A stretch of DNA of 64,000 nucleotides, taken from contig NZ_JBBYXJ010000001.1 in assembly GCF_039655775.1 (NCBI RefSeq), positions 1 to 64,000 on the forward strand, read 5' to 3'. The notes under the pieces were generated by a model. That model did no database searches. It was not told the origin of the DNA and saw only the letters and a list, made by a program, of their open reading frames with translations. Source of the stretch: Iodidimonas sp. SYSU 1G8. Its GTDB lineage: Bacteria > Pseudomonadota > Alphaproteobacteria > SMXS01. Shown one piece after another: positions 1-64,000 of this stretch. Made by a program: the position numbers and the translations under genes. Each line of letters opens with the position of its first letter. The stretch's first letter is position 1.

Positions 1-1
1 C

Positions 2-160
2 GACCCGGAATACGCGGCGCTGGTGCAGCTGCGTCCGATCCAGCAGGTGCCGCTCGCCAAGACCGGCGACGCGGAAAAGCGCATGCTGGTGGTGGAGTAC
101 GGGCTGAAGGTGAAGACCGAGAAGGCGCATGGCGTGGCGGCGGATCTCGAAACGTCGTAG
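2..160 (+). CDS. Major capsid protein, DUF5309/SU10-like, C-terminal fragment (cut by window edge)
   Basis: Only the last 52 codons are in the window, read in the frame that ends with TAG at 158-160. The peptide contains LRPIQQVPLAKTGDAEKR followed by a strand reading VVEYGLKVKTEKAHG. From memory this matches the conserved end of DUF5309 phage capsid proteins (an HK97-fold family of podoviruses), where a basic 'AKTGD.EKR..VEY' segment precedes 'EKAHG.A.DL'. The downstream SU10-type adaptor genes support the assignment. The coding start and most of the protein are outside the window, so the family call rests on the tail end alone. Confidence 0.6.
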   Translation, partial: DPEYAALVQLRPIQQVPLAKTGDAEKRMLVVEYGLKVKTEKAHGVAADLETS

Positions 161-164
161 ACGT

Positions 165-196
165 GAAAAAGGGCGGAGCCGCGAGGCTCCGCCCTT
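165..196 (-). terminator. Rho-independent terminator for the minus-strand membrane protein gene
   Basis: A perfect 12-bp stem (169-180 with 185-196, GCGA loop) is followed on the minus strand by a run of five T residues (plus-strand AAAAA at 166-170, partly in the stem). It lies 15 bases beyond the stop of the gene at 211-1125, so it terminates that leftward transcript. On the plus strand there is no T-run, so capsid transcription could read through. Confidence 0.85.
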
Positions 197-210
197 GATC
201 CGCCGGATGG

Positions 211-1125
211 TCAGATATTGCGGCGGACGACGGTCTCGGTGGTAATCGTAACCGGCGCGACGGTGCCGAGAACGCCGCCGAGATAGCCGGCAATAGCGCC
301 AAGCACGAGGGCGATGACACCCAGGATCGCCGTATAGGACGCGGCGCTGGCCGCAGTATCGGCCGCCTTGATGGACTCGCGGCGAACTTCCTCCGCCGTG
401 GCGCGATATTCCTGCTCGTAGCGGGCGACCTGAAGGCGGGCGTCCTCGACCGGAATGTTCTGGGCGCGGGCAATGGCCTGGGCCGCGCGTTCACGCGCTT
501 CGGAAGCACGGGCGGGGTCCCCGGTCACGGCCGCGCGCATGGCCGACACGGCGGCATCGCGCAAGGTCTGGGGATCGCTGCCGGTGGTCTGGGTCACTTG
601 CTCTTCGATACCGGCGAACGGATCGGATTGGCCGATCGCGGGTGCCGCGGCTTGAACCGCGTTACCGACGCCGCCGGCCAGATTACTCAGGCCCTGGAAA
701 GCGCCGCCGACAATACCGCCAACAGCGGAACCGAGCAGGAAAAGCACGACCAGGGTCGTGACGGCCCAGGTGGTGAGACCCTGGAGACCGCCTGTCGGCT
801 TGAAGGGGCGGCCCGAGAGGCGGCTGGCGACATAACCGCCGGCGAAAGCGGCGATCAGTCCGGCGACGACGAACCAGATGGCCGCGGCGATGGAGAGCGA
901 ACTGGCGGATGGATTGTCGGCGGTGCCCGGATCGAGCGTGGCGATACCGATACCGACACCCAGCAGATTCAGAATGAACTGGATGATGAGCGCGAGGAAC
1001 ATGCCCGCGAATATTCCGCCCCAAGAGGCGCGGTAGAGATCGAACGGCCGTGATTCCTGCGCGGCGACGAGGACTCCGGGCGCTACCGGGTCGGACGTGA
1101 CCACGTAATCCGAGCTGACTGACAT
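211..1125 (-). CDS. Four-TM glycine/alanine-rich membrane protein of unknown function
   Basis: The 304-residue product has predicted membrane helices at about 36-60, 77-102, 118-141 and 264-288. Between the third and fourth lies a long, charged, alanine-rich, probably helical section (about 145-260). The fold resembles small 'PhnA-like' alphaproteobacterial membrane proteins but I cannot assign a family with certainty. ATG at 1125 is preferred because a GGGAGAG ribosome site precedes it; upstream codons in the frame lack one. The gene points against the phage genes and has its own terminator at 165-196, so it behaves as a self-contained cargo gene between capsid and downstream virion genes. 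Confidence 0.75.
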   Translation of the reverse strand: MSVSSDYVVTSDPVAPGVLVAAQESRPFDLYRASWGGIFAGMFLALIIQFILNLLGVGIGIATLDPGTADNPSASSLSIAAAIWFVVAGLIAAFAGGYVASRLSGRPFKPTGGLQGLTTWAVTTLVVLFLLGSAVGGIVGGAFQGLSNLAGGVGNAVQAAAPAIGQSDPFAGIEEQVTQTTGSDPQTLRDAAVSAMRAAVTGDPARASEARERAAQAIARAQNIPVEDARLQVARYEQEYRATAEEVRRESIKAADTAASAASYTAILGVIALVLGAIAGYLGGVLGTVAPVTITTETVVRRNI

Positions 1126-1337
1126 GAGTTCTCTCCCTGTTTGCCGCCGGGCGGTTTCGCCTCTGTCACGGCCAGTAACGCAGGGAGAACGAGTGGTGCC
1201 GGAATGTGTTCCGGCGCGTGGCAGGATGACAATGGCTCGCGAAACGACCGGGGCAGGAAAATCACTCCAGAGCGTTGCGAGGAGGATCGTAATGGTGTGT
1301 TCTGCGGATGTGATGTTCGCCTTATTTCGGAGTTTGC

Positions 1338-1919
1338 ATGAACCGCGCGATATACACCGCAATCTTGTTCCTTTTCTGCCTCGTACCGAGCGCCGCCGCT
1401 CTCGCGCAGGCGCCGGTGAGTCCGGCAGCGCCGCCTTCCGCCGAGAAGATTCGTCTCGTTCAGGAGATGTACCGTGTCATGGAGTTCGATGACTTGATGA
1501 ACCAGATGACGGTGAACATGCTCGACCAGATGGATCCGTTGCGAGGCCGCGTGGTCTCGAAGCAGGACGAGGCATTTTTCGAGCAGCTGAAGGGCAGCAT
1601 GAAACGGGGAATGGCGAGGCTCGTTCCTGAAATGATGGCGGCCACGACGGAGATCTATGCGAGGACATTCACGGAGCAGGAGTTGCGTGATGTCATCACC
1701 TTCTATTCATCGGCGTCCGGACAGGCTTTCCTGCACAAAGGCAAGATGGTCATGGCGGAAGCCATGACCGCCATGAACACCGTCATACCGAAGTATGTGG
1801 CGTACACCGAAGAGGATTACTGCGCGCAGGTGACATGCGGCGACACGGAACGGCGTCTGTTCGACAACATGCAGAAGGGTGTGGATATCTCGACGGGCAG
1901 AAAGCCGCTGGCTGAGTAG
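1338..1919 (+). CDS. Secreted DUF2059 family protein
   Basis: This 193-residue protein starts with a clear signal peptide (hydrophobic residues 5-23, cut near ALAQA). The DUF2059 signature reads FTEQELRDVITFYSSASGQA at about residues 110-130, preceded by a helical region starting EKIRLVQEMYRVM. DUF2059 proteins are periplasmic helical proteins of unknown function, common in Proteobacteria as chromosomal genes rather than phage genes. The stop TAG (1917-1919) directly abuts the stop of the convergent transglutaminase gene (from 1920), leaving no intergenic base. It is part of the host-type block inside the phage structural region. Confidence 0.85.
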   Translation: MNRAIYTAILFLFCLVPSAAALAQAPVSPAAPPSAEKIRLVQEMYRVMEFDDLMNQMTVNMLDQMDPLRGRVVSKQDEAFFEQLKGSMKRGMARLVPEMMAATTEIYARTFTEQELRDVITFYSSASGQAFLHKGKMVMAEAMTAMNTVIPKYVAYTEEDYCAQVTCGDTERRLFDNMQKGVDISTGRKPLAE

Positions 1920-2729
1920 TCAGCCTTCGACTTCGTCGCTCCAGACCTTGAAACCGACGAGGTTGTTGGGGCCGAATGTGTGGGTGAGCGGCACATCGGC
2001 GGCGTCGCGGCCATGGGCGATCAGGACGCGGCCGATCCGGCGGGCGTTGTTGCGCGGATCGAAGACGTGCCAGCGGCCGCCGAGATACACTTCCATCCAG
2101 GCAGCGAAATCGCCGACGCCCCAGGGCTGCGGCGTGCCAATGTCGCTGATGTACCCGGTGCAGTAGCGCGCGGGGATGTTGAGGCAGCGGCAGAAGGCGA
2201 CGGCCAGATGGGTGAAGTCGCGGCACACACCATGGCCTTCGGCATAGGCTTCGGCGGCGGTGCGGGTGTTGCGCGCACGCTGATAGTCGAAGGTGATGTG
2301 GTTGTGGACGAAGTCGCAGACCGCCTGGACTCGGAACCATCCGAGCGGCGTATTCTGGAACAGGCGCCAGGCTTCGTCGGCGAGCTTGTCCGTCTCGCAA
2401 TAGCGGCTGCCGAGCAGGAACAGCAGCGTCTCGGGCGGAAGATCCTCGACGGGATGCTGGACGGCGCCGTAGTCCACCGGGTCGGGCAGGCCGTTCTCGC
2501 GGATGACCGTATCCGTGGTCATCGTAAAGCGTCCGGACGGCGCGACGAGCCGGCTGCACCAGTTGCCGAAGCTGTCGCGGTAGCTTTCAACCGGCACGGA
2601 CGGTGAGGTCTTCAGATGGTCGGGGTGCTCGAGGCCGCTGACGCGGGAATAGTGGACGTTCAAAAGCGCGATCATGGGCGTCGGCTGGGGGAAGTCGTAG
2701 GTGAGTTCGTAGCCAAGCCGAATGCGCAT
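1920..2729 (-). CDS. Transglutaminase-like cysteine peptidase-fold protein
   Basis: The 269-residue protein has an N-terminal beta-rich 'bacterial transglutaminase-like' region (about 1-110). A transglutaminase core follows, with the nucleophile in GHGVCRDF (about residue 166) and the His-Asp pair in GGRWHVFDPRN (about 215-225). These are the three expected catalytic residues (Cys, His, Asp). The domain pair matches alphaproteobacterial transglutaminase-like proteins that are often cytoplasmic and may act as peptidases or amidases; the substrate is unknown. ATG at 2729 is preceded by GAGAGG. It overlaps nothing but abuts the DUF2059 gene stop to stop. Confidence 0.85.
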   Translation of the reverse strand: MRIRLGYELTYDFPQPTPMIALLNVHYSRVSGLEHPDHLKTSPSVPVESYRDSFGNWCSRLVAPSGRFTMTTDTVIRENGLPDPVDYGAVQHPVEDLPPETLLFLLGSRYCETDKLADEAWRLFQNTPLGWFRVQAVCDFVHNHITFDYQRARNTRTAAEAYAEGHGVCRDFTHLAVAFCRCLNIPARYCTGYISDIGTPQPWGVGDFAAWMEVYLGGRWHVFDPRNNARRIGRVLIAHGRDAADVPLTHTFGPNNLVGFKVWSDEVEG

Positions 2730-2922
2730 GAAGGTGCCTCTCGAGGAAGGGGCCACATGAACACAGAAACCGTCCAATAGCGATGTGTTTCACCGCTGGT
2801 CAGTCCTGTCCGGGGCGCGGAGGGGAAATTTAACGCGAGTGCGCTTGCGGGGTGGTTTGTCCGCACCACATCAAACTCATGAGCGGCGATCCCCAGGCCG
2901 CCGACGATATTGGGAGGCATTG

Positions 2923-3312
2923 ATGAAGGCGATGATTTTAGGGTCGTTTTTACTGAGTTTCCTCATAGCTGGCAGCGCGGCCGCAGGGCAGGTGACCTGC
3001 ACCGATATCGGCAAGCAGAAGCATTGTTCCGACGGTAGCAGCGTCACGCGGGTGGGCAATTCGTTGTATGACAGCCGGGGCGCGTCCTGGAACAGGAACG
3101 GCGCTTTCGTGAACGGCACGGACGGCACGACCTATACGCGGCTGGGCAATACGACCTTCGATAACAAGGGCAACAGCTGGACCGAGCTTGGCGCTTTCAC
3201 GCACGGGTCGGACGGGTCGGTCTGCACCAAGCTGGGACAGCAGACCCATTGCAGGGGCGGCGAGGGTGATCCGGCGCGCAAGGCCAAGCTGGACGGCCTT
3301 AACGAAGACTGA
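2923..3312 (+). CDS. Small secreted repeat protein of unknown function
   Basis: The 129-residue product has a signal peptide (about 1-22, cut near SAAAG). A mature domain follows, built of short imperfect repeats with the pattern TR.GN...D..G.SW...GAF..G.DG, seen about three times between residues 35 and 110. Two cysteine pairs flank the repeats: C27 and C34 at the front, and two near the C terminus. Such repeats suggest a small beta-structured extracellular protein. A GGGAGG ribosome site lies 6-11 bases before the ATG. I do not recognise the family. It is the last gene of the host-type block before phage genes resume at 3387. Confidence 0.7.
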   Translation: MKAMILGSFLLSFLIAGSAAAGQVTCTDIGKQKHCSDGSSVTRVGNSLYDSRGASWNRNGAFVNGTDGTTYTRLGNTTFDNKGNSWTELGAFTHGSDGSVCTKLGQQTHCRGGEGDPARKAKLDGLNED

Positions 3313-3386
3313 CGTCACCATCATTCATGGTCTGAACGTCCGCGCGACCTGAGCGCGGGCGGCGGCCTGTCATTTCCGGAGACATC

Positions 3387-3689
3387 ATGGACAGGGTCTT
3401 TTCACGGGACGCCTTCACGGGCGTCACGACCTATTGGCTGTACGATGACGGCACCGATACGGCCGTGCTGCGCAAGGAGCAGGACGTGACCGGGATCGTC
3501 GAGATGAACAAGGCGGACTTCAACGAGGCCCCTGGCCGCTGGGGCGACGGGCAGCGCGTGGCGTCCATCCCCATGACGGTCTATTGGGAGCTGAAGCGGA
3601 CGGGCGTCGCGGACGACCAAGGCGCGCTGCGGCGCTGGCTGAACGATCCCGACAACCGGTTCTTTCGCACGCGGCCGGGTGCCGTATGA
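3387..3689 (+). CDS. Conserved small phage structural-module protein
   Basis: A 100-residue acidic protein. Its layout (aromatic start with DAFTG and a tyrosine/tryptophan strand, a central EQDV element, and a C-terminal LNDP.NR.FRT motif) resembles a small protein that commonly follows the capsid gene in SU10- and T7-like podoviruses. The end of the gene overlaps the next start as ATGA (ATG at 3686, TGA 3687-3689), indicating translational coupling with the glycosyltransferase-like gene. Its function in the virion or in assembly is not known to me. The capsid gene it normally follows ends 3.2 kb upstream, across the cargo block. Confidence 0.7.
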   Translation: MDRVFSRDAFTGVTTYWLYDDGTDTAVLRKEQDVTGIVEMNKADFNEAPGRWGDGQRVASIPMTVYWELKRTGVADDQGALRRWLNDPDNRFFRTRPGAV

Positions 3690-4333
3690 GGACCGTCGCC
3701 GTCTGCGTCCCCGCGCGCGACATGGTGCACACCGCTTTCGCCTTCGACCTGGCGCGCGCGGTCGCGTTTCACACGGCGCATTCGGCGGACAAGGTGCTGC
3801 TGTTCCAGTCCATGGGCACGCTGATCTGCAACCAGCGGCAGGAACTGGCGCGCGAGGCGATGGCCGCCGGCGCGGACTGGATCCTTTACCTGGACACGGA
3901 CATGCGATTTCCCAAGGACACTATCGTCCGGCTGTTGGCGCATGGCGTGCCGGTGGTTGCGGCCAACTACGCGACGCGGCGCACGCCGGTGCAGCCGGTA
4001 GCCTTTCGGCAGGCAGGGCTGTCCGACCGGGTGCAGACCGGACCGCAATCGACGGGACTGGAGCCGGTCTTCGCGGTGGGCATGGGCGTGTTCCTGGTGA
4101 AGGCGGATGTGATGGCGGCCCTGCCGCTGCCCTGGTTCCAGATCGGCTGGTCGCCGGGATTGGCCGACTTCGTCGGCGAGGACATGCATTTCTGCCGGTT
4201 GCTCGGCGAGCACGGCACCGCCGTGGTCATCGATCATGACCTGTCCAAGGAGGTCCGCCATCTGGGCGGGTTCGAATATGACGTTCAACATGCCTGGCTG
4301 CTGCGGGAGCCGGCGGAACTGGAGATTGAGTGA
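3686..4333 (+). CDS. Phage glycosyltransferase-like protein (GT-A fold)
   Basis: A 215-residue protein with a Rossmann-like N-terminus (TVAVCVPARD) and the metal/sugar-nucleotide motif DTD at residues 70-72, in the context WILYLDTDMRFP. This is the DxD element of GT-A fold glycosyltransferases. The gene sits between two virion genes in a string of stop/start overlaps, so it is expressed with the structural module. Related phage proteins may modify capsid or adaptor proteins, or may merely keep the fold; the acceptor cannot be inferred. ATG 3686 is chosen over upstream codons because it gives the coupled ATGA overlap. Confidence 0.7.
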   Translation: MRTVAVCVPARDMVHTAFAFDLARAVAFHTAHSADKVLLFQSMGTLICNQRQELAREAMAAGADWILYLDTDMRFPKDTIVRLLAHGVPVVAANYATRRTPVQPVAFRQAGLSDRVQTGPQSTGLEPVFAVGMGVFLVKADVMAALPLPWFQIGWSPGLADFVGEDMHFCRLLGEHGTAVVIDHDLSKEVRHLGGFEYDVQHAWLLREPAELEIE

Positions 4334-4965
4334 TGTCGATCACGACCTATACGGAGTTGCAGCAGGCCATCGCCGACTGGATGAACAGGGCCGACCTGTC
4401 GGCCACCATTCCCTCGTTTATCGCCAATGCGGAGGCGCGGCTGAACCGCCGCATCCGCTGCCGGGCGATGGAGACCTCGACAAGCCTGTCGCTGAACACG
4501 GAGGGGCAGGCGACGCTGCCCAACGACTATCTGGAATGGCGCTTCCTGACCGTGGCGACCTCGCCCGCGTCGGTACCCGAATTCGTGGAGCCGGACAGTC
4601 CGGAGTTCCAGTACAAGCACCGGCCTTACGCGCCGCCCCAGTTCTTCAGCATCATGGGCACCACCATTCAGGTGCGCCCGTCCTATAACGGGTCGGCGAC
4701 CCTGTACTACTACCAGAAGATCCCGGCGCTTTCGGGCGCGAACACGGTCAACTGGCTGCTGACCAAGAGCCCGGAAACCTATCTCTACGCATCGCTGATC
4801 GAAGGCGCGATCTACCTGCGCGACGAGGCGGCGGCGGCCAACTACACCGAGCTGATGGTGTCGGCGGTGGAGGAACTGCTGCAGGAGGACCGGGCCGGGC
4901 GGAACCGGCGCAGCCCGCCGCCGCCGCTGGCGCCCGCGGCCAAGACCATGGATCTGGCGAAATGA
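4333..4965 (+). CDS. Phage adaptor protein 1 (SU10-type head-tail connector)
   Basis: The 210-residue protein begins with a helical segment (TYTELQQAIADWMNRADL). It has a central strand region with LPNDYLEWRF, then YYYQKIPALS, NWLLTKSPETYLYASLIEG, and a C-terminal helical hairpin ending in EELLQED. This pattern fits the phage adaptor family that docks on the portal (SU10 adaptor). The start overlaps the previous stop as TGATG (ATG at 4333). A C-terminal Pro-rich tail (RRSPPPPLAPA) is probably disordered. The next gene encodes a second copy of the same fold. Confidence 0.8.
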   Translation: MSITTYTELQQAIADWMNRADLSATIPSFIANAEARLNRRIRCRAMETSTSLSLNTEGQATLPNDYLEWRFLTVATSPASVPEFVEPDSPEFQYKHRPYAPPQFFSIMGTTIQVRPSYNGSATLYYYQKIPALSGANTVNWLLTKSPETYLYASLIEGAIYLRDEAAAANYTELMVSAVEELLQEDRAGRNRRSPPPPLAPAAKTMDLAK

Positions 4966-5582
4966 GCATCGCCAGCCTGGACGAGCTGAAACACGCAGTG
5001 GCGAACCAGTTCGTCACCGCCGAAGTGGTGGCGCATCTGCCGGCGGCGATCCGGCTGGTGGAGGCCAACATCAATCGCAATGTGCGCGTGCGCCGCATGA
5101 TGGGCCGTGCGACCGCGGAACTGACGGGGCCGTTCCTGAGCCTGCCCGACGATTTTCTGGCGGCGGCGGGCCTGCAACTGAACGGTGCGCCGACGAGGCG
5201 GCTGGAGTTCCGGACCGCCGAGGCGCTGGACGCGCTGAAGCGGGTCCATGCGGCAGGCGGCACGCCCGTCTGGTACTCGCTGATCGGCGGCGAGATCGAG
5301 GTGCTGCCTGCGCCCGACGGCGTGTACGAGGCGGAACTGACCTATTATCGCAAGCTGACGCCGCTCTCCGACGCGGCACCCGCCAACTGGCTGCTGACCG
5401 ATTATCCGGACGTGTATTTCCACGGCACGCTGGCTCTGGCCGGCCCGTATGTGAACGATCCGCGTTCGATGAGCTGGGCTGCCCTGTATGACGCGGCTCT
5501 GGAACAGATGATCCTGGAGGACGACCGCGCCCGGTTTCCGCAGGGGCGTGTCGCCATCCGGCCGGTCGGGGTGTTGGGGTAA
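4962..5582 (+). CDS. Phage adaptor protein 2 (tandem paralogue of adaptor 1)
   Basis: The 206-residue protein shares the full layout of its upstream neighbour. It has an N-terminal DELKHAVANQF helix, LPDDFLAAAGL where adaptor 1 has LPNDYLEWRFL, YYRKLTPLS for YYYQKIPALS, NWLLTDYPDVYFHGTLALAG for the NWLLTKSPETYLYASLI element, and a final EQMILEDD. The pair therefore arose by duplication or encodes two stacked connector rings. The ATG overlaps the previous stop as ATGA. A weak GC hairpin (5583-5601) follows the stop, after which the base composition drops before the ankyrin gene. Confidence 0.78.
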   Translation: MSIASLDELKHAVANQFVTAEVVAHLPAAIRLVEANINRNVRVRRMMGRATAELTGPFLSLPDDFLAAAGLQLNGAPTRRLEFRTAEALDALKRVHAAGGTPVWYSLIGGEIEVLPAPDGVYEAELTYYRKLTPLSDAAPANWLLTDYPDVYFHGTLALAGPYVNDPRSMSWAALYDAALEQMILEDDRARFPQGRVAIRPVGVLG

Positions 5583-5639
5583 GAGGGCTTAAATGGCCCT
5601 CAAGAATTTACGAGATGCTTGTACCCAGGAGGTATATTG

Positions 5640-5702
5640 TTGGATTCTTATCCTTTTCATCCCGCTGAATCTGATGTGCCGGAGTTAAGGCAATGGTACT
5701 AA
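5640..5702 (+). CDS. Possible 20-codon leader peptide overlapping the ankyrin gene
   Basis: A perfect AGGAGG (5627-5632) lies seven bases before a TTG that opens a 20-codon frame ending TAA at 5700-5702, ten bases inside the next gene (ATG 5693). The stop/start arrangement could couple translation of the ankyrin lipoprotein, which has a weaker ribosome site of its own. There is no evidence beyond spacing and overlap that the peptide is made. The peptide has no recognisable motif. Confidence 0.25.
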   Translation: MDSYPFHPAESDVPELRQWY

Positions 5703-6334
5703 AATTTTATTCAAGACAAATAGAACCCCGGACAATTCCAGGTAGGAGTTTGGCAGCGGGAGTTTTATGTCTGTGCTTGGTCGTAGGCCTTATCTCATGT
5801 GAAAATGCTGACTCACCGCCCGTCGTCGACATGGATGGTGGGCCGCGCCTGTTCAAGGCCGTGCTGTACGGCAACTATCCCGACGTGAAGCGCTATATTG
5901 AAGACGGCGACGAGGTGAATTTCTCGTACCCTGAAGGCATGCCGTTGATAAAGACTGCCGTTGGTGGGTTCGTGGATCAAGATTTCACCGCATCGGTCAG
6001 CAGAGGTGAGAAGACGAGCCTGCCAGAGAATAACCATGTCCTGAAGCTGTTACTCGAGGCGGGCGCTGATCCCAACGCACTTGATCACTCGGGACATCCG
6101 CCTCTTGCGAGAGCGATTTTTCACGAAAGGCTAGGGTCTATGTATCTTCTCCTTCTGTATGGAGCGGATCCTGACCTTGCAGATTCTGGAGGAGGTACTC
6201 CCCGGTGTTTTGCCGCGTCGTACGGCGCCGAGGAGGCGATCGACATGATGTTTCGCTTCGATCCAGATCCTGTCGATTGCCCGAGAGTGAAATTCGACTC
6301 GCGCGGCAAACCACTTTCCGCAGAGCAGGAATAA
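5693..6334 (+). CDS. Ankyrin-repeat lipoprotein (prophage cargo)
   Basis: The 213-residue protein has a hydrophobic signal (about 19-36) ending in a lipobox-like VGLISC, so the mature protein is probably lipidated at that Cys. Ankyrin repeats follow, seen in LFKAVLYGNYPDVKRYIEDG, LKLLLEAGADPNALDHSGH, and MYLLLLYGADPDLADSGGG. These mediate protein binding. The upstream and 5' coding DNA is visibly more AT-rich than neighbours, which suggests later acquisition. It sits between adaptor and tail-fibre genes, and is not expected in the virion. A role in host fitness or envelope exclusion is conceivable but unsupported. Confidence 0.78.
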   Translation: MVLKFYSRQIEPRTIPGRSLAAGVLCLCLVVGLISCENADSPPVVDMDGGPRLFKAVLYGNYPDVKRYIEDGDEVNFSYPEGMPLIKTAVGGFVDQDFTASVSRGEKTSLPENNHVLKLLLEAGADPNALDHSGHPPLARAIFHERLGSMYLLLLYGADPDLADSGGGTPRCFAASYGAEEAIDMMFRFDPDPVDCPRVKFDSRGKPLSAEQE

Positions 6335-6643
6335 GACCTGCCCTGATGAAAACTTTTCATCGGAAATATTTGAAGAGAACCTGAATGCCGTTGCGGTACA
6401 TCGCGGCATCATTCGTTGAGCCCGAACGGGTTCAATCTCCATAACCATGGTTTGCGCTGCGATCCGGCGAGACGTTATCAGCGATCGACGCGCGCCACCA
6501 GGGGGCTCCTTGCCCATCACACGTGGCACTGCCGCAGGCAGACCGGGCTCTTGAGTAGAGTATCCAGAGGTCTCATGGCTCGTTCGTGAGACGGCTCCCG
6601 GAAATAGAAGACATCCAAGCACTACCAACAAGGGAACTCGGTC
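6335..6643. other. Intergenic gap with a perfect 17-base inverted repeat
   Basis: About 310 bases without a convincing gene. A perfect inverted repeat, GATGAAAACTTTTCATC, lies at 6345-6361, just after the ankyrin gene. Its central loop is a single base, so it is more likely a protein-binding palindrome than a terminator. The rest (6362-6643) shows no strong hairpin; a short AAGGGAA before ATG 6644 can serve the tail-fibre gene. Confidence 0.5.
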
Positions 6644-7687
6644 ATGGCTGACACGACAACGACCAATCTTGGGCTGACCAAGCCCGAGGTGGGCGCCTCC
6701 TCGGGGACGTGGGGCGGCAAGCTGAACAATGGGCTCGATGCCATCGACGCCATCTTCAAGGGGGATGGGACCGGCACGTCGGTGGGCCTGAGGGTAGGAT
6801 CGGGCAAGACGCTGGCGGTGGCGGGGACGCTGACCGTGACCGGCTCGACCAACATCGCGCATGACAGTCTGGCCGGCTACGCGGCGAACCGGCACGTGGA
6901 CCATACGGGTGTCACGATCTCGGCCGGCGGCGCGCTGTCGGGCGGCGGGGATATCTCGGCCAACCGGACGATTTCGCTGAACATCGCGGGGCTGACGGAG
7001 GACACGTCGCCGGTGACGACGGCGGACTACATCGTCACCTATGACGCGTCAGCCTCGTCGCACAAGAAAGTGCGGCTGGACAAGATCGATCACGACGCGC
7101 TGGCCAATTTCAGCGCCAGCGAGCATGTGGACCATGCATCGGTTTCCGTTACGGCCGGGACGGGGCTGACGGGCGGCGGCACGCTGACGGCGAGCCGCAC
7201 GCTGGCGCTCGACGTGAACGGGCTGAGCGCGGATGCCTCGCCCGACGAGGCGGCGGACTATCTGGTGACGTGGGATGCATCGGCCGGCACGCACAAGAAA
7301 GTGCTGATCCAGAACCTGCCGCTGCAGATCGACCAGTTCCTGATGGTGCGGGTGGTGGAAGCGGCGTCCAGCCTGGCCAACGGCGCCAATCAGGTGGGAA
7401 GGATCTACATGCCGCCGGGCGCCAGCTTTTCGGTGATCGCGGCGAAGGCCTATGTGGACACGGCGGGTTCGACCAATGCGACGGTGATCGACGTGAACAA
7501 GAACGGGGCGTCGATCTTCTCGTCCAATCTGTCCATTGCCTCGGGCGGCACGGGATCGACGGGCGGCAGCCTGTCCGGGACGCCGACGCTGGCCGAGGGG
7601 GATTACCTGACCATCGATATCGATTCCTCCTCGACGACAAAGCCGAAGGGCCTGCAGGTGCTGCTTCAGCTGCGGGCGACGTACTGA
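6644..7687 (+). CDS. Phage tail fibre / receptor-binding protein
   Basis: The 347-residue protein opens with [21 protein letters not shown], an element common at the start of phage tail-fibre and virion spike proteins. A low-complexity Gly/Thr/Ser beta region follows, containing two copies of a roughly 65-residue module (about 84-148 and 162-226). Each module has HVDH, a glycine-rich turn (LSGGG or LTGGG), a DYxVTxDAS step and HKKV. The C-terminal domain (about 235-347) is a separate beta-rich unit, likely the receptor-binding tip. The final TGA overlaps the next ATG. Confidence 0.75.
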
Positions 7688-7959
7688 TGAGCGCGGCCGA
7701 GATCGTGGCGTCGGTGGTGCTGCCGCTTGAAGTGGTGCTGGATGAGGGGCGGTCGGTGATCGTCAATGAGCTGCGCGACTGGAATGGCGTGCTGCGCGCG
7801 GATGTCAGCGTGATGGCGGGCGGCGTGGAGCAGGCGTTCGGCAATCCCTGGATGGTCGTCAATCCGCCCTGCTGCGTACGGGTGGACGGCGAGGCGGTGC
7901 ATGACCCGGAAGCGGCGCTGCGCGAGATGATCCAGACATCGGGGTTCTTCCATGGCTAG
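7687..7959 (+). CDS. Small phage protein of unknown function
   Basis: The 90-residue product starts at the ATG overlapping the tail-fibre stop (TGATG at 7685-7689). It has a predicted beta-rich N-terminus (IVASVVLPLEVVLDEG) and an aromatic, cysteine-containing centre (NPWMVVNPPCCVRVDG). Its end overlaps the next gene (ATG 7952). The position between tail-fibre genes suggests an accessory or chaperone-like role, but I recognise no family. Confidence 0.6.
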   Translation: MSAAEIVASVVLPLEVVLDEGRSVIVNELRDWNGVLRADVSVMAGGVEQAFGNPWMVVNPPCCVRVDGEAVHDPEAALREMIQTSGFFHG

Positions 7960-8593
7960 CTATACATTCTATGCGGCGACGGGCGACGGCTTCCTGGCCT
8001 CGACGGCGCCGGACTGGGCAAGCTGCCAGTCCGGCAGCGGTGTGATCGCCAGCGACGACAGCACGACGGCGAGCGTCGGCACCACGTTCCTCGACCTCAC
8101 GGCGGTGGGCGGCGGCTACAGCTATTCTGCGTATCAGTACTTCCTAGCGTTTCCGACGGCGTCCATTCCCGATGACGACACGGTGACGGCCGCGACGCTG
8201 TCGCTGTGGTGCCAGAGCAAGGTGGGCGGCGGGGAATGGTCGGTGGAGGCGGTGGCCTACAATTGGGGCGGTACACTGGAGACGGCGGACTGGCGCAGCG
8301 GGGCCGCCTATGGCGGGCTGACGGTGCGGGCGTCGCGGTCGATCTCGGCGATCACGACGGGCCAGTACAATGCCCTGGCAAGCAGTTCGCTGGCCGCGGC
8401 GGTGAGCCGGACGGCATCGACGCATCTGCTGGTGTGCTCGTCCCAGTTCGATGGTATTTCGCCCGGCGGTTATGATTTCGTCACCTTCCACACGGCCGAC
8501 CAGACCGGCACCACCAGCGATCCGAAGCTGGAGGTGACTACGACCGATACGCCGCCGAGCGGTTCGGCGCCTCAAATCTTGTGGATATTGTGA
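7952..8593 (+). CDS. Phage tail/appendage protein with DNRLRE-like beta domain
   Basis: The 213-residue, Ser/Thr/Gly-rich protein has the strand pattern YQYFLAFPTASIPDDDTVTAATLSLW and a C-terminal FHTADQTGTTSDPKLEV. These resemble the DNRLRE-type jelly-roll domain of secreted and phage surface proteins (a strand ending 'F.PTS.IP....I..A.L.L'). It is probably part of the tail tip or capsid decoration and may bind carbohydrate. Starts and stops overlap both neighbours, so it belongs to the late operon. Confidence 0.6.
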   Translation: MASYTFYAATGDGFLASTAPDWASCQSGSGVIASDDSTTASVGTTFLDLTAVGGGYSYSAYQYFLAFPTASIPDDDTVTAATLSLWCQSKVGGGEWSVEAVAYNWGGTLETADWRSGAAYGGLTVRASRSISAITTGQYNALASSSLAAAVSRTASTHLLVCSSQFDGISPGGYDFVTFHTADQTGTTSDPKLEVTTTDTPPSGSAPQILWIL

Positions 8594-10068
8594 TGAGCTT
8601 CATTCCTCTGGCACTGCCGCCCGGCGTGTTCGGCAACGGCACCGAACTGCAGGCGTCCGGGCGCTGGTCGAGCGCCAATCTGGTGCGCTGGGCCAATGGC
8701 GCGATGTTTCCCGTGGGCGGCTGGTTGCCGTTCACGGACGGCCTGACGGGGCCTGCGCGCGGCGCCATCGCCTGGGTGGACAACAGCGGCGACCGGCATC
8801 TGGCGGTGGGTACGCCGGACCACCTGTACGAAGTCAACGAGGCCGGGACGGTCGACGAGATCACGCCCGGAGGGCTGACCAGCGGCAGCGATCATTCGGG
8901 CGCGCAGGCCGGCTATGGCTCGCAGCTTTACGGCGAGGAGCCGTATGGCACGCCGCGTAGCGCCACCAGTTCGATCACCGACGCGACCACATGGTCGCTG
9001 GATACATGGGGCGAGCATCTGGTTGGTTGTTCGACTTCCGACGGAAAATTGTACGAGTGGCCACTGACGGGTGATGCCGCGGTGATCGCGGATGCTCCGA
9101 CGGGGTGTGCCGGGCTGGCGGTCACGGCCGAACGGTTCCTGTTCGCGCTGGGGGCCGGCGGCAACAAGCGGCTGGTGCAGTGGTCTGATCAGGAGGACAA
9201 CACCAGCTGGACACCCTCGGCGACCAATCAGGCCGGCGACAAGGAGCTGGCGACCGTGGGCGCGGTCATGGCGGCGCGGCGGGTACGCGGCCAGACGCTG
9301 ATCCTGACCACGGTGGATGCTCATGTGGCGGAATATCAGGGGCCGCCCTATGTCTACGGCTTCCGGTCGGTCGGCAGTGCGTGCGGGCTGATCGCGCCGA
9401 ATGCCTGCGCGGTGATCAATGGCGATATCGCCATCTGGATGGGTGATGCCGGCTCGTTCTACGTCTATGACGGCGGCGTGGCGCGGGCGGTCCAGTCGGA
9501 CATGGCGGACCTGCTGCGGCGCACCGTGAATTTCGACCAGAAGGCGAAGATCTTCGCCGTCACCAACTCGGATTTCGACGAGGTGACGTGGTTCTACCCC
9601 TCGGTAAACGGCACCGAATGCGATTCCTATGTGTCCTACTCGACGACCGAGGGGCACTGGATGACGGGAACGCTGGCGCGGTCCGCCGGCGTGGACAAGG
9701 GCGTCTGGCCGTTCCCGCTGTACGTGGCGCCGAGCGGCGGTGTGTTCGAGCACGAAGTGGGCTTCGACTATGACGGCGCCGTGGCGTTCGCCGAGAGCGG
9801 GCCGGTGCAGTTGGGCAATGGCGACCAGGTGATGATGGTGCGCCAGCTGATCCCGGACGAGCTGGTGCTGGGGGACGTGCGGGCCAGTTTCCTGACCCGG
9901 TTCTATCCGACAGGCGAGGAGAGGACCTTCGGCCCTTATGCCCTCGGCAATCCGACCGATGTGCGGTTTTCAGGCCGGCAGGTGCGGATGCGCCTGGAGG
10001 GCGCGCGGGCGACATCGTGGCGGGTGGGGGCCATGCGGCTCGAGGCGCAGCCGACGAGCCTGCGGTGA
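8593..10068 (+). CDS. Phage tail protein, propeller-type (P22 gp10-like / tail tubular B-like)
   Basis: The 491-residue product opens with IPLALPPGVFGNGTELQASGRW. It continues with repeated aromatic beta blades such as GDRHLAVGTPDHLYEV, WGEHLVGCSTSDGKLYEW and GDIAIWMGDAGSFYVYDGG. This is the usual appearance of short-tail nozzle or packaged-DNA-stabilisation proteins, which are beta-propellers extending the portal channel. The ATG at 8593 overlaps the previous stop as TGATG. The length fits the family (about 470-520). The two small genes that follow are probably tail or ejection components. Confidence 0.7.
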   Translation: MSFIPLALPPGVFGNGTELQASGRWSSANLVRWANGAMFPVGGWLPFTDGLTGPARGAIAWVDNSGDRHLAVGTPDHLYEVNEAGTVDEITPGGLTSGSDHSGAQAGYGSQLYGEEPYGTPRSATSSITDATTWSLDTWGEHLVGCSTSDGKLYEWPLTGDAAVIADAPTGCAGLAVTAERFLFALGAGGNKRLVQWSDQEDNTSWTPSATNQAGDKELATVGAVMAARRVRGQTLILTTVDAHVAEYQGPPYVYGFRSVGSACGLIAPNACAVINGDIAIWMGDAGSFYVYDGGVARAVQSDMADLLRRTVNFDQKAKIFAVTNSDFDEVTWFYPSVNGTECDSYVSYSTTEGHWMTGTLARSAGVDKGVWPFPLYVAPSGGVFEHEVGFDYDGAVAFAESGPVQLGNGDQVMMVRQLIPDELVLGDVRASFLTRFYPTGEERTFGPYALGNPTDVRFSGRQVRMRLEGARATSWRVGAMRLEAQPTSLR

Positions 10069-10078
10069 GGAGGGCGGC

Positions 10079-10303
10079 ATGAGACTTCCCATACCGAACG
10101 AGGTCTGGACCCGGGAGTACCAGCAGCGGCTGAACGCCGAGCTGGAGCGTGCCGACGCGGAAAACCGCAAGACGGGGCGCGACATGGAAATGAGCCAGGG
10201 CGACGGCGTGCGCCGGGAGCGCTTGATCCTGCGCAGTCCCGACGGCACGCGCTGGGCGATCAATGTGGATGACAGCGGCATTCTGTCCGCGAGCAGTATC
10301 TGA
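10079..10303 (+). CDS. Small phage virion-module protein
   Basis: The 74-residue, highly charged protein is probably a helix followed by a two-stranded unit ending in RSPDGTRWAINVDDSGIL. A strong GAGGAGGG ribosome site (10067-10074) precedes ATG 10079. The SPDGTRW.I.VDD.G tail is seen in small phage proteins located between tail nozzle and ejection genes. The function is unknown. Confidence 0.65.
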   Translation: MRLPIPNEVWTREYQQRLNAELERADAENRKTGRDMEMSQGDGVRRERLILRSPDGTRWAINVDDSGILSASSI

Positions 10304-10314
10304 GGAGCGAGATC

Positions 10315-11490
10315 ATGGGTTTGCTGGGAATACTGACGGGCGGTGGTGGCGGAACGCCCAAATACGCCAAGAAGACCATGCTGGAGGCGTTCGAGAAGAC
10401 GAAGCAGGTCGCCAATATGCCGTTCGAGGCCTATACGGCGCCGCGCGTGGCGGGCCTGTCGGGCACTCAGCAGATGGGCATCCAGTCGGCGATCAACAAC
10501 GCCCGATCGAACGTGGGCGGCGGGGCGGTGAATTCGGCGATCAATCTGGCGCAGCAGGCCGCCGCATATCGCCCGACCATGGTGACACCCGGCACGATGG
10601 CGGCAAGCATGCTGGCGCCGGTGGCGGATGTAAGCGCCGCATCCATCGACCGCAACGCGATCGGCAATGTGGTGGCGGATTCGTTCCTGGGTGGGGACGT
10701 GTCGGCCTACATGAACCCTTACATCGGGCAGGTGATCGATACGACCATGGCCGATCTGGCGCGTCAGCGGGAGATGCAGCGGCAGGCCGACAATGCGCGG
10801 GCGGTGCAGGCGCGGGCGTTCGGCGGCTCGCGCCAGGCGGTGGTGGACGCGGAAACCAATGCCGGCTTCAACAACACGCTCGCCTCGACGGTGGCCGGTC
10901 TCTATAGCCAGGGATATGACCGCGCGTCCTCGCTGATGATGCAGGATTACGACCGGGCGATGCAGGCGCGGGCAGCCAATCAGGGCGTGGATGCGTCGGT
11001 GGCCGCCCAGAATGCCGGCTTCGGCCAGGCGGCGGCGCTCGCCAACCAGAATGTGCGCTATGACCAGGCCTATCAGAACGCCGCGCTGGCGCAGCAGGCG
11101 GCACAGAACAACATGAACGCGGCGATGGAGGCGCAGCGACTGAACCAGGAGGCGGGGCTGGCGGGCGCCAATCTGGGACTGGGTGCGTCGAGCGCGCTGG
11201 CCGGTTTCGGCCGGACGCAGCAGGAGATGGCGCAGGCCAACGCGCAGGCGCTTATCCAGGCGGGCACGCTGGAGCAGATGGTGGCGCAGGCCAAGCTGGA
11301 CGCGGATTACGAGGAATTCATGCGGAAGACCGGCTATCCGGTGCAGATGGCGACCCTGATGCAGGGTGGTGGGCAGATGATGTCAGCGGCGAAGAGCAAT
11401 CAGGGAAGCGGGCTGCTAAGCGGCTTAGGTTCTCTTGCAACCGGCTTAGGAAATCTAGGGGCAAATTGGTTGGCTCCAAAACCCCAGTAA
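10315..11490 (+). CDS. Phage DNA-ejection / internal virion-like protein
   Basis: The 391-residue, Ala/Gln/Asn-rich helical protein has a glycine-rich N-terminus (LLGILTGGGGG). Its conserved core holds DVSAYMNPYIGQVIDTTMAD and ARAFGGSRQAV, a signature I associate with podoviral internal or ejection proteins. The long Ala/Gln helices (about 215-330) suit a protein that is stored in the capsid and extruded with DNA. A C-terminal glycine-rich tail precedes the stop. It is the last large virion gene; the next three genes run on the other strand. Confidence 0.65.
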   Translation: MGLLGILTGGGGGTPKYAKKTMLEAFEKTKQVANMPFEAYTAPRVAGLSGTQQMGIQSAINNARSNVGGGAVNSAINLAQQAAAYRPTMVTPGTMAASMLAPVADVSAASIDRNAIGNVVADSFLGGDVSAYMNPYIGQVIDTTMADLARQREMQRQADNARAVQARAFGGSRQAVVDAETNAGFNNTLASTVAGLYSQGYDRASSLMMQDYDRAMQARAANQGVDASVAAQNAGFGQAAALANQNVRYDQAYQNAALAQQAAQNNMNAAMEAQRLNQEAGLAGANLGLGASSALAGFGRTQQEMAQANAQALIQAGTLEQMVAQAKLDADYEEFMRKTGYPVQMATLMQGGGQMMSAAKSNQGSGLLSGLGSLATGLGNLGANWLAPKPQ

Positions 11491-11494
11491 TCCT

Positions 11495-12094
11495 TTATAT
11501 CAGTCCGTCTTTGCGCAAGGTGTTAATTGCTCCGCTTATTGCGGCACCAGCAATGCCAATTTTATAGTTTCCTTTCGCAACAGAGGTAGCCCTCCATAAG
11601 ACCGTTCTATTTACATTGGTGCGTAGCTCGATATTAAATTTTCCCAATGGAGTTTTCCAGGTCCGGCCCGGTAATGTAGTTTCTTCTCCGGTTCTAAAGT
11701 CTTTTGTTACATGGGTTTTGGTGCTTCTCTCCTCAAAGCCTAACTCGATAGTCTTGACTAAAAGAGTTGCCTCTGCTTCTGAAGAAGACAGGATTTCGTC
11801 AGCCTGATCGTCGCGGGTGGGAGGGATGACCTCGATCCCGCGCGTTGCGTTAATTCCGAGCGCTTTGAGAAGATCTACGGCCGCTCCTTCTACATCTGCC
11901 CGCTCATCCAGTGGAACATCTGGTGCGTAAACGACAATTGACATAATCTTTTTTCCTGTAAATAATGGATCTGTAAATCCAAAAACTTTAACATTATAAT
12001 CTAAAGAATTCGAAATTATGTCGGCTTTGCATGGATTATATGAAAATATCAAAAAAAATAAAAATGAATAAATGGTTATGTGTTCCTTCTTCAT
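11495..12094 (-). CDS. AT-rich secreted protein of unknown function (cargo)
   Basis: The 199-residue protein has a Phe/Leu-rich signal peptide (about 8-22, cut near CKA-D). A soluble domain follows with alternating strands and helices, notably IMSIVVYAPDVPLDERADVE and EATLLVKTIELGFEERSTKT. The last 25 residues (GNYKIGIAGAAISGAINTLR) are Gly/Ala-rich. The overall pattern is like small periplasmic proteins of the DUF4136 type, but I cannot assign it. The gene and the sequence just upstream are much more AT-rich than the surroundings, so it was probably acquired separately. It is convergent with the ejection-protein gene, only four bases apart. Confidence 0.65.
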   Translation of the reverse strand: MKKEHITIYSFLFFLIFSYNPCKADIISNSLDYNVKVFGFTDPLFTGKKIMSIVVYAPDVPLDERADVEGAAVDLLKALGINATRGIEVIPPTRDDQADEILSSSEAEATLLVKTIELGFEERSTKTHVTKDFRTGEETTLPGRTWKTPLGKFNIELRTNVNRTVLWRATSVAKGNYKIGIAGAAISGAINTLRKDGLI

Positions 12095-12105
12095 TCTGTC
12101 TTGCC

Positions 12106-13179
12106 CTAATTTTCTGATGGATGGATGTATGGGGTTGAAACTCTATCGTCGCTCTCATCCAAACTATCCCGCAATTCCGCCGGGTTTTCCATGGTGACCG
12201 GTTCGACGCGCATGACGATGATCAGGCCGGACCGAGAATACCACGTGGCGTAGTGGCCTTGCTTGCCGTTTCCGCCGCCGTCGCAGGTGGTGTGAAGAAC
12301 ACGGTAGATCGTGCCGTTGTCCTGGGTTTCGGGCGTCTCCAGTTCCACGGCGAAGCTGCCGGGGCAGCGGGCCGCCTCCTTGCCCATGAGGGCGCCGAGG
12401 ATCGCGTCGCGGCCCGCGGGCTTGATGCCGCCGCGAACAGCGGTGGCGCCCAGTTCTCCCTCGGCGCCGCGCCACGCGACATCGTAGCCGGGCAGCAGGG
12501 TGGCGATCTCGTCGCCCATCAGGAACTGCTTGTCGGTCTCCTGATTGCGGGCAAAGACGTTGGCCATGATCGCCATGACCTGGGACGCCTCGGGCCTCGT
12601 GGAGCCGGGGAGGTCGAACAGGCTGCCCGCGCTCGGTGCGCCGCGCGCGGCTGGAGATGCTGACGGGGCCGGGGGCGTGACCACGCAATCATGCAGGGCG
12701 GGCATGGCCTCGGCCAGACCGGTGAGGTCATAGGTTTCGCCGCCCTTCCTGGTGCGGACGTCTAGAACCGTGGCTAGGCGCAGGCGTTCGAACACGGCCT
12801 GGTCGTCCGGGGGCGTGAAATAGGCCTGCAGCGTGTCGGCGTAGGGTACATTGAGCTGTGTCGCGACGGTCACGCCATCCAGCATCATGTCAGCCTCGGC
12901 GGTTTCCCTGGTGAATTTCCAGCCATCGTGGGCGGCGAGCAGGCTGAGGCCGCCATCGGCGAACAGGGCGATGGCCACCAAGGTGCGGCTGTTTGAGGCC
13001 ATGGTCAGCGTGCAGGAATTGATGGTGTTGTCGGCCCTGACGAAGCGGGTGCCGATCCATTGCCCCAGGCGGAATGCCTTTTCCTGCCGGTATGCTTCTT
13101 CGTCGTTGCCAGCGGCAGCCACAGGCGCTGCTTGAATGAGAAGGCCGAGCGCGGCGGCGATGAGGAGAGGGTGCGTCAT
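12106..13179 (-). CDS. Secreted protein, tandem paralogue B (IGQW-type)
   Basis: The 357-residue product has a signal peptide (1-23, cut near VAAA). An N-terminal domain starts with RLGQWIGTRFVRAD and a conserved Cys (NSCTLTM). It continues with a SLLAAHDGWKF strand and ends in a Cys near residue 178. The C-terminal domain (about 195-357) contains EIATLLPGYDVAWRGAEGEL, RCPGSFAVELE and a C-terminal catalytic-free beta section. Its upstream neighbour has the same two domains. The start is one base after the neighbour's TGA, so the two are co-translated. The function is unknown; the location inside the prophage marks it as cargo. Confidence 0.7.
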   Translation of the reverse strand: MTHPLLIAAALGLLIQAAPVAAAGNDEEAYRQEKAFRLGQWIGTRFVRADNTINSCTLTMASNSRTLVAIALFADGGLSLLAAHDGWKFTRETAEADMMLDGVTVATQLNVPYADTLQAYFTPPDDQAVFERLRLATVLDVRTRKGGETYDLTGLAEAMPALHDCVVTPPAPSASPAARGAPSAGSLFDLPGSTRPEASQVMAIMANVFARNQETDKQFLMGDEIATLLPGYDVAWRGAEGELGATAVRGGIKPAGRDAILGALMGKEAARCPGSFAVELETPETQDNGTIYRVLHTTCDGGGNGKQGHYATWYSRSGLIIVMRVEPVTMENPAELRDSLDESDDRVSTPYIHPSEN

Positions 13180-13180
13180 G

Positions 13181-14188
13181 TCAGAAGCTCTCCTCGATGC
13201 CGCGCCCGATGGCCGCGCCGGTCTTTTCCACATCCTCGGCATCGCCGGCGTCCAGCGCGATGGTCGCGGTGGCCAGGAGGATGCCCTCATTGGTGACGAA
13301 CATGACGTAATAGGCTTCTTCGGTCGCGCCATCGGCGCCGCAGCGGGTAAAGACCTCCTTGATGAACGCCGTGTCGGTCTGTTCGGACTTTCTGACGCCG
13401 GAGACGAAATCGCCGGGACAGCGGGCGGCGTCCATGGCGACCGTGTTGGACGACGCCAGATCGAGATCGCTTCGCGCCGCGCTGGTGAACATGGTGGCCG
13501 CGCCCAATGTGCCGTCCGCATTGCGCCACACCACGTCGTAATCGGGCAGAGCTTCCTGAAATTCGGAGGGGGCGAGGAAGGTGTGGCCGGTCATGCCCGC
13601 TTCGGACAGAAGGTTGACTACATAGGCCATCAGCTCGGCGCGGTCGACACGGACGGCGCGGGACGCGGAAGTCGCGCCGGCATGACCGTCGGGCTGTTCC
13701 GCGGCGACAGCCTGTTCGGCGCACTGCACCAGCGCTCCGAGGACCGGGCTGGCGTCGGCGAGGCCGAAGGTCGCGCTGCCGGCGGGGGTGCGGACGGACA
13801 GGACGCGGCCGCGCGACAGCACCTGATAGGCGTTCATGGCCTGATCACCGTTCTCGTAGCGGATGAGCATGGAGCGCTTGTCATTGGCCCAGAGCTGATC
13901 GGCGAGGCTCTGGCCATCGACCGACAATGTCGCCATGAGGGTGGTGCCCTCCTTGAGCTTCCATCTGTCGGATGCGATGGAGATGGCCAGTTCACCGCCG
14001 CGGCCGATCGCCAGGACCAGCGCGTCCCGACCATTGGGCAGGGTCATGGCGGCGCAGTGACTGAACGCGCCGTCTTCGGAGAAGCGGAAGCCTTCCCACT
14101 GGCCGATGGTGAATATCTTGTCATCACTGGCGTGCGCGGCCGGCAACACGGCAAGCAGCCATAACAATACAGCGTAAAATAATCTCAT
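13181..14188 (-). CDS. Secreted protein, tandem paralogue A (IGQW-type)
   Basis: The 335-residue protein has a signal peptide (1-20, cut near AHA-S). It shares with its downstream paralogue the opening IGQWEGFRF followed by a Cys, the strand AISIASDRWKLKEG, and the C-terminal block ALPDYDVVWRNADGTLGAAT with RCPGDFVSGV. Conserved cysteines suggest disulphides in the periplasm. ATG 14188 is chosen because only it gives a signal peptide. A 137-base divergent gap separates it from the holin-like gene at 14326, which could carry promoters for both directions. Confidence 0.7.
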   Translation of the reverse strand: MRLFYAVLLWLLAVLPAAHASDDKIFTIGQWEGFRFSEDGAFSHCAAMTLPNGRDALVLAIGRGGELAISIASDRWKLKEGTTLMATLSVDGQSLADQLWANDKRSMLIRYENGDQAMNAYQVLSRGRVLSVRTPAGSATFGLADASPVLGALVQCAEQAVAAEQPDGHAGATSASRAVRVDRAELMAYVVNLLSEAGMTGHTFLAPSEFQEALPDYDVVWRNADGTLGAATMFTSAARSDLDLASSNTVAMDAARCPGDFVSGVRKSEQTDTAFIKEVFTRCGADGATEEAYYVMFVTNEGILLATATIALDAGDAEDVEKTGAAIGRGIEESF

Positions 14189-14325
14189 TTCCCAAGCCCC
14201 GAGCCACGGCTGAAGCCGCTTGAAAAAGCCTATCAGCAGCGGGAACGAAAGGGAAACGGATTCCGGCGTAGATCTAGATGTCCAGCCGTCGTGGCGCGCT
14301 GGCTTCTTCAAAACAAGGAACTCGG

Positions 14326-14625
14326 ATGGAAAGCGGTCAAGAGCCGCCCGCGCGCAGGTCGGCGGGCGGGTGGGAGCGGCATGTTCAGACCGGCATGCTG
14401 ACGCTGATGCTGGGCGTGCTCGGCTATATCGGCAGCCAGTACACGGCGCAGGATACGCGAATCTCGGTCGCGGAGGTTCGTATGGGCGCGGGGGAGAAGA
14501 ACGTCGCGGCGATGGCGGCGCGGATGACACGGTTCGAGGACCAGCGTGACCGCGAGATGGCGGAAATCCGGTCCTATCTGCAGCGCATCGAGGACAAACT
14601 GGACAGGAAGGCGGACAAGCCATGA
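14326..14625 (+). CDS. One-TM phage lysis-module protein (holin/antiholin-like)
   Basis: The 99-residue protein has a basic N-terminus, one membrane helix (about 20-36, MLTLMLGVLGYIGSQY) and a long charged helix (about 40-95) predicted to form a coiled coil. This layout resembles small phage membrane proteins placed before the endolysin. ATG 14326 is preferred to the upstream in-frame ATG at 14278 because AAGGAA sits eight bases before it. The last four bases overlap the endolysin start (ATGA). Confidence 0.6.
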   Translation: MESGQEPPARRSAGGWERHVQTGMLTLMLGVLGYIGSQYTAQDTRISVAEVRMGAGEKNVAAMAARMTRFEDQRDREMAEIRSYLQRIEDKLDRKADKP

Positions 14626-15083
14626 TCGATCCCAGGCAATTCAGGCGGCTGGTGAACGCGACGCTGACCGGCCTGAGGCCGGTGCCGTATTCGGCGCAGG
14701 CGGAAAATCTGCTGCTGATGACGGCGGCTCATGAAAGCCGGCTCGGGCAGTATCTCTGGCAACTGAAGGGGCCGGCGCGGGGCGCCTGGCAGATGGAGCC
14801 GGCGACGCTGGACGATCATTATCGCTGGATGCAGGCAACGCGCACGGACCTGTTGCAGGCGGTGGAAGGCCTGCGGCCGGCGGCGTTGAAGCGGGAGGAC
14901 GCGCTGGTGGGGAACATCCCCTATGCATGCGCCATGGCGCGGGTGCATTACCTGCGCCGTGCGGAGCGGATCCCCGAGGATCTGGACGGCATGGCGGCCC
15001 TCGCGAAGAAGGTGTTCAACACCGAGGCGGGGCGGGCGACGCCGGCGGCTTACAAGCGCGCCTATCTGGAGTTCTATGGATGA
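14622..15083 (+). CDS. Putative phage endolysin / transglycosylase-like protein
   Basis: The 153-residue protein has LLLMTAAHESRLGQYLWQLKGPA at about 28-50 and RGAWQMEPATLDDHY. The Glu of AHES and the GAWQMEP block match the lysozyme/SLT-like catalytic region of phage cell-wall enzymes. It lacks a signal peptide, so it would depend on a holin for access to the wall. It lies between two membrane-protein genes with overlapping ends (ATGA both sides), the usual lysis-cassette arrangement. The family is assigned from motif layout only. Confidence 0.65.
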   Translation: MIDPRQFRRLVNATLTGLRPVPYSAQAENLLLMTAAHESRLGQYLWQLKGPARGAWQMEPATLDDHYRWMQATRTDLLQAVEGLRPAALKREDALVGNIPYACAMARVHYLRRAERIPEDLDGMAALAKKVFNTEAGRATPAAYKRAYLEFYG

Positions 15084-15364
15084 CCGGGGCGGGGGAGTCC
15101 GCGGAGCCCGGGTCCCGGCGCAACCGTTGGGGAACATGGCGCATCAGGCGGCGGATCATTCACGCCACCCTGGGCTTCTGCGCCATGCAGGCCGGGTATC
15201 TGACGCTCTGGGGCGCGGATACGAGGCTGAACGAGACGCTCGCCGTGGGCGCGTATGCGCTCGCGGGCTCGGTGATCGGGGCCTATGTGTTCGGCGCGGC
15301 GTGGGAAGACATCAGCATGAAGCGATCCGCCCGGTATGAGAGCGGGTATGGCGGCGGCTATTAG
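15080..15364 (+). CDS. Holin-like two-TM phage protein
   Basis: The 94-residue product has two membrane segments: about 25-44 (IHATLGFCAMQAGYLTLWG) and about 52-74 (TLAVGAYALAGSVIGAYVFG). Between them lies a short polar ADTRLNE turn, then a charged tail (WEDISMKRSARYE). The segment spacing and ATLGFC...GAD.RL.E...GA.ALAG.VIGAYVFGA pattern recur in holin-like genes of alphaproteobacterial phages. It starts with an ATGA overlap on the endolysin stop. Confidence 0.65.
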   Translation: MTGAGESAEPGSRRNRWGTWRIRRRIIHATLGFCAMQAGYLTLWGADTRLNETLAVGAYALAGSVIGAYVFGAAWEDISMKRSARYESGYGGGY

Positions 15365-15420
15365 AATTCGCCTGATTTCTCATATTCCATCTGCAAATCA
15401 TTGAAATCGTGGAGATATGA

Positions 15421-15864
15421 ATGTGGCTTTCTCTGCTGCGCTGGATTGGTGCGCACAGGATGGCGCTGACGGCGGGCGCGGTCGTACTGGTTCTTGGGGG
15501 GATAGCCTGGGGGCTCTGGCATGTCCACCGGACCGGATATGTGGCGGGCGCGGCCTCGATGCAGGCCCGCTGGGACGCCTCGGCGCGGGAGGCGGAAAAG
15601 CGGGCGCGGGCCGAGGAACGGCTGGTCCAGCGAGCGGTGGATGCCATCGGCGCGCGGCTCACGGCCGATCTTGCCCGCATCCGCATCGAGCACAAGACAA
15701 TCAACAGGAGAATCGTGGATGAGGTGCGTTCTGTTCCCCTTTATGGCGAGTGCCGTCTTGGTCAGCGGGTGTGGGACGACCTCAATACCCTGCGAGCGGC
15801 CACTGATACCGGCACTGCCGGCCGAGGCGGCGATGCCGTGTCCGGCGCTGCCGCCCCTTGGTGA
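15421..15864 (+). CDS. i-spanin (Rz-like inner-membrane spanin)
   Basis: The 147-residue protein has an N-terminal membrane anchor (about 14-36, rich in Ala/Val/Leu/Gly). A long charged helix follows (about 45-105, with ASAREAEKRARAEERLVQRA), then a short C-terminal region. This is the Rz pattern: an inner-membrane anchor with a periplasmic coiled coil. The decisive evidence is the second gene embedded in another frame of its 3' half (15719-15994), which encodes a small outer-membrane lipoprotein. The pair forms the spanin complex that fuses the two membranes at the end of lysis. Confidence 0.8.
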   Translation: MWLSLLRWIGAHRMALTAGAVVLVLGGIAWGLWHVHRTGYVAGAASMQARWDASAREAEKRARAEERLVQRAVDAIGARLTADLARIRIEHKTINRRIVDEVRSVPLYGECRLGQRVWDDLNTLRAATDTGTAGRGGDAVSGAAAPW

Positions 15865-15994
15865 CCCGACCATGGGAACCCTCGCGATCGTTCATGGCGA
15901 GACCATCACCGTCTATGCCGAATGCCAGCGGCGGCAGGCGGCTTCGGTGGCGGCCTATGGCGCAGCAATGAAGATCGTAAACGGAGTAAAATAG
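15719..15994 (+). CDS. o-spanin (Rz1-like lipoprotein), embedded out of frame in Rz
   Basis: The 91-residue protein begins inside the i-spanin gene in a different frame and runs 130 bases past its end. An AGGAGA site lies eight bases before the ATG. The signal sequence ends in the lipobox VSGC, so the mature protein begins with a lipidated Cys. The body is Pro/Ala-rich (RPLIPALPAEAAMPCPALPP), as in Rz1, then has a short helix (ECQRRQAASVAAYGAA). Overlap of 146 bases with Rz places it among nested spanin pairs. Confidence 0.85.
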   Translation: MRCVLFPFMASAVLVSGCGTTSIPCERPLIPALPAEAAMPCPALPPLGDPTMGTLAIVHGETITVYAECQRRQAASVAAYGAAMKIVNGVK

Positions 15995-16107
15995 TTAATT
16001 TACAATATGATATGGTTTATTTCTCGATGGATAAGTCAGTCTCGAATTAAGACTCTGGTGACCGTTATCCCGCTTCGAATGTTTGACTCCTCGTGTTCCA
16101 TGAATTA

Positions 16108-16122
16108 GAACAAAAAGAGAAC
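16108..16122 (+). promoter_or_regulatory. LexA (SOS) box upstream of imuA-imuB-dnaE2
   Basis: The sequence GAACAAAAAGAGAAC is an exact GAAC-N7-GAAC direct repeat, the alphaproteobacterial LexA site (GTTC-N7-GTTC on the other strand). It lies 21 bases before the imuA ATG, a position that would block transcription of the whole operon until RecA-driven LexA cleavage. A divergent GTTC (16095-16098) nearby does not fit the spacing. Confidence 0.85.
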
Positions 16123-16142
16123 ATTTGCGGTATGATGGTCCC

Positions 16143-16874
16143 ATGGTAGGGATTCGGCACGATCAAATTCTGGCAGGCCTGCGTGAGCGTATCCGGCGGA
16201 TCGAAGGCGTCGGAGAGGCGGCGGGTCATGGCATTCTTTCTCTGGGCATGGAGGCGGTCGATCGCGTGCTGCCCGAGGGCGGGCTGGCGCTTGCCGGTGT
16301 CCATGAGGTGCGCGGCAGCGGCGATGGGGCTGCGACGGGGTTCTGCGCGGCATTGCTCGCCCGGCTGAACCGCGTCGATGGCCGGCCGATCCTGTGGCTC
16401 GAGCGTGGCGAGGACCTCTACATGCCCGGTCTGGCGCGGTTTGGCCTTATGCCGGGGGCGGTGCTGACCGTGTCGGGCATCAGGCGCGACGCCGACATGC
16501 TGTGGGCCCTGGAAGAGGCGCTGCATTGCGGGGCGCTGTCCGCCGTGGTGGGCGAGATTCGGGCGGCCGACTTCACGGCCAGCCGGCGTCTGCAACTGGC
16601 GGCGGAGGCTGGCGGGGTCACGGCGCTGTTGTTGAGCGAGGGGCAGGGCGGCGGGGCCGCGACGGCGCTCAGCCGCTGGCAGATCACCTCGGCGCCCAGC
16701 CTGGGAGACGGCATGCCGGGCGTGGGCTGGCCATGCTGGCAGGTGGAACTGGTGCGTTGCCGCAATGGTCGCTCCGCGGCCTGGACAGTGCTGTGGAGAC
16801 AGGACGGCTGGGCCGCCGTGGAGAGGATGTCGCCCGGAGAAGAGTTTAATTCCGGCATAAGGATGATGGGATAA
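16143..16874 (+). CDS. imuA: ImuA, mutasome RecA/SulA-like protein
   Basis: The 243-residue protein has the ImuA layout: ILSLGMEAVDRVLPEGGLALAGVHEVRG near the start, then a RecA-like core with ILWLERGEDLYMPGLARFGL and DMLWALEEALHCG. It lacks a strict Walker A Lys/Thr (SGDGAATGF replaces it), as is usual for ImuA. It is part of the damage-induced mutagenesis cassette with ImuB and DnaE2. ATG 16143 is used rather than the upstream TTG because it clears the LexA box by 20 bases. The imuB start follows four bases after the stop. Confidence 0.9.
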   Translation: MVGIRHDQILAGLRERIRRIEGVGEAAGHGILSLGMEAVDRVLPEGGLALAGVHEVRGSGDGAATGFCAALLARLNRVDGRPILWLERGEDLYMPGLARFGLMPGAVLTVSGIRRDADMLWALEEALHCGALSAVVGEIRAADFTASRRLQLAAEAGGVTALLLSEGQGGGAATALSRWQITSAPSLGDGMPGVGWPCWQVELVRCRNGRSAAWTVLWRQDGWAAVERMSPGEEFNSGIRMMG

Positions 16875-16878
16875 GCCA

Positions 16879-18402
16879 ATGGCTGGTCATCATAAAAAGA
16901 GATTCCTATGCGTCTGGTTCCCTTGGTTCATGACCGAGCGGCTCGTCCGCAAGGAACCGGAGTTGGCCAAGCGGGCGCTGGGCGCCATCGAAGAACAGCG
17001 CGGCCGCCTCGTGGTCGCGGCCGCCAACCAGAGAGCGCTTCGTGCCGGTCTCCGGCCGGGCATGGTGCTGGCCGATGCCCGCGCGATCGAGCCGACCTTG
17101 CAGACCCGCTTCGTCAACCGGGCCGCGGACAGGGCGGCCTTGGTGCGGCTGGCCGGCTGGGCGACCCGGTATACGCCCTGGGCGGCATTGGCGGAGCAGG
17201 ACAGCCTGTTTCTCGATCTTTCGGGATGCTCACATCTGTTCGGGGGCGAAGAGGCTCTGGCCGAAGATCTGACGACGCGGCTGGAAGGCTTTGGTCTGAC
17301 CTGCGCCGTTGGTTTGGCCGACACGCCGGGCGCCGCCTGGGCGGTGGCACATCAGAGCGGCGAGAAGATTACGATCCTGCCGCCATTCGGCGCGCTGACC
17401 GATGCAATGGACGCGCTGAAAGATATTTCAATCAGTGGGTTACGGCTTGCCTCTGATGATCTGGATGGATTGGCTTCCTTTGGATTGCGCAAGATCGGCG
17501 GTCTCTATCCCCTGGCCCGGCGGACCTTGACCGAACGGTTTGGCCCGGCGCCTGTGCTGCGGCTCGATCAGGCGCTGGGGGTCGTGGATGAGCCGATCTC
17601 GCCCTTCGCGCCGGTGGCGCCGCGTGAGCGCCGCGCGGCCCTGGCGGAGCCGGTGTCGACCCGGGAAGCCATCGAGGGCGTCCTGCATGGGCTGCTGGAC
17701 GAGCTGTGCCAGACATTGAACCGTTCCGGAGAAGGTGCACGAGCGCTGACGCTGTCGTGTCACCGGGTGGATGGCACGGTGTCGAGGATCCGGATCGGTA
17801 CCAGCCGACCATCCCGCTGGCCGCAGCCGCTGTTCAGGCTGTTCGCCGAACGGCTGGACGGGGTCGATCCCGGCTTCGGTATCGATGTCATGGTGCTGTC
17901 AGCGACGCAGGTAGAGCCGCTGAAAGCCATCCAGGGAAACTGGCATGTGAAAGGCGGCGCCAAGGCCGGACTGGCGGATCTGGTCGACCGGCTGGGGAAC
18001 CGGTTCGGCTTTGGGCGTATCACACGGCCGCAGCCCCGCCAGAGCTGGCTGCCGGAGCGGGCGATCGATGACGGCCTGCCCTTCGCCGAACTGGCGGGGG
18101 AGGAATGGCCGTCGGGGCGCGAGCGGCCCTTGCGGCTGCTGGCATGGCCGGAAGAGGTCGAGGCAGTGGCGCCCGTACCCGATGATCCGCCCATGCTGTT
18201 CCGGCGCCGTGGCCGCTCCTACCGGGTGCGTGCGGCCGATGGGCCCGAGCGGCTGGAGGGCGAATGGTGGCTGAAGGATGAAGCACCGCGGGATTACTAC
18301 CAGGTGGAGGACGAGGCCGGTCGCCGCTATTGGCTGTACCGACAGGGACTGTACGAGCCCGGCAGCCAACCGAAGTGGTTTCTCCACGGTGTGTTTGCGT
18401 GA
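16879..18402 (+). CDS. imuB: ImuB, Y-family polymerase-like mutasome hub
   Basis: The 507-residue protein carries a Y-family polymerase fold: FLCVWFPWFMTERL at the start, MVLADARAIEPTL, SLFLDLSGCSHLFGGE, and a little-finger region. The catalytic acidic residues of DinB (D/DE) are not preserved; the SGCSH context replaces them, which is typical of ImuB. In the family it recruits DnaE2 through the beta clamp rather than polymerising. The stop overlaps the dnaE2 GTG (GTGA), so the last two genes are translationally coupled. Confidence 0.9.
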   Translation: MAGHHKKRFLCVWFPWFMTERLVRKEPELAKRALGAIEEQRGRLVVAAANQRALRAGLRPGMVLADARAIEPTLQTRFVNRAADRAALVRLAGWATRYTPWAALAEQDSLFLDLSGCSHLFGGEEALAEDLTTRLEGFGLTCAVGLADTPGAAWAVAHQSGEKITILPPFGALTDAMDALKDISISGLRLASDDLDGLASFGLRKIGGLYPLARRTLTERFGPAPVLRLDQALGVVDEPISPFAPVAPRERRAALAEPVSTREAIEGVLHGLLDELCQTLNRSGEGARALTLSCHRVDGTVSRIRIGTSRPSRWPQPLFRLFAERLDGVDPGFGIDVMVLSATQVEPLKAIQGNWHVKGGAKAGLADLVDRLGNRFGFGRITRPQPRQSWLPERAIDDGLPFAELAGEEWPSGRERPLRLLAWPEEVEAVAPVPDDPPMLFRRRGRSYRVRAADGPERLEGEWWLKDEAPRDYYQVEDEAGRRYWLYRQGLYEPGSQPKWFLHGVFA

Positions 18403-21400
18403 CGGCGTATGCCGAACTTCAAATCACCAGTAATTTCAGCTTTTTGAGGGGAGCTTCTCATCCTCATGAGCTGATGGGGCAGGCGGCTTCCCTGGGGCTT
18501 GCCGGGGCTGCCATCGCCGACAGGAACACTCTGGCGGGGGTGGTGCGGGCGCATGTGGCGGCCAAGGAACATGGTATCAGGTTGGCGGTGGGGGCGCGGC
18601 TGGATTTGACGGATGCCTCGAGTGTCCTTTGCCTGCCGACGAGCCGGCCGGGATATGGGCGACTTTCGCGCCTGATCACCAAGGGGCGCCGCGCGGCACC
18701 CAAGGGGGAATGCCGCCTGACGCAGGAAGATGTTGTCGAGGCCGCGGCGGATAATTTGTTCATCGCCTTGCCGCCGGTTTATCCCGGACCTGATTACCGC
18801 GACGAGCTGATGCGGTGGCGGGACGTTCTGAACGCGCCGCTTTATCTGGCTGCGACCCATTACTATCGCGGTGACGATGCCAAGCGCCTGAAGCGGCTGG
18901 CCGACCTGTCGGCCTCCCTTGGAGTGCCGATGGTGGCGACCGGCGACGTGCATTATCACGCGCCGTTCCGCCGCCGGTTGCAGGATGTGCTAACCTGTAT
19001 CCGCGAGCACTGCACCATCACCAGCGCGGGATGGCGGCTGGGAGCCAATGCGGAGCGTCACCTGAAACCGCCGGAGGAGATGGCGCGGCTGTTCCGGGCC
19101 TACCCGGACGCCATCCGCCGCACCGTGGAGGTGCTCGAGCAATGCCGGTTTTCGCTGGATGAGTTGAAGTATGAGTATCCAGACGAAATCACAGAGAACG
19201 GCCGTAGCCCACAGGAAGAATTGGAGTTTCTGACGTGGATGGGTGCCCGGGAACGCTATCCCTGCGGGGTTCCCGCCAAGGTCGAAAGCGGTGTCCATAA
19301 GGAACTGGCGCTCATCTCCCTGAAGGAATACGCGCCCTATTTCCTGACCGTCCACGACATCGTGCGCTTCGCCAAGGACAACAAGATCCTGTGCCAGGGC
19401 CGCGGTTCCGCCGCCAATTCGGTGGTCTGCTATTGCCTCGGGATCACCTCGGTCGATCCGATGCAGATCGACCTACTGTTCGAACGCTTCGTGTCGGCCG
19501 AGCGGGACGAGCCTCCGGATATCGATGTGGATTTCGAACATGAGCGCCGCGAAGAAGTGATGCAGTACATCTTCGCGAAGTACGGGCGCGAGCGGGCCGG
19601 GATCGTCGCCACGGTCATTTCCTATCGCAGCAAGGGCGCCATGCGCGACGTGGGCAAGGCCATGGGGCTGAGCACGGATCTGGTCGAGCGCCTGACGCGC
19701 ACCATCACCTGGTGGTCGGGACCGCTGGATCCGGACCGGGCGCGCGAGGAAGGGCTGGACCCGGAAGACCGGACCCTCATGCTGGCGCTGGAGCTAGCAG
19801 GCGAATTGCGAGGCTTTCCACGGCACCTGTCACAGCACACGGGCGGCTTCGTGATGTCGCGGGGGCCGCTGTGCGAGGTTGTGCCCATCGAGAACGCGGC
19901 CATGAAGGACCGCACCGTCATCGAGTGGAACAAGGACGATCTGGACGAACTAGGCCTGATCAAGGTCGATGTGCTGGCGCTGGGCATGCTGACCGCCATT
20001 CGGCGAACGTTCGCGTTCATCGAGAAACATGATCATCAAGTCTTTGATATTGCTTCTATTCCACAGGACGATCCCGGCGTTTACGAGATGATCCAGAAGG
20101 CCGATACGATCGGGGTTTTTCAGATCGAGAGCCGGGCGCAGATGGCCATGCTGCCGCGGCTGAAGCCGAGGGAATTCTATGATCTGGTGATCGAGGTGGC
20201 GATCGTCAGGCCGGGGCCGATCCAGGGAGACATGGTGCATCCCTATCTCCGGCGCCGGAATAATCAGGAAACGGTCGAGTATCCCAAACCTGAACTCGAG
20301 GCGGTGCTCAAGCGCACGCTCGGCGTGCCGCTGTTCCAGGAACAGGCTATGAAGATCGCGATCGTCGCGGCAGGGTTCAGCCCGTCGCGAGCGGACAAGC
20401 TCCGTCGCGCCATGGCGAGTTTCCGGAACATGGGGACCATCGAACAGTTCCGGGGTGAAATGGTCGAAGGCATGGTGGCGAACGGCTATGAGCGGGATTT
20501 CGCCGAACGCTGTTTCAAGCAGATCGAGGGGTTCGGGGATTATGGTTTCCCCGAAAGTCACGCCGCGAGCTTCGCGCTGCTCGCCTATGTGTCGGCCTGG
20601 CTGAAGCACCATTATCCGGAGGCGTTCACGGCCGGCCTACTGAATTCCTATCCCATGGGCTTCTACGCACCGGCGCAACTGGTGCGCGATCTCATCGATC
20701 ATGGCGGAGAGGTACGACCTGCCGACATCAACCATTCCAATTGGGACTGCACCCTGGAAGCGGGTGCTGAGGGACGGCATGCCTTGCGTCTGGGGTTGAG
20801 GCAGATCAAGGGCTTACGTGAAGAAGAAGTTAAAAAGCTTCAAGCCTGCCGGGATGGCGGATATCGCTCCCCGCTAGATTTGTGGCAGCGGGCCGGTCTG
20901 CTGCCCGCCACGCTGGTGCGTCTGGCCGAGGCGGATGCATTCCAGTCTCTCGGATTGGACCGGCGGCAGGCTGCCTGGGCGGTAAAGAGCCTGACCGATG
21001 CCAAGCCGCTGCCGTTATTCGAAGGGCTGGATTATGGGGCCAAGGTGGAGCGGGAAGACTATCTGCCGGCCATGGGGCTTGGCGAGCATGTCATCGCCGA
21101 TTACCAGACGACGCAACTTTCCCTGAAGCGCCATCCTGTGGCCCTGCTTAGGGAAAAGCTTGAGGCGGAGGGTGTGCAGCCCACGGGAAACCTGGTCGCG
21201 GCGAGGCACGGCCAGCGGATCACGATTGCCGGGGTCGTGCTGGCCCGTCAGCGGCCGGGTACGGCCAAGAACGTCATGTTCATCACGCTGGAGGATGAAA
21301 CGGGTGTCGCCAATCTGGTGGTGTTCCCGGGAGTCTACGAAGCATATCGGCGTCCCACTCTGACGGCGCGTTTGATGGCTTGCCGGGGAAAGGTGGAAAA

Positions 21401-21527
21401 GGCGGAAGGCGTTACGCATGTGATCGTCGAGAAGGTTTTCGAGATCAATGCCTGGTTGGCGAGCCTGACCGAACAGGCCGGAGAGACGCCGGCTGCCTTT
21501 CTCGACAAGGGTCGCTTCTTTCATTGA
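18399..21527 (+). CDS. dnaE2: DnaE2, error-prone DNA polymerase III alpha subunit
   Basis: The 1042-residue protein has an N-terminal PHP domain (AYAELQITSNFSFLRGASHP), then the C-family palm with catalytic acids in PPDIDVDF (D374, D376, D378) and the fingers. A C-terminal OB domain follows (RITIAGVVLARQRPGTAKN). GTG 18399 is chosen as the start because it overlaps the imuB stop and leaves the family's usual YAEL start. DnaE2 carries out translesion, mutation-prone synthesis. The length is normal. Confidence 0.93.
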   Translation: MTAYAELQITSNFSFLRGASHPHELMGQAASLGLAGAAIADRNTLAGVVRAHVAAKEHGIRLAVGARLDLTDASSVLCLPTSRPGYGRLSRLITKGRRAAPKGECRLTQEDVVEAAADNLFIALPPVYPGPDYRDELMRWRDVLNAPLYLAATHYYRGDDAKRLKRLADLSASLGVPMVATGDVHYHAPFRRRLQDVLTCIREHCTITSAGWRLGANAERHLKPPEEMARLFRAYPDAIRRTVEVLEQCRFSLDELKYEYPDEITENGRSPQEELEFLTWMGARERYPCGVPAKVESGVHKELALISLKEYAPYFLTVHDIVRFAKDNKILCQGRGSAANSVVCYCLGITSVDPMQIDLLFERFVSAERDEPPDIDVDFEHERREEVMQYIFAKYGRERAGIVATVISYRSKGAMRDVGKAMGLSTDLVERLTRTITWWSGPLDPDRAREEGLDPEDRTLMLALELAGELRGFPRHLSQHTGGFVMSRGPLCEVVPIENAAMKDRTVIEWNKDDLDELGLIKVDVLALGMLTAIRRTFAFIEKHDHQVFDIASIPQDDPGVYEMIQKADTIGVFQIESRAQMAMLPRLKPREFYDLVIEVAIVRPGPIQGDMVHPYLRRRNNQETVEYPKPELEAVLKRTLGVPLFQEQAMKIAIVAAGFSPSRADKLRRAMASFRNMGTIEQFRGEMVEGMVANGYERDFAERCFKQIEGFGDYGFPESHAASFALLAYVSAWLKHHYPEAFTAGLLNSYPMGFYAPAQLVRDLIDHGGEVRPADINHSNWDCTLEAGAEGRHALRLGLRQIKGLREEEVKKLQACRDGGYRSPLDLWQRAGLLPATLVRLAEADAFQSLGLDRRQAAWAVKSLTDAKPLPLFEGLDYGAKVEREDYLPAMGLGEHVIADYQTTQLSLKRHPVALLREKLEAEGVQPTGNLVAARHGQRITIAGVVLARQRPGTAKNVMFITLEDETGVANLVVFPGVYEAYRRPTLTARLMACRGKVEKAEGVTHVIVEKVFEINAWLASLTEQAGETPAAFLDKGRFFH

Positions 21528-21593
21528 GAGGGTGCTTGCCGGTGACGCGGATCGGGGTCACTCTGCGGCGGATTCAGTCAAAAGGAGCCGTCC

Positions 21594-22181
21594 GTGAAAG
21601 TTCATGGTTCACCTGCATCGCCTTATGTCCGCAAGGTCCGCGCCGTCGCGGTGGAACTGGGCGTGCCACTCGAGCTGGTGCTTGTCGACGCCCAGACGGC
21701 GCAATTCGATTTTGGCCGGATCAACCCGGTTCACCGCATTCCGGCTCTCGAACTCGAAGATGGGGAGGTGCTGTTCGACAGTCCGGTGATCTGCGAGTAT
21801 CTGGATGCCACCTATGAGGGCGGCCTGTTTCCCCCGACGGGCCCGGAACGCTGGCGTGTGCTGAGACTGCAGGCGCTGGGCGATGGCGTCATGGATGCCG
21901 CCGTGCCCAGGCGCGGCGAGACAATGAGACCGGAACAGCAACAGTCTCCGGCACGGATAGCGGCGTATCAACGGTCGATCCGACAGGTCCTCGACGCGCT
22001 CGAACTTGAGACAGCCGGATTGAACGGTGTGAATATCGGCACGATCGCGATCGCGTGCGCGCTCGGATATCTGGATTTCAGATTTCCGGGCGATGAATGG
22101 CGAAAGGGCCGGCCAGCGCTGGCGGCATGGGAAAGCGAGTTCTCGCGCAGACCGTCCATGGCGCAGACAGGGCCGGATTAA
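21594..22181 (+). CDS. Glutathione S-transferase family protein
   Basis: The 195-residue protein has a thioredoxin-like N-terminal domain starting MKVHGSPASPYVRKVRAVAVE (Ser-Pro in place of the Tyr/Ser site). It has the cis-proline element RIPALELEDGEVLFDSPVICEYLD, then an all-helical C-terminal domain with YQRSIRQVLDALELE and IAIACALGYLDFR. A GTG start (21594) is supported by AAAGGAG eight bases upstream; no nearby ATG gives a full N-terminus. It is not part of the SOS operon in any clear way. The substrate is unknown. Confidence 0.85.
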   Translation: MKVHGSPASPYVRKVRAVAVELGVPLELVLVDAQTAQFDFGRINPVHRIPALELEDGEVLFDSPVICEYLDATYEGGLFPPTGPERWRVLRLQALGDGVMDAAVPRRGETMRPEQQQSPARIAAYQRSIRQVLDALELETAGLNGVNIGTIAIACALGYLDFRFPGDEWRKGRPALAAWESEFSRRPSMAQTGPD

Positions 22182-22192
22182 CCAGCATCAGC

Positions 22193-22327
22193 CTATTTTT
22201 TCTTGCTGGGTATCGTGCCCGTACCCTTGGGCAGGATGGCAAAGGGAAGCGCTGCGGGTGCGGCCGCCGCCTTGTCCTTCTTTGGCTTCTTGATCTCGCG
22301 ATTACTTTTCTTCTGGCCCTTGGCCAT
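22193..22327 (-). CDS. 44-residue lysine-rich small protein, conserved type
   Basis: On the minus strand, ATG 22327 follows CAGGAGAGAC, a strong ribosome site. The frame runs 44 codons to TAG (22193-22195). The product begins MAKGQKKSNREIKKPKKDK, continues with an Ala/Pro stretch and ends LPKGTGTIPSKKK. I recall this 'MAKGQ..SNRE.KKPK.DK' pattern as a small conserved proteobacterial protein of unknown function. Charge and length suggest nucleic-acid contact, which is inference. It is short enough to be missed by gene finders. Confidence 0.7.
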   Translation of the reverse strand: MAKGQKKSNREIKKPKKDKAAAAPAALPFAILPKGTGTIPSKKK

Positions 22328-22420
22328 GTCGTCTCTCCTGAGCGCCTGTGCTTGTGGGAAGAAAGCAGCGGCAACCTGCTAAGATAGTGTCCCGGACATC
22401 ACCATGCCCGGCCTCAAGCA

Positions 22421-22684
22421 TCAAAAATCGGAGGCTTGAAGTGTATAAAGTCCTTTGCGGCCGCGAGAATAAAGCCGGCTCGCCACCATCAGGATGCGTT
22501 CACGGTGGAAATCGAACGTGTCGAGAAATCCCTCCTCATCGCGCTGATTGCCCGGGTTTATACGGACGAGAGCATCTTCGCTGACTGCGAACGACACTTC
22601 ATGCATGTCGTCATGACCCAGAAAACGAATGCATTGACGCTTTGCGTCGTAATTTCGGCTGGCATTGGGGAAGTTAATTGACAT
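22421..22684 (-). CDS. DUF1488 family protein
   Basis: The 87-residue protein has the DUF1488 layout. It starts with INFPNASRNYDAKRQCIRFLGHD, an acidic central strand EVSFAVSEDALVRI, a middle helix (DTFDFHRERI) and an SRLYSRGRKGLYTLQASDF end. DUF1488 proteins are small cytosolic proteins of unknown function. An AGGA lies seven bases before the ATG. The 94-base gap to the small Lys-rich gene upstream holds no clear element. Confidence 0.85.
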   Translation of the reverse strand: MSINFPNASRNYDAKRQCIRFLGHDDMHEVSFAVSEDALVRINPGNQRDEEGFLDTFDFHRERILMVASRLYSRGRKGLYTLQASDF

Positions 22685-22742
22685 GCGCGCATCCTACTCT
22701 TTTTCGGATGCCTGTGTCCGATTTCTCTTCCGTGTTCAGCGA

Positions 22743-23777
22743 TTAATCTGAAGCGTTCCAGTCTATTCCCGACATCAGGCCCGATTCTACAAGCGACCCT
22801 GATGTCAAATATTGGCGCGAGGCCTCGTAAGCCGCCGACAGGTTCGGTTCGATCTCAAGACGTTCCAGATATAAGCGGTACTCCGCCGACCCCGCATAGT
22901 GGTTATTCAACACCTTTGCCCTGACGGCCCGTTCGTGAAAATCTCCGAGAAGCTTGAAATGCGCCAGGCATCCGGTTGGAGTGCCGAAATTCAGCGTGAA
23001 CGGATAGAGTGCATGGGAATAGATCTGCACCACGTCCGCATCCCAGCGTGCCAGCGGGGTCTTGGCGATGTCGGACCGAAACCCCTTTGCCGGTGTGCTG
23101 AACAGCCTTTGGCGCGGCCCGCCTTCGTGATGGACGATACGCGGCTGCACCCACCGCGCGGTCTCGGGTGCCGCGACGCTGTAACCGTCGCCATCATATA
23201 GCGGGCACAGATCGAACAGCCTGTCCGATGGCGCCGGGACCAGGTCACGAATAGCGCCGTCGCCATACATGTCGAGCATCATGCAGGGAAGCGATCGTCG
23301 TCCGGCGTGCTCCAGATGGCGAATGAGCCGGTCGAGACCATGATTTTCACAGCCATCATAGACCAGTTGCTCGTCCGCATCGGCATAGAGAACCCATTGT
23401 CCAGGCAACAGCCTTTGGATCAGGGCGTTCGCCCAAAGAACGCCGAACCGCGAATCCTTGAAGCTGGCATCGGTGGCGTAGAGATCGCTGTCGTGCTGAT
23501 CAAGTATCAGGTCGCGGGTATGGTCGATCGACCCGTTATCGAGAAAAATGAAGCGGCTGATTCCAAGCTGGCGGTAGTGCCTGAGGAAATCAGGTAGGCG
23601 TAGCGCCTCGTCGCGGACGACGCAGATGCATGATATGCCTTGTGACGGCGCATGGCTATTCGCTCTGACTTGTCGGATCAGCGGCAAGGCGCGCTGGCTA
23701 TGCAGCCGGACCTTTGCGGCCAGCAGCCTGCCCGCCGGCGCTGACCGCTTCAGCTTGTCGATGAATGAGGTTGGCAT
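22743..23777 (-). CDS. Glycosyltransferase family 2-like protein
   Basis: The 344-residue protein lacks a transmembrane region. The GT core starts at about residue 48 (ISCICVVRDEALRLPDFLRHY) and carries the metal-binding motif DADEQLVYDG (about 152-161), the DxD region of GT-A enzymes. Downstream are AHFKLLGDF and a basic C-terminal region. It resembles GT2/GT92-type enzymes that take a core 'VRDE...LRHYR.LG' form and often add sugars to polysaccharide. No polysaccharide genes lie next to it. Confidence 0.8.
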   Translation of the reverse strand: MPTSFIDKLKRSAPAGRLLAAKVRLHSQRALPLIRQVRANSHAPSQGISCICVVRDEALRLPDFLRHYRQLGISRFIFLDNGSIDHTRDLILDQHDSDLYATDASFKDSRFGVLWANALIQRLLPGQWVLYADADEQLVYDGCENHGLDRLIRHLEHAGRRSLPCMMLDMYGDGAIRDLVPAPSDRLFDLCPLYDGDGYSVAAPETARWVQPRIVHHEGGPRQRLFSTPAKGFRSDIAKTPLARWDADVVQIYSHALYPFTLNFGTPTGCLAHFKLLGDFHERAVRAKVLNNHYAGSAEYRLYLERLEIEPNLSAAYEASRQYLTSGSLVESGLMSGIDWNASD

Positions 23778-23901
23778 GGAAGAGAGGCCTGACCGGCGTG
23801 GGGCAATTGTTTGCGCACGCTATCGCGAGACGGGAAACCAGGCAATCGGCATGGCCTATTGCGGAGATTTAGCCCTTCGTATAGGGTTCCCGCCATCCAC
23901 T

Positions 23902-23990
23902 GGGGAGTAGCCGCTTCCATCGAAGGAAGGGGCGCGTCAACAAACTTGGCTTCGGCCATGGCGCGTTCAGCCTGCGGGCTTGGCGAGACC
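23902..23990 (+). promoter_or_regulatory. yybP-ykoY manganese riboswitch aptamer
   Basis: The plus strand reads GGGGAGTAG, then CC, a GCTTCC/GGAAGG stem, then GGCGCGTCAACAAACTTGGC, a variable stem, and finally CTTGGCGAGACC. These are the conserved blocks of the yybP-ykoY (Mn2+) aptamer in the right order and spacing. It lies 74 bases before the ATG of the TMEM165/GDT1-like gene, a family this riboswitch commonly controls. Confidence 0.88.
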
Positions 23991-24011
23991 ATGGGTTCGG
24001 CGCGCCGATTA

Positions 24012-24052
24012 TGGGTCGGGCGGTCGCCGAGCCATGGTTTATGCCCGACCCA
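24012..24052 (+). promoter_or_regulatory. Probable riboswitch expression platform (hairpin next to ribosome site)
   Basis: A perfect 10-bp stem (TGGGTCGGGC at 24012-24021 with GCCCGACCCA at 24043-24052) abuts the AGGGA ribosome site at 24052-24056, before ATG 24064. In the loop, CCATGGT (24032-24038) can pair instead with ACCATGG at the 3' edge of the aptamer (23988-23994). The two pairings are mutually exclusive, which would make this a translational on/off switch. This is inference from pairing only. Confidence 0.6.
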
Positions 24053-24063
24053 GGGATGGATTA

Positions 24064-24636
24064 ATGGACGCTTTCCTCGTGTCGACCGGTGTGGTGGCGA
24101 TTGCCGAAATCGGCGACAAGACACAACTTCTCGCGCTTGTCTTGGCGGCGCGCTTTCGGAAACCCTTACCAATTGTTCTGGGCATTCTGGCTGCCACCCT
24201 CGCAAATCACGGAGTAGCAGCCGTTATCGGCATGGCGGCCGCCGGCTGGCTGCAAAGCGATATCTTCCAGTGGGCGCTCGGGGCATCGTTCGTCCTGATG
24301 GGGCTTTGGGCCTTGAAGCCGGATACGCTGGAAGAGTCCGAGAAGAGCCGGGCGAGCGGTGCCAGCGCTTTCCTCGTGACCCTGGTAGCGTTCTTTTTCG
24401 TCGAGATCGGCGACAAGACCCAGATCGCAACCATGGCGCTTGCCGCGCAGTTCCAAAGTGTTCTCTGGGTCACGGCCGGCACCACCCTGGGCATGATGCT
24501 CGCGAACACGCCTGTGGTCCTTCTCGGAGAGGCGGTAGCAACGCGTCTGCCGCTCCAGGCGATCAGATTGGTCGCCGCTGCCGTGTTCGTCGCGCTCGGC
24601 GCAGTGATCCTGGCGCGCGCGGCGGGATGGTTCTAG
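24064..24636 (+). CDS. TMEM165/GDT1-family Mn2+ exporter
   Basis: The 190-residue, six-TM protein has two copies of the family motif E-x-G-D-K-T: AEIGDKTQLLALVLAARF (near 14) and VEIGDKTQIATMALAAQF (near 116). These are the UPF0016/GDT1 signature, whose acidic residues carry Mn2+/Ca2+. The upstream Mn2+ riboswitch supports a manganese efflux role. ATG 24064 is used because upstream in-frame codons fall inside the aptamer. Its stop shares bases with the stop of the convergent kinase gene (CTAG). Confidence 0.9.
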   Translation: MDAFLVSTGVVAIAEIGDKTQLLALVLAARFRKPLPIVLGILAATLANHGVAAVIGMAAAGWLQSDIFQWALGASFVLMGLWALKPDTLEESEKSRASGASAFLVTLVAFFFVEIGDKTQIATMALAAQFQSVLWVTAGTTLGMMLANTPVVLLGEAVATRLPLQAIRLVAAAVFVALGAVILARAAGWF

Positions 24637-27185
24637 GCAGTGGCGTCGGAACCCGTTTGACTATTGGCCAGAAGCAGACGAATCCGGTCCGTTAACTGGG
24701 CCAGCGGGAAGGGCTTGCGCATGATCTCGAAGTCTCGGATATCGCCAAGATCGGCGATTTCCTCTGGATCTACATGGCCGGTCATGCACAGAATCCGGCA
24801 TTCAGGTAATAGCGTCCGGACGGTCGTCGCAAATTGCAGTCCGTTGAAATTTCCAGGCAGCGCGATATCGGTCAGGACAATGTCCGGCCGGACACTGCCG
24901 CTCTTCAGCAATTGCAGCGCGACATGGGCGTCCGGACAGGCGTGAACGGTCAGCCCTGCCTGCTGCAGCACCCGAAGCATTGAGCGCCGCAGGGCATCGT
25001 CATCGTCCACAAGAACCATGACTTTCTCGCTCGTCGAGATCGGTGCGCGACTGGCCTGCGCTGGAGCGCTGTGAGCCATTCGGGGATGGAATGCCGTAGA
25101 GCGCGGGAAGAACAGATGGAATGCGGCTCCCCGTCCTGTTCCGCTGTCCAGATCGATGGCACCACCTGACTGCTGCACGAAGCCGTAGACCATGCTGAGG
25201 CCGAGACCCGTGCCCTTGCCAAGAAGCTTGGTGGTAAAGAAGGGCTCGAACAGTTTCGCCTTGATTTCATCGGAGATACCATGGCCTTCATCGACGACTG
25301 AAATCCTCACGAAGTCGCCTTTCAGTGGCTCCCCATCGACTGAGCTGACCTGACTGCCGTCCATTGCGGCATTAGCGGTCGCGATCATCACCCTTCCTCC
25401 CTGAGGCATGGCGTCGCGCGCATTGATGACCAGATTGAGCAGGGTATTGTCCAGCTGAGCCGGATCGACCTCCACCTCCCAGAGATCCGAGGAAAGATCC
25501 ATGGCGATCGACACCGTGTCGCCCACCGAACTACGAAGGATCGGATAGAGGTCGCTGACCCGCTGGTTGAGGTCTATCCGCTGAGGCTTGAGCAGCTGCT
25601 GGCGCGAGAAGGCGAGCAGGCGATGCGTTAGATCGCCGCCGCGTTGGACGGCCGCGAGCGCGGTGGTGATCAGCGACTGATCTGGCAGATCTGACGGAAG
25701 GCCATCCTGCAGCAGTTCCATGGAGATCTGGATGGTCATCAGCAGATTATTGAAGTCGTGCGCGAGGCCTCCGGTCAGTCTGCCTACTGCCTCAAGGCGT
25801 TGTGCGTGGATCAAGGCCGCTTCAGTGGCACGCAGGGCCGTAACGTCGACGACCGCAGAAAGACGGCATATTTCATCCTCGTACTCGAACGGAATGATGT
25901 TGGCGATGATCGAAATCGGCTTTCCCGTGACGGTTCTGAGCTGAAGTTCGCGTCCCTCCACAAAGCCCTGCTCCTCGAACTCGGCATTCATGCGCATCCG
26001 GTCCGCCACGTTCCGGTAGGCGTCTTCCGCCAGCAGCGCCGAGAGATCTCCATTGAGTTCATAAAGATCGTGAAACGCCTGGTTGGCGACGAGAATTTCA
26101 CCGCTCCCAGATCTGCTCAAGGACACCGGAATGGGCAAGGCCTCAATCAGCGACCATAGCGTGCGCTCCTGTTTTCGGACGGCCTCCTCGCGGCGGATAT
26201 GCTCCGACATGTCGCGGGTGACGATAAGGACCTCGAAGACGCCGCCATCCGAGGTCTTGAGCGGCGTGACCAGCACTTCGTAGATCAGGGGAGGATCCCC
26301 GAAATCATCCGTGATGATCTCGCGCTGGACTTCGCCGGTGTCGAGAGCGGCGCGGACCATCGCCATCGCCTTTACCGCATTTGGCCCAGCCAGATCCTCG
26401 TAGCTTCGGCCCAGCATCTGCTCCGCTTGCAGGCCGAACACGCTGACCAGGGCATCATTGACAAAGGTCAGCCGTGCGTCCTTGTCAGCGATCCCGGCGG
26501 GGAACGGATATTGCGCCATGGCCAGCCCAAACCGCCTCTCGCGCAACGCCAACTCCGCCTCGAACCGCCGTACATTGGATATGTCTATAGCGGTCAGCAG
26601 CAACGCCTCCCGCCCATCCACAGGCTGTGGCATGCGCTGCATTCGCAGTTCGACGGGAATTTCATGTCCCTCCTGGACCAGGCTTCCCAGCCATTCCGCC
26701 GAGGTGGCGGCGCCGTCCAACACGGGCCGCCAGGACAGTTCATCCGGGAACAGGCCTTCAAGCCTGGTTCTGATTTCGGGCCGCGTCCGCCAGTCCAGCG
26801 AAAGTCCGAACAGTCGTCGGGCAGATTCATTGCACAACAACGTCCGATGAGGTGCCTGCGCTTCCGTGATGATCACGGGAACCCCAGCAACACGGAACAC
26901 TTCCGCCAGCAGCTGACCGCGCTGTTCCAGCCGTCGTGAAAAGAGGAAGACCACGGAAAAGAGTAGACCAGCGCTCAAGACGACGAACGCGAGCCCCTTG
27001 ACGATCTCCAACTGCACCAGATCGTCACGGCTGAAAGGCTCTCGGCCCAGCACGGTACTGGAGATAACGATATAGGCGGCGGTGATCACCAGGTAGGCTA
27101 AGGCCACCCCGATGGCGAAGCGAAGGGGTAGTCGAGATGCAGGTGTCGTCTGGTACCTCGAAGCGCGCTCTGAATGATCACTCAT
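24633..27185 (-). CDS. Hybrid sensor histidine kinase with PAS domains and receiver (type 1)
   Basis: The 850-residue protein has two N-terminal membrane helices (about 21-42 and 62-82). Three PAS-like regions follow (about 95-205, 218-335 and 345-460). The HisKA box is LAHDFNN (H476) and the HATPase core has [16 protein letters not shown] and GTGLGLSMV. The C-terminal receiver has DIVLTD (D773). This HisKA type with an attached receiver often sends phosphate to an Hpt protein that is not encoded here. ATG 27185 has an AAAGG site; upstream codons lack one. The ligand is unknown. Confidence 0.88.
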
Positions 27186-27383
27186 GGCAACCGCCTTTCC
27201 GAACTTCGCGGTGGGATTTACCAAAAGCAGGGGGCGCGGTCTTACCCCGTCTCAATGCATCTATCCCAATCGCTGAATTGTACCGCCAACCCGCCAAGAA
27301 GGAAATGGCGACGCAGACCACTGCTGTACTGCTGGTTATTTCACGCTACCCTAGCCGACTAGGCGGGAAGGGGAGAGCGATGC

Positions 27384-28550
27384 ATGCGGCAGAGCCAAGC
27401 TTTCGGATTTGGACATGGTCCCGACATCGACATGTTGCGGGACAGTGTCTCGCGTTTCGCCGAGCGGGAAATCGCGCCGCGGGCAACGGAGATCGATAGG
27501 TCCAACGCTTTTCCCGCAGATCTCTGGCGCAAGCTTGGCGAGCTTGGTGTTCTCGGCATCACGATCCCCGAGGCGCTGGGAGGACCTGGTCTCGGTTATC
27601 TGGCCCATGTCGTGGCCATGGAAGAGATTTCCCGCCACTCCGCGAGCGTCGGCCTGTCTTACGGGGCGCATTCCAACCTGTGCGTCAATCAGGTCGTTCG
27701 TCATGGAAGCATCGATCAGCACGCCCGGTATCTGCCAGGGCTCATCGCGGGATCGACCGTGGGCGCGTTGGCGATGAGCGAGGCCACGGCCGGCTCCGAT
27801 GTGGTTTCCATGCGGCTGCAGGCGGTACGGCGAGGTCAGAGCTACGTGCTGAACGGCACGAAGATGTGGATCACGAACGGGCCGGACGCCGACGTGATCG
27901 TGGTCTATGCCAAGACCGACCCGGGCGCCGGCGCGCGCGGCATTACGGCATTTCTGGTCGAACGCGGCATGCCCGGCTTCACCACCGGCGACAAACTGGA
28001 CAAGCTGGGCATGCGCGGCTCGAACACCTGTGAACTGATATTCCGCGATTGCCTGGTGCCGGTGGAGAATGTTCTCGGCCGCGAAGGCCAGGGCGTGGAA
28101 GTGCTCATGTCGGGCCTGGACTATGAGCGGGTCGTTCTGTCGGGCGGTCCGCTTGGCATCATGGCGGCGTGCATGGATACGGTGCTGCCCTATATCCGCG
28201 AGCGCGAGCAGTTCGGGCGTCCGATCGGCACGTTTCAACTGATGCAGGGCAAGATTGCCGACATGTATACGACCTGGACCGCGTGCCGCGCCTATGTCTA
28301 CGCGGTGGCCCAAGCCTGCGACCGGGGTGAGGCCACACGAAGGGATGCGGCTGGCTGCATTCTCTATGCGGCCGAGAAGGCGACGTGGATGGCGCTCGAG
28401 GCGATCCAGGCTCTTGGCGGTAACGGCTATATCAACGATTACCCTACGGGCCGCCTGCTCCGTGACGCCAAGCTCTATGAGATCGGCGCCGGGACCAGCG
28501 AGATTCGTCGCATGCTTATCGGCCGGGAACTCGTCGGAGCCAGCACCTGA
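27384..28550 (+). CDS. Isovaleryl-CoA dehydrogenase-like acyl-CoA dehydrogenase
   Basis: The 388-residue protein has the full ACAD fold with FAD-binding elements [11 protein letters not shown] and [11 protein letters not shown]. The late-helix motif is [20 protein letters not shown]. The presumed catalytic Glu lies in [16 protein letters not shown], the position used by isovaleryl-CoA dehydrogenase rather than the C-terminal Glu of short-chain enzymes. No other leucine-catabolism genes (liuB, liuD, mvaB) are adjacent, so the substrate remains a family-based inference. A GGGGAG site precedes ATG 27384. Confidence 0.85.
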
Positions 28551-28626
28551 ACCTCGCGCGATTGTCATTCGCCATCTTCCCCAGTCTCTGTACGCTTTAG
28601 TCGGGGGCGTCGGGGGGAGACCATCC

Positions 28627-29604
28627 ATGTTCAAGATTCTGTCGATCGATGGCGGCGGGATTCGCGGCGTCATTCCTGCTTATCTTTTGCGGGAGATCGA
28701 GACAGCGACAGGTAAACGGATCGCGGAGCAATTCGATCTTGTCGTCGGTACATCGACCGGCGGAATCATCGCCATCGGCCTGACGTTGGCCAACAACCGG
28801 GGCAAGCCGAAATACACGGCGGCGGATCTTCTCGATCTGTATGAGCAACAAGGAAAGCTGATCTTCGAACGATCATTCTGGGATGGTTTGACCGATGCGC
28901 ACGGGATCATCGACGAGCTCTATGACGCCAAGAACATCGAGAAGATCCTCAAGAAGCTGACCGGGACCGCGCGTCTGAAGGATGCCATCAAGCCGCTGGT
29001 GGTCACCGCCTATGACCTGGAGAGGCGGGAGCCCTATTTCTTCAAGTCGATCCGGGCGGGCCAGCGTCCCGAAGAGCGGGACCATTTCATGTGGGCGGCG
29101 GCCCGCGCAACATCCGCCGCGCCCACCTATTTCGAGCCCATGTTACTGGATACCTCGACGACCGGAGACGCCGTCCGGCGCGCGCTGGTGGATGGCGGCG
29201 TGTTCGTGAACAATCCGGCGTTGTGCGCCTATGTTGAAGCGATCGATCTGGGCGCCCGGCCGGACGATATCATGATCGTGTCGCTGGGAACGGGGGTCAA
29301 CACGCGCGCGATTCCCTATCAGAAGGCCAGGGACTGGGGCTACGCGAAATGGGCCAAGCCGATCATCAGCGTGATGATGGACGGAGCGGCCGACGCGGCT
29401 GACTACCACCTTCAGCTTCTGCTGCCCGAGCGGGAAGGCAAAAAGCGCTATTTCCGTTTCGACACCCAGTTGGACAAGGCGCTGGATGACCTGGATGCCG
29501 CCCATTGGGCAAATATCGAGGCGCTGAAGAGCGAGGCTCGGGATATTCTTCGTGAGCAGGCGGAGGACTTCACCCGGATGCTTGGCCAGCTCAATCCTGG
29601 CTGA
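28627..29604 (+). CDS. Patatin-like phospholipase
   Basis: The 325-residue protein has the patatin triad elements: oxyanion loop DGGGIRG (about residues 8-14), nucleophile elbow GTSTGG (about 43-48), and catalytic Asp in VDGGVFVNNPA (about 190-200). These are the Ser-Asp dyad of lipid acyl hydrolases. The ATG at 28627 begins right at the conserved core. It sits between isovaleryl-CoA dehydrogenase and a hybrid kinase, with no fixed system visible. The stop TGA is followed immediately by the convergent kinase stop (TGATCA at 29602-29607). Confidence 0.9.
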   Translation: MFKILSIDGGGIRGVIPAYLLREIETATGKRIAEQFDLVVGTSTGGIIAIGLTLANNRGKPKYTAADLLDLYEQQGKLIFERSFWDGLTDAHGIIDELYDAKNIEKILKKLTGTARLKDAIKPLVVTAYDLERREPYFFKSIRAGQRPEERDHFMWAAARATSAAPTYFEPMLLDTSTTGDAVRRALVDGGVFVNNPALCAYVEAIDLGARPDDIMIVSLGTGVNTRAIPYQKARDWGYAKWAKPIISVMMDGAADAADYHLQLLLPEREGKKRYFRFDTQLDKALDDLDAAHWANIEALKSEARDILREQAEDFTRMLGQLNPG

Positions 29605-31818
29605 TCAGTGGAGTGTCGGGTCGAGGACGGTACGCACCTTGGCGGCAAGAGCCTGAAGTGTATAGGGCTTTGACAACAGTTCGACATCCGTCTCGAGCCG
29701 CGAGCGCATGACGAGGTCGTCGCCGATATAGCCCGAGGTGAACAGTACCTTGCCCTTGGGGAAGATTTCCAGAAAGCGGTCGGCCACATCCGGGCCTGTC
29801 ATGCCACCGGGCAGGACGACGTCCGAGATCAACAGGTCGATCTTCTCGGCCTCATTGGCGACCTGCATGGCCTGAGGGCCGTTTTCGGCGGAAACCACCG
29901 CGTATCCGAGGCGCTTCAGCGCATTGACGATGAACTGCCGGACATCCGGATCGTCCTCGACGACCATGATCTTATCGCTGCCTTCCTGGATTTCTCTCAA
30001 ATCACTCATGATTTCCTCCGAATTTCCCTGCTGAATCTCGGCGCGGGGCAGATACAGCGTCACCGTTGTGCCCTTGCCGGGTTCACTCTCAATATCAACG
30101 TTGCCTTTGGATTGGGTGACGAACCCGTACACCATGCTGAGGCCGAGGCCGGAGCCCGTCGCCCCTGGGCTCTCGCCCTTTTTGGTGGTGAAGAAGGGCT
30201 CGAATGCTTTCTCTAGAATCTCCTGGCTCATGCCAGTGCCGGTATCCCGGATGACAATCGCGACGATGTCTTCGCCGCGCCGTTGCCTGCCTTGTCCGCG
30301 GCGGGGATGCGCCTGGGTGGTGATGGTAAGCGTCCCGCCCTCCCGCATGGCGTCGCGAGCATTGAGCGCCAGGTTCAGGATCGCATTCTCAAGTTGTCCT
30401 GGATCGACGGTCGCACGCACCGACTCCGCGTCGAATTCTGTCCGGATGGCGATGGTCTCCGGGAAGGTCCGCTCCAACATGCCAGTCAGGTCACCGAGCA
30501 AACGGTTGACATCAGTCGTCCGTGGATGAAGCGCCTGCTGCCGCGAGAAGGCCAGCAGGCGCTGGGTCAGCTCCGCGCCTCGTTCCGCTGCCCGCGCCGC
30601 CGATTCGGCAAAAGCCTTCAGTTCAGTGTTGGCCGAAACCTGATCGGCGATCAGGTCGACATTGCCCAGGATGGTCGTCAGCAGGTTATTGAAGTCGTGG
30701 GCAACGCCGCCGGTAAGGCGGCCTACGGCCTCAAGGCGCTGCGCGCGGTCCAGCCGTTGTTCGATCTCGACCTGCCGTTTCAGATTGCGCTCCAGGGCAT
30801 GTTCAGCGGCGACGCGCGCGGAGACGTCCAGCGCCACGCCGACAATGCCGGTGATCTTGCCGTCGGGCCCATGGCGGGGGCTGATATGGGCCTCAAAGGA
30901 TACCGAGGGGCTGCATTGCCATTCGAAGCGCGCGGCCTTTCCGACGAGGACCCGTGCGAGGTAGCGCCGGATTTCGGGGACGTCGCGGAACAGATCGTAC
31001 ATCGATGTTCCCGGCGCGGGACGCACGATGTTCGCGCCTTCCTCGACCAGTTGCTTGATCCGGTCAAACCCGCGTCCGCAGACAAGGCTGATCTCCCCCG
31101 AAGCATCCGCGGTCCATAGCAGAATCGGCGCGTTCTCGACAATGTTGGTGAGCAGGGAATTGCTGAACTTGAGTTGCCGTTCCTTTTCACGGCTGTGGCT
31201 CATGTCGGCGAACGAGCCGATGATGGCCGTGGCGGCGCCGGACGAGTCATGGGTCAGCGAGGCGGACAGGTCTACTTCCCTGACCTGGCCATCGGCGCGG
31301 CGCGCGATTACCTCGCCCCGCCAACTGCCTTGCTCGCGGATCGCCGCGAAGATTTCTTCAGCCTTGCCGGGATCGCTGAAGAAATCGTGCGCGTGGTGAC
31401 CGACGACGTCCTTGGTGGTGCGGGCGCCGACCAGCTTGATGAAGGAGCCGTTGGCATACTGCACTTTGCCGTCGAGGCCGGCGATCGCGACACCACTGAG
31501 GGAACTCGACAGCGCGGTTTCCTGTATACTGCGCTGTTGACGGTACTGGGCGCACAATAGGATGGCCAGGAGCATGGGAACGCTGCTGAGCGTCAGCAGG
31601 AGTTGGCTGGTCGCAAGGTTTCCAAAACTGACGCTGGCTGCGTCGATGATGCCCGCCTGCATGCTGGCGGCGATCGCAATGAGAACCACTGACGCCGTGC
31701 CCAGCAGAATGCGAAGGCCGCGGATCGTAATCAGTACGTAGAGTGAAACGCAGGCTGCGGCTCCCCATATAACCGCCCCTGCGGCATTGATGCCGCCTAA
31801 ATTTGCCCCATCCAACAT
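29605..31818 (-). CDS. Hybrid sensor histidine kinase with PAS domains and receiver (type 2)
   Basis: The 737-residue protein has at least three hydrophobic segments at the N-terminus (about 10-31, 36-58 and 70-90). A PAS domain (about 98-215) and a second PAS-like domain (about 220-340) follow. The HisKA box is VAHDFNN (H374), the HATPase core has NLALNARDAM and GSGLGLSMV, and the receiver has DLLISD (D666). It is closely similar in order to the kinase at 24633-27185, from which it differs in PAS number and membrane region. No separate response regulator is nearby. The AT-rich gap upstream (31819-31987) probably holds its promoter. Confidence 0.88.
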   Translation of the reverse strand: MLDGANLGGINAAGAVIWGAAACVSLYVLITIRGLRILLGTASVVLIAIAASMQAGIIDAASVSFGNLATSQLLLTLSSVPMLLAILLCAQYRQQRSIQETALSSSLSGVAIAGLDGKVQYANGSFIKLVGARTTKDVVGHHAHDFFSDPGKAEEIFAAIREQGSWRGEVIARRADGQVREVDLSASLTHDSSGAATAIIGSFADMSHSREKERQLKFSNSLLTNIVENAPILLWTADASGEISLVCGRGFDRIKQLVEEGANIVRPAPGTSMYDLFRDVPEIRRYLARVLVGKAARFEWQCSPSVSFEAHISPRHGPDGKITGIVGVALDVSARVAAEHALERNLKRQVEIEQRLDRAQRLEAVGRLTGGVAHDFNNLLTTILGNVDLIADQVSANTELKAFAESAARAAERGAELTQRLLAFSRQQALHPRTTDVNRLLGDLTGMLERTFPETIAIRTEFDAESVRATVDPGQLENAILNLALNARDAMREGGTLTITTQAHPRRGQGRQRRGEDIVAIVIRDTGTGMSQEILEKAFEPFFTTKKGESPGATGSGLGLSMVYGFVTQSKGNVDIESEPGKGTTVTLYLPRAEIQQGNSEEIMSDLREIQEGSDKIMVVEDDPDVRQFIVNALKRLGYAVVSAENGPQAMQVANEAEKIDLLISDVVLPGGMTGPDVADRFLEIFPKGKVLFTSGYIGDDLVMRSRLETDVELLSKPYTLQALAAKVRTVLDPTLH

Positions 31819-31987
31819 GGTGAGCCTGCGCCTTTGGCCGTTCTCGTCATCCCCAGCGCTACGCTCAGGTTATAGTAATGGCAAATAATTTTTTTTATTT
31901 AAAACTTGTATCAAACGGACGAATTCTTGGTGATTGCGGGTTGGGTAAAATTTTATTTAAAATTACAGAAAAAGTACAAGCCGTGGG

Positions 31988-33829
31988 TCAGCCGTTACGT
32001 ATCCGTTGGGCGTCTGTGCGCAACGTGGCGGTGATCCGTCGGACAAGATCGGCGGGCGCGGGTTCATGCGCCCGACACTCGATCAATTCGCCGGACAGTC
32101 GGCGCATCAGCTGGATCACCGTATCGTTCCAAGGCCCCGTTTCCTGAACGATCACCAACGACATACGATCGGCTGGGGCGCCGTGCTGAAGGATGTCGTC
32201 GGCCGTCAAAAACACCAGAACGCCTTTACACATGCGATTGGAAAGGGCTCGAGCCATGCGCTCTGGAGCGGACAAATCGCCATTCTCGACCACGACGCCA
32301 TCGAGCGTCATGGTCTGTCCGTCGACAACGGCAAGTCCGTCGAGGTTTTGGCTTCGGAAGGCCTCGCGACATGTCTCGGCCAGTGTCACACCCTTCGCCG
32401 CGTCGGTCACGACGACGGCGATTGGTATCCGGCCCAGCCCTGGGCCGAGAATCAGCGTTCCCAGCGCGACTTCGTCGAAGCCTGAGGCGCAATGGACATC
32501 CAGGCCGGGATTCAGGTTTATTTCAATGATCGCTCCCGGCAGCTCGCGCCACGAGCGCGCCACATCCGAAGTCATGTAGTCGATACCGATGGCGTGAGCC
32601 GCCACGTTGCGCGCGATGCATTCGGCCATGGCCTTCACATCGGGGTGGACTGCCTTGAAGACATCATCAGGTTCGCCGCCTGTGCTGATGTTCGCGTTGC
32701 TCCTCAGCCATATGCGTTGCCCTTTTGGCAGCACAGTCTGGAGATCAACCTCCTGCCGAACAAGCTGACGCACGAGCGTGTCATCGATCCTGACCTGTCT
32801 CAGGTAGCGAGCACTTGCCGGATTCTTTCTGCGTGTGGCATTCAGCTCGGCAATCAGGTTTTGAATGGTATTCTTGCCGTCTCCCAGGACGGAGGCGGGC
32901 CTGCGCCTCGCGGCCGCTACCAGCGTGCCGCCCACCACCAGAAGCCGGTGATCGTCGCCCTCGACCATTCGTTCGACGAGTACGGGTTGAGACGTGAAGA
33001 CGCGGGCTTCGTCGAATGCGCGCCGAATATCTTCCGGCGCCTGTACACCGACCGTCACTCCTTTTCCCGTACCGCGATCGGCAGGCTTTATCACCACCTC
33101 CCCGCCCAGAGTCGCCGCGTGAGCGACGGCCTCATCCGCCGTCGCGGCTGGGAGGTGGACGCTGGCCGGGAAGCCCATCCGTTTGATGAACGCGGCCGAT
33201 ATCACTTTGTACCGCGCGACGTCACTGGCCTGGGCGCTGTCCAGATCTGACTGCGACTGGAAAAAGACACGAGAGGCATGGCCCCAGCCGAACTGCCAGA
33301 AACGCTCTTCCTTGATGGCTCTCGCGACAGGAATGTTCTGGGCATTCGCCGCGAGGATCAGAATGCGGGCCATCATGTCCGGATGCGACCTTTGACACCG
33401 TACCGATAATTGCCGCAGGGCTTCGATTGCGTGGTCGTTCCTTGCCGGGCGGCCGGCAGCGATGTCCTGAATGATCGAGAGGCCCATCAGCAGAGTCTGT
33501 TCGGCGACACCGGCATCGACATATCCCGTCCAGATGACAAAACGATTGCCTTCCGCGGTCCGCGCACCCGCGTTCTGGATCAGCGCGCCGTTGGCGTTGA
33601 GAAAGCCCCTGGTCCATTGTGCCGCCAGTTGAATGACCTGAACGGGCGTGGAAGCGGCAGGGTTCGGCGAGGGTGGAAGCCAAGTCGGGTAAGCCACTTG
33701 CAGAGCGGCGGCAACGTCGCCGTTTAGGGATAAAACTTCGTCGCTCGATAATTCGATCTCCCAGACTACAACGGCGTGATTGGCGAAGTGGTTAGGGCCA
33801 CTGAATACTTTCCTGCGCGTGCGCCGCAT
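31988..33829 (-). CDS. Truncated cyanophycin-synthetase-like ATP-grasp protein
   Basis: The 613-residue protein aligns with the first two-thirds of CphA. The N-terminal domain (about 1-180) contains the CphA-like RFWQFGWGHASR. The ATP-grasp (about 205-450) has VIKPADRGTGKG (K248), SVLGDGKNT, YLRQV, RSNANISTGGEPDDV, IGIDYMT and EINLNPGLDVH, all conserved in CphA. The following 160 residues resemble the start of the Mur-ligase domain (GLGRIPIAVVVTDAAKG) but the expected TGTNGKTT P-loop is degenerate and the rest of that domain is missing. It is unlikely to make cyanophycin alone; it may ligate an amino acid to an acid. No cyanophycinase is near. Confidence 0.8.
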   Translation of the reverse strand: MRRTRRKVFSGPNHFANHAVVVWEIELSSDEVLSLNGDVAAALQVAYPTWLPPSPNPAASTPVQVIQLAAQWTRGFLNANGALIQNAGARTAEGNRFVIWTGYVDAGVAEQTLLMGLSIIQDIAAGRPARNDHAIEALRQLSVRCQRSHPDMMARILILAANAQNIPVARAIKEERFWQFGWGHASRVFFQSQSDLDSAQASDVARYKVISAAFIKRMGFPASVHLPAATADEAVAHAATLGGEVVIKPADRGTGKGVTVGVQAPEDIRRAFDEARVFTSQPVLVERMVEGDDHRLLVVGGTLVAAARRRPASVLGDGKNTIQNLIAELNATRRKNPASARYLRQVRIDDTLVRQLVRQEVDLQTVLPKGQRIWLRSNANISTGGEPDDVFKAVHPDVKAMAECIARNVAAHAIGIDYMTSDVARSWRELPGAIIEINLNPGLDVHCASGFDEVALGTLILGPGLGRIPIAVVVTDAAKGVTLAETCREAFRSQNLDGLAVVDGQTMTLDGVVVENGDLSAPERMARALSNRMCKGVLVFLTADDILQHGAPADRMSLVIVQETGPWNDTVIQLMRRLSGELIECRAHEPAPADLVRRITATLRTDAQRIRNG

Positions 33830-34007
33830 TGTTGGGTCCCTTCAGAGATGATCGAGCCGGACCATACTATCGAATGAGTCAAAAACTTCAGTAAACCGCA
33901 GGGTCTCGGATCGAGAGGGAGATCGCGTCGCCGAGGAATCGTCACGCACTTCTGCAAATATCCGGCTCCTGTGGCATTCTCGCGACTGAAACCGCGCGAA
34001 CTGAAAG

Positions 34008-35459
34008 GTGGGGCAGGTGGCACTGGGAGAGGAACTGCTGAAAGCAGGGCTGATCGAGGCAGAGGACGTCCGGCGCGCGCTCGATCACCAGAAAGTCCAT
34101 GGCTTGCCGCTGGGAGAATGTCTGCTCGAGATCGGCGCGATCAGCGCCGCCCAACTCGACGGGTTCTTCAACTATGCATTGCCGCCCCTGTCGCGGATCG
34201 AGGACACCGGGCTCAACCGCTTCTTCCTGCTCGATCTCATGCTGAAGATCATGTTCTCGTATGGTCTGGAGACGAAGCGGGCGATTGCCGACGAGATCAA
34301 GCTGCCACTCGGTATCGTCGACAAGTTGATGGATCTGGCCTACGAGCGGCGTCTGGTCGAATCCCTCGGCGCGACCGACCAGTCCCGGCTGGTGGCGGAA
34401 ATCCGCTACGGACTGAGCGACCAGGGGCGCCAGTCCGCGACCCGTGCCCTCGAAATTTCCCAGTACGCTGGACCAGCGCCCGTTACCCTGGAACAGTTCT
34501 CCGCGCAGGTGGGCCGGCAGCGGATCGTCAATGACAGGGTCGACAGCGAGAGGTTGCGCCGGTCGCTTGCCCGGCTCACCCTCTCTCCCGATCTGCTCGA
34601 TGGTCTCGGACCGGCTGTCAACTCGGGCCGTTCGATCCTGTTCTATGGTGAGCCGGGCAACGGAAAGACGTCCATCGCGGTCGCCATCGCCGACAGTTTC
34701 GAGCAGTACATCTACGTCCCCTATGCGCTGACGGTCGGCGGGCAGGTCATCAATATCTATGATCCGGCCGTGCATACGCTCGTCGGCGCGAGCCACGACG
34801 CCGAACCGCACAAGGAAGCGCGGATTTCCCTGCTCAAGACCGCGGACGATCCCCGCTGGCTCCGCTGCCACCGGCCCATCGCGATTGCGGGCGGCGAGCT
34901 GACCCTGAGCATGCTCGACATCAACTACAATGACAGTCTGCGCTACAGCGAGGCGCCCTTGCAGCTCAAGGCCGTCAGCGGCGTCTTCCTGATCGACGAC
35001 CTCGGACGCCAGGAAGCGCGGGTCGAGGACATTCTGAACCGGTGGGTCTTTCCGCTGGAACGCGGCATCGACTTTCTCACCTTGCCAACGGGCAAGAAGT
35101 TCGCGGTGCCATTTGGCAGCCTGATCATCTTTTCGACCAACAAGCCGCCGTCGCAACTGGTCGACGACGCCATGCTCCGGCGCATTCCTTACAAGTTCTA
35201 CATCGGCGGCCCGTCACTCGATGAGTATACGGTCATCTTCCGGAATGCGTGCGCGGCCGCTGGCCTTGCGTTCTCCCAGGACCTGCTCGACGAACTGATC
35301 GAGAATTTCTATCCCGCCCACAATCTGCGCATCGCGCGCTTCCATCCCGCTTTCATGCTGCGCCACGTGGTCGCCAGTTGCCGGTACCACGGCAAACCGC
35401 CATCACTGGAGCGCGCTCTCCTCTTCGAGGCGGCCGAACATCTGGTGGTGCGGGATTAA
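34008..35459 (+). CDS. AAA+ ATPase with MshEN-like N-terminal domain
   Basis: The 483-residue protein has an N-terminal 'LGEELLKAGLIEAEDVRRAL ... LGECLLEIGAISAAQLDGFF' module like the GspE/MshE N-domain. A winged-helix-like section follows (about 70-150). The AAA core has Walker A GEPGNGKTS (214-222) and Walker B VSGVFLIDDLG. A C-terminal lid includes RFHPAFMLRHVV. Either GTG at 34008 or GTG at 34017 could start it; the latter has the better spaced site. It overlaps the convergent FMN enzyme by four bases (TTAA). The substrate or partner is unknown; the family is found in several phyla. Confidence 0.8.
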   Translation: MGQVALGEELLKAGLIEAEDVRRALDHQKVHGLPLGECLLEIGAISAAQLDGFFNYALPPLSRIEDTGLNRFFLLDLMLKIMFSYGLETKRAIADEIKLPLGIVDKLMDLAYERRLVESLGATDQSRLVAEIRYGLSDQGRQSATRALEISQYAGPAPVTLEQFSAQVGRQRIVNDRVDSERLRRSLARLTLSPDLLDGLGPAVNSGRSILFYGEPGNGKTSIAVAIADSFEQYIYVPYALTVGGQVINIYDPAVHTLVGASHDAEPHKEARISLLKTADDPRWLRCHRPIAIAGGELTLSMLDINYNDSLRYSEAPLQLKAVSGVFLIDDLGRQEARVEDILNRWVFPLERGIDFLTLPTGKKFAVPFGSLIIFSTNKPPSQLVDDAMLRRIPYKFYIGGPSLDEYTVIFRNACAAAGLAFSQDLLDELIENFYPAHNLRIARFHPAFMLRHVVASCRYHGKPPSLERALLFEAAEHLVVRD

Positions 35460-36589
35460 AAGTCCGATGGCCAGAGAATCTGCCGTGAGGCGTCCCTGAC
35501 ATCCGTCAGACCGGTCAGGGCCACCGAGACATCCAGCTCGTTGCGGATGATGGACAACGCCTTGGCGACGCCCGTTTCGCCGCCCGCGGCCAGGCCATAG
35601 AGATGGGCGCGGCCCAGCAGACAGCCGCGCGCGCCCAAGGCGAGCGCCTTCAGAACGTCTTGCCCCGACCGCACGCCGCCATCGATGAACACTTCTCCCC
35701 GCCCGTCGACGGCCTCGACGACGCCGGGCAGGGCCGAGATGGTGGAGGCGGCGCTGTCCAGATGATTGCCGCCATGATTTGAGACGCTCACCGCGTCCGC
35801 GCCGCTATCCATGGCGAGACGGGCGTCCTCGCGATCACAGACGCCCTTCACGACCAGTTTCCCCGGCCAGATACCCCGAAGCCAGTCCAGATCCTTCCAC
35901 GTGACCGACGCGTCGAGCTGCGCGCCCACGTTCGGCAAGGTCGCGGGCACCTGCATCCGGCCCTCGAAATTATGGAACGCGACTTTCTTTCCCGTCAGGG
36001 TCCGCAGCACCCAGCGAGGACGTGACGCGAAATCGTAAATCGTGCGCGGCGTCATCTTCGGCGGCAGCGACATGCCGTTGCGGACCATCCGGCTCTGCAG
36101 CCCTGATACCGTCCAGGTCGTGGTCAGGACGAGCACCGGGCTCTTCGCGTCGGTTGCTCGCTCAACGAAGGATCGCACCAGTCCCCGGTCCTTGAGGATG
36201 CTGAACTGGAACCATACGGGTCCGACGGCCGCGGTCACTTCCTCCAGCGAGCACACCGACATCATGCCAAGGGTAAACGGAATACCTGCGGCCTTGGCGG
36301 CGCGCGCGGCATGAATCTCTCCATTCCCGCCCCACAGGACGCCGGAAAGGCCCGTTGGAGAAATCGCCGCCGGCATGGAGACAGGCTGGCCGACCATGGT
36401 CGTGGCCAGTGATCGGGACGACACGTCCTGCAACACGCGCTGGCGAAAGCGCAGTCTGCGGAAGTCGTCGCGGTTGGCGCGCAACGTCACTTCATCGAAG
36501 GCGGCGCCGTCGATGAAGTCGAATACCGGGCGCGGCAGTGCCCGGCGCGCCGCCTCGCGCAGATCGGCAATCGTGGCGATACGGTCCAT
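35456..36589 (-). CDS. FMN-dependent alpha-hydroxyacid oxidase-fold protein, MftD-like active site
   Basis: The 377-residue TIM-barrel protein has FMN-binding residues of the LldD/GOX family (SPTGLSGVL, VKGVCDREDARLA, DGGVRSG, LGRAHLYGLA). The active-site block reads SNHGGNHLD where lactate and glycolate oxidases have SNHGGRQLD, so the catalytic Arg is Asn (N275, His272 kept). The usual QLY is QFS, and the GRR loop is SGLQ. The SNHGGN pattern is what I recall for MftD (pre-mycofactocin synthase). ATG 36589 (GGGAGG upstream) is preferred. Other substrates than simple 2-hydroxyacids are likely. Confidence 0.8.
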   Translation of the reverse strand: MDRIATIADLREAARRALPRPVFDFIDGAAFDEVTLRANRDDFRRLRFRQRVLQDVSSRSLATTMVGQPVSMPAAISPTGLSGVLWGGNGEIHAARAAKAAGIPFTLGMMSVCSLEEVTAAVGPVWFQFSILKDRGLVRSFVERATDAKSPVLVLTTTWTVSGLQSRMVRNGMSLPPKMTPRTIYDFASRPRWVLRTLTGKKVAFHNFEGRMQVPATLPNVGAQLDASVTWKDLDWLRGIWPGKLVVKGVCDREDARLAMDSGADAVSVSNHGGNHLDSAASTISALPGVVEAVDGRGEVFIDGGVRSGQDVLKALALGARGCLLGRAHLYGLAAGGETGVAKALSIIRNELDVSVALTGLTDVRDASRQILWPSDF

Positions 36590-36768
36590 GCGCGTTTCCC
36601 TCCCCAAGACTCGCCTCGTGAGTATCGACGTGCACGGTGCGTCGCCGCAAGGGATTGCGCAACAGGCGTTGCATTTCCCCTCCGGCAGGCTTGAGGGGGT
36701 TTTCCTCCCATTGGCAAAGCGCGTGCCCGTGTCATTATGGGCGCTGGATCGAATGGGGAGTCTTGAGA

Positions 36769-37584
36769 ATGGAACAGTTGAACGGGCGTGTGGCGGTCAT
36801 CACCGGCGGCGCGAGCGGTATTGGTCTGGCGACCGCACGGCGCTTCGCGGACGAGGGGATGAAACTGGTTCTGGCCGATATCGAGCAGGCATCCCTCGAC
36901 CGGGCGGTCGCGGAATTCCGCGACCGCGACGTTCCCGTGATCGGCCTCAGGACCGATGTGGGCGAGCGCGCGCAGGTGCAGGCACTTGCCGACGCCGCTT
37001 GGGATGCCTTTGGTGCCGTGCATGTGTTGTTCAACAACGCGGGCGTGGCCGTCTACGGACCGGTGCAGGAGATGAAGCACGAAGATTGGGAGTGGTCGAT
37101 TCGCGTCAACCTCTGGGGCGTCATTCACGGCGTCGAAGCCTTCGTGCAGCGCATGCTGGATCAGGACGAGGAAGGCCACATCGTCAGCACGGCCTCATTC
37201 GCGGGTCTGGTGCCCAATAGCGGACTCGGCGTCTATTGCGTGACCAAGTACGGCGTCGTCGCGCTGTCGGAATGCCTCTATCGCGATCTTCGTGGCACAA
37301 AGCTCAGCGCGTCGGTTTTGTGTCCAATGCTGGTGAAAACCAATATTGGCGACAGCGCGCGCAACCGTCCCGAAGAACTTGGTGGATCGTCCATGGTGCG
37401 TAAACGCAATCAGGAAGAGCAGGAATCGCTGCAGGGCCGCACGCTTCAGGCGCCCGAGGTGGCCGATCGCGTGTTGCGCGCCATCAAGCGCCGCGAACTG
37501 TACATCATCACGCATGAAGAGAGCCGGGAGTTCGTGCGCCGCCGTTTCGAGCGCATCGATCGGTCGTTCGACGCTGTTTCCTGA
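36769..37584 (+). CDS. Short-chain dehydrogenase/reductase
   Basis: The 271-residue protein has the classical SDR core: GGASGIG (cofactor), LADI (Asp favouring NAD(H)), NNAGV, then the catalytic Ser (TASFAGL) and YCVTK (Tyr/Lys). The substrate loop (about 195-230) carries MLVKTNIGDSARNRPEE, so it is an NAD(H)-type SDR without a clear substrate. ATG 36769 is preceded by GGGGAG. It begins the block of uptake and catabolic genes to 47 kb and is followed by a TetR regulator. Confidence 0.9.
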   Translation: MEQLNGRVAVITGGASGIGLATARRFADEGMKLVLADIEQASLDRAVAEFRDRDVPVIGLRTDVGERAQVQALADAAWDAFGAVHVLFNNAGVAVYGPVQEMKHEDWEWSIRVNLWGVIHGVEAFVQRMLDQDEEGHIVSTASFAGLVPNSGLGVYCVTKYGVVALSECLYRDLRGTKLSASVLCPMLVKTNIGDSARNRPEELGGSSMVRKRNQEEQESLQGRTLQAPEVADRVLRAIKRRELYIITHEESREFVRRRFERIDRSFDAVS

Positions 37585-37774
37585 CTGCGGAAATAGGAGC
37601 AAACTCCAGTATTGATAATTCCAGCCCGCCCGATAGGCTGTAATCGAGAACGCGGTCAAAAGTCATATGTGCTGAATTTTTGTGGCAGCAATGCCCGGAT
37701 GACTGTGTTATACCTAAAGTCATGCGTGCTTGTCCAAGGGGGTCTTGGCGCACGTCACAAGGGACGGAGGCGAC

Positions 37775-38440
37775 ATGCAGCTCACATCGAATACGGGTCG
37801 GGGGCGCGCTCGTGAGGGCACGCGGCAGGCGGAAAAAAGCGATCAGACGCGGCGCCTGATCCTGGACGCGGTGATCGTCTGCCTTGCCGATCTTGGCTAT
37901 ACCAACACGACCATGACGGTGATCGCCAAGACAGCGGGCCTGTCCCGCGGGGCGATGCAGTATCATTTCGAGACCATGACCGACGTGTTGCGCGCCACCT
38001 TGGGGCACATCCAGCAGCTGCGCCTCGTGGCGCTCAGGCGGACGGCCGCGGAGGCCCCCAGAAGCGAGGGCGGGGATGGTTTCAGCCAGCGTGTGGAAGG
38101 CCTGTGGCGTTTTCTGTTCGATCCGGTGAGTGTGGCATTCTTCGAGATTTCCGTGGCGTCGCGGACGGATCACGACCTTGCCGCCCTCATGCGACAGGCG
38201 CATCAGTCCTTCTGGGACGAATGGGTCGCCACGGCACTTGAGGCGTTTCCCGAGTGGCAGGGGCGACAGTCCGATCTCGAACTGGCCTGTGGTCTGGCCC
38301 ACACATTGCTTGAAGGCCTGGCCCTGCAGCAGCTGACCCATCAGGGCAGCCCGGTGCGTGGGGAAGTCCTGAAGACCTACCTGATCGACCGCGTCCGCGA
38401 AATCTTCGAACACGGCGCACCGGGCGCGTCTCGTAACTAG
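37775..38440 (+). CDS. TetR/AcrR-family transcriptional regulator
   Basis: The 221-residue protein has a TetR HTH at about 30-75: RRLILDAVIVCLADLGYTNTTMTVIAKTAG with LSRGAMQYHFETMTD. The C-terminal ligand domain is helical (VAFFEISVASRTDHDLAALM). ATG 37775 has GGAGG four bases upstream. It sits between an SDR and a TonB-dependent receptor, so it probably controls this locus. An ACCAACCGGT-type palindrome at 42661-42674 is a candidate target. Confidence 0.88.
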   Translation: MQLTSNTGRGRAREGTRQAEKSDQTRRLILDAVIVCLADLGYTNTTMTVIAKTAGLSRGAMQYHFETMTDVLRATLGHIQQLRLVALRRTAAEAPRSEGGDGFSQRVEGLWRFLFDPVSVAFFEISVASRTDHDLAALMRQAHQSFWDEWVATALEAFPEWQGRQSDLELACGLAHTLLEGLALQQLTHQGSPVRGEVLKTYLIDRVREIFEHGAPGASRN

Positions 38441-38639
38441 TGGGTCGCCTCCGTTGCCGACTGCCTCGGTGCATCTCAGGGCATAATAAAATCATCTTTG
38501 ATTAACTTTACGTTGATCCGACGCTTCAACAGTGAAATGTTACCATCCAGTACGGTGCGCTCAATGGGCGCCGTCAGGCGGCCTGCAAGAGCCGTGACGG
38601 GGGAGACAACCCCCACTCTGAAACGGATGGGGAAGATTT

Positions 38640-41054
38640 ATGAGAGGGTTTATTTTAGCTGCGGCCGCATCGGCCGCGATTTCCGGTGCGCCGAATGTGG
38701 CTCACGCTCAGGTACAGGAGGCGGCGTCCCTCGAAGGGAGACGGCTCGAAGAGGTGGTGAGCACCGCCCGCAAGCGGGAAGAGGCCGCGCAGACCGTACC
38801 GATCCCGACAACGACACTCAGCCAGGAGTTCATCGAGAACAAGTTCGAGACCGACCTTTCCGATCTCGATAAATACGCGCCAAACGTCGAGCTGGGCGGC
38901 ATCGATTTCACTGGCGGCGGGCTGTCCGCCAGTATCCGCGGTGTCAGCTTCAGCGATCTCGAGAAGAGCTTCGAGCCCGCCGTTGGTGTCGCGATCGATG
39001 GCGTTTTCATGGGCTCCAATTCCGGCGTTCTGATCGACATGTTCGACATCGAGCAGGTCGAGATCCTCCGCGGTCCTCAGGGCACGCTGTTCGGAAGAAA
39101 CACCATTGGCGGCGTCATCAACATTCGCAAGGCGCGGCCGACAGGCGAGTTCGGCGCCAAACTCGGCATCCGCTATGGCAGCAGCAATCGCCAGGATTAC
39201 AAGCTGTCGCTGAACGTGCCCATCATCGAGGGTATCCTCGCGGGCAAGGTGACGGCGCTCATCAACAAGGATAATCAGTTCACCCGCAACATCTACAGTG
39301 GCAAGCACGAGGACGGACAGGATGTAACGTCCATCGCCACCAAGCTGTTGTTCACGCCGAACGACAACTTCGAAGCACTGTTCAGCTTCGAATACCTGCA
39401 TGACCGCTCCGAGTTTGAGGGCGCCGTCAACCTCACTCTGGACGAGGCGGGTATCGTCGCGGCCTTGTCCAATGATCCCAATCGGGTCGGGCGGACCACG
39501 TTCTGCACCCTGTTCGGCGCGATCCCGACGGTCACGGGCGGGGGCGCGGGCTGTGCCGCTGCCTCGTACGACTACGCCAGGGCCAACAAGTTCAAGGTGT
39601 CCTTCACCCCGCCAGGCATTCCGTTCAAGAGCTACATCGACAGCGTCTTTACCGCGCTGGAGATGAATTGGGACCTTGGCGACTACCGGATCTCGTCGAT
39701 CACCGGGTACAAGGACCAGGACGAACTGCTGGACGAGGAGAACACGGGGTCGCCGTTCGCCGGCCTGCCGTTCCTGCCATTCACGGACCAGACCGGCCTT
39801 GCGCGCGCTGTCCGGACCCAGACATCCTGGCAGTTCAGCCAGGAGTTACGCGTTGCCAGCAACTTCGACGGTCCGTTCAATTTCGTCGCGGGCGCGTATT
39901 TCTATAAGTCTCACTATAATCTCGACCCTCAGGTATTCGGCGTTTTCGGCGGGCTGGCGCAGAAGTTCGAGACCGAGCAGACATCGCAGTCCTACGCCCT
40001 GTTCGCCGAGGCCAATTACAACATGACCGACAAGCTGCGCTTCACCGGCGGGTTACGCTATACCTGGGACAAGAAACACTTCATCACCAATACCTTCGAT
40101 ACCGCCGGCGTGCCGTTCGACTTTCCGGCGGTCCAGTCGCAAGTGTTCCCGTCGCTGGACTATGATGGCGACGGCATTCCCGACTGGCCCATCGACGAAC
40201 GCGCCAACTGGTCCGAACCGACATGGCGGGCGGGTATCGACTATCAGTTCACCAACGACCTGATGGCGTACTTCATGTACTCCCGTGGCTATCGGGCTGG
40301 CGGCTTCAACGGTCGCTGCGCCACGCCGTCGGCGTGCAATACGCCCTACGACCCCGAAATCGTGGACAACTTCGAACTGGGCTTCAAATCCGACTGGTTC
40401 GACAACCGCCTGCGGTTCAACATGTCGGCGTTCTACCTCCAGTATGACGACAAGCAGGAAGAGGTGCTGACGCCCTCGCCGAATGGTCTCGCCACCGAAA
40501 CCAAGGTGCAGAATGCCGCCAGCGTCACCGTCAAGGGCGTCGAGATGGAATTCCAGGCGCTGCCGGCCGATTGGCTCAACGTCTACGGGTCGGCGGGCTA
40601 CATGCGTTCGCGCTACAAGGAATACCTGGTGTTCGATCCGGCGGCGAACGACTTCGTCGATGTCAGCGCGACGGCGCGTCTCCGCTCGGCCCCCAAGTGG
40701 AACTTCAACGTGGGCGCCGACTTCATGGTCAATGTCGGCAACAGCGGCCTGGTGACGTTCAATGCCAACTACAAGTGGACCGACGAGTTCTTCTCCTCGC
40801 CCTTCGCCGATCCGGTTGGTGACCTGACCGGCTGGTACCGTGAGGTTATTTCTGCATACGGGCAGGCGGATTTCTCGCTCAATTACAAAGGGCCGCTTTT
40901 CGGTAGCTCGGCGGAATACAACCTGTCGCTCTTCCTCAAAAACGCGTTCCACGGCGGCGGCCGCATCGGGCGCGTTCTCGATGCCGGACCATTCTTCTTC
41001 GGCTCGCTGCAGCCGGGCCGGATTTGGGGCATCGAGTTCAACGTCGCTATTTAG
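38640..41054 (+). CDS. TonB-dependent outer-membrane receptor
   Basis: The 804-residue protein has a signal peptide (1-23, cut after VAHA). A TonB-box region follows (LEEVVSTARKREEAAQ), then the plug with PAVGVAIDGVFMG and VEILRGPQGTLFGRNTIGGVINI. The 22-strand barrel ends in an aromatic strand (RIWGIEFNVAI). Plug motifs match sphingomonad-type receptors for organic substrates rather than a typical siderophore receptor. Its position near a carotenoid oxygenase suggests uptake of a hydrophobic or aromatic compound. A strong terminator follows. Confidence 0.93.
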   Translation: MRGFILAAAASAAISGAPNVAHAQVQEAASLEGRRLEEVVSTARKREEAAQTVPIPTTTLSQEFIENKFETDLSDLDKYAPNVELGGIDFTGGGLSASIRGVSFSDLEKSFEPAVGVAIDGVFMGSNSGVLIDMFDIEQVEILRGPQGTLFGRNTIGGVINIRKARPTGEFGAKLGIRYGSSNRQDYKLSLNVPIIEGILAGKVTALINKDNQFTRNIYSGKHEDGQDVTSIATKLLFTPNDNFEALFSFEYLHDRSEFEGAVNLTLDEAGIVAALSNDPNRVGRTTFCTLFGAIPTVTGGGAGCAAASYDYARANKFKVSFTPPGIPFKSYIDSVFTALEMNWDLGDYRISSITGYKDQDELLDEENTGSPFAGLPFLPFTDQTGLARAVRTQTSWQFSQELRVASNFDGPFNFVAGAYFYKSHYNLDPQVFGVFGGLAQKFETEQTSQSYALFAEANYNMTDKLRFTGGLRYTWDKKHFITNTFDTAGVPFDFPAVQSQVFPSLDYDGDGIPDWPIDERANWSEPTWRAGIDYQFTNDLMAYFMYSRGYRAGGFNGRCATPSACNTPYDPEIVDNFELGFKSDWFDNRLRFNMSAFYLQYDDKQEEVLTPSPNGLATETKVQNAASVTVKGVEMEFQALPADWLNVYGSAGYMRSRYKEYLVFDPAANDFVDVSATARLRSAPKWNFNVGADFMVNVGNSGLVTFNANYKWTDEFFSSPFADPVGDLTGWYREVISAYGQADFSLNYKGPLFGSSAEYNLSLFLKNAFHGGGRIGRVLDAGPFFFGSLQPGRIWGIEFNVAI

Positions 41055-41092
41055 GGACCTCGACGCGCGGCTCTCCCCTGTGCCAGCGCGAT

Positions 41093-41124
41093 GGCCGCCC
41101 GGAGTGATCCGGGCGGCCTTTTTT
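41093..41124 (+). terminator. Rho-independent terminator of the TonB receptor gene
   Basis: A GC-rich 10-bp stem (GGCCGCCCGG with CCGGGCGGCC) with a six-base loop is followed by six T residues. It lies 38 bases after the receptor stop. Confidence 0.92.
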
Positions 41125-41148
41125 CATGGAGCCGCTTGCCGGAAATGA

Positions 41149-41180
41149 GAAGGGCGGCGCCATCGCTGACGCCGCCCTTC
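41149..41180 (-). terminator. Hairpin terminator for the minus-strand carotenoid oxygenase gene
   Basis: An 11-bp perfect stem (GAAGGGCGGCG with CGCCGCCCTTC) with a ten-base loop lies 22 bases beyond the oxygenase stop. The downstream U-tract on the minus strand is weak (TCATTTCC), so strength is uncertain. With the previous element it separates two convergent transcripts. Confidence 0.6.
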
Positions 41181-41202
41181 TGAAAGATGGAGACTGTCCG
41201 CT

Positions 41203-42615
41203 TTATCGGGCGCCTACCCAAGCCGCGTGGAAGCCGAACGGCACACGGTGCGGGATCGCGATACGGGCGACCGGCTCACCGTCGAAGTTCCGGGCATCGA
41301 TCACCACGCACTCGCTGGACCGCGTGTTCTCGTCCCACACGAAGGTGATGACATAGCCGTCATCTTCGGCCGTGGCTCCCTGGATCGGCGCGAACACGCC
41401 TTCGCCGCCGAAGCGGCCAGGGCCGAAGTCGTGAACCTGGGTCTTGCCGGTCGCGTAATCGTGTTTCAACAGGGCATCGAACATGGCGCCGTGCCTGTCG
41501 TCGAAACGCGCCGAATAGATGTAGCGGCTCTTGCGCCCGGCATACTGGTCGTTGATCCGGGTAAAGTCGGAATGGTTCCGGTCGAGCGGGCGCTCGGTGA
41601 CGGCCCCTGTCTTCATGTTCAGCCGCCATTCGTAGAGAACGCCGGTCATGGACTCGCTGCTGCCCTCATCCATGTTATCGGCCGCCCCGATCACGTCGGT
41701 TGTTTCCGCGCGAGAGGCGAGCACCACTACCTCGTCGCCGTCCTCCCACGCATTGGCCGTGTGAAAGGCGAAGCCGGTGGCGACATCGAACCACTTCACG
41801 TCCCTGTCACCGCCCATGCGCGGAACCACACCGATCCGTGTCCCATTCGTCGGTTCCCAGGCGAGCACCCGCCCTCCTTGCATCGCCCGCATGATGTCGA
41901 AGGTCAGCGGCATGTCGAGGAAAACGGTGTACTGCTCGGTGATCGCGCAATCGTGCATCATCACACCCTTGGGAATACTGATCGGGCTCGTGTGCACGAT
42001 CTCGCCGGACGGATCGACGACGCTGTAGCTCACGAAAGGCGGCATCGGCGCATAGCCGAAGGTCATCATCTCGCCGGTCGCCGGGTCCACCTTGGGATGG
42101 GCGGTGAAGGCGTGCCGCAGCCTGCCATTGAAGTCGACCTTGCCGATCGTATCCAGCTCGGGAATCGCGATCTCGTGCGGCTCGCCGCCTTCCCACAAGG
42201 CATAGACCCGGCCGTTATGCTCAACCAGCGCCGTATTCGCGGCATTTTTGGAAATGCCTCCTTCCGGCGGTGCGTTGGGCGGGCCGGCCATGCGCGCCTT
42301 GATTCCCCGCCAGATCCAGCTGCCCTTGGCCTGCTCCTTCAGGAAGCCCTCCGTCCTGACATATCGGTTGCGATAGGTCGCCTGTCCGTTGCTGAATTCG
42401 ACGCCATGGAGCATGCCGTCGCCATCGAACCAGTGATACTCGAACACGTCCGGGATGAATTGCGGGTTAGGGCCGATTCTGAGAAAACTACCGTTCAAAT
42501 CCTCCGGAATCTGTCCGGCGACCGTGAGATCCCGGGCCGTATGCTCCTCCCGCACCGGAGCGAAATTGCCGCTCAGGAAATAGTTGAATGGCTCCGATTT
42601 AAGCTGGGTCGACAT
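41203..42615 (-). CDS. Carotenoid oxygenase (RPE65 / lignostilbene dioxygenase family)
   Basis: The 470-residue seven-bladed propeller has the four iron ligands H173 (AHPK), H221 (MMHD), H285 (FHTAN) and H463 (GFHA). The Lys in ISKNAANTA (K123) and Tyr in ATYRNRYV (Y81) are in positions I associate with stilbene-cleaving members (NOV1/LSD). They are not proof of substrate. The family cleaves a double bond in apocarotenoids or lignin-derived stilbenes. A strong GGGGGAGG site precedes the ATG. It belongs to the predicted catabolic locus. Confidence 0.9.
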   Translation of the reverse strand: MSTQLKSEPFNYFLSGNFAPVREEHTARDLTVAGQIPEDLNGSFLRIGPNPQFIPDVFEYHWFDGDGMLHGVEFSNGQATYRNRYVRTEGFLKEQAKGSWIWRGIKARMAGPPNAPPEGGISKNAANTALVEHNGRVYALWEGGEPHEIAIPELDTIGKVDFNGRLRHAFTAHPKVDPATGEMMTFGYAPMPPFVSYSVVDPSGEIVHTSPISIPKGVMMHDCAITEQYTVFLDMPLTFDIMRAMQGGRVLAWEPTNGTRIGVVPRMGGDRDVKWFDVATGFAFHTANAWEDGDEVVVLASRAETTDVIGAADNMDEGSSESMTGVLYEWRLNMKTGAVTERPLDRNHSDFTRINDQYAGRKSRYIYSARFDDRHGAMFDALLKHDYATGKTQVHDFGPGRFGGEGVFAPIQGATAEDDGYVITFVWDENTRSSECVVIDARNFDGEPVARIAIPHRVPFGFHAAWVGAR

Positions 42616-42660
42616 GGCGACCTCCCCCGTTTGTACATGGAAAAGGGGATTTTAGGCCTA

Positions 42661-42674
42661 TTACCAACCGGTAA
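42661..42674. promoter_or_regulatory. Palindrome of TetR-operator type between oxygenase and reductase genes
   Basis: TTACCAACCGGTAA is a TTACC-N4-GGTAA inverted repeat with an ACC...GGT core like many TetR-family operators. It lies 45 bases upstream of the oxygenase start, between that gene and the CurA-like reductase gene. Both are on the minus strand, so it is in the promoter region of the oxygenase. The cognate regulator could be the TetR gene at 37775, but no second copy was found there. Confidence 0.4.
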
Positions 42675-42687
42675 CAATCGAATTCGG

Positions 42688-43677
42688 CTATCTGACGTCG
42701 ACTATCAGCTTGCCGAAATTCTCTCCGGAAAACAGCTTGGCGAAGGCGGCGGGCGTGTTCTCGATGCCGGTGACAATGGTTTCGCGATATTTGAGTTTGC
42801 CGTCACGGAGCCACGCCGCAGCCTCGTCGATGTACTCTTGAATCTCGGCGGCGTGGTCACGGACGGAAAATCCTCGCATGTTCAGCCGCTTATTGATGAA
42901 GTCCAGGATGTTGGGCACGCAGGGTTGCGGCGCTCGCTGATATTGCGAGATGGCCCCGCAGATCAGGATACGTCCGCCCAGACGCATGTTCCGAAACACG
43001 GCGTCGAACACAGCGCCGCCGACATTCTCATAATCCACGTCGATTCCTTCGGGACATGCCGCTGAAACGGCGGCGGTCAGGTTCGATGCGGTCCGATGAT
43101 TGAAGGCGGCGTCAAAGCCTAGCTCGTCGGTGAGCCAGGCGACCTTGTCGTCGGTACCGGCGCAGCCTGCGACACGGAGTCCCCGAATCTTGCCGATCTG
43201 ACCCGCCATGGAGCCGACAGCACCGGACGCGGCCGAGACGAACAGCGTCTCGCCGGCAGTCAGGGCGCCGTAATGTTTTAGTCCCGACCAAGCGGTCAGA
43301 CCGGTGAAGCCAAGGGCGCCGAGATAGGCCGATGCCGGCGCGACATTGATGTTCACGTGGCGGGCCGCGGTCCCCTCGACGACGGAAATCTGTTCCCAGC
43401 GGCCCATGGCGAAAACCCAGTCGCCTTCCTTGAAGTCGGGATGCCGCGACGCCCATATCTGTCCGACCACGCGGCCCTCCAGCGGGCGTCCGATCATCTC
43501 GGGCGTATTGAGTATATTGCGCATGTAAGGATCGAGCGACAGATAGTGGTTCCGGATCGCCACCTGTCCCGGAAGAGGGTCAGCAACTTCGGCGGAAATT
43601 ATTTTGAAGGAGTCGGCACTAACGCCGCCATTGGGGCGTTCTGCGTACACGACCTGTATGGTAGTCGGGTGTGACAT
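42688..43677 (-). CDS. CurA/PTGR-like NADP-dependent reductase (MDR family)
   Basis: The 329-residue zinc-free MDR has GALGFTGLTAWSGL, the nucleotide-binding AASGAVGSMAGQIGKIRGLRVAG, and the family motif YENVGG. These mark the prostaglandin reductase/CurA group of enone (alkenal) reductases that use NADPH. The ATG at 43677 gives the family's usual SHPTTIQVVYAERP start. It is upstream of the oxygenase on the same strand with a 72-base gap; substrates may be enones arising from the pathway. Confidence 0.88.
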   Translation of the reverse strand: MSHPTTIQVVYAERPNGGVSADSFKIISAEVADPLPGQVAIRNHYLSLDPYMRNILNTPEMIGRPLEGRVVGQIWASRHPDFKEGDWVFAMGRWEQISVVEGTAARHVNINVAPASAYLGALGFTGLTAWSGLKHYGALTAGETLFVSAASGAVGSMAGQIGKIRGLRVAGCAGTDDKVAWLTDELGFDAAFNHRTASNLTAAVSAACPEGIDVDYENVGGAVFDAVFRNMRLGGRILICGAISQYQRAPQPCVPNILDFINKRLNMRGFSVRDHAAEIQEYIDEAAAWLRDGKLKYRETIVTGIENTPAAFAKLFSGENFGKLIVDVR

Positions 43678-43753
43678 GCGTTCTCCGTCGCCTCGGGTCT
43701 GAAGGGTGTGGCATTTGGACCGGCAGCAAGCCGGTCTGTAAAGGAGTAAAAAA

Positions 43754-44026
43754 ATGAAGTTCTCGACCTTGATTGCGGCGGTGGCCCTCGTTGGCGGTTT
43801 GGCGGTCGCTGGTTGCGACTCGAATGACGGCCCGATGGAAGAAACCGGCGAAAAGATGGACAACGCAGCCGAAGAAACCAAGGACGCGATGCAGGACGCG
43901 CATGAGGATGCGGGTGATGCCGTCGAAGACGCCGGCGACCGTATCGAAGACGCGACGGACAACGCCGACCCGGCGACCGAAGCGGCAGGTGACCGCATTG
44001 AGGATCAGACCGACAAGGCTGACTAA
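43754..44026 (+). CDS. Small lipoprotein with apolipoprotein-like acidic repeats
   Basis: The 90-residue protein has a signal peptide with lipobox VAGC (Cys at residue 21). The mature part is acidic and Glu/Asp/Ala-rich, with repeats such as AGDAVEDAGDRIEDATDNAD, predicted helical and amphipathic. The sequence resembles small lipoproteins of the DUF3618/Apo-like helical type seen in sphingomonads. It has its own bidirectional terminator downstream. The function is unknown. Confidence 0.8.
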   Translation: MKFSTLIAAVALVGGLAVAGCDSNDGPMEETGEKMDNAAEETKDAMQDAHEDAGDAVEDAGDRIEDATDNADPATEAAGDRIEDQTDKAD

Positions 44027-44046
44027 GTCGCCTGTCGCAAGAATAA

Positions 44047-44074
44047 AAGGGCGCACCGAGGTGCGCCCTTTTTT
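44047..44074 (+). terminator. Bidirectional rho-independent terminator
   Basis: An 11-bp stem (AAGGGCGCACC with GGTGCGCCCTT, GAG loop region) is followed by six T on the plus strand. On the minus strand it is followed by TTTTATTC. It can terminate both the small lipoprotein gene and the leftward MFS gene ending at 44238. Confidence 0.9.
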
Positions 44075-44237
44075 CGATCCGCGTGGCATGCCGAAAAAAG
44101 GCATCCAGATGAAGCCCGGGCTTTTTAAAGCCCTGCTTCCGCGCATCAGCCGATACCCAATCTGCCCCCGAACGCGCTGAGCAACAACCTAGCTGCTTCC
44201 GTAGGATTAGCCGTCCCGGGCGCGGCGGTGTCTTGCC

Positions 44238-45476
44238 TCATTCGGCGGGCAGCGCGCGGATGGCGGTCGGCGCCAGCGGTTTCAGCAGCGTCATCACGAT
44301 GGCGGCTGGCACGAGAATGCCGATGAATATTTGCAGCGCCGTCTCGTAGCTGCCGGAGCCGTCGCGAAGATTGCCAGCGAACCACGGGCCCAGTGCGGTC
44401 ACGAGGGTGAAGGGACCAACAAGGCCCATCACCCGACCGAAGGATTTGGGGCCAAACCGGGTACTGATGATGGAGGCGAGCAGTGGCAGGAAGCCGCCGG
44501 CGGCCAGGCCCAGCAGCGCGCTCGCCACCAGGAGCAGCCCATAGCCCGGCTGCAGCATGAACACGGCCATGCAGGCGACGAGGAGGGAGTTTGCCAGCCA
44601 GTAGAGCTGCCGCAGATCCCAGCGATCGGCGACGGCGCCAAAGAAAATCTTGCCGAGCGCCGCGCAGCCGGCGAATGCCGAGACAAGAAACGAGATATTC
44701 TGCGCGCTGATCCCCGAATCCTTCGCCAGCGGACCCAGATTATGCTGCACGCCGGCCAATGCGGTGGTCATCGGGACAAACGCGAATATCATGATCCAGA
44801 AGGTACGTTCGCGCAGGATACTCATGGTCGTCCACTCCGGGTAGACCGTCGCCGCGCGTGCCGCGCTTACCTCGGATTCAGGGTCCGCCTCGATGCCGAT
44901 TTCTTCCGGCCCGTTACGGACGATCCACCACACGAGAGGAACGACCGTCGCCAGCGTGATCGCCGCCAGTATCAGATGCGCGTCACGCCAGCCCACTTGG
45001 ACGAACAGCCACGTGACGAAAGGCGGCATGAAAAATCCGCCCAGAGATGTGCCGACGGTTGAGATGCCAACGGCGAAACCGCGCCGGCCGCGAAACCATT
45101 TGGCGGCCAGCGTCTGCGCGGCAAGCGGTCCGGCGAGCAACATGCCGAGGCCGATCAGCGTGCTGTAAATCGCCAGGATCTGCCAGACCGCCGTGACTTG
45201 GGAAATCAGCGCGATACCAAGCACCGAGAGGACCGCGCCGCCGCACACGAGCTTGCGGATGGACAAGGCATCCATGGCTCTGCCGGCGAAGGGCGCGAGC
45301 GCCCCTTGGACGACGGTGAAGATGGTGACCCCGAGCATGACCTCGCCGAAGGAGGCGTCGAACTCGGTCACCCATTCATTGGCCCACAACGTATAGGAAA
45401 ACAGTGTGAAGCCGAACAGGATTGCCTGAAACGCCATGGCGACCGCGATAACGTTCCACCCGTGATACCACCGCAT
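44238..45476 (-). CDS. MFS transporter (monocarboxylate/OFA-like), paralogue 1
   Basis: The 412-residue protein has twelve predicted helices, opening MRWYHGWNVIAVAM. The MFS signature region RRGFAVGISTVGTSLGG lies at about 125-145, with GKIFFGAVADRW in the second half. The family resembles oxalate/formate or monocarboxylate carriers. The next gene encodes a close relative with the same opening (WYYGWNVVGVGM), so the two are tandem duplicates. The substrate is unknown. Confidence 0.88.
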   Translation of the reverse strand: MRWYHGWNVIAVAMAFQAILFGFTLFSYTLWANEWVTEFDASFGEVMLGVTIFTVVQGALAPFAGRAMDALSIRKLVCGGAVLSVLGIALISQVTAVWQILAIYSTLIGLGMLLAGPLAAQTLAAKWFRGRRGFAVGISTVGTSLGGFFMPPFVTWLFVQVGWRDAHLILAAITLATVVPLVWWIVRNGPEEIGIEADPESEVSAARAATVYPEWTTMSILRERTFWIMIFAFVPMTTALAGVQHNLGPLAKDSGISAQNISFLVSAFAGCAALGKIFFGAVADRWDLRQLYWLANSLLVACMAVFMLQPGYGLLLVASALLGLAAGGFLPLLASIISTRFGPKSFGRVMGLVGPFTLVTALGPWFAGNLRDGSGSYETALQIFIGILVPAAIVMTLLKPLAPTAIRALPAE

Positions 45477-45505
45477 CGTTCTTCCTTCCCGCTCCCTCGG
45501 AGCGG

Positions 45506-46753
45506 CTATTCAGCCAGCGCCACGACAGGTTTGGGATCGCGATCCACATTGCGCAGAAATGCGATCGCGACGCCGGCGATGACGATCATTCCCAGAAACA
45601 CTTCGAATGCCCTGACGTAGCTGCCCGAAATATCGAAGATATGTGCCGCCAGTGGTGGCCCGACGATGGCCACCGGCATGGTGAAGGGTCCGAGCAGCCC
45701 CATGACCCGGCCGAAGGCTCTGTGACCGAAGCGTCCGGCGACCACGGCACCCAGCAGCGGCAGGAACCCGCCGGTCGCCATCCCTAGCAGGCCGCTGGCC
45801 ACCATCAGCAGCTCGAACGACAGTTCCTCGCGCAGCAGCAGCATTGCCGCCGCCAGGATGAGGGAGGCCGTATAGAACAGCATCCGATGGCTGAAGCGGT
45901 CTGCGGCGGCGCCGAAGGCGATCTTTCCGATGATCCCGGCAAAGGCCATGATCGACATCAGGATCGCCGGATTTTCGCCGGCAAGGCCCCGGTCCTGCAC
46001 GTAGGGCACCAGATTGGCCTGCACCCCGCTGAACACCATGGTGAGAAAGCCGAAGGCGATGGCGGCGGACCAGAAGCTGCGTTCGCGCAGAATGCCGCGC
46101 GTCGTCCAGACGTGGGTTTGTGCCGCCTGGGCGATCAGATGTGGTTTGGTCGACTCCTCTTCGGGTTCCATGCCTTTGTCCTCGGGCGTGTTGGCCACGA
46201 TGGTCCACACCAGAGGCACGATGACGGCGAGAACGATCACCGCCATCGTGAAGTGGGCGTATCGCCAGCCTTCGGCCGCGATCAGCAGCGTGACGATGGC
46301 CGGCAGTATCAGGCCGCCGATCGAGGTGCCGACCGAAGACCAGCCGATCGCCAGTCCCCGTCGGGCACGGAACCACTTTGCCGCGAGGGTCGAGGATGCC
46401 AGCGGCCCCGCGAGCAGGACGCCCACCGAAACCAGGAAAGCATAGGCCGCCACGAAGACCCAGATATTCGGCGCGGCACCCGCCAGTACGAAACCAGCGG
46501 CCATGGCGACGGCGCCTCCGATGACCAACCCTCGGATCGAGAGAGTGTCCATGGCGCGGCCGGCGAAGGGCGCCATCAATCCCATGACGACGTTGAGCAA
46601 CGTCAGGCCGAGCATGACATTAAACCGGTCGACGCCGAATTCTTCGCTCAGCGGCTTTACCCAGAAGCCGTAAACATAAACGGTCAGTCCGAACGTGATG
46701 GCCTGGAATGTCATTCCAACGCCGACCACGTTCCACCCGTAGTACCAAGGCAT
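45506..46753 (-). CDS. MFS transporter (monocarboxylate/OFA-like), paralogue 2
   Basis: The 415-residue protein has twelve helices and shares with its downstream neighbour the WY.GWNV start, the APFAGRAMD element, the AKWFR.RRG.A.G.S.VGTS.GG segment, and GFLPLL in the second half. The gap to the downstream gene is only 29 bases, so they are probably co-transcribed. Divergence suggests two different substrates or a change in affinity. Confidence 0.88.
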   Translation of the reverse strand: MPWYYGWNVVGVGMTFQAITFGLTVYVYGFWVKPLSEEFGVDRFNVMLGLTLLNVVMGLMAPFAGRAMDTLSIRGLVIGGAVAMAAGFVLAGAAPNIWVFVAAYAFLVSVGVLLAGPLASSTLAAKWFRARRGLAIGWSSVGTSIGGLILPAIVTLLIAAEGWRYAHFTMAVIVLAVIVPLVWTIVANTPEDKGMEPEEESTKPHLIAQAAQTHVWTTRGILRERSFWSAAIAFGFLTMVFSGVQANLVPYVQDRGLAGENPAILMSIMAFAGIIGKIAFGAAADRFSHRMLFYTASLILAAAMLLLREELSFELLMVASGLLGMATGGFLPLLGAVVAGRFGHRAFGRVMGLLGPFTMPVAIVGPPLAAHIFDISGSYVRAFEVFLGMIVIAGVAIAFLRNVDRDPKPVVALAE

Positions 46754-46854
46754 CCCGCTCGTCTCCCCAGAGAAGCGTAGCCTCAGCTTAGGCAGGGTCG
46801 TCGGGCGGCGTCTACATTTATGTCTGCTTTTTTTGCGGGCCTGCCCGCGCGCGG

Positions 46855-47178
46855 CTAGGCCGTTATCTTGGCAGTGCGCGCCTTGTACAGGGTCATCGCC
46901 ACGGTCTTGCTGTCGATGGCGTCGGTCATGGTGAACTTGCCGTCGCGGACCGCGTTCATCAGCCCGGCCATGGCGGCATCGGCATCGCCATCGATATCGT
47001 AGACCGCCATGTAACGGGCCGGACCATCACCCGTCTGGGCCGGCTCGAAGCGCTGCGCGGCGGTAAAGCCGGGCAGCCCCAGAACTTCCGGCATGTGCAC
47101 GGTCTCATACCAGGTGTTGAATTCATCCTCGCGGCCGGACTGCGCGTTGCTGATCGCGACCAGCAGGTGATCCGCCAT
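46855..47178 (-). CDS. Small dimeric alpha/beta-barrel protein (EthD/DUF4286-like)
   Basis: The 107-residue protein has a ferredoxin-like layout: LLVAISNAQSGREDEFNTWYETVHMPEVLGLPGFTAAQRF, then RYMAVYDIDGD. This is the pattern of small DUF4286/EthD-type domains, with conserved His-Met-Pro. An AGGGGAG site precedes the ATG. It probably acts as a small enzyme or accessory of the catabolic block. Confidence 0.75.
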   Translation of the reverse strand: MADHLLVAISNAQSGREDEFNTWYETVHMPEVLGLPGFTAAQRFEPAQTGDGPARYMAVYDIDGDADAAMAGLMNAVRDGKFTMTDAIDSKTVAMTLYKARTAKITA

Positions 47179-47237
47179 GGCTCGTCTCCCCTCATGATGT
47201 CTGTCGCCGTCAGGTTAGCCGAAGCGGGCGGGGGCGA

Positions 47238-47885
47238 CTAGATTTCTTCGGTCTTGCGGATGACGCGGCCCACGACCTCGACGCCGTCGGTGGCCGCGAT
47301 TGCCAGATATTCCGGATCGGTGCTTTGCGGCTCCAGCCTCGGCGGCGGACCCTTGCGCCACGTCTTGAACGTGGCCCGCCCTTCGTGGCGGAACACGTAG
47401 TGGCGGCCATCGACCAGAGTTCGGTCGGTCAGATCGACAATGATTGTCGTACCCTCCGGCGCGATCTTGTCCATGCTCTGACCCCTGACCGTCAGGGCGA
47501 TCAGCTTGTCATGCCGGTGAAACACCGGCACCCATTCGGCGGCCTCGCCCGGCGGGTAGGCATCTACCGTTTCGGTCAGGCCGCCGGCCTCGACCCAGCT
47601 GATCAGCGGCGCCTGGACCAGCCCGGCCGCCGGGACGGCGGGCGGCGGGGGGTCACCGTGGCCATGCCCGGACAGCCATGCGGCGTCCACCTCGAGCACT
47701 TCCGCCAACTCCAGCAGATACCGCGGCGCGTCGACCTCGCCCTGTTCCAACTGGTTGACAGACTGTTGGCGCACGGCGCTTTTGCCGCGCATGCCGCGCC
47801 GTGCGCTGACCCGCCGGGCCAGTTCCGCCTGGCTCCAGCCACGGGCCTCGCGCGCATGGGTCACTCGTTCCGCCAATGTGCTCAT
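47238..47885 (-). CDS. CI-like repressor: XRE HTH fused to S24 peptidase domain
   Basis: The 215-residue protein has an XRE HTH (about 5-60) and a C-terminal S24 domain (about 90-205). The catalytic Ser is in RGQSMDK (S137) and the Lys in ATFKTW (K174). A candidate self-cleavage bond is Ala100-Gly101 in SWVEAGGL, 37 residues before the Ser, close to the spacing in lambda CI. ATG 47885 is chosen because an operator-like palindrome lies just upstream. It is therefore a candidate damage-responsive repressor. It is 32 kb from the prophage and I cannot link it to it. Confidence 0.8.
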   Translation of the reverse strand: MSTLAERVTHAREARGWSQAELARRVSARRGMRGKSAVRQQSVNQLEQGEVDAPRYLLELAEVLEVDAAWLSGHGHGDPPPPAVPAAGLVQAPLISWVEAGGLTETVDAYPPGEAAEWVPVFHRHDKLIALTVRGQSMDKIAPEGTTIIVDLTDRTLVDGRHYVFRHEGRATFKTWRKGPPPRLEPQSTDPEYLAIAATDGVEVVGRVIRKTEEI

Positions 47886-47895
47886 CACGCCTATA

Positions 47896-47911
47896 TACAA
47901 TTTATTTTGTA
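47896..47911. promoter_or_regulatory. Operator-like inverted repeat 1 (repressor promoter side)
   Basis: TACAATTTATTTTGTA is a TACAA-N6-TTGTA palindrome 10 bases before the repressor start. A near copy lies on the other side at 47983-47998. Position and repetition suggest autoregulation by the S24 repressor. Confidence 0.5.
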
Positions 47912-47953
47912 AAACCGCCACCAAATTCGCCGAAAGGACAACTAGTAAATTTG

Positions 47954-47983
47954 TTGACGTCCAGCCGGCGACTCACCTAGCAT
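47954..47983 (+). promoter_or_regulatory. Candidate promoter of the divergent Cys-rich gene
   Basis: TTGACG (47954-47959) and TAGCAT (47978-47983) are separated by 18 bases. The second operator-like repeat (47983-47998) begins at the -10 element, so a bound repressor would block this promoter. Confidence 0.4.
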
Positions 47984-47998
47984 ACAAATGTTCTTGTT
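47983..47998. promoter_or_regulatory. Operator-like inverted repeat 2 (divergent gene side)
   Basis: TACAAATGTTCTTGTT matches TACAA-N6-TTGTW of repeat 1 with one mismatch. It overlaps the candidate -10 of the Cys-rich gene. Confidence 0.5.
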
Positions 47999-48018
47999 TT
48001 GTTCCTTTGGAGGGTCCT

Positions 48019-48222
48019 TTGAAAACTCCCGCTTACAAATGGGCACGATTGAAAGATGTGAAATCCCGCTGTCGCCTGTGCCAGATCGTGCTGGTCGGGG
48101 GTGCGCCGCCAAGTCCCTGCTTCCGCGCGGAATGCCGCTTTTCCCGGACACCACCCGAGTGGGAGGGGGTAAGCGCCATCGGCAGTTCGCTGGGCGGCGG
48201 AGATTATTCCGAGGCCCGCTAA
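48019..48222 (+). CDS. Small Cys-rich protein, TTG start
   Basis: The 67-residue product has SRCRLCQIVLVGG at about 16-28 and PCFRAECRF later. Four cysteines form CxxC...C....C, compatible with zinc binding. A TTG start (48019) is supported by GGAGGG six bases upstream. It is divergent from the S24 repressor and between them lie two operator-like repeats. I do not recognise the family. Coding potential is supported by position and ribosome site, not by homology. Confidence 0.5.
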   Translation: MKTPAYKWARLKDVKSRCRLCQIVLVGGAPPSPCFRAECRFSRTPPEWEGVSAIGSSLGGGDYSEAR

Positions 48223-48296
48223 CGCCGCGCATGGATGCAGCCTGCGGCATCCCTTATTGTTATAAGCATGCACACAATGGGTAAGGGGCGCTCGAC

Positions 48297-49019
48297 ATGA
48301 TCCGTGAAATCTGGCTGGCCGGTGCGTGCCTTCTTGCGGCAGGACTGCCGGCCGCGGCTCTTGCACAGGCGGCCCCAGAGCCCGGGCCACAAGTGCAGCA
48401 GACCCAGCCGGCCACTCCACCGGCGGGATACCTCGACGTCCAGATGCGTCTCGACGATCTGGTCGAATTCTACGGCTCGGGCACCGACTCGTTCAGCTTC
48501 ATGCTCAGGGATATTTCGGTTGGGTATACCCTCACGGCCAAGGGCCGTGGCATCGCCAGCGGCATCCAGCTCAGCACGCCACGGCAAAGTGTCGACCAGT
48601 CCGTTCCCGCCGGCAAGGAGCCGCGAGCGTTCAGGATAGAGAAAGGGCGCAACGACCAGCCGCGTCTCGTCGTGCGCACCACCGCCGAAAAGAAGGCCTT
48701 TGCCGTCTATGGCCAGTTCGTGCGGAGCGACTGGAGTAGTTTTGCCGAAGGCCGTTCCGTCACCATTCTGGTCCCGGTCGAGGATTTCAAGCTGCTGAGG
48801 CTGCTGTCTCCGCCGCTCGCGGGCGGGCTCGTCACCGTGCTTCGGGCCGATATGGACCAGGCCGGCCAGCTTCCGGGCGTGGCCTTCGGCAAGCCGTCGG
48901 TGCTCGGCATAAGGCCCGAGGCGGCCCAGGTCGTGATCCAGGGAAATCGCAACGGCCTGACGGTCAGCTACCCCTCCGCCATGCTGACGATCGAGACGCC
49001 GTTGGCCGCGCCGCGCTGA
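48297..49019 (+). CDS. Secreted protein of unknown function, paralogue 1
   Basis: The 240-residue protein has a signal peptide (1-23, cut after ALA). A linker of Pro/Gln follows, then a single globular domain starting VQMRLDDLVEFYGSGTDSFSFMLRD. It contains AFRIEKGRNDQPRLVVR and FAVYGQFVRSDWSSFAEG. The next gene encodes a clear paralogue, so they are a tandem pair. Strand-rich composition suggests a periplasmic beta protein. The function is unknown. Confidence 0.72.
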   Translation: MIREIWLAGACLLAAGLPAAALAQAAPEPGPQVQQTQPATPPAGYLDVQMRLDDLVEFYGSGTDSFSFMLRDISVGYTLTAKGRGIASGIQLSTPRQSVDQSVPAGKEPRAFRIEKGRNDQPRLVVRTTAEKKAFAVYGQFVRSDWSSFAEGRSVTILVPVEDFKLLRLLSPPLAGGLVTVLRADMDQAGQLPGVAFGKPSVLGIRPEAAQVVIQGNRNGLTVSYPSAMLTIETPLAAPR

Positions 49020-49086
49020 ATCAGTTGGATGCGGGACCTCCGCATCCTAGTTCCTGGGCGTGTGACAAGCGGAGACGGACGGCGCG

Positions 49087-49764
49087 ATGAAGCCAGTGAG
49101 ATGGTCTTGCCTTTTGGGCTTAGTCGGCTTTTGCCTCGCGGCGGGGCCGACGTCGGCGCAAGCGCCGGACGCCACGCTGGACGTCCGCATCCGCATCGAG
49201 ACAATGAGCGAGCGATATGGGCGTGACCAGGAGCCTTTCAGCTTCGCCGTGCGCAGGCTGCAATTGGCCTATGTCCTGTCGGCGAGTGGGAGCGGCATGC
49301 TGGCCAGCCAGCGGTTGAGCTATCCCAAACAGTCTCTTGACGAACAGTTTCCCGGGGCCAGCGCGCCGCGTGGCTTCAGGCTGGAACGGGACCGGTCGGG
49401 CCAGCCCAGGCTCAGCATCTGGGCGGAAGGTCTGGAGCGGGACGCCTACGTGCCCGCGCGTTTCCTGAAGGGCGACTGGAGCGCGCTCGCGGCGGGCCGT
49501 CCCGTCGCCATGACCGTCTCGGTGGACGATCTCGAACGAATCCACGGTGTCGGCGCCCAACTGGGCGAGGCCGTGACGCTGGGGCTCCGCGAGCGTCTGG
49601 CGACGGCGATCCCGTTCTTTCGTATCCGGATCGGCGATTTGCGCCAGACGGGCATGACCCTCGCCGAGGATCGGGCTGTCATCCAGGGAACCAGCGAGGC
49701 ACTCACCGTGGTCTATCCGGACGCCGAGGTCAGTTATGCGGCGCCGGTGTCTGTCGGACGCTGA
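49087..49764 (+). CDS. Secreted protein of unknown function, paralogue 2
   Basis: The 225-residue protein has a signal peptide (cut after TSA) and no linker. The domain matches paralogue 1: VRIRIETMSERYGRDQEPFSF, GFRLERDRSGQPRLSI, and ARFLKGDWSALAAGRPVAMTV align with its counterparts. The gap to the upstream gene is 67 bases, so co-transcription is likely. The end overlaps the convergent MFS gene by 31 bases. Confidence 0.72.
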   Translation: MKPVRWSCLLGLVGFCLAAGPTSAQAPDATLDVRIRIETMSERYGRDQEPFSFAVRRLQLAYVLSASGSGMLASQRLSYPKQSLDEQFPGASAPRGFRLERDRSGQPRLSIWAEGLERDAYVPARFLKGDWSALAAGRPVAMTVSVDDLERIHGVGAQLGEAVTLGLRERLATAIPFFRIRIGDLRQTGMTLAEDRAVIQGTSEALTVVYPDAEVSYAAPVSVGR

Positions 49765-50909
49765 GCGGATCGCCGGCCCAGTGTGGCGGCGGCGATATTG
49801 GCGATCACGAACACCAGGAAAAAGCCGGCCAGACCATAGACGAGCCCGTCCGGATCGATCAGGTCCATGGCCTGCCCGAGCACCGGCGGTCCCCCCATCG
49901 CGCCGGTGTTGTACGCCAGGATCAGGGCCGCGTTGGCCGAGGCCAGCGCCAGGCCCGAATAGCGATGGCCGAGCATGGTCAGGGCGACCGTGTACATCCC
50001 GGTGATCGTCCCACCCCAGATGAACAGCACGGGCCACATGAACAGCGTGTCCTTCAGCGCCGGCAGGCAGGCGCCGCCCAGCACGCCGATGACCGCGCAC
50101 AGCATCAGCACGCGCCTCGGCTCGGTCTTGTCCGCTAGCCAGCCGACGGGATATTGCAGCAGGATGTTGCCGGCGGCGATCACCGTCAGCTGCGTGGCCG
50201 CCGTCGTCTCGCTGAAGCCGGACCGGACGCCATAAACCGGCAACAGCCCGAAAATGCCTGTCTCGATGGCGCCATACATCAATCCGGCCAGGATGGCGAT
50301 GGGGCTGCCCTTGATATACGGCCACGGGGATTTGTGGCCGTGCCGGTCCAGGTACGGGCGATCCTCCCGTGCCATGGCGATGGCCATCATGGCGATGGTG
50401 ACAAGGCCGGCGGCGCACAGGAAAGGCGTCCAGCCTCCGACGCCCGTGAACCGCATCAGCAGGGGACCCAGTCCGAATCCGGTTGAAATACAGGCCGCGT
50501 AGATTCCCAGCAGCCGCCCGCGGTTTTGCGGCGTGGCGATCTGGTTGATCCAGATTTCGCTGATCAGGAACGGCACGACGACGCACACGCCCATCATGAA
50601 CCGCAGGATGAGCCAGATCCGGTAATCGTCCAACGCCTTGAAGAGCACCAGGATCAGGGCCGTCGCCGCCAGCGTGCCGAACAGCAGCCGGAAAGGGCCG
50701 ACCCGCACCGCTATTGACGGGATGAAGGGTGTGAACACCAGGGCGCCAAGCGCCGTCATCGCGCCGTTGAGGCCGATGGCCCGGCCGCTGAGCCCTTGGC
50801 GTTCCAACAACAGATTGAGCAATGGCCCGGTCAGGCCGAAGACCAGCCCTACAACGCCGATCATGGTCACGATGGCCGCCAGGCTGCGAATGCGCGAGCG
50901 GCCGGTCAC
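49734..50909 (-). CDS. MFS transporter (YcaD-like family)
   Basis: The 391-residue protein has twelve predicted helices, starting SLAAIVTMIGVVGLVFGLTGPLLNLLLE. Typical MFS loops such as RGRLLGIYAACISTGFGLGP and DKTEPRRVLM are present. GTG 50909 is preferred as the start because it leaves a complete first helix five bases after the DUF983 stop. It is unlike the paired MFS genes at 44-47 kb. The last 31 bases overlap the convergent secreted-protein gene. The substrate is unknown. Confidence 0.85.
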   Translation of the reverse strand: MTGRSRIRSLAAIVTMIGVVGLVFGLTGPLLNLLLERQGLSGRAIGLNGAMTALGALVFTPFIPSIAVRVGPFRLLFGTLAATALILVLFKALDDYRIWLILRFMMGVCVVVPFLISEIWINQIATPQNRGRLLGIYAACISTGFGLGPLLMRFTGVGGWTPFLCAAGLVTIAMMAIAMAREDRPYLDRHGHKSPWPYIKGSPIAILAGLMYGAIETGIFGLLPVYGVRSGFSETTAATQLTVIAAGNILLQYPVGWLADKTEPRRVLMLCAVIGVLGGACLPALKDTLFMWPVLFIWGGTITGMYTVALTMLGHRYSGLALASANAALILAYNTGAMGGPPVLGQAMDLIDPDGLVYGLAGFFLVFVIANIAAATLGRRSAQRPTDTGAA

Positions 50910-50914
50910 GGACG

Positions 50915-51346
50915 TCAGGCGTCGGAGATGGCTACCCGGGGCTCGTCGCCGAAGCCATGCATCAACTTGGCCCACTGGAACGCCACCAGCGCGCCCTTGA
51001 TCCGGGGCAGCAACCAGAGCGACATGGCGAGCGTGCCGAACACACCGATCAGCAGGTGGTGCCACAGCGGCGGAAACAGGGTGCGTTCGTAAAGCACCAT
51101 CAGCGGCACGATCAGGTGGCCAACGATCAGGATGGTGAAATAGGGTGGCGCGTCATCGGCGCGGTGATGCGCCAGCTCCAGGCCGCAGACCTCGCAATTG
51201 TCGCGAACCTTCAGGAAGGCGCGAAAAATGTGGCCCTTGCCGCACTCCGGGCACTTGCCGGACCAGCCGCGCTTCAGGCTCTGCCAGACCGAACGATCGG
51301 GCTGGGCACCGAAATGGATGGCGGCGTCGTCGGTCGTGGAAATCAT
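50915..51346 (-). CDS. DUF983 membrane protein
   Basis: The 143-residue protein has a zinc ribbon (CPECGKGHIF and CEVCGLEL) followed by two membrane helices (about 72-93 and 100-118). This is the DUF983 layout, conserved in alphaproteobacteria next to cytochrome or RNA genes. ATG 51346 is preferred; a GTG 12 bases upstream overlaps the rnr stop. The gene is probably translated with rnr. Confidence 0.85.
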   Translation of the reverse strand: MISTTDDAAIHFGAQPDRSVWQSLKRGWSGKCPECGKGHIFRAFLKVRDNCEVCGLELAHHRADDAPPYFTILIVGHLIVPLMVLYERTLFPPLWHHLLIGVFGTLAMSLWLLPRIKGALVAFQWAKLMHGFGDEPRVAISDA

Positions 51347-51354
51347 GTTCGTCC

Positions 51355-53574
51355 TCACCGTCTGCGCGGATAGCGCCCACCCTTGTTGCCCTGCTTGCCG
51401 CGGGGCCGGCGGGTGCCGGCATCATAGATGACCTCGAAGCGAAGGCCACCGGTAATCGGCGCGGCCTCGGCCAGTCGCACGGTTACCGGGTCGCCCAGAC
51501 GGAAGATGGTGCCGCTTTCGCCGCCGACAAGGGCGTGGGCCTTCTCGTCGTGACGGAAGAACTCCCAGCCGAGCGAACTGATCGGGGCAAGACCTTCGGC
51601 GCCGGTTTCATCCAGCGCGATGAACAATCCGAAGCGGGAAACCCCGGAAATCCGCCCTTTGAACTGGCTGCCCACCTTGTCCGACATGAACGCGGCCATG
51701 TATCGGTCGTTGGCGTCGCGCTCGGCGACCATGGCGCGCCGTTCGGTCATCGAGATGTGCTCGCCGATCTCGTTGAAGTTCGCTGCGGCGTCATCGCGCA
51801 GGCCGTCCTGCCCCAGGCGCAACCCTCGGATCAGCCCGCGATGCACCAGAAGGTCCGAATAACGGCGGATCGGCGAGGTAAAATGGGCGTAGCGCTCGAG
51901 CGCCAGACCGAAATGCCCCTGGTTCTCCGGCCCGTAATAGGCCTGGCTCTGACTGCGCAGGACCACCGTGCTGACGATGTGCGACTGCGCCGTATCCTTC
52001 GACCGGCTCAGTACATTGTTGAAATGATGTGGCGTCAGGCGCTGGCCTTTGGGCAATTTCAGGCTCAGCGTATCGAGAAACTCGCGCAGCGCGGCCAGTT
52101 TCTCCTCGGCGGGCGGCTCGTGCACCCGGTACATGCACGCCGTACGGCGCTTTTCCAGTTCCTCGGCGGCCGCCACGTTGGCCGCGATCATGAACTCCTC
52201 GATCAGCTTGTGCGCGTCGTAGCGCTCGCGCAGCGCGATACGCTTGACGTTGCCCAGCTCGTCCAGTTCCACCTTGCGTTCCGGCAGGTCGAGGTCCAGC
52301 GGGCCGCGCTTGGTCCGCTCTTTCACCCGGGCGAAATAGGCGGCATAGAGCGGCTTGATGACTGGCTCCAGCAACGGTCCGCTTTCTTCGTCCGGATGTC
52401 CGTCATACGCCGCCTGGACACGCTCGTAGCTCAGATTGCCCGCCGAGCGCATGAGGCCGCGCACGAATTTGTGGCTCAGCTTGTTGCCGTTGGCGTCGAA
52501 CCACATGGAGACGGCGAGACACGCCCGGTCCACGCCGGGCAGCAGCGAGCAAAGGTCCGACGACAGCTCGTGCGGCAGCATGGGCACGACCCGGTCGGGA
52601 AAATATACCGAATTGCCGCGCCGGTAGGCCTCCCGGTCCAGGGCGCTGCCGACGCGGACATAATGCGCCACGTCGGCGATGGCGACGATGACGTGCCAGC
52701 CGCCGGGATTTTTCGGATCCGGGTCGGGTTCTGCCCACACCGCGTCGTCATGGTCGCGCGCGTCCACCGGATCGATGGTGACCAGCGGAATGGCGCGAAG
52801 ATCGGTCCGGTCGCCCAGTTCGACGGGTTGCGCGGCGTTGGCCTCGTCCACCGTGTCCCGGGGAAATTCGGTCGGGATGCCATGGGCATGGATCGCGATC
52901 AGGCTGGTGCTGCGCGGCGTGTTCAGATCGCCGAGCCGCTCGACGATGCGGGCATGTTTCAGGCCCAGGCGATTGGTCTTCGAGCCGCGCACCTCGACCA
53001 GTACCAGCTCGCCATCCTTGGCCCCGCCGCTATCTTCCTGTTCGACGATCAGCTCGTGGCGTTCGCGCTTGTCTGTCGGCACGACGCGCGCTTCCTTCGC
53101 CCGGTAGACCCCGAGCATGCGGTCGCGCGTGGCTTCCAGCTTCTTGAGGACCTTGGCCTCATACCCATCGTGCTGGCGCTCCAGCCTGGCGAGCACGCGG
53201 TCACCCGCGCCCAGCGTCCCCGTCGCCAGCTTGCCCGGGGCGACGATGATCCGCGGCGGATCGGATTTCTTGTCGGTCCATTTGACCGGCTTGGCCAGCA
53301 GTTCGCCGTCCACGTCCTGGCCGGTGATCTCGATCACGGTCACGCTCGGCAGCGCCGTCACCGATTTCACGCTCCGGCGATGACCCTGCTCGAGCAGGCC
53401 TTCGCTGGCCATGTCGCGCAGCAGATCCTTCAGCAGGGCACGTTCGTCGCCCCGCACGTGAAAGGCGCGCGCGATCTCGCGCTTGCCCACGATGCCGGGG
53501 CTTTCTTCCACGAAGCGGATGATGTCTGCCTTGGTCGGGAAGGGCGTCGGTCGAGCCTGGTCCTTCTTGCTCAC
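51355..53574 (-). CDS. rnr: Ribonuclease R
   Basis: The 739-residue protein has an N-terminal winged helix, cold-shock domains, and an RNB domain with the catalytic Asp cluster in DARDHDDAVWAEPDPD. The RNB core has QPVELGDRTDLRAIPLVTIDPVD. A C-terminal S1 domain (GRISGVSRFGLFIALDETGA) and a basic tail (GKQGNKGGRYPRRR) follow. It degrades structured RNA 3' to 5'. GTG 53574 gives the family-like start. The topA gene ends five bases upstream, consistent with co-transcription. Confidence 0.93.
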   Translation of the reverse strand: MSKKDQARPTPFPTKADIIRFVEESPGIVGKREIARAFHVRGDERALLKDLLRDMASEGLLEQGHRRSVKSVTALPSVTVIEITGQDVDGELLAKPVKWTDKKSDPPRIIVAPGKLATGTLGAGDRVLARLERQHDGYEAKVLKKLEATRDRMLGVYRAKEARVVPTDKRERHELIVEQEDSGGAKDGELVLVEVRGSKTNRLGLKHARIVERLGDLNTPRSTSLIAIHAHGIPTEFPRDTVDEANAAQPVELGDRTDLRAIPLVTIDPVDARDHDDAVWAEPDPDPKNPGGWHVIVAIADVAHYVRVGSALDREAYRRGNSVYFPDRVVPMLPHELSSDLCSLLPGVDRACLAVSMWFDANGNKLSHKFVRGLMRSAGNLSYERVQAAYDGHPDEESGPLLEPVIKPLYAAYFARVKERTKRGPLDLDLPERKVELDELGNVKRIALRERYDAHKLIEEFMIAANVAAAEELEKRRTACMYRVHEPPAEEKLAALREFLDTLSLKLPKGQRLTPHHFNNVLSRSKDTAQSHIVSTVVLRSQSQAYYGPENQGHFGLALERYAHFTSPIRRYSDLLVHRGLIRGLRLGQDGLRDDAAANFNEIGEHISMTERRAMVAERDANDRYMAAFMSDKVGSQFKGRISGVSRFGLFIALDETGAEGLAPISSLGWEFFRHDEKAHALVGGESGTIFRLGDPVTVRLAEAAPITGGLRFEVIYDAGTRRPRGKQGNKGGRYPRRR

Positions 53575-53579
53575 CGGGC

Positions 53580-56225
53580 TTACTCGGCCCCCGCGGCTGT
53601 CTTGGGGGCTTTTTTCGGCGCCGCCTTCTTCGCTGTGCTGCTCTTGGCGGCAGCCTTCTTGGCCGGGGCTTTCTTGGCGGTCTTGGCGGCGGCCTTCTTG
53701 GGCGCCGCGGCCTTCGCCTTGCCCTTCTTGGGTTGGCCGGCCTTGGCTTCCAGCAGAGGCAATGCCTCCTCCAGGGTGAACGTTTCCGGCTCCGATCCGC
53801 GCGGCAGGGTGGCGTTCACCTTGTTGTGGGTGACATAGGGGCCGAACCGGCCCTTCATCACGTTCACCGGCTTTCCGTCCGCCGGATGCTCGCCCAGTTC
53901 CTTCAGGACGCTGGCGCTGGCCTGCCGGCCGGGCCGGGATTCGGCGAGCACGGAAACCGCGCGGTTGATTCCGATGGTGAACACTTCGTCGCTTGAGGGC
54001 AGGTTGGCGTATTTGCCGTCATGGTTGATGTACGGCCCGTAGCGGCCGATGCCGGCGGCGATGGCCTTGCCCGTTTCCGGATGGATACCCACCTCGCGCG
54101 GCAGCGACAGCAGGGCGACGGCCTTTTCCAGGTCGATGCTTTCCAGCGGAATGTCCTTCGGGATGGACACGCGCGGCGGCTTCACGCCCTCTTTCGCCTC
54201 GCCCCGCTGCAGGTATTGGCCGAAACGGCCCCCGCGCAGCGAAATCTCGTCGCCATTGTCCTCGCCCAGCACCTTGGTGCCGTTCAGGCCTTCGCTGGCG
54301 CCGTCGCCGCTGGTGCCAAGCTGGCGGGTGAATTTGCATTCCGGATAGTTGGAGCAGCCGATGAAGGCGCCGAACTTGCCCAGCTTCAGGCTCAGGCGGC
54401 CATCGGCGCAGGACGGACAGGCGCGCGGGTCCTTGCCTTCCTCGACCAGCGGGAAGATATGCGGCCCCAGCAGATCGTTCAGCGCATCCAGTACCTGGGC
54501 GACGCGCAGGTCCGCCGTCCCCTCGATGGCGTTGCTGAAATGCGCCCAGAACTCGCGCAGCACGGTCTTCCAGTCGATCTTGCCGGCGGAAATCTCGTCG
54601 AGCTGTTCTTCCATCTGCGCCGTGAAATCATATTCCACATAGCGGCTGAAGAAGCTCTCGAGGAACGCCGTGACCAGACGCCCCTTGTCCTCGGGCACGA
54701 AGCGGTTGCGATCCATGCGCACATAGCTGCGGTCGCGCAGCACGTCCAGGATCGAGGCATAGGTCGACGGTCTGCCGATGCCCAGCTCTTCCATCTTGCG
54801 GACCAGGCTCGCTTCCGTGTAGCGCGGCGGCGGCTCGGTGAAATGCTGTTCGGGAATGATCTTCTCGCGGCTGACCGCGTCGCCGGCGGCAAGAGCGGGC
54901 AGGCGGCGGTCGTCATCGGACTCGTCCGTGTCGTCCAGGCCTTCCTGATAGAGGGCGAGGAAGCCGGGGAAGGTCAGCACCGATCCGCGGGCTCGCAGCA
55001 TGACCTTGCCGTCCTCGGCGGCGATGTCCGCCACGGTCCGCTCGAACTGCGCGCTCTCCATCTGGCTGGCGACGGTGCGCTTCCAGATCAGCTCGTACAG
55101 CTTCAGCTGTTCCTCGGTCAGCGCGCGGGACACTTCCGCCGGACGGCGGTGCAGGTCGGTCGGGCGGATGGCCTCGTGGGCTTCCTGCGCGTTCTTGGCC
55201 TTGGCCTTGTAGATGCGCGGCTGCGGCGGCACGTAGCGGTCGCCGTAATCCTTGGCGATCAGCGACCGCGCGCCGGAAATGGCCTCGCCCGCGAGCTGGA
55301 CGCCGTCGGTACGCATATAGGTAATCAGGCCGACGGTCTCGCCGCCGATATCCATGCCCTCATACAGCTTCTGCGCGATGCGCATGGTGCGCGAGGCCGA
55401 GAAGCCCAGCTTGCGCGCGGCTTCCTGCTGCAGGGTCGAGGTCGTGAACGGTGCGGCGGGATTGCGCTTGGCCGGCTTGCTCTCGATGGTCGAGACGCTG
55501 AAGCCGCGCGCCTGGATGGCCGCGACAGCCTCTTTCGCCGCCGCTTCCGTCGACAGGTCGAACTTGTCCAGCTTCTGCCCGTTCAGCTCGGTCAGCGACG
55601 CCATGAAGGGATCGCCCGACGGCGTTTTCATGGCGACGTCGATGGTCCAGTATTCGCGCGGCTTGAAGCTTTCGATCTCCAGCTCGCGCTGGCAGATCAG
55701 CCGCAGCGCCACCGACTGCACCCGGCCGGCCGACCGCGCGCCGGGCAGCTTGCGCCACAGGACCGGCGACAGGGTAAAGCCCACCAGATAGTCCAGCGCG
55801 CGCCGCGCCAGATAGGCATCGACCAGTTCCTGGTCCACGTCGCGCGGGTTGGCGATGGCGTCCAGAACGGCCGACTTGGTGATTTCGTTGAACACCACCC
55901 GCTTCACCTTCATGTCGGCGAGGCCCTTGGTGTTCTTCAGAATCTCCATGACGTGCCAGGAAATGGCCTCGCCTTCGCGATCCGGATCGGTCGCCAGATA
56001 AAGGATGTCGGCGCCTTTGGCGGCGTCGGAAATGTCCTTCATCCGCTTCTTGGAATCGCTGTCGACTTCCCAGCTCATGGCGAAGTCCTCGGCCGGCCTG
56101 ACCGAGCCGTCCTTGGATGGCAGGTCGCGCACGTGACCGAAACTGGCCAGCACCTTGAAGTTGCTGCCCAGATATTTGTTGATGGTCTTGGCCTTCGCCG
56201 GGGATTCGACGACAACGAGATTCAT
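53580..56225 (-). CDS. topA: DNA topoisomerase I
   Basis: The 881-residue protein has the TOPRIM start (VVESPAKAKTINKYLG) with DPDREGEAISWH. The catalytic Tyr is in LITYMRTDG. C-terminal zinc-ribbon modules such as CPSCADGRLSLKLGKFGAFIGCSNYPEC are present. It ends in a long Lys/Ala-rich tail (KKAAAKTAKKAPAKK), common in alphaproteobacterial TopA and likely DNA-binding. It relaxes negatively supercoiled DNA. It lies between dprA and rnr in one direction. Confidence 0.95.
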   Translation of the reverse strand: MNLVVVESPAKAKTINKYLGSNFKVLASFGHVRDLPSKDGSVRPAEDFAMSWEVDSDSKKRMKDISDAAKGADILYLATDPDREGEAISWHVMEILKNTKGLADMKVKRVVFNEITKSAVLDAIANPRDVDQELVDAYLARRALDYLVGFTLSPVLWRKLPGARSAGRVQSVALRLICQRELEIESFKPREYWTIDVAMKTPSGDPFMASLTELNGQKLDKFDLSTEAAAKEAVAAIQARGFSVSTIESKPAKRNPAAPFTTSTLQQEAARKLGFSASRTMRIAQKLYEGMDIGGETVGLITYMRTDGVQLAGEAISGARSLIAKDYGDRYVPPQPRIYKAKAKNAQEAHEAIRPTDLHRRPAEVSRALTEEQLKLYELIWKRTVASQMESAQFERTVADIAAEDGKVMLRARGSVLTFPGFLALYQEGLDDTDESDDDRRLPALAAGDAVSREKIIPEQHFTEPPPRYTEASLVRKMEELGIGRPSTYASILDVLRDRSYVRMDRNRFVPEDKGRLVTAFLESFFSRYVEYDFTAQMEEQLDEISAGKIDWKTVLREFWAHFSNAIEGTADLRVAQVLDALNDLLGPHIFPLVEEGKDPRACPSCADGRLSLKLGKFGAFIGCSNYPECKFTRQLGTSGDGASEGLNGTKVLGEDNGDEISLRGGRFGQYLQRGEAKEGVKPPRVSIPKDIPLESIDLEKAVALLSLPREVGIHPETGKAIAAGIGRYGPYINHDGKYANLPSSDEVFTIGINRAVSVLAESRPGRQASASVLKELGEHPADGKPVNVMKGRFGPYVTHNKVNATLPRGSEPETFTLEEALPLLEAKAGQPKKGKAKAAAPKKAAAKTAKKAPAKKAAAKSSTAKKAAPKKAPKTAAGAE

Positions 56226-56255
56226 GAATTTCCGTTCTTGTCCGCTCGCCTGGGC

Positions 56256-57359
56256 TCAGGCCAGCGAGACTTTGTTCCCTGCATGCCGGTCGAGGCGACC
56301 GGCTAATTCGAGTTCCAGCAAAATGGTCAAAACCAACTCGGGTGTCAAACCGCTTTGCCGGATGACCTCGTCGACCTCGGTGGGCGTGGGCCCTAGTTTC
56401 TCCAGCACCGCGGCCCGCGCGGTGTCGTCCGCCTCGGCCGCGACTGGCGCGGGACCAAGGGAAAGCTCCTGCTGGCGCGGTATCGAAATGGCCCTCGGCG
56501 CCAGATTTTCCAGAATGTCTCCGATGCCTTCCGTCAGCACGGCGCCCTGACGGATCAGGTTGTTCGTTCCCCGGCAGCGCGGGTCCAGCGGCGATCCCGG
56601 CACGGCGAAGACTTCACGACCTTGCTCGAGCGCGTAGTTGGCGGTAATCAGCGAACCGGACTTCAAGGCCGCCTCGATCACGACCACGCCCAGCGACAGC
56701 CCCGAGATCAGCCGGTTGCGGCGGGGGAAGTGCCGTGCCTGCGGCTTCGTCCCCATCGGCATTTCGCACACCAGCGCGCCCTGGGCCGCCATGCTTTCAT
56801 ACAGGGCCTGGTTCTCGGGCGGATAGACGACGTCGATACCGCCGGCCATCGCGGCGACCGTACCCGTCGCCAGCGCGGCGCCGTGCGCCGCCGTATCGAT
56901 GCCCCGGGCCAGGCCTGAGACCACCACATAGCCCTGCGCGCCCAGATCCTCGGCCAGCTGACGGGTAAAACGGATACCGGCCGCCGATGCATTGCGCGCG
57001 CCCACCACGCCGATGGCCGGCGCGCCGAGCAGCGCCGTGTTGCCCCGCACGGTCAGGATCGGCGGTGCTGTCGACAGGTCCGCGAGCAGCGGCGGATAGT
57101 CGGGCTGGTCGAAATGCAGCAGGACCGCGCCAAGCTTGCCGAGGGCGGCGATCTCGTCTTCCGCTTCATCCGCCGAGCAGAGCGTCATGCCCTGTCCATG
57201 GCCACCGCGCCGGATGAGATCGGGCAGGGCCTCGAGCGCCTTGGCCGCCGTGCCATAGCGCCCCAGCAACTGCCGGAAGACGATCGGTCCCACATTGGAG
57301 CTGCGAATCAGCCTCAGTCGGTCGCGCTGTTCCTTGTCCGAAAGCGCGGCGCCGGGCAT
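56256..57359 (-). CDS. dprA: DNA-processing protein DprA
   Basis: The 367-residue protein has an N-terminal SAM-like domain (RLRLIRSSNVGPIVFRQLL). The Rossmann core has GVVGARNASAAG, VVSGLARGIDTAAHGAAL, and FPRRNRLISGLS. A C-terminal winged-helix region (PTEVDEVIRQSGLTPELV) follows. DprA loads RecA on single-stranded DNA during transformation. Its stop is followed 31 bases later by topA; its start is three bases from plsY, so these genes are co-transcribed. Confidence 0.93.
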   Translation of the reverse strand: MPGAALSDKEQRDRLRLIRSSNVGPIVFRQLLGRYGTAAKALEALPDLIRRGGHGQGMTLCSADEAEDEIAALGKLGAVLLHFDQPDYPPLLADLSTAPPILTVRGNTALLGAPAIGVVGARNASAAGIRFTRQLAEDLGAQGYVVVSGLARGIDTAAHGAALATGTVAAMAGGIDVVYPPENQALYESMAAQGALVCEMPMGTKPQARHFPRRNRLISGLSLGVVVIEAALKSGSLITANYALEQGREVFAVPGSPLDPRCRGTNNLIRQGAVLTEGIGDILENLAPRAISIPRQQELSLGPAPVAAEADDTARAAVLEKLGPTPTEVDEVIRQSGLTPELVLTILLELELAGRLDRHAGNKVSLA

Positions 57360-57362
57360 GGA

Positions 57363-57953
57363 CTATTTCTGCCCGATCTTGGGTTCCTCGCCGCGCAGCA
57401 GGCGGCGGATGTTCGAGGTGTGGCGGAGGAAGATCATCAGCGCGAGCAGGATGAACAGCACCCCCTCCAGCAGGCCGACGAGGGCCATGGCATAGACGGG
57501 GGCGATGGCCGCCGCCGCCAGCGCCGCCACCGAGGAATAGCGGAACATCACGCCGGTCAGCAGCCAGACGCCACAGCACAGCAGGCCGAGCCACAGATTG
57601 ATGGCGAGCGCGATGCCGAGGAAGACGGCGACGCCCTTGCCACCCCTGAAATTGAGCCACATGGGATGCAGATGGCCAAAAAAAGCGGCGGCCGCGGCGA
57701 TCAGCACGGCATCCGGCGTGATCGAGCGGGCAATGAAAACCGCCGCCGCGCCCTTGCCCGCATCCAGCAGCAGGGTGGCGAGCGCGAGCCACTTGTTGCC
57801 CGTCCGCAGAACGTTGGTGGCGCCGATATTGCCCGAGCCGATGCCCCTTATGTCGCCGAGCCCGGCTGCCTTGGTCAGCAGCAGACCGAACGGGATCGAG
57901 CCGAGCAGATACCCGACGAAGGCCGCGAGGATGACCCCTGGAATGCCGTCCAT
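57363..57953 (-). CDS. plsY: Glycerol-3-phosphate acyltransferase PlsY
   Basis: The 196-residue membrane protein has GSIPFGLLLTKAAGLGDIRGIGSGNIGATNVLRTGNKW, the conserved first and second motifs of PlsY, and the third motif HLHPMWLNFRGGKGVA. It transfers an acyl group from acyl phosphate to glycerol-3-phosphate in phospholipid synthesis. Its ATG follows the pyrX stop by one base. Confidence 0.95.
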   Translation of the reverse strand: MDGIPGVILAAFVGYLLGSIPFGLLLTKAAGLGDIRGIGSGNIGATNVLRTGNKWLALATLLLDAGKGAAAVFIARSITPDAVLIAAAAAFFGHLHPMWLNFRGGKGVAVFLGIALAINLWLGLLCCGVWLLTGVMFRYSSVAALAAAAIAPVYAMALVGLLEGVLFILLALMIFLRHTSNIRRLLRGEEPKIGQK

Positions 57954-57954
57954 C

Positions 57955-59229
57955 TCAACCTGCCTGATACACGGTGCGCCCGCCGACGATGGTGCGCACG
58001 ACCTTGCCCTGGGCGGGCCTGCCTTCGAACGGGCTGTTCTTTGCCTTGCTGTGGAACGCGGCGGGGTCGATGACCAGCGGCGCGTTGGGATCGAACAAGA
58101 CCAGATCCGCGATCTCGCCCTTGCACAGCCGGCCGCCGGTGATACCGAGGATTTCCGCGGGCCTGGACGTCAGCGCCGCCAGCAGCCGCATGAGCGGCAC
58201 GTGCCCGCCATGCAGCAGTTCCATCGCCATGGGCAGGATCGTCTCCAGCCCGATCACGCCGGACGCCGCCAGATCGAACGGCAGCCGCTTGCTTTCCACA
58301 TCATGCGGATCGTGCGAGCTGACGATCACGTCGATGGTGCCGTCCGCCAGTCCCTCGACCACCGCCCGACGGTCCGCTTCCGCGCGCAGCGGCGGCGACG
58401 TGCGGGCGAAGGTGCGGTACTCGGCGATGGCGAGCTCGTTCAGGGCGAAATAGTGCGGCGCGGTGCCGCAGGTCACGGGCAGCCCCTCGGCCTTCGCCCG
58501 CCGGATCGCGGCCACGGCGGCGGCGGTCGTCACCAGCGCGACGTGATAGCGCCCGCCGGTCAGTCCGACGAGCCGCAGATCCCGTTCGATCATGATCACT
58601 TCGGCTTCGGCGGGAATCCCCGGCAGGCCCAGCCGCGTGGCGATCTCGCCCTCGTTCATCACCCCTTCGCGAGCCAGCGCCGGATCCTCGGCGTGCTGGA
58701 TGACGAGCGAATCGTGCGCGCCGGCATAGGTCAGGATACGGCGCATCACCTGGGAATCGGCGATCGCCTTGCGGCCGTCGCTGAAGGCGAGGGCGCCTGC
58801 CTCGCGCAGCAGGCCGATCTCGGTCATCTCCTCGCCGCCCAGATCCTTGGTCGCGGCGGCGATGGGATGGATGCGCACGCTGGCGTCGCGCGCCAGCCGC
58901 TGGATGTAGTCCACGAGGGAAACCCGGTCGAGAAGCGGGTTCATGTTGGGCATGGCGGCGATGGTCGTGACGCCGCCGGCGGCGGCCGCCCTCGCGGTGG
59001 TCTCCACCGACTCGCCCAGGAAGACCTGCATGTCGATGAAGCCCGGTGCCAGGCACAGGCCCCGGCAATCGACCACTTCGCTGCCGTCCGTGATGCCGTC
59101 GGCGAACAGGTCGGCGCCCACGTCCCAGATCTTGCCGCCCACGGTCAGCAGCGCGCCGCGCTCATCCCGGCCGCTCGCGGGATCGAGCAACCGGGCGTTC
59201 ATGTAGACGACGCGGCGGTCGGCGGCCAT
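57955..59229 (-). CDS. pyrC: Dihydroorotase-like protein with degenerate metal site (PyrX type)
   Basis: The 424-residue amidohydrolase-fold protein aligns with class I dihydroorotase, but the HxH metal motif in PGFIDMHVHL is replaced by PGFIDMQVFLGE (Q68 and F70). The Asp of TDHAPH is also absent (VSSHDPHD). These changes remove metal ligands, as in non-catalytic PyrX partners that stabilise PyrB. It overlaps pyrB by one base (TGATG), supporting a complex. A true dihydroorotase must be encoded elsewhere. The symbol pyrC is often used by annotation; pyrX may be more accurate. Confidence 0.85.
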   Translation of the reverse strand: MAADRRVVYMNARLLDPASGRDERGALLTVGGKIWDVGADLFADGITDGSEVVDCRGLCLAPGFIDMQVFLGESVETTARAAAAGGVTTIAAMPNMNPLLDRVSLVDYIQRLARDASVRIHPIAAATKDLGGEEMTEIGLLREAGALAFSDGRKAIADSQVMRRILTYAGAHDSLVIQHAEDPALAREGVMNEGEIATRLGLPGIPAEAEVIMIERDLRLVGLTGGRYHVALVTTAAAVAAIRRAKAEGLPVTCGTAPHYFALNELAIAEYRTFARTSPPLRAEADRRAVVEGLADGTIDVIVSSHDPHDVESKRLPFDLAASGVIGLETILPMAMELLHGGHVPLMRLLAALTSRPAEILGITGGRLCKGEIADLVLFDPNAPLVIDPAAFHSKAKNSPFEGRPAQGKVVRTIVGGRTVYQAG

Positions 59230-60176
59230 CACTCGTCCTCCTCCGCGTCCAGGTCGCGGCACAGGGCGTCCAGACAGGCCATGCGCACGGCCACGCCCGT
59301 CTCCACCTGTTCGCGGATTGCGCTCCGGTCGATGTCGTCGGCGACGTCCGTGTCGATCTCCACGCCCCGGTTCATCGGCCCCGGATGCATGATCAGCGCG
59401 TCGGGCTTGGCGGCGGCCAGCTTTTCCGCGTCCAGCCCGTAGAAATGGAAGTACTCGCGCGGCGAGGGGACGAAGGCGCCCTTCATGCGCTCGGTCTGCA
59501 GGCGCAGCATCATGACGATGTCGACGCCGTCCAGGCCGCTGCGCATGTCGTGAAACACATCGACGCCCAGCCGGTCGACGGCCACCGGCAGCAGGGTCGG
59601 CGGCGCGACCACCCGGACGCGCGCGCCCATGGTGTTCAGCAGATGGATGTTCGAGCGCGCCACCCGGCTGTGCAGGATGTCGCCGCAGATGGCGACCTTC
59701 AGCCCCTCGATCCGGCCCTTGCGGCGGCGGATGGTCAGCGCGTCGAGCAGTGCCTGTGTCGGGTGCTCGTGGCGGCCGTCGCCCGCGTTGATCACCGAGC
59801 AGTTGACCTTCTGCGACAACAGCAGCGCCGCGCCGGATGACGAATGCCGCACCACCAGAAGGCTCGGCCGCATGGCGTTCAGCGTCATCGCCGTGTCGAT
59901 GAGCGTCTCGCCCTTCTTGATCGAGGATGTGGAGGTGACCATGTTGATCACGTCGGCGCCCAGCCGTTTGCCGGCCAGCTCGAACGAGGTCGACGTCCGG
60001 GTCGATTCCTCGAAGAACAGATTGATCTGGGTACGGTTCTTCAGGACCTTCTTGATCTTCCGGCCGCCCCTGTAGCGCTCCAGATAGGAATCGCCCAGGT
60101 CCAGGAGAGCGTTGATCTCCTGCGCTTTCATCCCCTCGATGCCGAGAAGATGTCTGATGCCGTCGGTTTTGGTCAT
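59229..60176 (-). CDS. pyrB: Aspartate carbamoyltransferase catalytic chain
   Basis: The 315-residue protein has carbamoyl-phosphate residues [21 protein letters not shown] and HPTQALLD, and substrate region [11 protein letters not shown]. The C-terminal domain has [11 protein letters not shown]. It makes carbamoyl-aspartate in pyrimidine synthesis. It overlaps the PyrX gene and follows ruvX by 42 bases. Length and motifs are normal. Confidence 0.95.
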
Positions 60177-60218
60177 TGGGGCCGGGTGTATAGGCGCACG
60201 TCGGGTCTCCGGCAAGCG

Positions 60219-60683
60219 TCAGTTACGGCGCAAGAAATCGAGCGCGCCCTGCAGAATATACCCGGCGGCCATCTGGTCAACGACCTTGGCGCGCTTGGCG
60301 CGGGTCAGGTCGGCGTCGATCATGGCGCGCTGCACGGCGGCGGTGGAAAGCCGCTCGTCCCAATAGGCGACAGCCACGTCGCGGACCCCCAGCAGATTGC
60401 GCACGAACTGGCGGGTCGACTGGCACCGTGGCCCTTCCGTACCGTCCATGTTGACAGGAAGGCCGATGACGAAACCGGCGATCTTGCGCTCGTCGGCGAT
60501 AGCCAGCAGCCGCGCCGCGTCGGCGGTGAACTTGGTGCGCCTGATCGTCTCGATCGGGCTCGCCACCATCAGCGCGCCATCGCTGACGGCGAGGCCGATG
60601 GTCTTGGTCCCCAGGTCGAGACCCAGCAGCCGCCCGGCGCGGGGCAGCGCGGCTTTCAGCTCGGGCAGGCTCAGTTCAGGCAA
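60219..60683 (-). CDS. ruvX: Holliday-junction resolvase-like RuvX (YqgF)
   Basis: The 154-residue RNase H-fold protein has LLGLDLGTKTIGLAVSD with the metal-binding Asp, GFVIGLPVNMDGTEG, and YWDERLSTAAVQRAMIDAD. The last block carries the Asp/Glu active residues. A TTG at 60683 is taken as start because it gives the family's usual length; upstream in-frame codons would read through the GrpB gene. The first eight bases overlap the GrpB stop. RuvX is linked to 16S rRNA maturation. Confidence 0.88.
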   Translation of the reverse strand: MPELSLPELKAALPRAGRLLGLDLGTKTIGLAVSDGALMVASPIETIRRTKFTADAARLLAIADERKIAGFVIGLPVNMDGTEGPRCQSTRQFVRNLLGVRDVAVAYWDERLSTAAVQRAMIDADLTRAKRAKVVDQMAAGYILQGALDFLRRN

Positions 60684-61224
60684 TGGACGTGCTTTCTCTT
60701 CCGGCCCATGCCAGCGCGCGGGCTTCCTCACGCGCCACCCAATCCCATTTCTCGCGATTGTACGCCATGGAATCTTGCGGATGAAGCGCGGCGGCGCGGC
60801 GTTTCTCGGCATCATAGGCGCGCGCCCTGTCGGGATGCGCGCGCAGATAGTCCCGGAAGATCAGATGGCGTGCGATCTGCGGCGAATCCTGCTGGAAGAA
60901 ATGCAGATGGACCGCGGGCCTGCCCTCTTTCATCAGGATGCAGAAGCGGCGCCCTTCGATGCCGAACGCGCCGAACCAGTCATAGCCCAGCGCCTCGATC
61001 CTGGGCCGTTGCCAGTCCAGATCCTCAAGGCTGGCGACCACCGGAAGCAGATCGACGATCGGCTTGGCCGCGAGGCCGGGCACCGAGGTGGATCCCATAT
61101 GCTCGGTTCGGAGCAGGTTGGATGTCAGTGCCGCGGTCAGCCGCGCCGCCTCGAACGCCGCCAACGCGGGCCATTCGGGGTCGTAGGGGGCAATATGGAC
61201 GTCATGGGGTGCCGGTTCGCGCAT
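60676..61224 (-). CDS. GrpB-family protein (UPF0157)
   Basis: The 182-residue protein has DVHIAPYDPEWPALAAFEAARL, then the nucleotidyltransferase-like GSTSVPGLAAKPIVDLLPVV, and a C-terminal YLRAHPDRARAYDAEKRR. This is the GrpB/UPF0157 fold. The cofactor and role are unknown. It overlaps ruvX. It begins 149 bases from gatC in the divergent direction. Confidence 0.88.
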   Translation of the reverse strand: MREPAPHDVHIAPYDPEWPALAAFEAARLTAALTSNLLRTEHMGSTSVPGLAAKPIVDLLPVVASLEDLDWQRPRIEALGYDWFGAFGIEGRRFCILMKEGRPAVHLHFFQQDSPQIARHLIFRDYLRAHPDRARAYDAEKRRAAALHPQDSMAYNREKWDWVAREEARALAWAGRESTSIA

Positions 61225-61292
61225 GGCGTGACCATAACCCCACTTGCCGTGCCGGAGAAAGCCGCCCGGTTTCCGGCCACCACCCTGGCACC

Positions 61293-61321
61293 TTGCCGCG
61301 CGGTGCCATCCGGGCTAATTT
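61293..61321 (+). promoter_or_regulatory. Weak candidate promoter for gatCAB
   Basis: TTGCCG and TAATTT are spaced by 17 bases, about 50 bases before gatC. The -10 match is poor. Confidence 0.3.
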
Positions 61322-61373
61322 CCGCGCCTTCGGAACACGGGGGCGCCAGCGCCCCAGACAATGTGGAACATCC

Positions 61374-61661
61374 ATGTCGGTTGATACGAAAACGGTCGCA
61401 CGCATCGCCCATCTGGCGCGCCTGAAACTGCCGGAAGAAAAACTGGAGCCGCTCGCGGGCGAGCTCAACCAGTTGCTGGCGTGGGTCGAGCAATTGTCCG
61501 AGGTGAATACGGATAATGTGGCGCCGCTGACCAGCGTCGTGCACGTCAAGCTGCCGCAGCGCCCCGACGCCGTCACCGATGGCGACCGCCGCGACGATGT
61601 CCTGTCCAATGCCCCGGATGCGCAGAACGGCTTTTTCGCCGTCCCCAAGGTGATCGAATAA
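61374..61661 (+). CDS. gatC: Glutamyl-tRNA(Gln)/aspartyl-tRNA(Asn) amidotransferase subunit C
   Basis: The 95-residue protein has the GatC layout: [20 protein letters not shown], then helix [19 protein letters not shown], and a C-terminal [23 protein letters not shown]. GatC stabilises GatA and lies at the interface with GatB. The stop overlaps the gatA ATG (TAATG at 61661). Confidence 0.95.
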
Positions 61662-63142
61662 TGAGCAATCTGACCGACCTGACCATCGCCGCCGCCCTGT
61701 CCGGGCTGGAAAAAGGCGAGTTCACCGCGCGCGAGCTGACCCAGGCCTATGTGACCGAGGTCGAGAAGGGCCGCGCCCTCAACGCCTACACCACCGAGAC
61801 GCCCGAGAAGGCGCTGGAGATGGCCGACGCCGCCGACGCGGCGCGCCGCGCTGGCACGGCCGGGCCGCTCAGCGGCATTCCGCTCGCCATCAAGGACCTG
61901 TTCTGCACCAAGGACGTGCTGACCACGGCCTCGAGCCACATCCTTGACGGCTTCAAGCCGCCTTATGAATCGTCGGTCACGGCCAATCTCTGGCGCGATG
62001 GCGCGGTGATGCTGGGCAAGGTCAGCCTGGACGAATTCGCCATGGGCTCGTCCAACGAAACCAGTTTCTACGGCCCGGTGGAAAATCCGTGGCGCACCAC
62101 CGACGGCAAGTCCCGCGTCCCGGGCGGCTCGTCGGGCGGCTCGGCCGCCGCCGTCGCCGCCCATCTGGCGGCCGCCGCCACCGGTACCGACACCGGCGGC
62201 TCGATCCGCCAGCCGGCCAGCTTCTGCGGCCTTGCCGGCATCAAGCCGACCTATGGCCGATGCTCGCGCTGGGGCATCATCGCCTTCGCGTCGTCCCTCG
62301 ACCAGGCCGGCCCCATCGCCCGCACCGTCGAGGACGCGGCGATCATGCTGCGCTCCATGGCGGGCTACGATCCCAAGGATTCCACCTCCATCGACACACC
62401 CGTGCCCGACTATGCCCGGGCGCTGACCGGCGACATTCGCGGCCTGCGCATCGGCATTCCCCGGGAATACCGCATGGACGGCACGCCGCCGGAGATTCTC
62501 GACCTGTGGGATCGCGGCATCCAGTGGATGAAGGACGCGGGCGCCCAGATCGTCGACATCTCGCTGCCCCACACCAAATACGCGTTGGCGACCTACTATA
62601 TCGTCGCCCCCGCCGAAGCCAGCTCCAACCTGGCGCGCTATGACGGCGTGCGCTACGGCCTGCGCGAGCAGGGCGGCAGCCTCAACCAGATGTACGAGAA
62701 CACGCGCGGCGCCGGCTTCGGTCACGAGGTGCAGCGCCGCATTCTGATCGGCACCTACGTGCTGTCGGCTGGTTACTATGACGCCTACTACCTGAAGGCG
62801 CAGAAGGTCCGCACCCTGATCGCCCAGGATTTCGAGCAGGCCTTCGGCAAGGTCGATGCGATCCTGACCCCGACCGCGCCATGCTCGGCCTTCTCGCCGG
62901 GCGAGAAGTCGGCTGATCCCATCTCCATGTATCTCAACGACGTCTTCACCGTGCCGGCCTCGCTGGCCGGCATCCCCGGCATGTCGGTGCCCGCGGGCGT
63001 CTGCGGCCAGGGCCTGCCGCTCGGCCTGCAGATCCTCGGCCGTCCGTTCGAGGAGGAAACCGTGCTCAAGGTCGGTCACGTCATCGAGCAGGCCGCCGCC
63101 TTCGCCGGCCGGCCCACTGCCTGGTGGAAGGAGGCCGCGTGA
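61661..63142 (+). CDS. gatA: Amidotransferase subunit A
   Basis: The 493-residue amidase has the Ser-cisSer-Lys triad: Lys in PLAIKDLFC and Ser in [15 protein letters not shown], plus [12 protein letters not shown]. It releases ammonia from glutamine for tRNA-bound Glu/Asp. Length and motifs are normal. The stop overlaps the gatB ATG (TGATG at 63140-63144). Confidence 0.96.
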
Positions 63143-64000
63143 TGTCCAAGCTCATTTCTGGCGCCACGGGTGATTGGGAAGTCGTTCTGGGTCTCGAGGT
63201 TCACGCCCAGGTTACCTCCAACTCGAAACTGTTCTCCGGCGCGGCCACCGAATTCGGCGCTGAACCGAACACCCAGGTCAGCCTGGTCGACGCGGCCATG
63301 CCCGGCATGCTGCCCGTCATCAACCACTATTGCGTCGAGCAGGCCGTGCGCACCGGCCTGGCGCTCAACGCCCAGATCAATCACTACTCCATCTTCGACC
63401 GGAAGAACTACTTCTACGCCGACCTGCCGCAGGGCTATCAGATTTCCCAGTACAAGCAGCCCATCGTGGGCGAGGGCATCGTCACCCTCGACCTGAAGGA
63501 CGGCGAGACCAAGGAAGTCGGCATCGAACGCCTGCATCTGGAGCAGGACGCGGGCAAGTCCATGCACGACCAGCATCCGACCATGACCTATGTCGACCTG
63601 AACCGGTCGGGCGTGGCGCTGATGGAGATCGTGTCCAAGCCGGACATGCGTTCGTCGGAGGAAGCCGGCGCCTATCTGAAGAAGCTGCGCACCATCCTGC
63701 GCTATATCGGCACCTGCGACGGCAACATGGAGCAGGGCTCCATGCGCGCCGACGTCAACGTGTCCGTGCGCAGGCCCGGCGGCCCGCTGGGCACGCGCTG
63801 CGAGATCAAGAACGTCAACTCGGTGCGCTTCGTCCAGCAGGCCATCGAGTACGAGGCGCGCCGCCAGATCGACATCCTCGAGGATGGCGGCACCATCGTG
63901 CAGGAAACCCGCCTCTATGACGTGGCGCAGGGCGTGACCCGCTCCATGCGCTCGAAGGAAGAGGCCCACGACTACCGCTATTTCCCCGATCCGGACCTGC
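63142..64000 (+). CDS. gatB: Amidotransferase subunit B (cut by window edge)
   Basis: The first 286 codons are present. They show [47 protein letters not shown], and [22 protein letters not shown], all GatB motifs that form the kinase/amidation site. The protein activates tRNA-linked Glu/Asp. The remainder lies outside the window. Confidence 0.96.

Follow-up and report, generated by a model that had tools for sequence, protein, structure and literature searches.

The gene at 31988..33829 (minus strand, stop codon included) of the window, the 64,000-nucleotide stretch of Iodidimonas sp. SYSU 1G8 DNA analyzed here, encodes a 613-residue ATP-grasp ligase of CphA2 architecture, as indicated by its open reading frame, NCBIfam and PDB matches and predicted fold. 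It is moderately probable that this protein is an active ADP-forming carboxylate-amine ligase with altered, non-cyanophycin substrates. By analogy with the G domain of cyanophycin synthetase, the ATP-grasp site would activate a carboxylate as an acyl phosphate, which an amine would then attack. The ligase would neither make nor repolymerize cyanophycin and would use another acid and amine; its product would probably be a small, peptide-like metabolite, formed by the ligase alone or together with the second truncated ligase of the genome. The analysis established that the catalytic residues are kept, the Mur site is lost, the protein is kin to CphA and cyanophycinase matches are absent. The undescribed conjugating activity proposed in the original prediction is our best guess.

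Reading frame, domains and the lost Mur-type site

The frame is open, and its GC content by codon position (0.67/0.47/0.70) is coding-like. The best NCBIfam match is to cyanophycin synthetase (residues 88-563, 291.9 bits versus a cut-off of 877), and a second cyanophycin synthetase model scored 251.2 bits versus a curated cut-off of 850. NCBIfam and Pfam scans yielded no dedicated model for the family, the cyanophycin synthetase models being far below cut-off, and the ligase was unmatched in a PADLOC scan. The closest PDB sequences are also cyanophycin synthetases, a six-sequence profile matched 7lgn (3.8e-91) and 8fxh (2.7e-76), and the proposed derivation from CphA is borne out.

A frameshift or assembly error could in principle have removed the Mur half of the ligase, and no supporting point for this explanation was found. 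The match to the cyanophycin synthetase model at the locus is confined to positions 98-573, a search of the genome itself listed no other fragment close by, and the gap from the stop codon to the start of the next gene is 169 bp. The length is 587-640 residues in 18 of the 23 members of clade I (described below), including three syntenic relatives of the same layout. Such an artifact is therefore exceedingly improbable.

The predicted fold of the ligase was obtained with a 34-sequence alignment (mean pLDDT 92.6, pTM 0.91), replacing a first model made from 6 sequences (pLDDT 70.8). The model aligned with CphA2 7ta5 over residues 1-592 (Z 28.7, rmsd 3.6, 562 aligned), with TeCphA1 7wae over residues 1-605 (Z 31.1, rmsd 4.8, 597 aligned) and with CphA2 8fxi (Z 25.7, rmsd 4.3, 576 aligned). 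Among the 50 Foldseek matches listed, 7ta5 had the highest TM-score on target (0.82). The same list includes PsnB, and an overlay with RimK 5zct gave Z 16.4 and rmsd 3.1 with 239 residues aligned, suggesting that the ligase could modify a protein or ribosomal peptide, in the fashion of RimK or graspetide synthetases, rather than a free small molecule. The substrate of CphA itself is a peptide C-terminus, which is consistent with this. The N domain and the C-terminal stump nevertheless resemble those of CphA and fall beyond the part of the model that RimK matches (147-468), and protein or peptide modification is considered quite unlikely, open reading frame calls having covered frames of 80-90 residues and longer.

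The CphA-type N domain comprises residues 1-150 (approximate boundary; 33380..33829, minus strand). The domain is recognized in the model by its fold and has the GPN motif, but its description as well preserved does not hold: the Cx19HxxEH motif is absent, the Pfam CphA N-domain model gave no match to the ligase, and identity to the three syntenic relatives is only 22-25%. The equivalent description of the ATP-grasp (G) domain (residues ∼151-466; 32432..33379, minus strand) is accurate, as the catalytic residues K208, K248, R295, R309, D417, E436 and N438 are all kept.

The remainder of the protein (residues ∼467-613; 31991..32431, minus strand) is a Mur-ligase core remnant without a lid, identified by profile comparison and in the predicted model. 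Its P-loop is degenerate, TDAAKGVT (residues 475-482; 32384..32407, minus strand), and GTNGKTT aligns with T475-D-A-A-K-G-V481, in agreement with the replacement noted originally. Lys479 aligns with Lys499, the catalytic lysine of TeCphA1, which is so in no other of the 23 clade I members, and the Mur Mg ligands T500, T522 and E558 of TeCphA1 correspond to G480, G504 and F540. From residue 475 to the C-terminus there are 139 residues, within the 140 originally given. When the C-terminal 153 residues alone were compared with PDB sequences nothing was found (best E value, 0.61), and the Mur link emerged through profiles: the stump matched the CphA1 Mur core with a probability of 93% (P 3.4e-7, 98 columns), and two unrelated control profiles reached 0.1% and 0.5%, which supports its identity as a Mur-ligase remnant. 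With P-loop, Mg ligands and lid all gone, “dead” was an apt description. The second, Mur-type active site has been lost, and the core appears to survive in a structural role, as a stump like that of CphA2.

Kinship, substrate specificity and cyanophycin

Phylogenetic analysis used the ATP-grasp part (57 rows and 286 columns, with columns 215, 267 and 458 excluded); CphA2 was represented by two sequences, and two fragments (the second gene of L063 and the fourth of L064) were kept out. The ligase groups with three syntenic members of its genus (97/82) and lies outside the full-length CphA1s, with which clustering had been named as a possible refutation. Together with its relatives it belongs to clade I, 23 truncated proteins (90/69) from the genus, Burkholderiales, Chlorobiaceae, Cycloclasticus and others, mostly metagenome-assembled genomes (MAGs). 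A second truncated group, clade II (19 rows; 90/94), the CphA2 pair (100/100) and the CphA1s are all placed apart from clade I. Approximately unbiased (AU) tests rejected neither the union of clades I and II (p-AU 0.063) nor that of clade I and CphA2 (p-AU 0.227), and separate losses of the Mur site among the truncated groups are thus no more than suggested.

The latter union would also suit a different function, in which the ligase is a noncyanobacterial CphA2 that uses its single ATP-grasp site to join beta-Asp-Arg dipeptides, or something close to them, into a polymer resembling cyanophycin. The domain layout is identical, P-loop, Mur Mg ligands and N-domain motif are all absent, and CphA2-type genes outside cyanobacteria have been published for Sideroxydans (PMC5178258) and Bacillus horikoshii (PMC5532821), in the parts of these papers available, as annotations rather than assays. 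Against this, the free tree places the CphA2 pair away from clade I, and further opposing points, from position 458 and gene content, are given below. The ligase is probably not a CphA2 in function, and we regard polymerization of this kind as unlikely, if still deserving consideration.

Residue roles in ATP, Mg and substrate binding were taken from the TeCphA1 structure paper (PMC9427784, available portion). The equivalents of TeCphA1 K220, K261, R309, D431, E450 and N452 are kept in all 23 clade I, all 19 clade II and all nine CphA1 rows; that of R323 is kept in 23/23, 18/19 and 9/9, respectively. Conservation of these residues is consistent with the preferred reading of an active carboxylate-amine ligase. 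Glu215 of TeCphA1, which holds the Arg side chain of the polymer, is kept in one of 23 clade I and one of 19 clade II rows; the ligase has Asp203 at this position, matching both CphA2 structures, which favors a CphA2-like function and was counted against altered substrates. His267 of CphA1, proposed to steady the acyl phosphate, is replaced by T254 in the ligase, and no His is found there in the 42 rows of clades I and II. The aspartate-pocket residues Asn394 and Ser396 of CphA1 are kept in the ligase as Asn380 and Ser382, and this too was counted against altered substrates.

A further difference concerns Arg458 of TeCphA1, which is described as near to or contacting the alpha-carboxylate of the incoming aspartate (PMC9427784, available portion). 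Its place is taken in the ligase, by residue alignment, by Asp444 (codon 32498..32500, minus strand). Arg is present at position 458 in 9/9 CphA1 rows, clade I has Asp in 19 rows, Arg in two and Gly and Ser in one each, and clade II has Gly in 14, Ser in three and Pro in two. The two CphA2s have Tyr and Phe, unlike the ligase, and this argues against a CphA2 function. The presence of Asp444 at the place of Arg458 is interpreted as a change in amine specificity; most tentatively, the incoming amine may lack an alpha-carboxylate or be positively charged.

Gene content is also relevant to the proposed polymerization of beta-Asp-Arg. Full CphA1 is absent from the genome, and the absence of cyanophycinase that had been noted originally extends beyond the window, with no match in the whole genome. 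Among the seven genomes of the genus, two of which are 78-84% complete, neither cyanophycinase TIGR02069 (control matched, 5/14) nor Peptidase_S51 PF03575 (control matched, 10/14) was found. With no full CphA1 and no cyanophycinase match, there is no known source of beta-Asp-Arg for the ligase. S51 genes lie beside all five GTNGKT-type CphA1 loci (from two lineages, and themselves the source of the search profile) and near none of the other 55 CphA-like loci, some of which end at contig ends and two of which (L036 and L063) keep a P-loop-like motif. Cyanophycinase was recognized in 658 of 1,614 CphA1 genomes (PMC10206079, available text), and the available part of PMC5178258 reports no cyanophycinase in genomes of betaproteobacteria, although in Sideroxydans genes for CphA1 and CphA2 lie next to each other and are presumed to serve cyanophycin synthesis. 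As known CphA carriers may lack the enzyme, its absence from the genus is weak evidence against a CphA2 function.

Distribution, neighborhood and arrays of relatives

The genome has two CphA-like genes, the ligase and C1:1569398-1571521, and the seven genomes of the genus contain two to eight each (E value, 1e-60 or better). At the same threshold, none of three genomes from two other genera of the family carries such a gene. In a class-wide sample of 289 genomes, with at most four candidates scored per genome, three had a match of the ligase kind (over 900 bits), all within this genus, and two others had weaker matches (312-322 bits) at a limit of 1e-90. A contig search with the single ligase protein found no relative, and the same search with an alignment instead found 28 loci. 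Five duplicates (L050, L052, L053, L067 and L069, which are contigs of L030, L031, L033, L034 and L035) and five CphA1 loci were excluded from genome follow-up; the other 18 loci were traced to 17 genomes with two to 13 CphA-like matches each (E value, 1e-30 or better), a count that takes in full-length CphA-like genes and one gene with an internal stop. Among 20 further stretches, L108, L114 and L116 were without a CphA-like open reading frame by longest-frame picking, which may miss short genes and favor wrong frames, and were uncounted. Of 129 plasmid records matched, none reached 80% query coverage.

Downstream of the ligase lies a PAS-histidine kinase-receiver protein (29605..31818, minus strand), which is also the neighbor in the three syntenic loci of the genus. 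The kinase is 72-76% identical to its three syntenic counterparts, versus 37-40% for the ligase, and an FMN dehydrogenase at the ligase locus shares 80% identity with the corresponding enzyme of one of these loci. Among the other three loci themselves, identity is 79-87% for the kinase and 57-59% for the ligase. By these comparisons the ligase gene is either fast-evolving or replaced in place. The low identity, together with values of only 22-28% for the N and C domains, would also be compatible with a decaying gene or a nonenzymatic CphA relic. The open frame and coding-like composition argue against decay, as do retention of the catalytic residues, an ATP-grasp domain 50-52% identical to the syntenic relatives and high predicted confidence along the entire fold, and we consider decay very unlikely.

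Two neighbors were considered as partners of the ligase, and the second was rejected. The kinase is adjacent in the ligase locus and in the three syntenic loci, but the genes around it are syntenic too. An intergenic scan was near chance (one promoter-like and three terminator-like sites versus 0.8 and 2.3 expected), and with the surrounding synteny this means that adjacency of the kinase is no independent evidence. The AAA ATPase (34008..35459, plus strand), whose N-terminus carries a c-di-GMP domain of MshE type (43.8 bits; cut-off, 38), is indeed divergent to the ligase, as originally noted, but is irrelevant as context. Its orthologs (72-80% identical) occur in five of six other genomes of the genus, with a second copy (42%) in the same genome. 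In the four other genomes of the genus with both genes, it is on a different contig from the close ligase ortholog, and other genes lie beside the ligase in the three syntenic loci. The ATPase also weakly matched IetA, an anti-phage ATPase. The gene at 22746-23777, 8 kb from the ligase, is weakly similar (27% identity) to the C-terminal domain of a relative in another genome of the set (G001; L033 7769-10624), a domain that looks glycosyltransferase-like by eye. Between positions 44000 and 54000 of the window, AT skew ranges from +0.19 to −0.22 among 2-kb steps.

Some relatives of the ligase occur in arrays, which was counted in favor of non-cyanophycin substrates. The second CphA-like gene of the genome encodes a 708-residue clade II protein (C1:1569398-1571521 of this genome, G000), and a methyltransferase gene on the same strand ends 9 bp upstream (the pair spanning C1:1569398-1572358, or L009 9399-12359). 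At five of 60 loci, this one included, a CphA-like gene is directly adjoined by a member of one methyltransferase family, which lies on the other strand at one of the five. Beyond the genus, Ramlibacter WS9 (L058) has three truncated ligases in a row; next come a 205-residue frame that had no Pfam match and two proteins of an ABC transporter kind. In a Comamonadaceae MAG (L065), a methyltransferase domain is fused to a clade I ligase, a clade II ligase comes next, and ahead of both is a frame with Mur ligase domains that the contig start truncates. In the array of a Cycloclasticus MAG (L068), three ligases are accompanied by an AMP-ligase, an FAD oxidoreductase, a PLP enzyme and two methyltransferases, as well as by two acetyltransferase-like genes, one of which had no Pfam match. 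L064 combines several ligases with glycosyltransferase and phosphodiesterase genes. No such array partner was found at other loci of relatives or at the ligase locus. In Paracoccus chinensis (L076 8167-13461), a 1,765-residue frame combines a CapA (PGA_cap) domain with matches to ATP-grasp around residues 250 and 940, and could possibly be a polymer or capsule synthetase.

It is conceivable, although on balance we stop short of calling it probable, that clades I and II together constitute a family, so far undescribed, of peptide or amide ligases that stand alone and act successively in multi-ligase pathways (clade I with at least one clade II and tailoring enzymes), leading to peptide-like natural products without ribosome, nonribosomal peptide synthetase (NRPS) or Mur ligase. 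The ligase would be the clade I member of such a pathway, with an amine specificity altered by the Arg-to-Asp switch at residue 444. Its gene is single and outside any array, array members are 23-34% identical to it, and array partners vary by lineage; these points were counted against the reading of the protein as an active ligase with non-cyanophycin substrates. “Cyanophycin synthetase” models match all 34 scanned members at an E value of 1e-10, 30 of them truncated, and genomes may therefore be counted as cyanophycin producers through genes of other function. Should the products of the family be other amides, the genomes that carry as many as 13 CphA-like genes, counting full-length ones, would represent an unread biosynthetic resource, and Asp444 is a specific residue to probe for specificity.

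Comparison with known systems

The layout of the ligase is already known from CphA2 (PMC9427784, available portion; structures 7ta5, 8fxh and 8fxi), and any suggestion of an undescribed architecture can be set aside. CphA2 of Gloeothece citriformis (7ta5) and Stanieria sp. (8fxh and 8fxi) likewise has an N domain, ATP-grasp domain and shortened Mur core, with a nearly whole-length fold match to the ligase. According to the sections available of PMC9427784 and PMC9262961, CphA2 lacks the Mur P-loop and lid (the former) and the Cx19HxxEH motif, which is not universal among CphA1 (the latter); all three are also absent from the ligase. CphA2 differs in being described as cyanobacterial and acting on beta-Asp-Arg (PMC10206079, available text), in having only 21-25% identity to the ligase in structure alignments and in carrying Tyr or Phe rather than Asp at TeCphA1 position 458. 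CphA1 resembles the ligase in fold over residues 1-605 and shares its ATP-grasp catalytic residues, but differs in its functional Mur-type site and in having Glu215, His267 and Arg458.

A close likeness by description is found in Bacillus horikoshii 20a, for which the available part of PMC5532821 reports three tandem CphA2-type CphA-like genes without arginine-adding residues. As in the ligase, aspartate-site residues are kept and arginine-site residues are absent; B. horikoshii differs in also carrying genes for cyanophycinase (elsewhere in its genome) and isoaspartyl dipeptidase. N-acetylglutaminylglutamine synthetase (TIGR03103) and GshF-type glutathione synthetase have a related ATP-grasp domain, and their matches involve that part only (residues 152-446 and 192-447, respectively), far under curated cut-offs (161.7 bits versus 569 for the former).

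A search of the open-access literature, from which subscription papers are mostly absent, found no paper on clades I and II, and the available part of PMC7564069 offered nothing relevant. The amidoligase survey of Iyer et al. (2009) may cover relatives. The truncated CphA-like proteins of Burkholderiales, Chlorobiaceae and others in these clades have the layout of the ligase, including loss of the Mur site, but differ in that there are often several per genome, some in tandem, and in that some frames carry extra methyltransferase, CapA or glycosyltransferase-like domains.
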